Source of the DNA: Candidatus Cloacimonadota bacterium
GTDB lineage: Bacteria > Cloacimonadota > Cloacimonadia > Cloacimonadales > TCS61
DNA length: 35,157 nucleotides
Assembly (NCBI GenBank): GCA_023137125.1
Contig: JAGLPW010000192.1
Location: 1 to 35,157, forward strand
Reading direction: 5' to 3'
Part shown: positions 1 to 35,157 of the stretch, in pieces
Position numbering within the stretch: position 1 is the first letter of the stretch
How the letters are laid out: each line of letters starts with the position of its first letter
Program-made: the position numbers and the translations under genes
Notes under the pieces: generated by a model
The model's input: only the letters and a program-made list of their open reading frames with translations
The model's database searches: none
Told to the model about the DNA's origin: nothing

Positions 1-660
1 TACGTTGTATCAGAAGAAAAAGTTATGGTTTTGATCAATATTAATACTTCACAATTGCTTGTAACCGGAGAAATATATAAAGTGGAAGGGATGGAGTTAC
101 AGGGAAATGTCTTCAAGCTTGTTCTGGATATTTTTATCTCAACAGATCCTCAGACCCTTTCCGAACTTACGAGCTACGCTTCTTTCTATGAAAAAACCGG
201 AGAACTAAAATTAGCAGAAGAGTACAAAAATAAGGTTTTAGGACTTCATGATGATCTTAAAGTTCAACAAAAAACTACAGATACTAAATCAATACATGCT
301 GTTACTAAAAAAGAGTCGCTTAAGGTAATAGAGAAAATTAAATCCGTTGTGCAAAATTTTAGTTCTAAACTTAATCTCAAAATTGTTGGTTTTGCCTTAG
401 GTGTATTGGTTCTATTAATCATAGTTATTTTTCTTATAATCAAACTTTTCCGAAAGAAAACTTCTGCTTTTGATATGGAGGATGATAGTCTTCGTCCTAC
501 AGATGGTTTTGCAGATAGTGCCTATTTGGAGAAAGTAGCTAAAAATCTATCTGCAAAAAATTGGGAAATTGAGGAGATTGCAAAAGAACTAGAACTCCCA
601 CTTGAGAAAGTACAAAGAATAATTGCTCCTGATCTTGAACAAGAACTAGAACATTTATAA
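1..660 (+). CDS. 5'-truncated membrane protein with C-terminal HTH-like tail
   Basis: The reading frame is open from base 1 (tac gtt gta tca...), so the ATG at 25 in the ORF track is probably internal and the gene starts outside the window. The visible part has a short TPR-like helical stretch (ASFYEKTGELKLAEEYKNKV), a basic, polar linker and one strong transmembrane helix (IVGFALGVLVLLIIVIFLII, about codons 128-149 of the window frame). The cytoplasmic tail contains a helix-turn-helix-like segment (WEIEEIAKELELPLEKVQRII), resembling the small HTH tails of DUF6115-type membrane proteins. I do not recognise the family with certainty and assign no function. It ends 12 nt before a strong hairpin terminator and converges on the next gene. 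Confidence 0.7.
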   Translation, partial: YVVSEEKVMVLININTSQLLVTGEIYKVEGMELQGNVFKLVLDIFISTDPQTLSELTSYASFYEKTGELKLAEEYKNKVLGLHDDLKVQQKTTDTKSIHAVTKKESLKVIEKIKSVVQNFSSKLNLKIVGFALGVLVLLIIVIFLIIKLFRKKTSAFDMEDDSLRPTDGFADSAYLEKVAKNLSAKNWEIEEIAKELELPLEKVQRIIAPDLEQELEHL

Positions 661-670
661 ATAATCCTTC

Positions 671-709
671 AAAAAAAAGCCATCCGGTATATACTGGATG
701 GCTTTTTTT
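671..709. terminator. Bidirectional intrinsic terminator
   Basis: Perfect stem gccatcc...ggatggc (679-685/696-702), extended inward by a few more pairs, is flanked by A8 on the left and T7 on the right. It therefore works as a Rho-independent terminator on both strands. It sits between two convergent genes, which fits termination of both. Confidence 0.9.
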
Positions 710-719
710 ATTTTATGCT

Positions 720-2984
720 TTATTTCAATAGAAGCATTCTTTTAGAATCAATTATTTTGTTACCTATCTTTAACTGATAGAAATAAACACCGCTTGAAAC
801 CGGTTGATTGTTTTGATCATTTCCATCCCATAAAATTAAATGATCTCCATTTTCGAGAACACTATTAATTAGTGTTTTTACTTTCTGTCCCTTGATATTG
901 TAAATGATCAACTCCGTGTTTTCAATACTCATTGTTGTAAAAGAAATCTTTGTGGTCGGATTGAATGGATTAGGATAATTTTGACCCAAGCTAATTACAG
1001 TTTCAATTACCTCATCATCAACTTCTACAATAGGTTCAAGATAGAAATCTTGAACAACAGCATTATTTGCGATCACGATATTATCAACACTATGATCAAA
1101 GTAACCATCCTTCCAACAATCTGCACCATAAATCTCATTTGGAAGATCAAAGTAATAATAACCGTTCATATCAGCCTGAGTGTAATTCCAATATGTAGCT
1201 GATGCTATTTGAATATTTGCATAAGGAATTGGAATACTCGTATCAAGTTCATAGACATATCCTTCCAGAGAACCATCAAAAGAAATCGGATCAAGCTCTA
1301 TATCAAGCTGAACAATGTTATAATTTATTGTTATATCTTCGATATGAAACGAATAATAATCATTATGCCATGCATCTACCGTATAAGAACCATTAGGCAG
1401 ATCAAAATAGTAATAACCACTTTCATCTGTTACAGTATTTGTGTAATAAGCTGCACTTGCAGCTGAGACTTCAACATTTTCTATCGGATTTGTTGTTCCA
1501 GCTTCATAAACAAATCCTTCCAGGGCACCATTAAATTCAATTGGCACTAACAAAAAATCCATCTGTATCATCTCATCAAGGATCTCAACATCATCAATGT
1601 ACTGCGGGTAATATGAATTCCCATTTGCTTCAATCTGGTACGTACCATTTGGTAAAGGCAACTGATAATAACCATCATCATCAATTCCTGTGCTGAACCA
1701 GTTAGTTCCATCATTTGCATTAACCCAGCAGTCGTAAACAGGTTCCATTGTTGTTGCATCTAATATTTCACCTTCAATTCCACCTGAAGCTGTGTAGAGA
1801 TGAAAATTGATATTTGTGGAACCCGAAACTATGTTATTGTAACTTTCTTCTACATAAATTCCCGGTATTTCCCAAAGTTCTACATTTACATTATAACCAC
1901 CCAAAGCATCAGCTTCACTTGATACAGATAAGGAATATGTTCCATTCCCAACACTGATTGTTACAGAACTACCAATCTCATCATTCTGGGCATGAATATC
2001 GTAACCGGGAGTCGGTATATCATCAAGATAAACTGTTCCAGTTATGGTGGCATCAGTTGAATAAACCATGAAATCAACCGTCTCAATCGCTCCTTCTACA
2101 ACATATATTTCCTCATGATTTGTAGACATATAATTGGGGAATAAATCATCTTCATTCACACCAACATACCAATTCCCCTCAATTACACTTAGCTCATAAT
2201 ACCCATCTTCATCTGTAGGATCAACAATACCTGAAGGACCACCTTGACTGGCAAAAACATTCACATTAACTACTGGGTCTCCTGTCTCATCTAACACATG
2301 ACCATTTATAGTTGAATTACCTTCTATAAATTCAAAATCATAACCTGTTAAATGTCCGTTAATTAGAACTTCTTCATACATTGTAATTGAAAGCAATCCA
2401 CCCAGAACATTAATGGGGTCAAAAGCCATAAGTGTATATTCTGTTGCAGGATCTACAAAATTCTGATAATTTCCGGATGCATCTGTTGTTGTCATCCACG
2501 TTTCATCTTCAGAAGCTGCCATAATTATAATATTGTGTGCTGTCGGGATTACTGATCCTGAAACAGAGTAATCTGAAATCATCGAATCAATCCAAAGGTA
2601 GCCATCATCCACACCACCATTATCTTCAGCAACATAGAATAAACCCAGGTTTGAAACTCTGTTGGGTCCGTCCTCATCACCGGAAACAGTTATCTCATAA
2701 ATACCATCCTCTGGATTTTCATCCTCCATGCTGTTATCAAAAACTTCCCCTCCCTCATTAGGAACGATTAGATCAATATTGTCTTCCCAAACAGCGTTGT
2801 CATTCATATCTGCCCACATTGATATTGTAGCTTGTGAAAAACCGGTAGAAAAATTAATAGTTATAACAAAGTCCTCTCCCTGGGTGATTGTAGCCTGATT
2901 CACACCATTGATCAAAACTTCTATAGCGAACACATTCCCAATAAAAGCAAAAACAATAAAAAAAATAATAATTTGAATTTTCAT
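720..2984 (-). CDS. Secreted T9SS-tailed protein with repeated carboxypeptidase-regulatory-like domains
   Basis: The 754-aa protein starts with a signal peptide (MKIQIIIFFIVFAFIGNVFA). An N-terminal beta domain (about 21-125) is followed by an array of carboxypeptidase-regulatory-like/CnaB-like beta modules beginning near residues 222, 311, 400, 485 and 570. Each has the pattern G-x-I/L-x-G-x-V...DGYY...LPNGxYxxxA. The last 90 residues are a FlgD-like T9SS type A sorting tail (QNYPNPFNPTTKISF... WDGNDQNNQPVSSGVYFYQLKIG...KRMLLLK). It is therefore predicted to be exported by Sec and then moved to the cell surface. No catalytic domain is visible, so an adhesive or structural surface role is likely but inferred. 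The start is fixed by an excellent AGGAGG 6 nt upstream. Confidence 0.9.
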   Translation of the reverse strand: MKIQIIIFFIVFAFIGNVFAIEVLINGVNQATITQGEDFVITINFSTGFSQATISMWADMNDNAVWEDNIDLIVPNEGGEVFDNSMEDENPEDGIYEITVSGDEDGPNRVSNLGLFYVAEDNGGVDDGYLWIDSMISDYSVSGSVIPTAHNIIIMAASEDETWMTTTDASGNYQNFVDPATEYTLMAFDPINVLGGLLSITMYEEVLINGHLTGYDFEFIEGNSTINGHVLDETGDPVVNVNVFASQGGPSGIVDPTDEDGYYELSVIEGNWYVGVNEDDLFPNYMSTNHEEIYVVEGAIETVDFMVYSTDATITGTVYLDDIPTPGYDIHAQNDEIGSSVTISVGNGTYSLSVSSEADALGGYNVNVELWEIPGIYVEESYNNIVSGSTNINFHLYTASGGIEGEILDATTMEPVYDCWVNANDGTNWFSTGIDDDGYYQLPLPNGTYQIEANGNSYYPQYIDDVEILDEMIQMDFLLVPIEFNGALEGFVYEAGTTNPIENVEVSAASAAYYTNTVTDESGYYYFDLPNGSYTVDAWHNDYYSFHIEDITINYNIVQLDIELDPISFDGSLEGYVYELDTSIPIPYANIQIASATYWNYTQADMNGYYYFDLPNEIYGADCWKDGYFDHSVDNIVIANNAVVQDFYLEPIVEVDDEVIETVISLGQNYPNPFNPTTKISFTTMSIENTELIIYNIKGQKVKTLINSVLENGDHLILWDGNDQNNQPVSSGVYFYQLKIGNKIIDSKRMLLLK

Positions 2985-2990
2985 ATCTTC

Positions 2991-2996
2991 CCTCCT
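2991..2996 (-). promoter_or_regulatory. Strong Shine-Dalgarno (AGGAGG)
   Basis: On the minus strand AGGAGGGAAGAT directly precedes the ATG at 2984, fixing the start of the 754-aa secreted protein. It is one of the strongest ribosome binding sites in the window. Confidence 0.8.
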
Positions 2997-3024
2997 ATGA
3001 ATTCAATTTGTTATTTGATTATCT

Positions 3025-3059
3025 GTTGCAATATAAATATTTATAAAAATATATGCAAC
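3025..3059 (-). promoter_or_regulatory. Sigma70-like promoter lying inside a 35-bp inverted repeat
   Basis: On the minus strand TTGCAT (3053-3058), a 17-nt spacer and TATATT (3030-3035) make a plausible -35/-10 for the 754-aa surface protein. The same stretch is a hyphenated palindrome, GTTGCA...TGCAAC at its ends with an imperfect AT-rich interior. A dimeric regulator could therefore bind over the promoter. The promoter is supported by consensus match only, and the operator idea is speculative. Confidence 0.4.
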
Positions 3060-3095
3060 AAGAAAAAAATATTAAAGATTTCATTGGGAAAAAAA

Positions 3096-3122
3096 TTGAC
3101 GCATTTCTAGTTAAACTAATAT
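3096..3122 (+). promoter_or_regulatory. Possible promoter of the secreted cyclophilin gene
   Basis: TTGACG at 3096-3101 followed by TAATAT at 3117-3122 lies just upstream of the cyclophilin gene. The 15-nt spacer is short for sigma70, so this is only suggestive. The gene is divergent from its neighbour and must have its own promoter in this 174-bp gap. Confidence 0.3.
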
Positions 3123-3158
3123 TCGAGTTTGAAACTAATAAAAGATGGAGGATGAGTT

Positions 3159-4241
3159 ATGAATAAGATTCGTTTTGTTTTAATTTGTATCGTATTACTT
3201 ATTTCGATCAATTTTCTTTGGAGTCAGACCGTTGCAAAATGGCACACTTCTATGGGAGAATTTGAGATTACACTGCGTGAGGATCTAGTGCCAATTACAG
3301 TTAATAATTTTGTAGATCTCACAAATTCTAATTTTTATGATGATCTTATCTTTCATCGTGTAATATCTGATTTTATGATCCAGGATGGTTGTCCTTACGG
3401 AACTGGTTACGGTGGACCAGGCTATACTATCCCCGATGAATTTCACCCACTTCTCAACTATAGTGAACCATATACACTTGGTATGGCAAATGCTGGTCCA
3501 AATACAGGTGGATCACAATACTTCATCACTGTAGTACCAACAACCTGGTTAGATACTCTACATACAGTCTTTGGCCATGTGACTATGGGTTCCGATATTG
3601 TGGAAAATATCAGTGAAGTTCCTACTAATGCAAATAATAAACCTTTAGTAGATGTTGTGATAGACAGCATCAGGATAATGACACCACAACTTGATGACTT
3701 CTTGCCACAGGAGGATACTCTTTATGTAAATGCAGGAGATCCCATTGGTTTTGTATTGATCTGCGATGATGAAGGTGTTACTTATTCCTGGTATGTAGAT
3801 GATGAACTACAGCAAGCCACAGGTTTTTCCTTTGACCTCACTCTCACTGTAAATGATTGGCATGAAGTAAAAGGTGTAGTTTCTAATGATAATTATGATC
3901 TGCCAAAAGTATGGTGGGTGTTTATTACTGGTGGATCCGATATAACTAACGATGTTGTAAGCAACAGAACAGTTTTGTATCAAAACATTCCAAATCCTTT
4001 CAATCCTGAAACTAACATTAAATTTTATTTAAAAGATGCTGGTTCTGTTTCTTTAGAAGTATTCAATTTAAAAGGGCAACTGGTAAAAACTCTGGTAAAC
4101 AATGATCTTCCAACTGGAGAACATAGCTTTATTTGGAATGGAAAGGATGATAATGGGAATCAAGTTGCATCTGGAATTTATCTTTATAGCTTGAGAACAA
4201 AAGATATTTCTGAAAAGAAAAAAGCAATTTTACTGAAATAG
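3159..4241 (+). CDS. Secreted cyclophilin-type peptidyl-prolyl isomerase with T9SS sorting tail
   Basis: Signal peptide MNKIRFVLICIVLLISINFLWSQ is followed by a cyclophilin domain (about 24-175). Family hallmarks are visible: TVNNFVDL, the catalytic-arginine segment FHRVISDFMIQDG, ANAGPNTGGSQYFIT and HTVFGHV. This fold catalyses cis-trans isomerisation of X-Pro bonds. A middle Ig/PKD-like beta domain (about 180-265) leads to a C-terminal FlgD-like sorting tail (YQNIPNPFNPETNIKF...WNGKDDNGNQVASGIYLYSL...KKAILLK). Bacterial cyclophilins are normally cytoplasmic or periplasmic, so the T9SS tail implies an isomerase at or outside the cell surface. RBS ggagga lies ahead of the ATG. The FAD gene follows after 7 nt, so the two are likely co-transcribed. 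Confidence 0.92.
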   Translation: MNKIRFVLICIVLLISINFLWSQTVAKWHTSMGEFEITLREDLVPITVNNFVDLTNSNFYDDLIFHRVISDFMIQDGCPYGTGYGGPGYTIPDEFHPLLNYSEPYTLGMANAGPNTGGSQYFITVVPTTWLDTLHTVFGHVTMGSDIVENISEVPTNANNKPLVDVVIDSIRIMTPQLDDFLPQEDTLYVNAGDPIGFVLICDDEGVTYSWYVDDELQQATGFSFDLTLTVNDWHEVKGVVSNDNYDLPKVWWVFITGGSDITNDVVSNRTVLYQNIPNPFNPETNIKFYLKDAGSVSLEVFNLKGQLVKTLVNNDLPTGEHSFIWNGKDDNGNQVASGIYLYSLRTKDISEKKKAILLK

Positions 4242-4248
4242 GATAAGA

Positions 4249-5514
4249 ATGAGAATTGCAATAATTGGATTTGGAGCTGCTGCTATTGGTTTCATTGAAA
4301 AAATTAAAAACAGTAATAATGAAATTCATGTTTTTGAAAAAAGTAAAGACATCTATTCATCAAGCATCTCTGGCATACGAGCAGATGGGAAACTATTTGT
4401 TTCTAAAGAAATGGGTGGAGATATTGATGTAGATATTGCTCTTCAGGAAAAATTGGTTGAATATTATATAAGTAGAACAAAAGATCGCAAATTTGAGATT
4501 GGAAGTTCTTTCACAAATATTGAATACTATAAACAATTTTATGCAAAAGGGTTTCAACCTATTATTTCTGAATTCTTTCATTTAGGCACTGACCAACTGA
4601 AACAGATTTTGTATACTATATATGAAGATTTTAAAACTTATAAGAACATACATTTCCATTTCAACAAAAATATCAAGGATCTGGAAGTATTGCCCGGGAA
4701 AGTTTTACTGAATGAGGATGATGCTTTTGATAAAGTTGTAGTAGCAGTTGGTCGCAGCGGGCATAAATTCATCAAAACTATCATTAATAAATTTCCTGAG
4801 GCAGTTACAGATAACACAATGGTAGATATGGGTGTTCGTTTTGAGCTGCCAAATCATATCGTAGATGAGCTGAATAAAGAGATGTATGAATTCAAAGTGA
4901 AATACAAAAGCAAAACCGGATATATGGTTCGCACTTTCTGTAATAATCCCAGCGGTTTTGTAGTCACAGAGAATTACGGAGATTTTGCAACCGTGAATGG
5001 GCACTCTAAACTCAAAGAAAAATCTAAGAATACAAATTTTGCCATTCTAACTACCGTTAAACTCACCCATCCATTTAACGATCCGATAGGTTACGGATCG
5101 CATATTGCAGAGTTATTCAATCTATTGGCCGGTGAGAGAAAGGTTATTTTACAGACCTACAAGAATTTCAAATCTTCCAAACGCACAAAACATTTGTATC
5201 GTGTTGAGCCAACTTTAGAAAGAGATAGCTATATTCTGGGTGATATAAATCTGGCATTTCCACGTAGAATTGCAGAGAGTATTATAGATTTTATCGAGAA
5301 TTTGGATGTGGTTGTTCCGGGAATTGCAAATGGTGATAATCTGCTTTATGCTCCGGAAATAAAATTCTATTCTAATAAACTTAGTAATGATAAATTTGAT
5401 GATCTTAAATTTGTTGGTGATTGCTCAGGTGGAACCAGATCAATTATCTATGCTACTGCTCACGGATGGTTAATGGCAGAAAGACTTATGAGTGAAGATC
5501 AATTAAAAAATTAG
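4249..5514 (+). CDS. FAD-dependent oxidoreductase (COG2509-like)
   Basis: The N-terminus is a Rossmann dinucleotide-binding fold (MRIAIIGFGAAAIGFIEKI, GxGxxxxG variant, then an acidic strand end HVFEK). The C-terminus has the second FAD-contacting segment typical of this group (LKFVGDCSGGTRSIIYATAHGWLMAERL). A middle motif (FPEAVTDNTMVDMGVRFELP) and the overall 421-aa length match the uncharacterised FAD-dependent dehydrogenase family COG2509. Substrate and partner are unknown. It is cytoplasmic, with no signal peptide. It lies 7 nt after the cyclophilin gene and 30 nt before a small lipoprotein gene, so it is probably in one transcription unit with them, but the neighbours do not reveal its role. 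Confidence 0.75.
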   Translation: MRIAIIGFGAAAIGFIEKIKNSNNEIHVFEKSKDIYSSSISGIRADGKLFVSKEMGGDIDVDIALQEKLVEYYISRTKDRKFEIGSSFTNIEYYKQFYAKGFQPIISEFFHLGTDQLKQILYTIYEDFKTYKNIHFHFNKNIKDLEVLPGKVLLNEDDAFDKVVVAVGRSGHKFIKTIINKFPEAVTDNTMVDMGVRFELPNHIVDELNKEMYEFKVKYKSKTGYMVRTFCNNPSGFVVTENYGDFATVNGHSKLKEKSKNTNFAILTTVKLTHPFNDPIGYGSHIAELFNLLAGERKVILQTYKNFKSSKRTKHLYRVEPTLERDSYILGDINLAFPRRIAESIIDFIENLDVVVPGIANGDNLLYAPEIKFYSNKLSNDKFDDLKFVGDCSGGTRSIIYATAHGWLMAERLMSEDQLKN

Positions 5515-5544
5515 CTAGTGTTATTTTTTTTTAAGGAGATAAAA

Positions 5545-5865
5545 ATGAAAAAACTGCTATTTGCAATTTTATTGTTATCTTTGATCTCCTGTGTTATAAA
5601 TATTGGCGATATGAATCAGCGGCATGGAGAATTGAATAAAGAGTGTAAAAAACTTCTTGAAAAACAAAAAGAAGAGGTTTATTCTGCCATGCAGGGAATG
5701 GAGATGGGAACTCCGGAAAAGGTAATTGCAACTAGCGATTCAACAGAAACTGCCTATTTCTATAAAAGATATGTAAAAGAACGTAAAGATAGGTTTTATG
5801 ATGAGATAATCCTGGATTTCAGGAAGGATGTTTTAATAAAATTCAAAGTAGATCTGGTTCGTTGA
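5545..5865 (+). CDS. Small lipoprotein of unknown function
   Basis: The ORF track begins at a GTG (5518), but the better start is the ATG at 5545, preceded by AAGGAG at 5533-5538. From there the 106-aa product opens with a lipoprotein signal peptide (MKKLLFAILLLSLISC) and a lipobox LISC. The mature part is about 90 residues, highly charged and helical at first (ELNKECKKLLEKQKEEVYSAMQGM), then a short beta-rich tail ending in LIKFKVDLVR. No family recognised. It is expected to be membrane-anchored by lipidated cysteine 16. Confidence 0.75.
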   Translation: MKKLLFAILLLSLISCVINIGDMNQRHGELNKECKKLLEKQKEEVYSAMQGMEMGTPEKVIATSDSTETAYFYKRYVKERKDRFYDEIILDFRKDVLIKFKVDLVR

Positions 5866-5895
5866 TGTATTTCTTTAGCGTACAGGAAAATAAGT

Positions 5896-7236
5896 ATGAG
5901 TAAAATTTCACATATTATAAAACGTAGTGGTGCTATTGTCACATTTAAAAAGGAAAGAATTTCTAATGCAATATTTAGAGCTGCTGTAGCAGTTGGTGGG
6001 CGTGACAAAAAAGCAGCCGATAAATTGGCAAATGAAGTTGTTGATACTCTTAATAAAAAATATTCTCATGAGAAAACTCCGTGTATTGAAGATATTCAGG
6101 ATATTGTTGAAAAAGTTTTAATTAAGAATGGTCATACCCAGGTTGCAAAAGCATATATTCTTTATAGAAACAGTAATATCCAGCGTAGGAAAGAGAAGGT
6201 GACAAAAGCTTCTTCCCCATCCGAGAGAATTCCATGGCACAAGATCTGGAAAATACTTGATTGGTCAGTACAAAATAACTTACATACAATTGAAGCATTG
6301 AATAAAAGAATAATAAATGGTGAGTTCCCACATATTGTTCATGAATCTGAAATTGCTTATGCGGATGAAGTCGCTATGGCGGCAGAGCTGATTTCCAACA
6401 GAATAGATAAATTAAAAATGGTTCTTATAACCGGTCCCTCATCTTCAGGGAAAACAACAACCACAATAAAGTTGGAAGAGCACCTAAACAAACTGGGATT
6501 CAAATTTAAAATGTTTGCAGTGGATAATTATTTTTATGATCTGGCAATGCATCCAGTAGATGAATTTGGAGATTACGATTTTGAAACTCCTCAGGCACTC
6601 GATCTGAAATTAATAGATCAACACATAAGTAATTTATGTAACGGAGATGAAGTTATTATTCCATTTTATGATTTTAAAACCGGTACTAGATATCTGGATC
6701 GTACACCTATGAAGCTTGAGAAGAATGAAATTCTGCTTATCGATAGCCTGCACGGACTTTATCCTGAAATGACCAAATCAATTAATAACGATCATAAGTT
6801 TAAATTATACCTTGAACCAATGTTCCAGATCAAAGATAAGTATAGAAAATACCTGCGTTGGACAGATTTCCGCCTGATCCGTAGAATGCTGCGCGATTCA
6901 ACTCATAGAGCCTACAATCCAACCCAAACTCTTGAACACTGGCATTATGTCCGTTCCAGCGAAGTACGTCATATAATCCCATATCTTAATTCTGCTGATT
7001 ACATCATCAACAGTGCCATGCCTTACGAGCTTCCAATTTATAAAGCACGGCTAGGTAAAGAATTTGAAAAATGGACAGAAGAATATAAGGACGATGAACT
7101 AAAAGAAGATGCATTTATGCGTGCTTCACGAATTAATGACTTTATGCAGCAGATAGTTGGTTTTAGTGATGAATCGGCAATTCCACAAGATTCTGTCATT
7201 AGAGAATTCATTGGTGGAAGTATACATAAATATTAA
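5896..7236 (+). CDS. ATP-cone / uridine kinase-like nucleoside kinase fusion
   Basis: Residues 1 to about 100 form an ATP-cone domain (IIKRSGAIVTFKKERISNAIFRAAVAVGG...CIEDIQDIVEKVLIKNGHTQVAKAYILYR), the allosteric nucleotide-binding module best known from ribonucleotide reductases and NrdR. From about residue 175 there is a P-loop kinase domain of the uridine kinase/phosphoribulokinase class: Walker A GPSSSGKTT at 180-188, then FAVDNYFYD, DFETPQALDL and a DSLHGLYP segment. It probably phosphorylates uridine or a related nucleoside, with the ATP-cone sensing nucleotide levels. The domains are seen in the sequence; substrate and regulation are inferred. Length 446 aa; RBS aggaaa precedes the ATG. 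A promoter for the next gene starts immediately after it. Confidence 0.85.
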   Translation: MSKISHIIKRSGAIVTFKKERISNAIFRAAVAVGGRDKKAADKLANEVVDTLNKKYSHEKTPCIEDIQDIVEKVLIKNGHTQVAKAYILYRNSNIQRRKEKVTKASSPSERIPWHKIWKILDWSVQNNLHTIEALNKRIINGEFPHIVHESEIAYADEVAMAAELISNRIDKLKMVLITGPSSSGKTTTTIKLEEHLNKLGFKFKMFAVDNYFYDLAMHPVDEFGDYDFETPQALDLKLIDQHISNLCNGDEVIIPFYDFKTGTRYLDRTPMKLEKNEILLIDSLHGLYPEMTKSINNDHKFKLYLEPMFQIKDKYRKYLRWTDFRLIRRMLRDSTHRAYNPTQTLEHWHYVRSSEVRHIIPYLNSADYIINSAMPYELPIYKARLGKEFEKWTEEYKDDELKEDAFMRASRINDFMQQIVGFSDESAIPQDSVIREFIGGSIHKY

Positions 7237-7242
7237 ATCTGT

Positions 7243-7272
7243 TTGACACAAAAACTGATCTTAGTTTTATAA
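7243..7272 (+). promoter_or_regulatory. Sigma70-type promoter of the subtilase gene
   Basis: TTGACA (7243-7248), a 17-nt spacer and TTTATA (7266-7271) form a near-consensus promoter 29 nt before the subtilase ATG. It begins only 6 nt after the upstream stop codon, implying the protease gene is transcribed independently. Confidence 0.55.
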
Positions 7273-7300
7273 ACAGAATTAATTTAAATAGAGAGGAAAA

Positions 7301-10270
7301 ATGAAGAAAATTGTTATTATATTTATTTTATTATTATTATCTATTAGTATATTTGCTACTCAGCAAAATACTTTTGAACTACAACGTTTGTCTGAAAAAT
7401 TTAAACTTGAATATGAACAGAAAAGAGCGGAAGCATATCAGAAAGCTGCTCAAATGAATTGGCCTACTACATTTACAACCGATGAAGGTTCATTTGCAGA
7501 GTTACAGGTTTTAGATGAATTTGGCATGCCGCAATATTACATAACACATAATGCAAACGCAGCGCAAACAATTTCAACTGACGAAGTATATACCGGTGGA
7601 AGCGCAGGTCTTTCATTAGATGGAACCGGTATAGTAGTTCGAGAATGGGATGGTGGAGGTGTTCGTCTTACACATCAAGAATTTGGTGGAAGAGTAACGC
7701 AGGGTGATAGTCCAAGTGGAACTCATTATCATTCTACACATGTAGCTGGAACTATCATGGCTTCCGGTGTAGTAGCTAGTGCAAAAGGAATGGCATACGC
7801 ATGTAGTTTACGAGCTTTTGATTGGAACAGTGACATTTCAGAAATGGCAACAGAAGCCAGTGCCGGTGCATTAATTTCAAATCACTCTTATGGTTATACT
7901 CGTGGTTGGAGTTATGATCCGGGACCACCTAGTTGGTGGTATTGGTATGGTAGTGTTTCTGTAAGTACTACTGAAGATTATTTATTTGGTTTTTATGATA
8001 GCAACTCACAACAACATGATCAGATAGCATATAATGCACCGGATTACCTTATTGTTAAGTCAGCTGGAAATGATCGAAATGATTCACATACAGGTATCCA
8101 TAAATATTGGAATGGTTCCAGTTGGGTTAATTCATCAGCTCCTAGAGATCCAGATGGGCAATACGACTGTATCGGCACAGTTGGTGTTGCAAAAAATATT
8201 CTCACAGTAGGAGCGGTTAATGATATTATTGGTGGCTATTCTCAACCAAGTGATGTGACTATGAGTTCTTTTAGCTCTTGGGGACCTGCAGATGATGGCA
8301 GGATTAAACCTGATATTTCTGCAAATGGTGTGAGCTTATATTCTACCGATGATGATTCTGATACAGATTATACTTCACTTTCCGGTACATCGATGGCAAC
8401 ACCTTCAGTCACAGGTTCTCTTGCCTTATTGCAAGAATATTACATTTCCCAGCACGCTAGTAATGCTAACATGCTTGCAGCAACATTAAAAGGACTTGTA
8501 ATCCACACTGCTGACGAAGCCGGAAGTAATAACGGACCCGATTATGAATTTGGCTGGGGTTTGATGAACACTGAATCTGCTACAAACGTGATCTCGGATA
8601 ACGGTACTACAGATTATATTCTTGAAACTTCTCTTTCAAATGGCGGAAGTTATACTTTAAATTTAAATTCTGATGGTACTACTCCATTAGTTGCTACAAT
8701 TTGTTGGACGGATCCAGCTCATGCAGCTCTAACTCCTGCACTTAATCCAACTACTAAATTGCTTGTTAATGACTTAGATTTAAGAATTACAAAAACCGGT
8801 TCAACTTATTATCCCTGGAAACTTGATGTAGCAAATCCATCCAATGCTGCTACCAATAGTGGTGATAACGACACAGATAATATTGAGAAAGTTGAAATTT
8901 CTAATCCTAGTTCAGATGAATATACAATAACTGTTTCTCATAAGGGAACGTTAAGCTCATCACAAAATTATTCTCTTATAATATCAGGAATTGACTCTAG
9001 TGTTTTAGTCTCTACACCAACTTTCAGTCCTGCCGGTGGGACCTATTCATCAACTCAAAGTGTGACAATTAGTTGTGCTACTTCTGGATCTACGATATAT
9101 TATACAACTGATGGAACGAATCCTACTACTTCATCTAATCTTTACAGCACACCGGTTAGTGTTTCTTCATCTGTAACTTTGAAAGTAAAAGCTTTTCATT
9201 TACTCTGGAGTGATAGTTCAATAGCTTCTGCTACATATGTGTTGAATCAAAGCAGTGGTTCAGGAGACAACTCGGGTGATACTTCTGGTCCTGCTTTAAT
9301 AGATATGCCATTAACAAATATTGATGGTAATTCAGTAAATCCTGATGTTTCAATTGATCCTTTTGGAGATTTGGGTATTACTGTAAATGTTACTGTAACA
9401 GATGAAGTGCAGGGCTCAGTTCCAGTTGCAAATCCTGATAATGTAATAATCTCGTATGATGTAAATATCACAGGTTCAGTAACTGGCGTGAATCTTGTTT
9501 TTGATCTAGAATTTACTGGACTTTCTAGTTTAGACCAAATCCATTGGTTAAATGGAACCAACTGGGAAGTTCCAAATAATGTTAGCTGGAGTACACCAGA
9601 TCATGTAACTTTTGATCTAACCTTATCAGCAGGAAGAGATGGTTCGACCGAGATCATACTCTCTGGCGACAATCCTCTTCCTGTAACTCTTTCATCTTTC
9701 ACGGCTGCATATATTAATGGTTCACCAATTATTAATTGGGTTACGCAATCTGAAACCGATAATATTGGCTGGAATATATATCGTTCCAATTCATATAATT
9801 TTGGACAGGCTTTCATCCTCAATCTTGAGACTATCCCCGGTAACGGAACAACAAGCCAACCTTCATTCTATTCCTATACAGATGAATATGAAGTATTCGA
9901 GAGTTTTACCTACTGGTACTGGTTGGAAAGTATTAGTGGATCCGGTGAAACTGAAAGTTATGGTCCGGTTTCTTTAACTATTCCGTCCGAGGGGAATGAT
10001 ATTCCTGAAATACCACTTGCAACTGAACTGCGTCAGAACTTTCCAAATCCATTTAATCCCAACACACTCATCTCATTTGATATAAAAGAGAATGAAACAG
10101 GAGTTCTCTCGATTTACAATATTATGGGACAGCTTATTGTAACAGAGGAATTTGAAACAGGCAGACATCAGTATGCCTGGGATGCTCGTAATCATGCTTC
10201 AGGGGTGTATCTTTATAAATTGAAAACCAAGTATTATTCAAAGATCATGAAAATGCTGCTGGTGAAATAG
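7301..10270 (+). CDS. Secreted subtilisin-like (S8) serine protease with T9SS sorting tail
   Basis: Signal peptide MKKIVIIFILLLLSISIFA is followed by a peptidase S8 domain with all three catalytic segments: Asp117 (VVREWDGGGVR), His147 (HYHSTHVAGTI) and Ser364 (LSGTSMATPSVTGS). A beta-sandwich P-domain-like region comes next (about 440-565). At about 570-650 is a chitobiase/hexosaminidase C-terminal-like module (FSPAGGTYSSTQSVTIS...IYYTTDGTNPTTSS). More beta domains lead to the FlgD-like T9SS tail (LRQNFPNPFNPNTLISF...ASGVYLYKLKTK...MLLVK). Expected to be a surface or secreted protease for extracellular protein degradation. RBS gagagg; own promoter upstream and a terminator downstream, so monocistronic. 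Confidence 0.95.
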   Translation: MKKIVIIFILLLLSISIFATQQNTFELQRLSEKFKLEYEQKRAEAYQKAAQMNWPTTFTTDEGSFAELQVLDEFGMPQYYITHNANAAQTISTDEVYTGGSAGLSLDGTGIVVREWDGGGVRLTHQEFGGRVTQGDSPSGTHYHSTHVAGTIMASGVVASAKGMAYACSLRAFDWNSDISEMATEASAGALISNHSYGYTRGWSYDPGPPSWWYWYGSVSVSTTEDYLFGFYDSNSQQHDQIAYNAPDYLIVKSAGNDRNDSHTGIHKYWNGSSWVNSSAPRDPDGQYDCIGTVGVAKNILTVGAVNDIIGGYSQPSDVTMSSFSSWGPADDGRIKPDISANGVSLYSTDDDSDTDYTSLSGTSMATPSVTGSLALLQEYYISQHASNANMLAATLKGLVIHTADEAGSNNGPDYEFGWGLMNTESATNVISDNGTTDYILETSLSNGGSYTLNLNSDGTTPLVATICWTDPAHAALTPALNPTTKLLVNDLDLRITKTGSTYYPWKLDVANPSNAATNSGDNDTDNIEKVEISNPSSDEYTITVSHKGTLSSSQNYSLIISGIDSSVLVSTPTFSPAGGTYSSTQSVTISCATSGSTIYYTTDGTNPTTSSNLYSTPVSVSSSVTLKVKAFHLLWSDSSIASATYVLNQSSGSGDNSGDTSGPALIDMPLTNIDGNSVNPDVSIDPFGDLGITVNVTVTDEVQGSVPVANPDNVIISYDVNITGSVTGVNLVFDLEFTGLSSLDQIHWLNGTNWEVPNNVSWSTPDHVTFDLTLSAGRDGSTEIILSGDNPLPVTLSSFTAAYINGSPIINWVTQSETDNIGWNIYRSNSYNFGQAFILNLETIPGNGTTSQPSFYSYTDEYEVFESFTYWYWLESISGSGETESYGPVSLTIPSEGNDIPEIPLATELRQNFPNPFNPNTLISFDIKENETGVLSIYNIMGQLIVTEEFETGRHQYAWDARNHASGVYLYKLKTKYYSKIMKMLLVK

Positions 10271-10292
10271 ATTAGAAATTTCATATAAAAAT

Positions 10293-10322
10293 AAAAGCCT
10301 TCCGAAATCGGAAGGCTTTTTC
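10293..10322. terminator. Bidirectional intrinsic terminator
   Basis: Stem gccttccga / tcggaaggc (10297-10305/10308-10316) has a 2-nt apparent loop (in practice the closing pairs open) and is flanked by A4 and T5. It lies between the convergent subtilase and kdsB genes. Confidence 0.9.
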
Positions 10323-10334
10323 AATAGAATAATA

Positions 10335-11048
10335 CTATTTTATTAACATTTTCTCTGCTTTTTCCAAATCCTGTGGAGTATCGATTCCAATCCCTCTGTA
10401 AGAAGTGAGAACCATTTTAATTTTATATCCGTTCTCAAGAAGCCTTAACTGTTCAAGTTTTTCAATTTTTTCCAATTTACTTTCGGGTAATTCAACAAAT
10501 TCAAATAGAGTTTTTCTCCTGAAAGCATAAACACCAATATGTTTTAAAAAACCAGCCTTTGGTGATCGAATTGCTGAACGAGAAAAATTAAGAGCATTAT
10601 CATTTTCATCACAAACAACTTTCACCACATTTGGATCTTCAATATCTTTTGTTATCTCATGCATTAATGATGCGACCATAACTTCAGGATCCTTAAAAGC
10701 ATCGATCAATTTTCTTAAGGGTTTTTCAGAAATAAATGGTTCATCACCCTGGACGTTGATTATAACATCAGCATCTTTGCAAGAAGACATCTTGTTACAA
10801 ACCTCTGCTACTCGATCTGTACCGCTTTTATGTTTCTTGCTGGTTAAGGTTACTTTTCCTCCAAATCCATCAACTGCTTCGAAGATGCGCTGATCATCTG
10901 TTCCTACGATAACTTCAGCAAATAATCCACTTTTTTGCGCCTGCTCATAAACATGCTGAATAATGTATTTATTTCCTAATTTTGCCAAAGGCTTTCCAGG
11001 AAAACGCGTAGAATCAAATCTAGCTGGAATTATTGCAATTACTTTCAT
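10335..11048 (-). CDS. kdsB: 3-deoxy-manno-octulosonate cytidylyltransferase
   Basis: KdsB activates Kdo with CTP to CMP-Kdo for lipopolysaccharide inner-core synthesis in the cytoplasm. The canonical N-terminus is present (MKVIAIIPARFDSTRFPGKPLAKLGNKYIIQHVYEQA), as are GTDDQRIFEAV, SGTDRVAE, the metal/nucleotide motif NVQGDEPF and HIGVYAFRR. The ORF track starts 12 codons upstream (11084), but the family's universal start is the ATG at 11048, giving 238 aa, the usual length. Its upstream RBS (taggta) is modest. It lies downstream of a lipoprotein gene on the same strand, separated by about 200 nt containing a repeat-like element. Its presence shows the organism makes Kdo-containing LPS. Confidence 0.95.
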   Translation of the reverse strand: MKVIAIIPARFDSTRFPGKPLAKLGNKYIIQHVYEQAQKSGLFAEVIVGTDDQRIFEAVDGFGGKVTLTSKKHKSGTDRVAEVCNKMSSCKDADVIINVQGDEPFISEKPLRKLIDAFKDPEVMVASLMHEITKDIEDPNVVKVVCDENDNALNFSRSAIRSPKAGFLKHIGVYAFRRKTLFEFVELPESKLEKIEKLEQLRLLENGYKIKMVLTSYRGIGIDTPQDLEKAEKMLIK

Positions 11049-11082
11049 TTTATTACCTATTATTTTCTCTATTCTTCGATAC

Positions 11083-11235
11083 ATCCGGCAGTAGTTGGAT
11101 ACTCAGGATGATAGTTTTTTTCATCTCAATTCTTACGCCGGATCCTTAAGCGAAGCGTTTATTTTGCTTCCTGCTTTTCTACGTTTCCCTTTTAGGAACA
11201 AAGTTCCGTATAAAAGGGAACTGCAAGGGATTCAT
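11083..11235. repeat. Intergenic palindromic, repeat-like element
   Basis: The sequence differs in texture from the flanks. It contains a 7-bp inverted pair ATCCGGC/GCCGGAT (11083-11089/11137-11143). It also has a long hairpin TTCCCTTTTAGGAAC...GTTCC-gta-TAAAAGGGAA (11185-11199/11203-11220, one 3-nt bulge) and motifs such as ctcaggatga and cgaagcg. Read on the minus strand, 'atcctgagtatcc...gtatcgaagaat' resembles the dispersed intergenic repeats common in FCB-group genomes. No credible ORF lies within it. Only one copy is in the window, so repeat status is an inference. Confidence 0.45.
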
Positions 11236-11250
11236 CTTCAATTGCTGTCA

Positions 11251-12030
11251 TTATTTTATAATTTCCATTTCATGATAAACTTTAAATACTCTTAAATTAT
11301 CTTTCAGCTCAGTCGTAATGTAGCTAGCTTTTAGCTTCATCCTAGAAAGCTTCTCCGAGGTTTCTAAAGCAATTCTTTTTTCTGTGATCTCATCTGTATT
11401 TATTATTGCCGATTGAACCTCTTTCTCAAGATATTTTGCAATATTATATCTTGCTTCAACCGCTGCATTCGTCCAGGCAAGAACTAATGACGATGAACTC
11501 TCAGTCTCATAACAATTTATGGTATTATCAGAAATTTCCAATTTATCTTTCTCAAAGTACTTCGGCATCCTCAGTATGTTTGCTCTTATAAAAGAAGCAT
11601 CTATTTCCCTATTAACGGCAGAGAATAGACCGAAATAATAACCAAGTGCTTCTATGGAATGCACAAGCTCAAGTGAATTATAAATTTGCTCTGTCTTTTG
11701 TGGTGAAGCACTTACATTTAGTTTAAATTCTACAACATTCGATTTGAGAGTGTTATCGCTGGAAATAGCTGCATATTTTTCAATCGTGTAGGATGCATGA
11801 TTTCTGCTTTCCATTACAGCTGCCATTTGTTTTGCCGCTTCCTGCATTTCATCAGAATTCATACTTTTCAAAGAGATTCCAACTACAAAATTATCTGGTG
11901 TATTATAAACCCATTTTGGCAAGGGTGGTATCTCAAGTTTATCCTGCGTTTTCTGTCGATAGATCTCATTATGTGTTGCACAGCCACCTATTATTAATAA
12001 TGATAAGATCAGAATTATTACATTTTTCAT
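11251..12030 (-). CDS. LPP20-like lipoprotein
   Basis: The 259-aa product has a lipoprotein signal peptide with lipobox (MKNVIILILSLLIIGGCATH, Cys17). Then comes a proline-rich short segment (LEIPPLPKWVYNTPDNFVVGIS) and a domain reminiscent of LPP20/LPP20-like lipoproteins: PxWV...GxS, a helix with repeated Ala (EAAKQMAAVMESR), and a later helix AAVEARYNIAKYLEKEVQS. Function unknown; expected at the inner leaflet of the outer membrane or in the periplasm. Its ATG overlaps the stop of mnmG (ATGA arrangement), so it is translated by coupling from the mnmG transcript. Family assignment is moderate; lipidation is well supported. Confidence 0.75.
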   Translation of the reverse strand: MKNVIILILSLLIIGGCATHNEIYRQKTQDKLEIPPLPKWVYNTPDNFVVGISLKSMNSDEMQEAAKQMAAVMESRNHASYTIEKYAAISSDNTLKSNVVEFKLNVSASPQKTEQIYNSLELVHSIEALGYYFGLFSAVNREIDASFIRANILRMPKYFEKDKLEISDNTINCYETESSSSLVLAWTNAAVEARYNIAKYLEKEVQSAIINTDEITEKRIALETSEKLSRMKLKASYITTELKDNLRVFKVYHEMEIIK

Positions 12031-13874
12031 TTTTTACTCTTCTTTTTTTTATTTTTCTTTAAGTAAACAAGAAGTGAAGTTACGTCAATATGATTTACTC
12101 CCGGGATCCTGGATGCCTGCCCCAAAGAAGTTGGTTTAATTTTATTCAGTTTTTCTCTCGCTTCATAAGCAATCGACTCGATCTTCATATAATCAACATC
12201 TGTTGGAATTGATGAATGCTCCATTTTTTCGAATTTTTCTATCTCTGCCATTTGTCGTTTGATATATCCTTCATATTTGATATTTAAAGAAAGTCTGTTT
12301 TGAATATCTTCAGAAACATCTTCGGGGATTTTATACCCGAATTTTGTGAGATCTTTAAATGTAATTTCCGGTCGCTTTAGAATTTTCTCAAATTTCATTG
12401 GTTCTTTAAGTTTTGGATGTTTACCAGATGCAGTTGCTTTTAAATATTCCATTTCTCGATTGAATATTTTTTTCATCGTTAAAAATTTCTGCCAGCGTAT
12501 ATCACTTACCAAACCTAATTTATAACCGATCGGCATTAATCTTTCATCTGCATTATCCTGACGTAAGAACAGCCTGTATTCAGCGCGGGAAGTAAAAAGT
12601 CGATATGGCTCATTTGTTCCTTTTGTGACCAGATCATCTAAAAGAACACCTAAATATGATTGCGATCTATCAAATATCAATGGGTCTTTTTTATCAAGAG
12701 CGAGAACAGCATTTATTCCTGCAGCAAGCCCTTGAGCTCCTGCTTCTTCATAACCGGAAGTTCCATTGATCTGTCCTGCCAGATATAATCCCGATATTAC
12801 TTTTGTTTCCATGGTTGCTTTTATCTCATCTGGGATCACATAATCATATTCAATAGCATAACCATAACGAATTATGGAAGCTTTGTGCAAACCCGGGATA
12901 GAATGGATCATCTTCTTTTGAATTTCCGGTGGAAGACTATTGGAAGTACCATTTACATAAGCTTCAAATGTATCTGCGCCTTCCGGTTCTATAAAAACAT
13001 GATGCCTGTCTTTTCCGGAAAATTTGACTACTTTATCTTCAATAGATGGACAATATCTTGGTCCTATTCCACTTATATATCCGCCATAAAGCGAAGATTT
13101 CTTAAGATTAGATTCAATTATTCTATGAGTCTCAGGATTAGTGAAAGTAAGATAGCAACTCACATCATTTCGCAAAGTGATATCTCTGTAGTATGAGAAT
13201 CCTTGCGGGTTTTCATCTCCTGGTTGTTCTTCAACCTGATTCATATTCACAGTTCTCAAATCGATTCTAGGTGGAGTACCTGTTTTGAATCTCGCCAGTT
13301 TCAATCCTATATTTGTAAGTGAATCTGATAATTTATTTGAAGCAGGTTCGCCTGCTCTGCCGGCACTAATATTAACGTTACCAATATGAACAAGCCCTTT
13401 TAAAAATGTGCCGTTCGCTAAAATTACTTTTTGGGCAAAATATTCTTCTCCCAGGTTGGAACGTACTCCTTTCACTGTTTTGCTTTCTTTATCCAAGATT
13501 ATCTCATCGATCATTGATTCAACAATATCAAGATTATCCTGGTTTTCTAAGGCATGGTGCATAACGTGTGAGTATTGCATCCGGTCATTCTGTGATCTTG
13601 GTGCCCAAACTGCCGGTCCTTTTTTTCTGTTCAGCATACGGAACTGGATACCGGTAATATCTGCAGCTCTGGCAAGTTCTCCACCCAGTGCATCGATCTC
13701 TCTGGCAAGGTGTCCTTTTGCAGGTCCTCCTACCGAAGGATTGCAACTCATACGTCCGATAGTCTCTATTTTTATCACAAAGATAAGAGTACGTGCACCC
13801 ATTCTGGCGGCAGCAAGTGCCGCTTCTATTCCCGCATGCCCGGCACCAACAACAATTACATCAAATTTATTCAT
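12027..13874 (-). CDS. mnmG: tRNA uridine-5-carboxymethylaminomethyl modification enzyme MnmG (GidA)
   Basis: With MnmE, this FAD enzyme installs the (carboxymethyl)aminomethyl group at U34 of several tRNAs. The 615-aa protein carries the FAD-binding N-terminus VIVVGAGHAGIEAALAAARMG. Family signatures include MSCNPSVGGPAKGHLAREIDALGG, LNRKKGPAVWAPRSQNDR, RFKTGTPPRID, GPRYCPSIEDK and YEEAGAQGLAAGINA. It also has the C-terminal helical domain with FTSRAEYRLFLRQDNAD and a Lys-rich tail. Length matches the family. RBS taggaaatt precedes the ATG. It is first in a minus-strand unit with the overlapping lipoprotein gene. mnmE is not in the window. Confidence 0.98.
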   Translation of the reverse strand: MNKFDVIVVGAGHAGIEAALAAARMGARTLIFVIKIETIGRMSCNPSVGGPAKGHLAREIDALGGELARAADITGIQFRMLNRKKGPAVWAPRSQNDRMQYSHVMHHALENQDNLDIVESMIDEIILDKESKTVKGVRSNLGEEYFAQKVILANGTFLKGLVHIGNVNISAGRAGEPASNKLSDSLTNIGLKLARFKTGTPPRIDLRTVNMNQVEEQPGDENPQGFSYYRDITLRNDVSCYLTFTNPETHRIIESNLKKSSLYGGYISGIGPRYCPSIEDKVVKFSGKDRHHVFIEPEGADTFEAYVNGTSNSLPPEIQKKMIHSIPGLHKASIIRYGYAIEYDYVIPDEIKATMETKVISGLYLAGQINGTSGYEEAGAQGLAAGINAVLALDKKDPLIFDRSQSYLGVLLDDLVTKGTNEPYRLFTSRAEYRLFLRQDNADERLMPIGYKLGLVSDIRWQKFLTMKKIFNREMEYLKATASGKHPKLKEPMKFEKILKRPEITFKDLTKFGYKIPEDVSEDIQNRLSLNIKYEGYIKRQMAEIEKFEKMEHSSIPTDVDYMKIESIAYEAREKLNKIKPTSLGQASRIPGVNHIDVTSLLVYLKKNKKKKSKK

Positions 13875-14115
13875 AATTTCCTAAAGCGGTTCAATTGGCT
13901 GAACCGGATATTAATTCTATTTCTATTAATTTCCAAATGTTGATAATGCTCTTAAGTGTCAAGATAGTTCAAGTTTAGTGCTTTTTTTGATTTGACAAGG
14001 AAACCATAGTTTAAAGTTTAGAAAGTTGATGCTTTATAAGAAGAAAGTATGAATAGAAATTGGTTTAAAGAATGATAATCGATTTAATGAAAAATAATTA
14101 GGAGTTATTTTATAA
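13875..14115. promoter_or_regulatory. Divergent intergenic region with TTGACA elements and an mnmG leader hairpin
   Basis: This 241-bp gap separates mnmG (minus) from proS (plus). It holds a TTGACA on the plus strand at 13992-13997 and another on the minus strand around 13959-13964, each a good -35. Neither has a clear -10 at 17 nt, so exact promoters are uncertain. A perfect 7-bp hairpin CGGTTCA-attggc-TGAACCG (13887-13906) lies in the mnmG leader, near its ribosome binding site. No gene is seen. Confidence 0.35.
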
Positions 14116-15642
14116 ATGGCTAAGCAAAGAAAAACAGCGATAAATCCAAGAAGAGATGAAGATTATCCAGGCTGGTATCAGGAAGTTGTTAAAGCTGCTG
14201 ATATGGCAGAAAGCAGCGATGTTCGCGGATGTATGGTTATCAAGCCATGGGGTTATGCAATTTGGGAAAATATTCAAAAGAACTTAGATATAATGTTCAA
14301 AGATACGGGACACGTAAATGCATATTTTCCACTTTTTATTCCAAAAAGTTTTTTTGAAAAAGAAGCCGAACATGTAGAAGGCTTTGCTAAAGAATGTGCA
14401 GTTGTTACACATACTAGATTGGAAGATGACGGAAAAGGTGGATTGAAACCTGCTGGGAAATTAACGGAAGAACTTATTGTACGTCCTACCAGTGAAACCA
14501 TTATTGGAGCTTCTTTCAGTAAATGGATAAATTCTTATCGAGATTTGCCTTTGCTTATAAATCAATGGGCAAATGTTGTTAGATGGGAAATGCGAACTCG
14601 ATTATTTCTGCGCACAACTGAATTTTTGTGGCAAGAAGGACACACAGCTCATGAGACCAAGAAAGATGCATTTGAAGAAACTTTTAAAATGTTAAACGTA
14701 TATGCTGATTTCGCAGAGAAATTTCTTGCTATGCCGGTTATTATGGGTGAAAAAACCGAATCCGAAAGATTCCCCGGCGCTTTAAGTACTTATTCTATTG
14801 AAGCAATGATGCAGGATAAAAAAGCTCTTCAGTCAGGTACATCCCACTTCTTAGGATTAAATTTTGCGAAAGCTTCCAATATAAAATTCCAAAATAAAGA
14901 TGGTAAAGAAGAATACGCATGGACTACATCCTGGGGAGTTTCTACAAGGCTTATTGGTGCACTTATTATGGCACACAGTGATGATGATGGTTTAGTGCTC
15001 CCACCAAAAATAGCACCTTCACATCTTGTGATGGTTCCAATTTATAGAACCGATGAAGAGCGTGCAAAAGTTATGACTTTTATTGATGAACTTATCTCAA
15101 AATTAAAGAAATTGAGATACAATGAAGAGAAAATTCGATACCAAATTGATGACCGCGATATGCGTGGTGGAGAAAAACTTTGGGATTGGATAAAAAAAGG
15201 TGTCCCTGTAAGGCTTGAGATCGGACCTCGTGATATTGAGAATAATTCCGTTTTCATGGGAAGAAGAGATAAGGACGCAAAAGATAAAACAGGAATGAAG
15301 GTAGATGATTTTGTGAACAACCTAACGAATATTCTTGATGAAATTCAGCAGAATATCTATGATAAAGCTCTGAGTTTCCGTAATGAGAATACAATAAACA
15401 TTAATGATAAAGATAAATTTTATAAATTCTTTACACCAAAAGATAAGAACAATCCTGAGATCCATGGTGGATTTGCTATGAGCCATTGGTGTGGAAATTC
15501 TGAGTGCGAAGAGAAAATCAAAGATGATTTGAAAGTAACGATCCGCTGCATTCCCATTAATAATAAACAGGAAGAAACAGGAAAATGTATTTACTGCGGG
15601 AAAGAAAGTAAAAAACGCGTGGTTTTCGCGAAGGCATATTAA
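14116..15642 (+). CDS. proS: Prolyl-tRNA synthetase, archaeal/eukaryal-type
   Basis: Charges tRNA-Pro with proline in the cytoplasm. The 508-aa protein has the class II catalytic core: motif 1 region near GCMVIKPWGYAIWENIQ, LIVRPTSETIIGASFSKWI, and motif 2 RWEMRTRLFLRTTEFLWQEGHTAHET. Motif 3 region (STRLIGALIMAHSDDDGLVLPPKIAP) leads into the anticodon-binding domain. The C-terminal domain has Cys pairs (WCGNSEC, CIYCGK) and ends in Tyr, as in type 3 (archaeal/eukaryal) ProRS. The bacterial-type editing insertion between motifs 2 and 3 is absent. RBS ggagtt lies 12 nt before the ATG. Its stop overlaps the next start by one base (TAATG), coupling the two genes. Confidence 0.97.
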   Translation: MAKQRKTAINPRRDEDYPGWYQEVVKAADMAESSDVRGCMVIKPWGYAIWENIQKNLDIMFKDTGHVNAYFPLFIPKSFFEKEAEHVEGFAKECAVVTHTRLEDDGKGGLKPAGKLTEELIVRPTSETIIGASFSKWINSYRDLPLLINQWANVVRWEMRTRLFLRTTEFLWQEGHTAHETKKDAFEETFKMLNVYADFAEKFLAMPVIMGEKTESERFPGALSTYSIEAMMQDKKALQSGTSHFLGLNFAKASNIKFQNKDGKEEYAWTTSWGVSTRLIGALIMAHSDDDGLVLPPKIAPSHLVMVPIYRTDEERAKVMTFIDELISKLKKLRYNEEKIRYQIDDRDMRGGEKLWDWIKKGVPVRLEIGPRDIENNSVFMGRRDKDAKDKTGMKVDDFVNNLTNILDEIQQNIYDKALSFRNENTININDKDKFYKFFTPKDKNNPEIHGGFAMSHWCGNSECEEKIKDDLKVTIRCIPINNKQEETGKCIYCGKESKKRVVFAKAY

Positions 15643-16457
15643 TGGATTTTTATATCAATAAAGGTGACGAAATAGAATTATTCAAGCTTCTCAAAGCCGC
15701 TGGTATATGTGATTATTACAGTGATATCCGTCATTTTATCAAAGATGGCCTTGTGAAAGTGAATGGTGAAATTAACAAACTAAAACATACGATGATACAG
15801 ATTGGTGATCTGGTTGAATATAAAGAATATAAGATAGATATCTTGGAAAGTAGACCAAAAAAAGAACAAAGAGTAGAAAGAGAGCAAATCTCAAAAGAAT
15901 ATAGACCGCCATCTCATCGTGTTCAACACGGAAAATTCAAATCATGGAGACCTAAACCAATTGAATTGGAAAACAAACTTGAAAACGAGATTCACACAAT
16001 ATCACAAAAATTACACGAAAAAATGCTGTATAAAAAGCTCACTCTATCACTTGCAGAATCATGTACAGGTGGGATGATACAAGAGATGATCACATCAAAT
16101 TCAGGTGCATCAGAATATTTCATGGGTGGAGTTGTAAGTTATTCAAATCAGGCAAAAATTAATGTTCTAAATGTTAAACCGGAAATAATTAATAAATTTG
16201 GTGCTGTATCCAAAGAGACTGCAATAGAGATGGTTAAGGGTGCAAAAGCACTTTTTAAAACAACTATTTCTGCCTCTATCACGGGTATTGCAGGTCCATC
16301 GGGTGGAACTCTAGAAAAGCCTGTCGGAACTATCTATCTTGCCGTTTCTATTCATGATAAAATAATCAGCAGGAAACTATCCCTCTCGGGAAATCGAGAA
16401 AATATTAGAAAAAAATCAGTTTTAATATTATTTAAACTGCTTTTAGAAAATATATAG
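15642..16457 (+). CDS. S4 RNA-binding domain fused to PncC/CinA C-terminal amidase domain
   Basis: Residues about 1-70 are an S4-like RNA-binding module of the YbcJ/S4_2 type (FKLLKAAGICDYYSDIRHFIKDGLVKVNGEINKLKHTMIQIGDLVEY). After a charged linker (about 70-115), residues about 118-271 match the CinA C-terminal/PncC family: LSLAESCTGGMIQEMITSNSGASEYFMGGVVSYSNQAK, FGAVSKETAIEMVKGA and SITGIAGPSGGTLEKPVGTIYLAV. PncC hydrolyses nicotinamide mononucleotide to nicotinic acid mononucleotide, and the Ser of AESCTGG is consistent with an active enzyme. The CinA N-terminal MoCF domain is absent. The fusion is visible in one uninterrupted frame; why an RNA-binding domain is attached is unknown. Its start overlaps the proS stop by one base. 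Confidence 0.88.
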   Translation: MDFYINKGDEIELFKLLKAAGICDYYSDIRHFIKDGLVKVNGEINKLKHTMIQIGDLVEYKEYKIDILESRPKKEQRVEREQISKEYRPPSHRVQHGKFKSWRPKPIELENKLENEIHTISQKLHEKMLYKKLTLSLAESCTGGMIQEMITSNSGASEYFMGGVVSYSNQAKINVLNVKPEIINKFGAVSKETAIEMVKGAKALFKTTISASITGIAGPSGGTLEKPVGTIYLAVSIHDKIISRKLSLSGNRENIRKKSVLILFKLLLENI

Positions 16458-16515
16458 TTCTTGCCAAAAAATATTAATCACTTGTTTTTAACTTAAACTA
16501 AATTTGGAGATTTGG

Positions 16516-19500
16516 ATGTATAGAATCGCATTGATATTATTATTGGTCATTTTCTCTAGTTCGATCTTTGCTAACAATTTTGAAGTAATTAGCCAAACCG
16601 AGAATGAACTGATTGTTAAATTCATTCTGCCTGAATTTGATAGGGAAATAATTTCAACAAAATTTGGATCCTTCAATAAAATAATCTGTGCTGATGCATC
16701 ATATCCGGTTGAAGGTGGACATCCATTATTACCTTTCTTCACAGAAATTATTGGACTACCAATTGATGGGGATGCTTCATTCCAAATAATAGGGAAAAAA
16801 CAAAGAACTTTACGCAACTTCAAAGTATATCCTGCAGAAAAGATGGTGCCTTCCGAAACTTTAGTTAACTATCAATTCCATATGGAAAAAGACATATACA
16901 ATTCATCAGCACTTTATCCAGCTAATATTATTGAGAAGGGATCTCCAGCTTATATCGGTGACAGATATTTTATGGGATTCAATATTCATCCTTTTCAATA
17001 TAGAGCAAAGAATACCGAGCTTTTAATAACTGAAGAACTTACATTACGTATTAAAATAAACGGTAACAAAAGTAGAAGCATCTCACAAGGTGAAAACTAC
17101 ATTGATAAAATTGGTGACTCATTCTTTTTGAATAACAATTATTCTAAGGGTTGGAGAAAAGAAAAACAGAAATCAAGCTATATCCCATCCAGAGATGGTG
17201 ATGAAGTAAATGAATTTCGAATCATTGTGGATGAAGAGGGAATTTATAAAATAAGCTATGAGTATATTACGGAAATACTGGCAACGCTAGATTTTCCAAT
17301 TGAATATGAAATGGCTTTTGACTGGGATGACATAGATCCTCGAAATTTGGAATTGTCATGCATGGGAAATCAGGTTCCAATACATTTTGTAGGTGCTGCA
17401 GATGGTTCTTTTGATCCGGGAGATTACTTTGAATTTTATGGAGATATTCATTACGGTGAAAATCATTATTACGATGATTATACATATGAGAATTCTTATT
17501 TCTTAAAATTGCTGGATCACCCGGGAAGCAGAATGGCAGTAGAAAACGGTGGTTTGGGAAATATCAACCCGGGATTGTTCACAGTTCCAGAATCATATCA
17601 GCAAACCGTACATTTTGAAGAGCAGAACTCAAAGGATCATCTTGGTGCACAATATCTCTGGAATACCCCTGATTTCTACCGTGAAGATATCTGGTTCTGG
17701 GATAGGATCTATTCTCCTTCCTTAGAGATATACCCTTTTGAACTTCAATATCCCGATCAGCGTCCAACAAAAAGATTTACAGCGCAAGTCTGCCTTTTCA
17801 GTCTTACGTTCAATGAAGATGATTATTACCAGATAAATCACTCTGCACAAATTAACATCAACTCCTCGCAAATTGATCAGCATGAATGGAATGGACAGGC
17901 TGAGCAAATGTTCAATAATATAGATAATCCCTTACCAAATAGCTATTTATACAATGGAGATAATAATTTATATGTAAATTTACCCGGAATTCCAGGCATC
18001 GAAAATCAACAGGTTCTGCTTGATTACTTTGATGTTACTTACTGGCGCGAATATAAAACCGATACTGATGAAATAAAATTTACCGAACCTCAGGATGAAG
18101 ATCTGGGTTTATTCCAATTTGAACTGAATAATTTTTCTACAGATCAAATCTCAGTTTATAAATTGGGAATCAGTTTTATAGAAAACGTTCAAGTAGAATC
18201 TTTCCTGGGAAATGGAGCTCCTCCTTTTAAGATATCATTTCAGGATAGTTTGATCAATCATAATACTGACTATTTTGCAGTTACAGAAGAAATGAAGAAG
18301 CTGCCTGTTAAAATTCTTCCGAATATTCCTTCCAATTTGAGATCACAAACAAACTTTGCTAAATATATTGTAATAACAATAACAGATTTTATAGAAAATG
18401 AATCATTATTACAATTCAAACAAACATGGGAAAGTCAGGGTAAGATCGTGAAAGTCGTTGATCTTCAAGATATATTTGATGAATTTAATTATGGTATCCG
18501 CTCTGCGCAAGCAATAAAAGATTTCATTCAATATGCGTATAATAACTGGAGTGGATCGGGTGTTACTCATGTTCTTTTTATGGGAGATGGAATTACCGAT
18601 GAAAGAGATAACAGCCCTAGTCGTGAGTTTAATCTTATTCCATTTAAAAATATTTGGGTTGAATATTGGGGTGCTATCGCCAGCGATAATTGGCTTGGAT
18701 GTATTGTTGGTGATGATCTGGTTCCGGATGTTGCAATTGGTCGTATTAATATTTGGAATGAAGATCAAATAGAAGATGTTGTAAATAAAACTATTCATTA
18801 TATAGATCAACCAAATTTTCAAGATCTCTGGCATAGTCATGTTACTCTTGCAGCTGGTGGAAATCCGGGAGAGGGAGCTGTTTTTGCAAATCAATCAGAA
18901 ATAATTCGTTCATTGTGGATACCAGATGATTATAACGTAAGCCGTGTTTATTGTAACACCGATGGTTTACCAAATTCATATGCAGGGAATACAACAGACC
19001 TTATCAGCAACATTAATGATGGAACTATCTATTTACAGTTCATGGGTCATGGTGGTGGTCATATTTGGGCAGATTACAACCTATTAAATATTGCAGATAT
19101 AGCAACTTTCAATAATGAGAACCTTCCTTTTGTAGCAAGTTTGTCATGTTATGGTTCCGCCTTCAATACTCCCCAAAGCTCCTGTATTGGAGAGGAATTG
19201 ATCCTACGTCCAAATCGTGGTGCGATCGGACATATTGGTTTTACAGGTTATGGTTATCTCTATGGTGATCTTTCTTTCAGTAAATATCTTACCGAAGCAA
19301 TCTTTGATAAGCAAGTGCCAACTATTGGTGAGATTGTAAACTTTACAAAAGCTAAGTTCTTTGCCTCATATCATAATCAAGGAGTGAAAGTAGCCCTTAT
19401 ACAAGGTGGTGCTCTTTTAGGTGATCCTATGATCCAACTTGTTTTACCATATGACCAGAAACAAGTCGATCTAAATAATTACAATCTTGTAGAAGGAGAT

Positions 19501-21519
19501 ACTTTGGTAATAAGTTCTAATGTTGGGTCACAAATAAGTAATGGAAAATTTGTAGTTTTTGATGAGGATGATTCTCAATTACCTCTCGATCAATACTATC
19601 CGTTAGAAATCCCAGCAATTAATGATACACTTTCAGTTTCTGATTTTATAGTTCCAGAAAGTAGTAACTCAATTTATTCTCAATATGTAAAAATATTTGC
19701 TTATGGCGAAGACGGAGAAATAACCGGTATCACAAATTTTACCGTGGGTCAATCTGCAATGGTAAATCTTGAAGTTATCCCTGATCCACCAGAAGAAGGA
19801 GATGAGATAAATATTCGTGCTGATTTCTTTGATGAGCATGGATTAGCAGATATCTATTTTGTAAGTGATACTTCATTAATTGAGATGATCAATATAGAAG
19901 AACATACATATGAATTAGAAAGCCCTCTCCCTGCACACTTTGCCGGAGATGAGATTAGCTTCCATTTTAAAATATTTGATACCATTGGAGATTCTACTAT
20001 TACGAATTCTGAGGTCATAATTGTTGCTGGACCCGATCTTGTAATGGAACATTTTGAACTTGCCGAATTTGAAAATGCACCCGCTGCAAAAGTGCTTATT
20101 CGAAATTCCGGTTCGACAGTAGCAGGTTCTTGCAATCTAAGGTTATACGATGTAACAGATGTTCCAATATTATTAACAACTATTCAAATATCACCTCTTG
20201 CCGTTCTGGAAAACAGATGGGAATATATTCCAATTCCACTCCTGAATGGAGAAATTGAATTCCGTGCAATTGTTAATGAAAATGAAGAGTCTTTTTCTGA
20301 GATCCATACTTTTAATAATGAAATCAATTCTGATAGTTATTCAATAAATATGTTCGAAGTCGGAGCTTCAGGATCAGTAGTTTCTGCACTAAGTCTGGAT
20401 AATAATCTACTTTGTGAATTCCCGTCGGATTTCTTAGTTGAACCTGCAATTTTCTACATAAATTCAATTATTACAGAAGAACCGATAGATCAACCGGATA
20501 TTAAAGAGATCTTGCCGGCATATCCAACCAGCTCATTCTGTTATGAAATTGGAACTCTTGATGAATCCTGTCTGGCAGATACTATTGGTCATTTCCAAAA
20601 CAATAGATCCATTTCACTTACTTTCAGTTATGACCCGGCAGATTCACTTATGCAAGCTATGGAAGCCGAAGGTAATTTCAATATCTATAGATGGGAAAGT
20701 GAATTCAATAAATGGATAAAATATGGCGGTTTGATAGATTCTGTAGCAAATACTGTTACCTACGAAGTAAATAGAATTGGAATTTACTCGATCTTACAAA
20801 ACAATGATGACCAAGCTCCTTATATTGAAGCAAATGTTGAAGGGCAGGAATACACACAAACCTTAAATTCTGGTCCTGGACAAGAATTTACTCATGGTGG
20901 ATACATTTCTAAAGATGGTGTGATCTCATTCGTTTTGATGGACGCCAACGGAATTGATGTTTTTGAAAATGGCATAACACTTTATCTTTCTGATGGCACA
21001 GATGTTACTGAAATTGGAAGTGATGAATATGCATTAACCATAACTCCCGGAAATCTTAATCAACTCCCACTTAAATATCAGCTAAATAATCTAACAAAAG
21101 GAACATACTATATTAGTTTAGAATGTCATGATGTTAATGGAAATGAAGAAAACCTGGAAATTGAATTTATTGTAAATGATAAGTTCGATATTATAAATTT
21201 TGCAAATTATCCAAATCCGGTTAAAACCGCAACTGTTAATCATCACAATTCAGGCAGAACAAGATTTACTTATGTCCTAACAGACGATGCAGACAAAGTT
21301 AATATAAAAATATATACGGTTAGCGGAAGATTGATCAAAACATTTAAAGATCTTCCATCTTCTGTTGGATATCATGAATATCCCCGAGGTCCTCTCGGTT
21401 GGGATTGCCGAGATAAGGAGGGATATTTCTTAGCGAATGGTGTATATTTTTATCGAATAACTGCAACTAAAGGTAATAAAAAAATTGAGGAAACACAGAA
21501 AATGGCAATATTAAAATAG
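16516..21519 (+). CDS. porU: C25 (gingipain-family) cysteine peptidase, probable T9SS sortase PorU
   Basis: The track starts at a TTG (16504), but ATG 16516 has GGAG 7 nt upstream and directly opens a signal peptide (MYRIALILLLVIFSSSIFA), giving 1667 aa. A long N-terminal region leads to the C25 domain (about 610-980) with His845 (LQFMGHGGGH), Cys878 (ASLSCYGSAF), VPDVAIGRI and GGALLGDPMIQL. The 33-residue His-Cys spacing is as in gingipains. From about 1432 the tail (APYIEANVEGQEYTQ...LTKGTYYISLECHDVNGN...NYPNP...IYTVSGRLIKT) follows the PorU pattern rather than a plain cargo tail. PorU cleaves sorting domains of T9SS cargo and attaches them to surface lipopolysaccharide. The PorV-family gene starts 9 nt later. 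It is longer than Bacteroidota PorU, so a secreted C25 protease remains possible. Confidence 0.72.
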   Translation: MYRIALILLLVIFSSSIFANNFEVISQTENELIVKFILPEFDREIISTKFGSFNKIICADASYPVEGGHPLLPFFTEIIGLPIDGDASFQIIGKKQRTLRNFKVYPAEKMVPSETLVNYQFHMEKDIYNSSALYPANIIEKGSPAYIGDRYFMGFNIHPFQYRAKNTELLITEELTLRIKINGNKSRSISQGENYIDKIGDSFFLNNNYSKGWRKEKQKSSYIPSRDGDEVNEFRIIVDEEGIYKISYEYITEILATLDFPIEYEMAFDWDDIDPRNLELSCMGNQVPIHFVGAADGSFDPGDYFEFYGDIHYGENHYYDDYTYENSYFLKLLDHPGSRMAVENGGLGNINPGLFTVPESYQQTVHFEEQNSKDHLGAQYLWNTPDFYREDIWFWDRIYSPSLEIYPFELQYPDQRPTKRFTAQVCLFSLTFNEDDYYQINHSAQININSSQIDQHEWNGQAEQMFNNIDNPLPNSYLYNGDNNLYVNLPGIPGIENQQVLLDYFDVTYWREYKTDTDEIKFTEPQDEDLGLFQFELNNFSTDQISVYKLGISFIENVQVESFLGNGAPPFKISFQDSLINHNTDYFAVTEEMKKLPVKILPNIPSNLRSQTNFAKYIVITITDFIENESLLQFKQTWESQGKIVKVVDLQDIFDEFNYGIRSAQAIKDFIQYAYNNWSGSGVTHVLFMGDGITDERDNSPSREFNLIPFKNIWVEYWGAIASDNWLGCIVGDDLVPDVAIGRINIWNEDQIEDVVNKTIHYIDQPNFQDLWHSHVTLAAGGNPGEGAVFANQSEIIRSLWIPDDYNVSRVYCNTDGLPNSYAGNTTDLISNINDGTIYLQFMGHGGGHIWADYNLLNIADIATFNNENLPFVASLSCYGSAFNTPQSSCIGEELILRPNRGAIGHIGFTGYGYLYGDLSFSKYLTEAIFDKQVPTIGEIVNFTKAKFFASYHNQGVKVALIQGGALLGDPMIQLVLPYDQKQVDLNNYNLVEGDTLVISSNVGSQISNGKFVVFDEDDSQLPLDQYYPLEIPAINDTLSVSDFIVPESSNSIYSQYVKIFAYGEDGEITGITNFTVGQSAMVNLEVIPDPPEEGDEINIRADFFDEHGLADIYFVSDTSLIEMINIEEHTYELESPLPAHFAGDEISFHFKIFDTIGDSTITNSEVIIVAGPDLVMEHFELAEFENAPAAKVLIRNSGSTVAGSCNLRLYDVTDVPILLTTIQISPLAVLENRWEYIPIPLLNGEIEFRAIVNENEESFSEIHTFNNEINSDSYSINMFEVGASGSVVSALSLDNNLLCEFPSDFLVEPAIFYINSIITEEPIDQPDIKEILPAYPTSSFCYEIGTLDESCLADTIGHFQNNRSISLTFSYDPADSLMQAMEAEGNFNIYRWESEFNKWIKYGGLIDSVANTVTYEVNRIGIYSILQNNDDQAPYIEANVEGQEYTQTLNSGPGQEFTHGGYISKDGVISFVLMDANGIDVFENGITLYLSDGTDVTEIGSDEYALTITPGNLNQLPLKYQLNNLTKGTYYISLECHDVNGNEENLEIEFIVNDKFDIINFANYPNPVKTATVNHHNSGRTRFTYVLTDDADKVNIKIYTVSGRLIKTFKDLPSSVGYHEYPRGPLGWDCRDKEGYFLANGVYFYRITATKGNKKIEETQKMAILK

Positions 21520-21528
21520 GAAATAATA

Positions 21529-22542
21529 ATGAAAAAAATAACTGTACTCTTAATCGTATTGCTCTTATCGGTTTCTCTTTCAGCAGGAAGATACGCCGGT
21601 GATTTCATGGTGATAGGTTCCGGAGTCCGCTCTTCTGGAATGGGAAAAGCATTCACGGCAATTGCCAATGATGGATCTGCAATTTATTGGAATGCATCCG
21701 GTATTGCACAAATGCGGGAAACAGAGATTGGAATTATGAGAGCATTCTTATACAATAGTCTTGCATCTTATGACAATTTTAGTTTCTGCCAACCACTTCC
21801 AAATGATGTTACAATTGGTTTCAACTGGACTCGACTATCTATAGATGATATTCCCGTTTTTCTGGAAGAACATCTGGTGGGAAATCCCAGTTTTCGATCT
21901 GCTTATCATGAATACAATTTAACAGGAATACCGGATGACTGGATGACCAGTACCGATGATCTTCTGCAATTTGCTTTTGCAAAGCATATACATTATGATC
22001 TAAATCTGGGCTGGCTCTTTTTTGACCTTCCCTTTGAACTTTACTTTGGTGGGAACATAAAGTATATTAAGCGTAAAATAGATGATAGTATTGGGAACGG
22101 TACCGGATTTGATTTTTCGTTTTTAACAAGGACTAGCCTTGCTGTTCTTTTTGAAAGAGATTGGTTGGGAGATTTTTCTTTTGGAGTTAATTTTCAGGAT
22201 ATTGGAGGAAGCAATATTACCTGGGATGTAGTTGATGATAACTCTGATCATCAGGATGAAGTGTTGATGAACAGTAAATTGGGGATGGCAGTAATTCAAC
22301 CGCTTCCATTCATCAATTCCACCCTTACATTATCACATGATATTGATTATATTTACAGTACCGTCCATCATTTTGGACTTGAATATGAATATAGAGATCT
22401 GGTTGAAGTTAGATTAGGATATTATGATACTAATTTCACAACCGGTCTTACAATAATGTATAAAGATTTTGCACTTGATTACGCATTTCTCACAAATAAT
22501 TTAGCCAGTACAAATCGTGTTGGTTTGAGAGTTAGTTTCTAG
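21529..22542 (+). CDS. porV: PorV/PorQ-family outer-membrane beta-barrel protein
   Basis: Signal peptide MKKITVLLIVLLLSVSLSAG is followed by the PorV/PorQ (UPF0164-like) N-terminal signature AGDFMVIGSGVRSSGMGKAFTAIANDGSAIYWNASGIAQM. The rest alternates short amphipathic strands, many ending in aromatic residues, to the C-terminal phenylalanine (NRVGLRVSF), as expected for a FadL-like outer-membrane barrel. In Bacteroidota, PorV shuttles T9SS cargo to PorU, and the genes are adjacent, as here with a 9-nt gap. RBS is weak (taggaaataata), suggesting translation follows from the upstream gene. Length 337 aa. The exact paralogue (PorV versus PorQ or another family member) is inferred from context. 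Confidence 0.8.
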   Translation: MKKITVLLIVLLLSVSLSAGRYAGDFMVIGSGVRSSGMGKAFTAIANDGSAIYWNASGIAQMRETEIGIMRAFLYNSLASYDNFSFCQPLPNDVTIGFNWTRLSIDDIPVFLEEHLVGNPSFRSAYHEYNLTGIPDDWMTSTDDLLQFAFAKHIHYDLNLGWLFFDLPFELYFGGNIKYIKRKIDDSIGNGTGFDFSFLTRTSLAVLFERDWLGDFSFGVNFQDIGGSNITWDVVDDNSDHQDEVLMNSKLGMAVIQPLPFINSTLTLSHDIDYIYSTVHHFGLEYEYRDLVEVRLGYYDTNFTTGLTIMYKDFALDYAFLTNNLASTNRVGLRVSF

Positions 22543-22555
22543 CAGGGAGTTCAAA

Positions 22556-23383
22556 ATGAAAATATCTTTTCTAATGTTGCTAATGTTGATACCATTTATA
22601 ATTATTTTGGGATGTACAGGAGAAGAAAGTTTGGGTGTCGATACACAAGCTCCAAATAAACCATTATTAGTTCCTCATCTAGGAGATACTGGAGATGTTT
22701 TTCAAGATTATCAGGGTAATTTAGATACTTTGAATTTTTATAATACTTACAACAATATAAATTTTGAGAACAATGGCATAGATGCTGTTATGGAAGGTGA
22801 CTGGATAAAAGTTCAATGGTTTCGTTTGGAAGATTCTGATATTGATTACTTGAAAATATTCAGATTCAGCGCACAAGATTATTATGCAGACACACTAAAT
22901 TTTGCACAAATCATTGATACTGTAAATTATGAAGAACAAATTTATTATGAAGATAGAACTTCAACGATAGATAAAAATTATTTCTATTTTATTGAAGCAA
23001 TTGATAATGCCGGAAATTCAACACTTTCCGATACAACCGGATATAAGTTGATCGATAAACCTTATTTGATCTCTCCGGCTGATAATAGTTCATATCAAAA
23101 TATTTCTGAAGTCGATTTTGAATGGCAACAAGTTGGATCCATTGCTATGCAACACAGAGTACTTGTTTTTGATGAAAATAGAAAACTCATCTGGCAACAA
23201 ACAGTGTTAGATACAGGAAGCTTCAATGTCACATATGATGGACCTCCGATTGATCCCGGTTCTGTACTGATCTGGAGGGTTGATTCCTTTGGTTGGAATT
23301 CAGAAATTACTATTGAGGGAAATTATTATTTTATTGAATCGGGAGCTGAATCCATAGAACGTTATATATTCATAGACGAGTAA
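22556..23383 (+). CDS. Lipoprotein with two fibronectin III-like segments
   Basis: The lipoprotein signal peptide MKISFLMLLMLIPFIIILGC has lipobox IILGC (Cys20). The mature protein begins with a loop-rich segment (VDTQAPNKPLLVPHLGD). It then has two beta-sandwich-like parts: about 70-165 (IKVQWFRLEDSDIDYLKIFR...YFYFIEAIDNAGNSTLSD, classic FN3 pattern) and about 168-262 (LISPADNSSYQNISEVDFEWQQV...LIWRVDSFGW). No enzymatic motif. It follows the PorV-like gene by 13 nt, so it is likely co-expressed and could be a periplasmic or outer-membrane accessory of that system; this is inference from position only. RBS caggga. The next gene has its own probable promoter. Confidence 0.7.
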   Translation: MKISFLMLLMLIPFIIILGCTGEESLGVDTQAPNKPLLVPHLGDTGDVFQDYQGNLDTLNFYNTYNNINFENNGIDAVMEGDWIKVQWFRLEDSDIDYLKIFRFSAQDYYADTLNFAQIIDTVNYEEQIYYEDRTSTIDKNYFYFIEAIDNAGNSTLSDTTGYKLIDKPYLISPADNSSYQNISEVDFEWQQVGSIAMQHRVLVFDENRKLIWQQTVLDTGSFNVTYDGPPIDPGSVLIWRVDSFGWNSEITIEGNYYFIESGAESIERYIFIDE

Positions 23384-23389
23384 ATTATC

Positions 23390-23418
23390 TTGACGGTAAA
23401 CTATGAAAAAAATTATTA
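23390..23418 (+). promoter_or_regulatory. Promoter of the SLBB-wzc unit
   Basis: TTGACG (23390-23395), 17 nt, TTATTA (23413-23418) lies 20 nt before the SLBB protein's ATG. It begins just after the stop of the preceding lipoprotein gene, suggesting the SLBB/Wzc genes, and perhaps the housekeeping run after them, are transcribed from here. Confidence 0.4.
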
Positions 23419-23438
23419 AAAAATTTCAAGGAGTATAA

Positions 23439-23930
23439 ATGAGAAAAACTATATTTATAATATTTTTATTAATATTAGGATTAAATTTGTGGGCTCAAAT
23501 TGAAAGTAGCGGAGTTCCCAGCTATAATCCTGGAGCTGTTTACCAATACTCCGGTTCTCTTACGGGAACCGAGCAGCTCAAGATCAGAACTTATATTTGG
23601 GGACAGGTTAGAAATCCTGGACTCTATATTGTTCCAGATGACACAGATCTGTTAACATTGATCTCATCTGCCGGCGGTCCTACGGAAAATGCAAAACTTT
23701 CTAAAATTAGAATAATCCGTTCTTCAGCAGAAGGTGAAAAGGTTATTTGGGTTGATATGAAAGAATATCTGGAGACAGGACAAGCAGAATTAATTCCGAT
23801 ATTAAAGCCAGGAGATACCGTAATCGTTTCAGGTTCAACGTATTATGCGTTTACAAAAGCAGTCAATTGGCTTTCTCAAATTGCCGTAATGTTAAGTGTA
23901 TATGTCGCAATTTCAAATATTAGTAATTAA
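23439..23930 (+). CDS. SLBB-domain protein, minimal polysaccharide-export component
   Basis: Signal peptide MRKTIFIIFLLILGLNLWAQ is followed by a short linker. One SLBB domain (about 47-130) comes next, with the usual pattern YIWGQVRNPGLYIVPDDTDLLTLISSAGGPTENAKLSKIRIIR and LKPGDTVIV. A C-terminal hydrophobic helix (AVNWLSQIAVMLSVYVAIS) completes it. SLBB domains occur in Wza-type outer-membrane polysaccharide exporters. At 163 aa this protein lacks the N-terminal poly-export domain, so it is a reduced relative. It lies 14 nt before the Wzc-type kinase gene, the normal partner of Wza, supporting a role in surface polysaccharide export. RBS aaggag. Confidence 0.85.
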   Translation: MRKTIFIIFLLILGLNLWAQIESSGVPSYNPGAVYQYSGSLTGTEQLKIRTYIWGQVRNPGLYIVPDDTDLLTLISSAGGPTENAKLSKIRIIRSSAEGEKVIWVDMKEYLETGQAELIPILKPGDTVIVSGSTYYAFTKAVNWLSQIAVMLSVYVAISNISN

Positions 23931-23944
23931 GTAAATGAGGTAAT

Positions 23945-26233
23945 ATGAAAGATCAGTTCAATCAAGCTAAATTCAACGAGGATTTTGAAGAGCAGGAGAT
24001 TAAACTAACCGATTACTTAAATATAATTATTAGATTCAAATGGATCGTTGCATCCATTTTCCTAGCAATTTTTGTGGTCTCCTTTATATACACTGCCAAA
24101 GCACCTAGAATTTATAAAGCGACTTCTAAAGTGCTTCTGGAAGAGAAGATGGGGAGTAATCTATTTTTCACATCAATGAGTAATAAGGCTTCATCAATAA
24201 ATAACCAAATCCAGATTTTGCAAAGTTTTCCTGTAATGAAAATTACAAATCAAATCCTCTCTAGACATGAAAAATACAAGACATTTCCTATTTCACAAAT
24301 AGAGGGACTCCCTGAATCATATTTAAAAGAAAATTTAGAGATCGATACTGAGAGAGAGACCGATATTCTTATCATAAGTTTTGAATCTACAAATCCATTA
24401 GAAGCTAAAGAAGTTGCAAATGCTGCCGCGCATGCATTAATGCAACAAGATACGGATTATGCAAGAAGAGAATTTAGGAACGCAAGAGAGTTTCTGGCAA
24501 ATCAACTTGATGAACATGACCGTCGATTACGCTCTGCAGAAGAAGAACTTCGAATCTATAAAATTGAGCATGGCGTTTCAATGCTATCAGAAGAAACTCA
24601 GAAACTTATCGAACAGACATCTGATCTTACTGCAATGCTAACTGAAGCAGAAACAGAATTGAGTGTTGCAAATAACCATCTGGACTTCCTTAAAATGGAG
24701 CTGAACGTACAAGATGATTTTCTTTCTGATGTAAATTCTGTACTCTCATCACCATTACTTGAAAAATTGAAACAAGAAACCATTGCGCTTCAAATTCAAT
24801 ATGTAAATTTTTTAACAAAATCAGATTATTCACCCGATCATCCTGAACTTGTTGCATTAAAAAATTCTATAGAAAGTGCAAAAATAAAACTCAATGAAGA
24901 GATCCAGAGAATCCTGCTGGTGAAATCCGGTTCTGCAGATCCATTGATGTTCCGATCTAGTTTGATAGAGAAGATCTCTACAGCTCAAATCGAGCAAAAT
25001 ATTAAATCTTCTAAAGTTGTAAGTTTACGTGCAGCAGTAGAGAAATATAATGAAAAAATGTCTCAACTTCCCGATACTGAAGTTCAGCTGGCAAGATTGG
25101 AACGTAATTATAAGATCAATGAAAAAACATATACAATGCTTATTGAAAAGTATGAAGAAGCAAAGATCGCTGAGAAATCTAAGCTAGGTAAGATCAGAAT
25201 TGTGGAAGAAGCACGTATCCCAGGTGCACCAATAAAACCTAATAAGAAAATGAATATGATGATAGCAATTGTACTTGGTTTAGGTCTTGGAATTGGTGCT
25301 GCACTCCTGGTTCACTCATTAGATTCAAAAATAAGAACATTTGATGATGTTCGAAAATATGTGTCATTACCTGTTTTGGGAACTATACCCCTTATACAAA
25401 CAGATGATATTGAACTTGATAATATTGAACAGAAAATTGAAGCAGCCAACGGACCTGAAAAGGAAAAATATAAAATAATATTACAACAGGTCCAAGAAAG
25501 ATTGATAACAAATTATTCTCCTAAATCTTCGACTGCTGAAGCTTTCAGGATATTACGTACAAATATAATTTCCAGAAAGAAGAATTCTGACTGCACAACA
25601 CTATTAATCACTAGTTCGGGTCCAAAAGAAGGAAAATCCACGATCCAGGCAAATATGGCTACAGCTTTAGCTCAAATGGATGCAAAAGTAATCCTGGTCG
25701 ATCTGGACTTAAGACGCCCAATGGTTCACACGATCATGGGCTTTGAAAAAGAGATTGGAATAAGTGATTTTCTTATAGATAAATCTACTGAAATAGAAAA
25801 AGTTATTAAAAAATCTAATGTCGAGAATCTTGATATAATAACCAGTGGGATCATACCACCAAATCCTTCAGAATTACTTGCTTCAAAACGAATGGATGAA
25901 GCAATTGAAAGCCTTAAAGAAAAATATGACTATATTCTGTTCGATTCACCACCGGTTATTGCAGTTACAGACTCCATGGTAATGGCAAATAAAGTGGATC
26001 TATTAATCCTTGCGATCCGAGTTGACCAGGCAGATAAGAACGTTGTTAAAAGGACAAAAGAGCTTCTTGAGAATATAAAAGTTGATATTGCCGGAGTTGT
26101 AATAAACGGTATCCAACCACATAGATATTATAATAGTTACGAGTATAATTATTATTATTATTATTATTATGGAAAGAGTGAAGAAAAAAAATCTAAGAAT
26201 AAATTCTTCGGCAAAAATAAACCTCTTTCTTGA
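23945..26233 (+). CDS. Wzc-type polysaccharide copolymerase/tyrosine autokinase
   Basis: This inner-membrane protein controls chain length and export of surface polysaccharide. Order: Wzz domain with a first TM helix (FKWIVASIFLAIFVVSFIYTA, about 31-52), and a periplasmic region with coiled-coil stretches (about 175-255 and 355-390). The second TM (MIAIVLGLGLGIGAALLV) is near 437-455. The cytoplasmic BY-kinase has Walker A GPKEGKST near 558, Walker A' VILVDLDLRRP near 585 and Walker B YDYILFDSPP near 662. It ends with a Tyr cluster (RYYNSYEYNYYYYYYYGK) as expected for autophosphorylation, then a Lys-rich tail. Seven consecutive Tyr codons are a pure TAT repeat. The last 65 nt overlap the ispE frame. 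No glycosyltransferase genes are adjacent. Confidence 0.93.
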   Translation: MKDQFNQAKFNEDFEEQEIKLTDYLNIIIRFKWIVASIFLAIFVVSFIYTAKAPRIYKATSKVLLEEKMGSNLFFTSMSNKASSINNQIQILQSFPVMKITNQILSRHEKYKTFPISQIEGLPESYLKENLEIDTERETDILIISFESTNPLEAKEVANAAAHALMQQDTDYARREFRNAREFLANQLDEHDRRLRSAEEELRIYKIEHGVSMLSEETQKLIEQTSDLTAMLTEAETELSVANNHLDFLKMELNVQDDFLSDVNSVLSSPLLEKLKQETIALQIQYVNFLTKSDYSPDHPELVALKNSIESAKIKLNEEIQRILLVKSGSADPLMFRSSLIEKISTAQIEQNIKSSKVVSLRAAVEKYNEKMSQLPDTEVQLARLERNYKINEKTYTMLIEKYEEAKIAEKSKLGKIRIVEEARIPGAPIKPNKKMNMMIAIVLGLGLGIGAALLVHSLDSKIRTFDDVRKYVSLPVLGTIPLIQTDDIELDNIEQKIEAANGPEKEKYKIILQQVQERLITNYSPKSSTAEAFRILRTNIISRKKNSDCTTLLITSSGPKEGKSTIQANMATALAQMDAKVILVDLDLRRPMVHTIMGFEKEIGISDFLIDKSTEIEKVIKKSNVENLDIITSGIIPPNPSELLASKRMDEAIESLKEKYDYILFDSPPVIAVTDSMVMANKVDLLILAIRVDQADKNVVKRTKELLENIKVDIAGVVINGIQPHRYYNSYEYNYYYYYYYGKSEEKKSKNKFFGKNKPLS
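26150..26170 (+). repeat. TAT trinucleotide microsatellite encoding seven tyrosines
   Basis: (TAT)7 runs in frame within the C-terminal tyrosine cluster of the wzc-like gene. Its last bases form the ATG used as the listed ispE start. Unit-number change would alter the count of phosphorylatable tyrosines without a frameshift. Confidence 0.9.
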
Positions 26234-27023
26234 TGTTCTTTCAAAACGTTCTGATGGATATCATCAGATAAGAACAATTTTCTCTGAAATAGGACTTGCT
26301 GATATATTAAATTTTGCTTTGACAAAAAAAGGCACTGTTAAAATTTTGTCAGATATAGACTTTGTAAGTATAAAAGAAAATTTAATATACAAAGTCGTGG
26401 TCTTTATAAAAGAGAGATATAATGTGAAATTTGGTGTGGAAATAAATTTGCAAAAAAATATACCCATTGCAGCTGGAATGGGTGGCGGAAGCAGTAATGC
26501 AGCCAGTACAATCATTGCACTTTCAGAATTATGGGATCTCAAGCTATCTAAAAAGGAAATGCATGAGATTGCAGAGACCTTCGGAAGTGATATCAATTTC
26601 TTTCTTGAAGGTGGCTGTGCTTTAGGTGAAAATCGTGGAGAAAAGATTGTTCAACTAAAGCAGATACAATTAGATAATATATTCTTAGTAAATCCTGGCT
26701 TTAGAATTTCTAGTAAAGAAGCTTATGATGCAGTTTTATTAGATGGTCATGTAAATGGCAATTGGGTAAAACTCATAAAGAATGGAAACACTAAGTGGTG
26801 TTATAACAAACTCCAAGATGGCGTTTGCAAAAAATATCCCGAGATCCGAAAGATAATTGATCATCTATTAGAAACCGGGGCTGAACAAGCAATGCTCTCT
26901 GGCAGTGGAGCCACAATAATTGGATTCTGTCCTGACAGAGCAACAGCAGAAAATTTTTCAATATACTATTCTAATATAGGCTATTGGAATTACATTACTA
27001 AAACTAAAAGGAGTACAAAATGA
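26169..27023 (+). CDS. ispE: 4-diphosphocytidyl-2-C-methyl-D-erythritol kinase
   Basis: IspE phosphorylates CDP-methylerythritol in the non-mevalonate isoprenoid pathway. GHMP kinase features are present: N-terminal SSAKINLFLDVLSKRSDGYHQIRTIF, the phosphate-binding loop IPIAAGMGGGSSNAASTI near 97-114, FGSDINFFLEGG, and C-terminal MLSGSGATIIGF. Length 284 aa is normal. The listed ATG arises inside the upstream wzc frame, directly after the TAT repeat, and has no ribosome binding site. A GTG at 26178 is an alternative, so the exact start is uncertain and expression probably depends on translational coupling. Its stop overlaps the spoVG start (ATGA). Confidence 0.95.
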   Translation: MERVKKKNLRINSSAKINLFLDVLSKRSDGYHQIRTIFSEIGLADILNFALTKKGTVKILSDIDFVSIKENLIYKVVVFIKERYNVKFGVEINLQKNIPIAAGMGGGSSNAASTIIALSELWDLKLSKKEMHEIAETFGSDINFFLEGGCALGENRGEKIVQLKQIQLDNIFLVNPGFRISSKEAYDAVLLDGHVNGNWVKLIKNGNTKWCYNKLQDGVCKKYPEIRKIIDHLLETGAEQAMLSGSGATIIGFCPDRATAENFSIYYSNIGYWNYITKTKRSTK

Positions 27024-27406
27024 ACATTACAGATGTTAAAGTTTTTCTTAGAGAAAGTAATCAGCTTAAAGCATTCGTTAATATTGTTATAGACGATGCG
27101 TTCATTATTAGGAACATAAAAGTTATCGAAGGTGATAATGGTCTTTTTGTTGCAATGCCAAGCCGTAGAGTAAGCTCCGGAGAATATCGCGATATTGCTC
27201 ATCCGATTAATACAGAGACAAGAAACATGATCGAAGGCGTTATCATTGAAAAGTATAAGGAAGTTCTTCAGGAAGCATTATTGTCAGCTACTGAAGGTTC
27301 TGAAAAAAAGGTTGAAAAGCCAGTTGAAAAGCCTGTTGAAAAGCCAGTTGAAGAACCAGAAGAAATTCCAGTTGAAAAGCCAGTTGAAGAACCAGCTGCA
27401 GACTAA
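27020..27406 (+). CDS. spoVG: SpoVG-family nucleic-acid-binding protein with repetitive tail
   Basis: Residues 1-85 are a typical SpoVG domain (MNITDVKVFLRESNQLKAFVNIVIDDAFIIRNIKVIEGDNGLFVAMPSRR...YRDIAHPINTETRNMIEGVIIEKYKEVL). SpoVG is a small site-specific DNA/RNA-binding regulator in sporulating and non-sporulating bacteria. The tail is made of KPVEKPVE-type repeats, from seven 12-nt units at the DNA level. RBS AGGAG lies 7 nt before the ATG, which overlaps the ispE stop by 4 nt. The order ispE-spoVG-prs-rplY-pth is a known conserved neighbourhood. Target genes in this organism are unknown. Confidence 0.95.
   Translation: MNITDVKVFLRESNQLKAFVNIVIDDAFIIRNIKVIEGDNGLFVAMPSRRVSSGEYRDIAHPINTETRNMIEGVIIEKYKEVLQEALLSATEGSEKKVEKPVEKPVEKPVEEPEEIPVEKPVEEPAAD
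27311..27394 (+). repeat. 12-bp tandem repeat in spoVG tail
   Basis: Seven units of gttgaaaagcca and close variants encode V-E-K-P / V-E-E-P. The repeat is in frame and length changes would extend or shorten the disordered tail only. Confidence 0.9.
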
Positions 27407-27413
27407 ATATTAG

Positions 27414-28361
27414 ATGTTTTCAAGATTAAAAATTTTTACAGGAAATTCAAATATTGAATTAGCAAATGAGGTTTCAAAACTCTCAGGTATTCCATTAGGA
27501 GATGCTGAAGTTTTTAAATTCTCAAACGATAACTCATTTGTTAAGATCAATGAGAATGTTAGAGGTGCTGATACTTTCATAATACAGCCTACTTGTTATC
27601 CGGTCAACGATAGCGTAATGGAGTTATTCATCATGATCGATGCACTTAAACGTGCATCAGCTGCAAGAATCAATTGCATTATCCCAATTTTCGGTTACGC
27701 ACGTTCCGATAAAAAAGACCAGCCCGGTGTTGCAATTACAGCAAAATTAATTGCCGATCTTCTTACAAAAGCTGGTGCAAACAGAATTGTGGCTATGGAT
27801 CTTCATTCAGATCAGATACAGGGTTTCTTTGATATCCCTGTTGACCATCTTTATTCAACCCCAATATTTGTTCGGTATTTTAAGGCAAATCTTGATCTCA
27901 AAAATGTAGTTGTTGTTTCGCCGGATACCGGTGGTACAGCAAGAGCAAGATTGTTAGCTAAACGACTTGATTGTACATTAGCAATTGGAGATAAACGTAG
28001 AATCGGAAATGATGATAAAGCCGAAATATTAAATATTATTGGAGATGTTGAAGGGAAAACAGCTATTCTCTTTGATGACATTATCGATACAGGCGGTAGT
28101 TTATGCAAAATGTCCCAAGCACTTATAAATCAAGGTGCAAAGAAAGTTTATGCTGCTTGCGCCCATGGGATTCTTTCGGGGAATGCCATTAGCAATTTAG
28201 AAGAATCACCAATAGAGAAATTGTTCATTACAAATTCGGCTCCTTTAAACGAAGAGAAAGCAAAATGTAAAAAAATCGTACAACTTTCTATTGCCGAATT
28301 ATTAGCTAATGCAATAAAGAAAATTCACATTGAAGAATCTTTAAGTATCTTATTTAGATAA
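27414..28361 (+). CDS. prs: Ribose-phosphate pyrophosphokinase
   Basis: Makes PRPP from ribose 5-phosphate and ATP for nucleotide, NAD, His and Trp synthesis. The 315-aa length and the motifs fit: FTGNSNIELANEVSKLSGI, FIIQPTCYPVNDSVMELFIMIDALKRASA, the flexible-loop region FGYARSDKKDQPGVAITAKL, and metal-binding MDLHSDQIQGFFDIPVDHLY. Also present are VVSPDTGGTARARLLAKRL, GDKRR and the PRPP-binding loop ILFDDIIDTGGSL. Some positions differ from the commonest bacterial form (RQDRK is RSDKK; DTAGT is DTGGS). It lies 7 nt after spoVG, with no strong RBS, consistent with operon translation. Confidence 0.96.
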   Translation: MFSRLKIFTGNSNIELANEVSKLSGIPLGDAEVFKFSNDNSFVKINENVRGADTFIIQPTCYPVNDSVMELFIMIDALKRASAARINCIIPIFGYARSDKKDQPGVAITAKLIADLLTKAGANRIVAMDLHSDQIQGFFDIPVDHLYSTPIFVRYFKANLDLKNVVVVSPDTGGTARARLLAKRLDCTLAIGDKRRIGNDDKAEILNIIGDVEGKTAILFDDIIDTGGSLCKMSQALINQGAKKVYAACAHGILSGNAISNLEESPIEKLFITNSAPLNEEKAKCKKIVQLSIAELLANAIKKIHIEESLSILFR

Positions 28362-28400
28362 ACATAAAATCCACAGAGTGGGATTTCAACGGAGGAAGGA

Positions 28401-29069
28401 ATGAACATAAAAATTAATGCAGAAAAAAGAAAATTGGGAAAAAGATCTGATCTTACAGAATTAAGAAAAGAAGGCTTTATTCCTGGTATAATCTATGGAG
28501 CAGGACAAGAAGGAATTAAAATTGCTTTTAATGCACGTGATTATACACGCGAATATAAAAAATCTATCGGAGCTGTTGCATTCTTCGATATTACTGTTGA
28601 TGGAAATACATACAAAACTTTCATCAAAGAAAAACAAATGCATCCATTAACAAGAGAAGTTGTGCATATCGATTTCTTAGAACTTCATAAAGGTAAATCT
28701 ATTACAATTGAAGTTCCAATTAATTTTGATGGTGAGGCACTTGGAATAAAAGAGGGTGGAGTTTTTGAAGTAATTCACAGAACGATCCCGGTTACATGTC
28801 TTCCAAAAGATATCCCGGAAGAAATTAGAATCGATATTTCTAATATGGTCATTGGTGACTCTATTCACCTTAGTGATCTTGATATTTCTGAAGATGTTAC
28901 AACAGACCTTTCAGATGAAATAACAATTGCCATTTTAAGTGTTCCAAAAGTTATAGAAGAGCCTGAAGAAGAAGAAGAAGTTGAAGGCGAAGAAGGAGCC
29001 GAAGCTGTTGAAGGCAAAGAAGGTGATAAGACAACTGAAGAAGAGAGTTCTGAAACAGATTCTAAATAA
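28401..29069 (+). CDS. rplY: 50S ribosomal protein L25 (Ctc/TL5 form)
   Basis: Binds 5S rRNA. The N-terminal L25 domain (INAEKRKLGKRSDLTELRKEGFIPGIIYGAGQEGIKI..., HPLTREVVHIDFLEL) is followed by the C-terminal TL5 beta domain (ITIEVPINFDGEALGIKEGGVFEVIHRTIPVTCLPKDIPEEIRIDISNMVIGDSIHLSDL). An acidic, Glu-rich tail of about 40 residues ends it. RBS GGAGG is 5-6 nt before the ATG. A small inverted repeat (aaatcc/ggattt) lies in its leader. Its stop overlaps the pth start by one base. Confidence 0.96.
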   Translation: MNIKINAEKRKLGKRSDLTELRKEGFIPGIIYGAGQEGIKIAFNARDYTREYKKSIGAVAFFDITVDGNTYKTFIKEKQMHPLTREVVHIDFLELHKGKSITIEVPINFDGEALGIKEGGVFEVIHRTIPVTCLPKDIPEEIRIDISNMVIGDSIHLSDLDISEDVTTDLSDEITIAILSVPKVIEEPEEEEEVEGEEGAEAVEGKEGDKTTEEESSETDSK

Positions 29070-29650
29070 TGAGATTAGTTGTAGGCCTTGGTAATCCAGG
29101 AAAAAGATATAAATCTAATAGGCATAATATTGGTTTTACACTTCTGGATTTTTACCTAAAGAAACTAGATCTAAAATTTAAAAAAAGAATTAAGTATGAT
29201 TATCTGATTTCAGATAATGTGATCTTTATAAAACCTAAAACTTATATGAACAGAAGCGGAGATGCAGTTACTTCTGTTTTAACAAAATATAGGATAGATG
29301 ATATTCTTGTCATTGTTGACGACATTCATCTTCCTATCGGAGAGATCAGAATTCGGAAAAGTGGTGGCAATGGTGGTCATAACGGACTTGCATCAATTGT
29401 CAATTCTCTCGGCTCTGATGAGTTTGGAAGAATCCGTATTGGTGTTGGTTCCCCAAAAGAAAAGGACCTTTCAAATTATGTTCTTTCTGACTTCTCAAAA
29501 AATGATATCTCAACATTAGATGTTGTTTTTGATCTTTTAAATATTCTACTGGAAAGTTATCAAAATTCTGATTTTAATCAGATGATAAATGAATACAGTA
29601 AATATAAAAAATCCTATTCTGAGAAAATATTGAATTCTCAGGATCGATGA
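29069..29650 (+). CDS. pth: Peptidyl-tRNA hydrolase
   Basis: Recycles peptidyl-tRNA released from stalled ribosomes. Visible signatures: MRLVVGLGNPGKRYKSNRHNIGFTLLDFY (catalytic His in RHNIGF), FIKPKTYMNRSG, ILVIVDDIHLPIGEIRIRKSGGNGGHNGLASI and FGRIRIGVGSP. The 193-aa length is standard. It starts on the last base of the L25 stop codon (TAATG), the usual rplY-pth coupling. Confidence 0.97.
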   Translation: MRLVVGLGNPGKRYKSNRHNIGFTLLDFYLKKLDLKFKKRIKYDYLISDNVIFIKPKTYMNRSGDAVTSVLTKYRIDDILVIVDDIHLPIGEIRIRKSGGNGGHNGLASIVNSLGSDEFGRIRIGVGSPKEKDLSNYVLSDFSKNDISTLDVVFDLLNILLESYQNSDFNQMINEYSKYKKSYSEKILNSQDR

Positions 29651-29673
29651 GATAGTAAAATATTCTTACTATC
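29651..29673 (+). promoter_or_regulatory. Hairpin in the pth-rpsF gap
   Basis: Perfect 8-bp inverted repeat gatagtaa / ttactatc (29651-29658/29666-29673) with a 7-nt loop begins right after the pth stop and sits 23 nt before the rpsF start. There is no T-run after it, so it is not a convincing terminator. It could be a leader structure or processing site of the rpsF-ssb-rpsR-rplI transcript. Confidence 0.4.
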
Positions 29674-29696
29674 TTAAAATGACCAAAGGAGGAAAA

Positions 29697-29981
29697 ATGC
29701 TGAATAAGTATGAAAGTATGGTCGTGATCACTCCAACTCTTAGCGAAGAAAACGCTAAAAAAGAGAACGAGCTGATCAAGAGTTTCATTAAAGAAAACGG
29801 CGGTGAAATCCTTAACTCTGACGAGTGGGGAAAGAAACGCTTAGCTTATCAAATCAACAAATTCAAAGAAGGCTACTATTTCATCAATTATTTCACTCTC
29901 GATTCAACAAAGTTAACTGAACTTGACCGCTTCTATAGGCTTCATGAATATGTTATCCGTAATAATATTTTAACCAAATAG
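29697..29981 (+). CDS. rpsF: 30S ribosomal protein S6
   Basis: The ORF track starts 6 codons early (29679). The real start is ATG 29697, with AAAGGAGG at 29685-29692, giving MLNKYESMVVITPTLSEENAKKE and 94 aa, the family's usual size. Motifs GEILNSDEWGKKRLAYQINKFKEGYYFINYF and LDRFYRLHEYVIRNNILTK are diagnostic. S6 pairs with S18 in the 30S platform. First gene of the conserved rpsF-ssb-rpsR-(DUF2232)-rplI cluster. Confidence 0.97.
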   Translation: MLNKYESMVVITPTLSEENAKKENELIKSFIKENGGEILNSDEWGKKRLAYQINKFKEGYYFINYFTLDSTKLTELDRFYRLHEYVIRNNILTK

Positions 29982-29990
29982 GGAGATATT

Positions 29991-30443
29991 ATGTCAAAAG
30001 AACTCAGGTTTCCAAATATTAATTCGATGATCATTAGTGGAAGATTAACCAGAGATGTTGAGTTACGATATCTTCAGAATGGTACTCCTGTTGCAAAGCT
30101 TTCTCTCGCATTCAACAGAAATTATCAGAAGAATGGTGAATGGCAACAGGAAACAGGTTATATTGATGTTGTCGTTTGGAGCAAGCGCGGTGAGCAATGT
30201 GCTGAATATTTGCATAAAGGAAGTCCAGTGCTCGTAGAAGGCTATTTACGAACTCATTCTTATGTTGATAAGAACGAACAAAATCGAAAAGTAACAGAAA
30301 TTATCAGCAGCAAAGTTTCTTTCCTGGAGAAAGAAAGCTACGACTCTAATTCAAATGAAGAGTTCCAACCTTCTGATAATAGTAGTAACAAGAAAACAAG
30401 TCAACCTGTTGCAGAAGTAACAGATGACGATGTACCTTTCTAG
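29991..30443 (+). CDS. ssb: Single-stranded DNA-binding protein
   Basis: The OB-fold domain (about 8-112: [33 protein letters not shown]..., [35 protein letters not shown]) is followed by a polar flexible linker. The acidic tip DDDVPF is the standard protein-interaction tail. Length 150 aa. RBS gggaga precedes the ATG. It sits between rpsF and rpsR, as in many bacteria, and serves replication, repair and recombination. Confidence 0.97.
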
Positions 30444-30462
30444 AAAATTGAAGGAGAAAATA

Positions 30463-30828
30463 ATGGAAGAAAAAATAGAAAAAGCTAAAGTAGAAACTAC
30501 TGAAGCAAAGCCAGCTGCAGTAAGAACTGAAAGGACGTTCACAAGGCCATCAAGACCACCTCAAGATAGAGATAATAAAAGAAGAACTTTTAAGCCAAGA
30601 GGCAAATTTCTCTTTAAAAAGAAAGTATGTTTCTTCTGCAAGAATAAAGATGCTGTAATTGATTACAAAGATGTTGGTTTATTGAAGAGATTTATTGCTG
30701 AAAGCGGTAAGATCACACCAAGACGTTTTACCGGTGCTTGTACTAAGCATCAAAGAAAAATTGCTGTTGAAATTAAAAAAGCACGCCAGATGGCTCTTCT
30801 TCAGTATACTGATAAGCATAAATATTAA
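30463..30828 (+). CDS. rpsR: 30S ribosomal protein S18, extended N-terminus
   Basis: The track starts inside ssb (30424); the better start is ATG 30463, with AAGGAG at 30451-30456, giving 121 aa. The C-terminal about 75 residues are S18 ([63 protein letters not shown]). It retains CxxC...C..H residues expected of a zinc-binding S18. The first about 45 residues are a charged Ala/Pro/Arg-rich extension not found in short S18 proteins. Confidence 0.95.
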
Positions 30829-30831
30829 TCA

Positions 30832-31698
30832 GTGATCTTATTAGCTGTAATTTCCGTTGTAATTGCAACATTATCCCCATTGTGGGGATTGATCTTTATA
30901 ATCGCATTTAGTGGTAAATACCAGAAAAAAAGAAATCTGTTCTATTCTGTGTATTTTGGTTTTGTTGTTTTTCTTTTTCTTTTTAGAGTAATAGATATTA
31001 TTTCATTTATGGATCTACTTATTGGAGTTGGCTTTACATCTGCCCTATACTTATGGAGCTTACAGCGTACTCTGAATTTCATCAATGCATTGATCTCGGT
31101 TTTCTTTCTGAACATAATCTATGCAATATTGCGCTTAATTATTTTTGGGAAGCATTATGCTAAGATAATTGCTGAGGTTATAGAGAATTATAAAGAATTT
31201 TTTACACAATCATTCCAGAATAACGATGAACAGCTAACCTTGGCATTGAAATTAGCTGATACATTACAAGAGATATTCACAAAATATTATGTCGGAATTT
31301 GGGTTTTCACAATAGTATTTGCAATTTACATTGGATCATTATTTCTTTCTAAGAAAGGAATTTTAAAATGGGAGCATAGAAAGATCCGTATGCCCTTCTA
31401 TCTGATATACATCTTAATAACAGCTTTAGCTGGATTTCTGCTGCCAACCACACATACTTATGGTATTAATGCACTGATCATGATCGCACCATTGTTTTTA
31501 ATCCAGGGAATTTCAATTCTGGATTTCTACTGGGGAGATTTCTTTAAAAAATCTAAATTTCTACTTTTTTTATTGATCTTTTCAATGGTGTTTGGTTATT
31601 TTATATTAATATTAGTTGCTCTTATTGGGCTTACTGATATTTGGTTTAATTTTAGGAAAATAGATATGGAGGAAATAGATGGAAATAATCTTAACTAA
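30832..31698 (+). CDS. Polytopic membrane protein, DUF2232/YybS-like
   Basis: The product is almost wholly hydrophobic, with about seven to eight predicted TM helices (for example ILLAVISVVIATLSPLWGLIFIIAF, LFYSVYFGFVVFLFLFRVIDII, FLLFLLIFSMVFGYFILILVALIGL). A DUF2232/YybS-type gene commonly lies between rpsR and rplI, which supports this assignment. Function unknown. The start is a GTG 3 nt after the rpsR stop with no clear ribosome binding site, so it is likely coupled to rpsR and its exact position is unsure. The 3' end overlaps rplI by 20 nt and contains the rplI Shine-Dalgarno GGAGG. Confidence 0.7.
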   Translation: MILLAVISVVIATLSPLWGLIFIIAFSGKYQKKRNLFYSVYFGFVVFLFLFRVIDIISFMDLLIGVGFTSALYLWSLQRTLNFINALISVFFLNIIYAILRLIIFGKHYAKIIAEVIENYKEFFTQSFQNNDEQLTLALKLADTLQEIFTKYYVGIWVFTIVFAIYIGSLFLSKKGILKWEHRKIRMPFYLIYILITALAGFLLPTTHTYGINALIMIAPLFLIQGISILDFYWGDFFKKSKFLLFLLIFSMVFGYFILILVALIGLTDIWFNFRKIDMEEIDGNNLN

Positions 31699-32122
31699 AG
31701 ATATAAAGGCTTTAGGTGAAGCCGGAAAACTTGTAAAAGTAAAAGCTGGTTATGCCAGGAATTACCTTTTACCAAATGGATTTGCAATACCTGCAAGCCA
31801 AAAAAATCTCTTAAAGATTGAAGTAATTAAAAAACAAGCTGCTGAAGAGAAGCTTGCATTACACGGAAAATATCAGGAGATCATCAACAAGATCGAAGGT
31901 GTTGAACTTACATTTATGAGAAAAGCAGATGAAAATGATCACCTATTCGGTTCTGTTTCAGAAAATGATATTGTGAAAGCACTAGCAGATAAAGATATCG
32001 AAATTCATAAAGCTGACGTTGTCATGGAAAAACACCTTAAGGAAATTGGAACCGTTGATGTTGTTATCAGCTTTATGTCTGAATTACAAACTGCGGTTAA
32101 AGTAACTATTGAAGTTGAATAA
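31679..32122 (+). CDS. rplI: 50S ribosomal protein L9
   Basis: The N-terminal L9 domain (MEIILTKDIKALGEAGKLVKVKAGYARNYLLPNGFAIPAS) is followed by the long connecting helix and C-terminal domain (ENDHLFGSVSENDIVKALADKDIEIHKADVVMEKHLKEIGTVDVVISF). 147 aa is the normal length. GGAGGA at 31668-31673 lies 5 nt before the ATG, within the end of the upstream membrane-protein gene. Confidence 0.98.
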   Translation: MEIILTKDIKALGEAGKLVKVKAGYARNYLLPNGFAIPASQKNLLKIEVIKKQAAEEKLALHGKYQEIINKIEGVELTFMRKADENDHLFGSVSENDIVKALADKDIEIHKADVVMEKHLKEIGTVDVVISFMSELQTAVKVTIEVE

Positions 32123-32149
32123 TTTAATTAGAATAAGAGGGAGGAAAAC

Positions 32150-32698
32150 TTGAAAAAAATATTTAGTATTATTGGATGGGTAATTTTACTGCTTGCATTT
32201 GCAGCTTTAGGACTTTCTTCAGATGATCCGACATTTGGATTTTTCTTTTATTTAGCATTCTTTACTGCAACTTTCGCACTTGTTTATCTCTACATCAAAA
32301 AGCACCATAGAAAAACTGAAATTGATCCAAAAAAAATCGTTTTAATTCACAAGATATCTGGTATTGTTTTGCTTTTGGTTGGTCTTTTCAGCCCGATCAT
32401 AGCTCTAAGAAAAATTGGTCTTCCTATCTTGCAGAATATATTGATATTCCTGGCAACATTAGTATTGATCGGATTGGGTGTATTAGCAATAAATCTCATC
32501 AACAATATTAAACAAAAAAAGATATTAGGGTACGTTCTTTTAATTTTCATCGCTGCCATACCAGCAGTATTTGCAATAACATTCCTATCGAATTATTTTC
32601 CAAATGCATATAATGCATTAGGAACTTCATACTGGGCAATTGTGTCTGTATCAGTTTTTGCTTGGTGGGGATTCACCCTTTATTTCAAGAAGGATTAA
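32150..32698 (+). CDS. Six-TM membrane protein of unknown function
   Basis: It starts at TTG 32150, chosen because GAGGGAGG (32137-32144) is ideally placed. The product (182 aa) has about six hydrophobic helices: IFSIIGWVILLLAFAALGL, FFFYLAFFTATFALVYLYI, ISGIVLLLVGLFSPII, NILIFLATLVLIGLGVLAI, VLLIFIAAIPAVFAITFL and YWAIVSVSVFAWWGFTLYF. Short charged loops follow the positive-inside pattern. No family recognised. It lies 27 nt after rplI in the same unit. Confidence 0.7.
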   Translation: MKKIFSIIGWVILLLAFAALGLSSDDPTFGFFFYLAFFTATFALVYLYIKKHHRKTEIDPKKIVLIHKISGIVLLLVGLFSPIIALRKIGLPILQNILIFLATLVLIGLGVLAINLINNIKQKKILGYVLLIFIAAIPAVFAITFLSNYFPNAYNALGTSYWAIVSVSVFAWWGFTLYFKKD

Positions 32699-32726
32699 AC
32701 TCCTTTGCTATAGCAGTTGATTTTTC

Positions 32727-33035
32727 ATGAGATTTTTTAAAACCGGTAATGCTGTTAAAGACTTGGTCTTTAGTATTGCCGGTGAAGAAAACCATGATCT
32801 TATAGCTGTTGCATTTGGTTGGAAAACAATAGTTGGTAATTTATTGGCAGAGCGTGCTTCTATTGTCAAATTAGAAAATGGTGTGCTTTTCATTGCTGTT
32901 ACCAACAATGTATGGATGCAGGAATTTGTTCTCAGGAGATCGCAGCTTATCAATGATATCAATAGGATATTGCATGTGAAATTATCTAATATTGTTTTCT
33001 TCATGAAGCAAAATCAAAAAGGTAAACGTAGGTAA
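32727..33035 (+). CDS. DUF721/DciA-like protein
   Basis: This 102-aa cytoplasmic protein has the DUF721 pattern: a helical N-terminus, a central FGWKTIVGNLLAERASIVKLENGVLFIAVTNNVWMQEFVLRRSQLINDINRIL (W-x-x-x-V-G-x-x-L-x-x-x...G-x-L-x-I-x-V-x-x-x-x-W-x-x-E-L-x-x-x-x-x-x-L) and a basic tail. The DciA group assists loading of the replicative helicase in many bacteria; transfer of that role here is inference. No strong ribosome binding site. It ends 3 nt before rpe. Confidence 0.75.
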   Translation: MRFFKTGNAVKDLVFSIAGEENHDLIAVAFGWKTIVGNLLAERASIVKLENGVLFIAVTNNVWMQEFVLRRSQLINDINRILHVKLSNIVFFMKQNQKGKRR

Positions 33036-33038
33036 ATT

Positions 33039-33686
33039 ATGATAAAAATAGCTCCCTCACTTCTTTCAGCAGATTTTGTTCGCTTAGAAGAAGAGATAAA
33101 CAATATTCAAAAAGCAGGTGCAGATATTCTACACCTAGATGTAATGGATGGTCATTTTGTTCCTAATCTTACTTTTGGCTTACCGATAATCAAGCAGATC
33201 AAAGATATTGCCCAAATTCCGGTTGATGTACATCTGATGGTTAATAATCCGGATGCTTATCTGGAAACACTGGGAAAATGGGATATCGATTATGTTTCGT
33301 TTCATCAAGAAGCTGAGCATCATATTCATAGGCAATTAAAAGTTCTTCAAAAGCATGGTGTAAAAGCTGGTATTGCATTGAATCCTGCAACTCCAGTAGA
33401 AACAATTTTCCCTGTAATTGCTGAATTAGATTTTGTTCTTATTATGAGTGTTAATCCTGGTTTTGGTGGACAGAGCTTTATTCCGATTGTGTATGAAAAA
33501 ATTGAAAAACTTCGTAAATTAGCTGATCAAGTAAATCCTAAACTGGAAATTGAAGTTGATGGTGGTGTTAACAATATTAATGCTCCAAAACTTATCCGTA
33601 AGGGTACAGATATTTTGGTTGCAGGTTCATTTGTTTTTGGCTCAGAAAATTACAAAAAACAAATACAAAGTCTCAGAAAGAAATAG
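33039..33686 (+). CDS. rpe: Ribulose-phosphate 3-epimerase
   Basis: Interconverts ribulose 5-phosphate and xylulose 5-phosphate in the pentose phosphate pathway. TIM-barrel signatures: IKIAPSLLSADFVRLEEEI, HLDVMDGHFVPNLTFG, PVDVHLMVNNPD, VLIMSVNPGFGGQSFI and LEIEVDGGVN. Catalytic Asp residues (MDGHF, VDGGV) and the metal-binding His residues are present. 215 aa. It starts 3 nt after the DUF721 gene and ends 2 nt before ffh. Confidence 0.98.
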   Translation: MIKIAPSLLSADFVRLEEEINNIQKAGADILHLDVMDGHFVPNLTFGLPIIKQIKDIAQIPVDVHLMVNNPDAYLETLGKWDIDYVSFHQEAEHHIHRQLKVLQKHGVKAGIALNPATPVETIFPVIAELDFVLIMSVNPGFGGQSFIPIVYEKIEKLRKLADQVNPKLEIEVDGGVNNINAPKLIRKGTDILVAGSFVFGSENYKKQIQSLRKK

Positions 33687-33688
33687 TT

Positions 33689-35011
33689 ATGTTTAATAGT
33701 TTAACAGAACGCTTTGATTCCATTTTCAGTAAGTTAAAAGGTCATGGAAAACTCAATGAACAAAACATAAAAGAATCAATGCGTGAAGTTCGTCGTGCTT
33801 TACTAGAAGCTGATGTAAACTTTAAAATAGTCAAAGACTTCATTAATGATGTTAGTGCCAAAGCGGTAGGAACAGAAGTAATGAAGAGTCTTACTCCCGG
33901 TCATCAAGTTGTAAAGATCGTGCATAATCAACTCATAGAGTTAATGGGAAGTAAGAATTTCAAGGTCAGATTACACGATAATAAACTTAATAAGATCATG
34001 ATGGTTGGCTTGCAGGGATCTGGTAAAACTACAACCTGTGCCAAGCTGGCCAGTAATTTCCGTAAACAATCCATAAACCCTAAACTCGTTGCCTGTGATG
34101 TTTATCGCCCGGCTGCTATCCAGCAATTAAGGGTTTTAGGAAAGCAGTTATCTATTCCTGTTTTTGCAGATGAAAAGCAGAAGAATGTTGTTAAAATCGC
34201 TAATAAAGCACTGAAGGAATCTGAAAATTCCGATACAAATCTTCTAATCTTTGATACTGCAGGAAGATTGCATATCGATGAGAAAATGATGAAGGAGCTG
34301 AAAGATCTCAAGAAACTCCTGAAGCCGGATTATATTTTCTTCGTTGCTGATGCAATGACCGGACAAGATGCCGTTAATGTTGCAAGGGAATTTAATGATC
34401 AGCTCGAGTTTGATGGTGTGATCCTGACAAAAATGGATAGTGATGCACGCGGTGGTGCAGCTCTTTCTATAAAAGCAGTTACAGATAAACCGGTAGTATT
34501 CGTTGGAACCGGTGAGAAAATATCTGATCTGGAAGAATTCCATCCCGATAGAATGGCAAACAGAATTCTGGGCATGGGTGATGTATTAAGCCTCATCGAA
34601 AAAGCAGAAGCAAATATTGATATGGAGGAGGCTGAAAAGCTTGCAAAGAAAATCCAGAAAAATCAATTTACATTTACTGATTTCCTTTCCCAATTGCAGC
34701 AATTACAAAAGATGGGACCTATGGACCAACTTATGGGAATGATCCCTGGAATGAGCGGAAAAGCAATGAAGGGAATGAAGGTTGATGAAAAGGATATCAA
34801 ACATATTGAAGCTATCATCTTCTCAATGACGCCGCAAGAAAGAGAAAAACCATCAAGTATCAATGGAAGTCGAAGACACCGCATTGCTAAAGGAAGCGGA
34901 ACTTCTATTCAACACGTTAACAGGCTACTCAAACAATTTGAGCAGATGAAGAAAATGATGAAGCAATTTAGTAATCCAAAATTTATGAATAAGGGTATGT
35001 TACCTTTTTAA
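33689..35011 (+). CDS. ffh: Signal recognition particle protein Ffh
   Basis: The GTPase of the bacterial SRP binds signal sequences and 4.5S RNA for co-translational membrane targeting. The N domain (MFNSLTERFDSIFSKLKGHGKLNEQNIKESMREVRRALLEADVNFKIVKDF) is followed by the G domain, with G1 GLQGSGKTTTCAKLA near 107, DVYRPAAIQQL, DTAGRLHID and TKMDSDARGGAALSI. The methionine-rich M domain has the RNA-binding SRRHRIAKGSGTSIQHVNRLLKQFEQMKKMM. 440 aa is typical. The Sec-dependent secreted proteins elsewhere in the window depend on general export of this kind. Confidence 0.98.
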   Translation: MFNSLTERFDSIFSKLKGHGKLNEQNIKESMREVRRALLEADVNFKIVKDFINDVSAKAVGTEVMKSLTPGHQVVKIVHNQLIELMGSKNFKVRLHDNKLNKIMMVGLQGSGKTTTCAKLASNFRKQSINPKLVACDVYRPAAIQQLRVLGKQLSIPVFADEKQKNVVKIANKALKESENSDTNLLIFDTAGRLHIDEKMMKELKDLKKLLKPDYIFFVADAMTGQDAVNVAREFNDQLEFDGVILTKMDSDARGGAALSIKAVTDKPVVFVGTGEKISDLEEFHPDRMANRILGMGDVLSLIEKAEANIDMEEAEKLAKKIQKNQFTFTDFLSQLQQLQKMGPMDQLMGMIPGMSGKAMKGMKVDEKDIKHIEAIIFSMTPQEREKPSSINGSRRHRIAKGSGTSIQHVNRLLKQFEQMKKMMKQFSNPKFMNKGMLPF

Positions 35012-35033
35012 AATCTTGGAAAATTGATGTAAT

Positions 35034-35147
35034 AAGGATTAAGTGGCAAAACTGTTTTATAACTTTTTACATTTCAATAAGTTAAAACAGTGTGTCTGGC
35101 ATCTAGAAAATGCTTGACGATAAATGGCTAAAAAAAAATTAATCCTT
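35034..35147 (+). promoter_or_regulatory. Nested inverted repeats downstream of ffh
   Basis: An outer pair AAGGATTAA/TTAATCCTT (35034-35042/35139-35147) encloses an inner pair ACTGTTTTAtAACTT/AAGTTAAAACAGT (35051-35065/35079-35091). The inner stem is 13 bp with one bulged T and a 13-nt loop. No T-run follows the inner stem directly, so it is not a standard terminator. It may be a leader or weak terminator structure between ffh and whatever follows. Confidence 0.35.
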
Positions 35148-35157
35148 TTTAGTAATT
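35124..35157 (+). CDS. Possible start of a gene cut by the window edge
   Basis: ATG GCT AAA AAA AAA TTA ATC CTT TTT AGT AAT reads MAKKKLILFSN and stays open to the end. There is no clear Shine-Dalgarno, and the sequence is not the rpsP start often found after ffh. Only eleven codons are visible, so this may be chance. Confidence 0.25.
   Translation, partial: MAKKKLILFSN

Follow-up and report, generated by a model that had tools for sequence, protein, structure and literature searches.

A probable second PorU-family enzyme with a PorV-family partner, distinct from PorU, in Cloacimonadota

In Bacteroidota, the T9SS is usually pictured with a single translocon, a single sortase (PorU) and a single main carrier (PorV). 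The locus described here, from a Cloacimonadota bacterium, encodes a large C25-family protein that is directly followed by a PorV-family barrel, and it raises the question of whether this protein is the PorU sortase of a T9SS outside Bacteroidota, as originally predicted, or a different member of the same family. The window, i.e. the whole stretch of 35,157 nucleotides that was analyzed, is a complete contig (C104), one of 199 in a draft genome of 2.9 Mb. Its nearest relatives, Candidatus Tenebribacter and other Cloacimonadota, are 75-89% identical over the C25 protein.

The C25 gene and its neighbors

The following features were identified in and downstream of the C25 gene. Proteins of the same kind as the window protein are called type A C25 proteins.

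16516..21519, + strand: PorU-like C25 protein (type A), 1,667 aa, signal peptide-like N-terminus (open reading frame and profile matches)
16597..17136, + strand: Propeptide_C25, aa 28-207 (64 bits)
17212..18363, + strand: N-terminal PorU-type region, aa 233-616, ahead of the C25 domain (PorU and PorU2 model matches)
18364..19440, + strand: Peptidase_C25, aa 617-975 (263 bits, cutoff 23)
19048-19050, + strand: catalytic His845 (alignment of type A proteins)
19147-19149, + strand: catalytic Cys878 (alignment of type A proteins)
19441..20895, + strand: post-C25 region, ~345 aa longer than in Cloacimonadota PorU (architecture comparison)
20878..21513, + strand: PorU-like C-terminal region with tail domain, where the protein is best conserved (67-70% identity between families)
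21529..22542, + strand: PorV/PorQ-family barrel, 337 aa, 9 nt past the C25 gene (profile matches)
22556..23383, + strand: lipoprotein, 275 aa, lipobox LGC (third gene at 16/19 testable loci)
23439..23930, + strand: SLBB-domain protein of polysaccharide-export type, 163 aa (15/19 testable loci)
23945..26233, + strand: Wzz/GNVR/AAA_31 protein, 762 aa, a Wzc-type chain-length regulator and kinase (15/19 testable loci)

The C25 gene starts with ATG at 16516, and a TTG lies in frame at 16504. Its product displays the PorU architecture, running from Propeptide_C25 through the PorU-type N-terminal region and the C25 domain to the PorU-like C-terminus. The N-terminal matches begin at position 7 of the PorU model and at position 33 of the PorU2 model, and the C-terminus aligns to positions 888-1095 of the PorU model with 88.5 bits, which bears out the PorU-pattern C-terminus that had been read from the sequence. 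An FlgD_ig tail is found on the protein; its own TIGR04183 score of 17.8 lies under the 23-bit cutoff. A CARDB/Ig-like part was detected within the post-C25 region in 7 of the 20 orthologues. The AlphaFold model of aa 976-1667, built on a shallow alignment from the same genus only, reached a pLDDT of 36, too poor for a fold search. Profile matches of the extra region to effector chains in the PDB (E 0.7-0.8) concern unrelated proteins and were dismissed as chance.

The 1,667-aa frame and its gingipain-like catalytic dyad were confirmed by the open reading frame and the alignment: His845 and Cys878 are 33 residues apart, just as the dyad of P. gingivalis PorU is spaced. Both residues are invariant in all 21 aligned type A proteins, and the dyad is likewise intact in the 17 PorU proteins aligned (17/17). 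The genome encodes 22 C25 domains. Among 21 non-PorU-type C25 domains examined, mostly from this genome, nine have lost the catalytic His, replaced by Tyr, Trp, Phe, Thr or Asp, while retaining the Cys; loci of the genome itself with such domains are L041, L045, L046, L048, L050 and L051. Such His-less domains are apparent pseudo-proteases within an expanded C25 family. A 610-aa protein on another contig (C10; L043:8616-10448) is a second member of the PorU clade in which the catalytic Cys is replaced by Gly; it adjoins a cluster of T9SS-tailed proteins and is possibly an inactive PorU paralogue.

Type A orthologues were found in 105 of the 118 Cloacimonadota genomes and in 69 of the 71 of good quality, and the gene is single-copy across the phylum. 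It evolves more slowly than PorU.

With the PorV/PorQ family model (NF033709, cutoff 90 bits), the barrel that starts 9 nt downstream reaches 88.1 bits. Three orthologues score 99.2, 93.1 (L067 and L069, respectively) and 76.8 bits, two of them over the cutoff. On the PorV2 model, the barrel and its orthologues reach 76-95 bits, which is near their PorV-family score and far above that on PorV or PorQ. The best PDB match of the barrel profile is PorV (6h3i, E 0.0015); the AlphaFold model (pLDDT 31, shallow same-genus alignment only) was unusable for a fold search. The predicted pairing with a PorV-family gene holds beyond the window, since such a gene directly follows the type A gene at 18 of the 19 testable loci. 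Because the pair is conserved across the order, its occurrence here is not due to chance.

The five genes from the C25 gene to the Wzc-type gene are separated by gaps of 9, 13, 55 and 14 nt. One genome (G038) carries a type A gene without any of the four partner genes, and in another (G028) the SLBB and Wzc genes are absent from the type A locus. The wider neighborhood partly consists of housekeeping genes (CinA, PurD, SpoVG, Prs and ribosomal proteins), so the adjacency of the SLBB and Wzc genes could be positional. An upstream gene of ~410 aa in other families was considered as a further partner and set aside, as its sequence reads as PurD (phosphoribosylamine-glycine ligase). In the window, positions 15642-16457 encode an S4 RNA-binding domain fused to a CinA C-terminal domain, and a longer homologue of ~407-415 aa occupies this place in other families. 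Elsewhere in the window, at 5896-7236, a uridine-kinase-like domain carries a fused ATP-cone-like N-terminus.

T9SS components in the genome and the phylum

The literature already contains a proposal, thinly supported, that Cloacimonadota have a T9SS (PMC11285876, which cites PMC8542988). Here, a SprA of 2,036 aa was found on contig C198 of the same genome, and SprA was detected in 37 of 40 relatives, with none of the 25 good-quality genomes among them lacking it. At least 150 proteins of the genome carry a TIGR04183 type A tail over the cutoff of 23 bits. The three tailed proteins that had been noticed near the C25 gene are among those with scores over the cutoff:

720-2984: type A-tailed protein (TIGR04183, 33.6 bits)
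3159-4241: type A-tailed cyclophilin-type peptidyl-prolyl isomerase (TIGR04183, 31.3 bits)
7301-10270: type A-tailed protein (TIGR04183, 36.0 bits)

Besides the cyclophilin-type isomerase, apparently secreted or exposed at the surface, this set comprises a protease of S8 type and a protein of 754 aa.

The searches for the remaining core components, whose controls held no known T9SS genome, gave a different picture. GldM (PorM), searched with two models, gave no match in the genome and no score over the cutoff in any of 40 genomes, and GldL (PorL) was not found in the one genome searched, i.e. the genome studied here; divergent forms of either may be missed by these models. The GldK (PorK) equivalog was over its cutoff in none of 40 genomes, most matches being partial and confined to the model's C-terminal half. 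The original prediction of a T9SS-type display system in a non-Bacteroidota lineage is thus upheld for SprA and the tailed proteins, and not for those parts of PorKLMN that were searched (GldK, GldL and GldM).

Two loci on other contigs combine motor-type genes with PorV-family barrels. The first (contig C142, L057:123-5834; L106-L122) encodes a TonB-dependent receptor, ExbB, two ExbD proteins, TonB, a protein of ~1,040 aa whose tail is PorZ-like, and a PorV-family barrel. The ExbB-ExbD-ExbD-TonB-PorV-family cluster is kept in most of 17 relatives, and its ~1,040-aa protein occurs in 25/25 genomes. With GldLM undetected, this cluster is a candidate for the motor of SprA, or it is a plain TonB operon. 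At the second locus (contig C69, L061:880-8010), a MotA-MotB pair adjoins a TPR-containing PorV-family protein and a surface-type protein of 957 aa; it is a candidate for another envelope motor tied to a PorV-like barrel.

The window protein compared with PorU, PorU2 and gingipains

On the PorU model (NF033707, an equivalog with a curated cutoff of 420 bits), the window protein scores 289 bits and all type A proteins scanned fall between 247 and 289 bits. The top score among the C25 proteins of its own genome belongs to a protein of another kind (C158, type C), which is 1,070 aa long, is N-terminally reduced and reaches 386.9 bits on the PorU model, under the same cutoff, and 52 bits on the PorU2 model. 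Its orthologues in other families of the order measure 1,278-1,387 aa, and scans of two of them gave 606 and 624 bits. The one from G030 aligns to P. gingivalis PorU (6za2) over the entire length with 191 bits, and its gene is located two genes away from sprA. PorU is also the best solved structure for the window protein, which aligns to 6za2 in two pieces with 73.9 bits. With P. distasonis PorU as query, all type C proteins were retrieved at 85-237 bits and just one type A protein, at 50 bits. The closest match in the genome to Bacteroidota PorV lies elsewhere as well: the C143 protein scores 168 bits on the PorV model versus 30 for the window barrel.

A tree of 60 C25 domains was built with two Bacteroidota PorU references, the second of which, from P. 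distasonis, comes from an entry submitted as a plasmid. PorU and type C were grouped with 100/99 support and type A formed a separate clade, also with 100/99; a constrained grouping of type A with PorU was rejected (AU p = 0.0025). In an earlier C25-domain tree, whose only PorU reference sat on a long branch, the grouping of type A with PorU was not rejected (p = 0.32). Judged by these sequence comparisons, the PorU orthologue of the genome is not the window gene but most likely C158. As the window gene belongs to a separate, phylum-wide clade, the prediction of an unusually large PorU sortase therefore falls. What survives of the classification by profile and phylogeny is an architecture of PorU rather than gingipain type; the score of 289 against 420 and the position outside the clade of PorU and type C do not agree with an assignment to PorU.

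The window pair thus shares features with several known systems. Like Bacteroidota PorU and PorV (NF033707, NF033710; 6za2, 6h3i), it comprises a C25 protein with the His-Cys spacing of 33, PorU-type N-terminal and C-terminal tail regions and a PorV-family gene immediately downstream. Unlike PorU, the window protein is 1,667 aa long instead of ~1,100-1,300, with ~345 more residues past the C25 domain, and it has an extra Propeptide_C25 N-terminus (a domain present in Cloacimonadota PorU proteins too), scores under the cutoff and belongs to another clade, with PorU being encoded elsewhere in the genome. It resembles the putative PorU2 (NF052324) in covering the N-terminal model positions 33-767 of 879, and the barrel is nearer to the putative PorV2 (NF052325) than to PorV or PorQ. 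However, the two reach only 190 of 450 and 76 of 325 bits on these models, and we therefore assign the pair to neither PorU2 nor PorV2; PorU also gives the window protein a higher score than PorU2 does. The pair thus stays under the cutoffs of PorU, PorU2, PorV and PorV2, and the PorU2 cutoff was passed by 0/40 Cloacimonadota genomes. Our literature search found no paper on PorU2/PorV2 or on Cloacimonadota PorU. With gingipains and secreted C25 proteases, the window protein shares the C25 catalytic domain, Propeptide_C25 and a T9SS-type tail, but it differs from them in domain order, in its PDB matches (34.8 for gingipain R versus 73.9 for PorU) and in being conserved and single rather than part of an expanded cargo family.

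Three readings without a second sortase were weighed. That this T9SS has the window protein as its PorU sortase, simply a large one, is highly improbable: the protein's PorU-model score, its best structure match, the adjoining PorV-family gene, as in porU-porV of P. distasonis, and the result with a single PorU reference would fit, but the C158 type is the better PorU in every test and linked to sprA in one relative, and the best PorV match is not the window barrel either. A surface protease, either a gingipain-like hydrolase or a maturation protease, which its own PorV-like barrel would anchor to the outer membrane and which would perform no transpeptidation, is possible yet doubtful. Members of the C25 family are commonly proteases, the propeptide and the dyad are kept in the window protein, and the genome encodes 20 more C25 domains besides this protein and C158, many of them T9SS-tailed. 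Against a protease role, the PorU-type N-terminal region is missing from the gingipain-type paralogues, and the C25 domain starts at aa 617 (~607-671 in window-type proteins) versus ~165-260 in the full-length paralogues of gingipain type; moreover, the C-terminus aligns to PorU, and the gene is single-copy, phylum-wide and slow-evolving.

That the pair serves not T9SS sorting but the assembly of the outer membrane or envelope, with the barrel as assembly accessory and the C25 protein as quality-control protease, is improbable. A BAM complex has been described in Bacteroidota (PMC12611786), a PorV-family protein of the genome weakly matches the NCBIfam model of BamG (outer-membrane protein assembly), and housekeeping genes lie beside the window gene. 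Nevertheless, the BamG model is unmatched by the window barrel itself, whose nearest models are those of the PorV family and PorV2.

A possible second sortase and carrier

Based on domain architecture, profile scores and phylogeny, the window pair very probably represents a second PorU-family enzyme with a PorV-family partner, distinct from PorU. Our preferred reading, to which we assign a probability of about one half, is that this pair acts as a second sortase and carrier module. In P. gingivalis, PorV carries tailed cargo, while PorU cleaves the tail and attaches A-LPS (PMC5562754, PMC8545088). In a model patterned on this linkage of cargo to A-LPS by P. gingivalis PorU (PMC8545088), the window protein would be exported by Sec and subsequently by the SprA translocon via its own tail, and would remain docked through this strongly conserved tail on the adjoining PorV-like barrel. 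The tail region being the best conserved part of type A proteins is consistent with a tail that may dock on a fixed partner and stay uncleaved. Outside the cell, the protein would then act as a transpeptidase, cutting the tail off a subset of T9SS-tailed proteins and joining these to a surface glycan. Transpeptidase activity of the type A protein on T9SS clients is conceivable, at slightly less than even odds.

The acceptor in this second-sortase model would be a glycan whose length or export is governed by the neighboring SLBB and Wzc proteins. Both proteins are components of Wzx/Wzy-type glycan export. As conserved neighbors from glycan-export families, they may thus provide the acceptor as their product, although we regard a nearby Wzc-dependent glycan in this role as a tentative and rather unlikely proposal. 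The complete arrangement, in which a Cloacimonadota T9SS would operate without GldLM and GldK, and the PorU-like/PorV-like pair would work in parallel with classical PorU, attaching other clients to another acceptor, a Wzc-dependent capsule-type glycan, is in its entirety unlikely.

For annotation, these results call for caution, as the large C25 gene that Cloacimonadota carry beside a PorV-family gene does not encode PorU. Named genes are now available for studying T9SS function outside Bacteroidota, including the power source of SprA where GldLM are undetected. A phylum that keeps PorU plus a slower-evolving PorU-like/PorV-like pair suggests that the use of C25 transpeptidases for surface attachment diversified early, perhaps along with a second acceptor.
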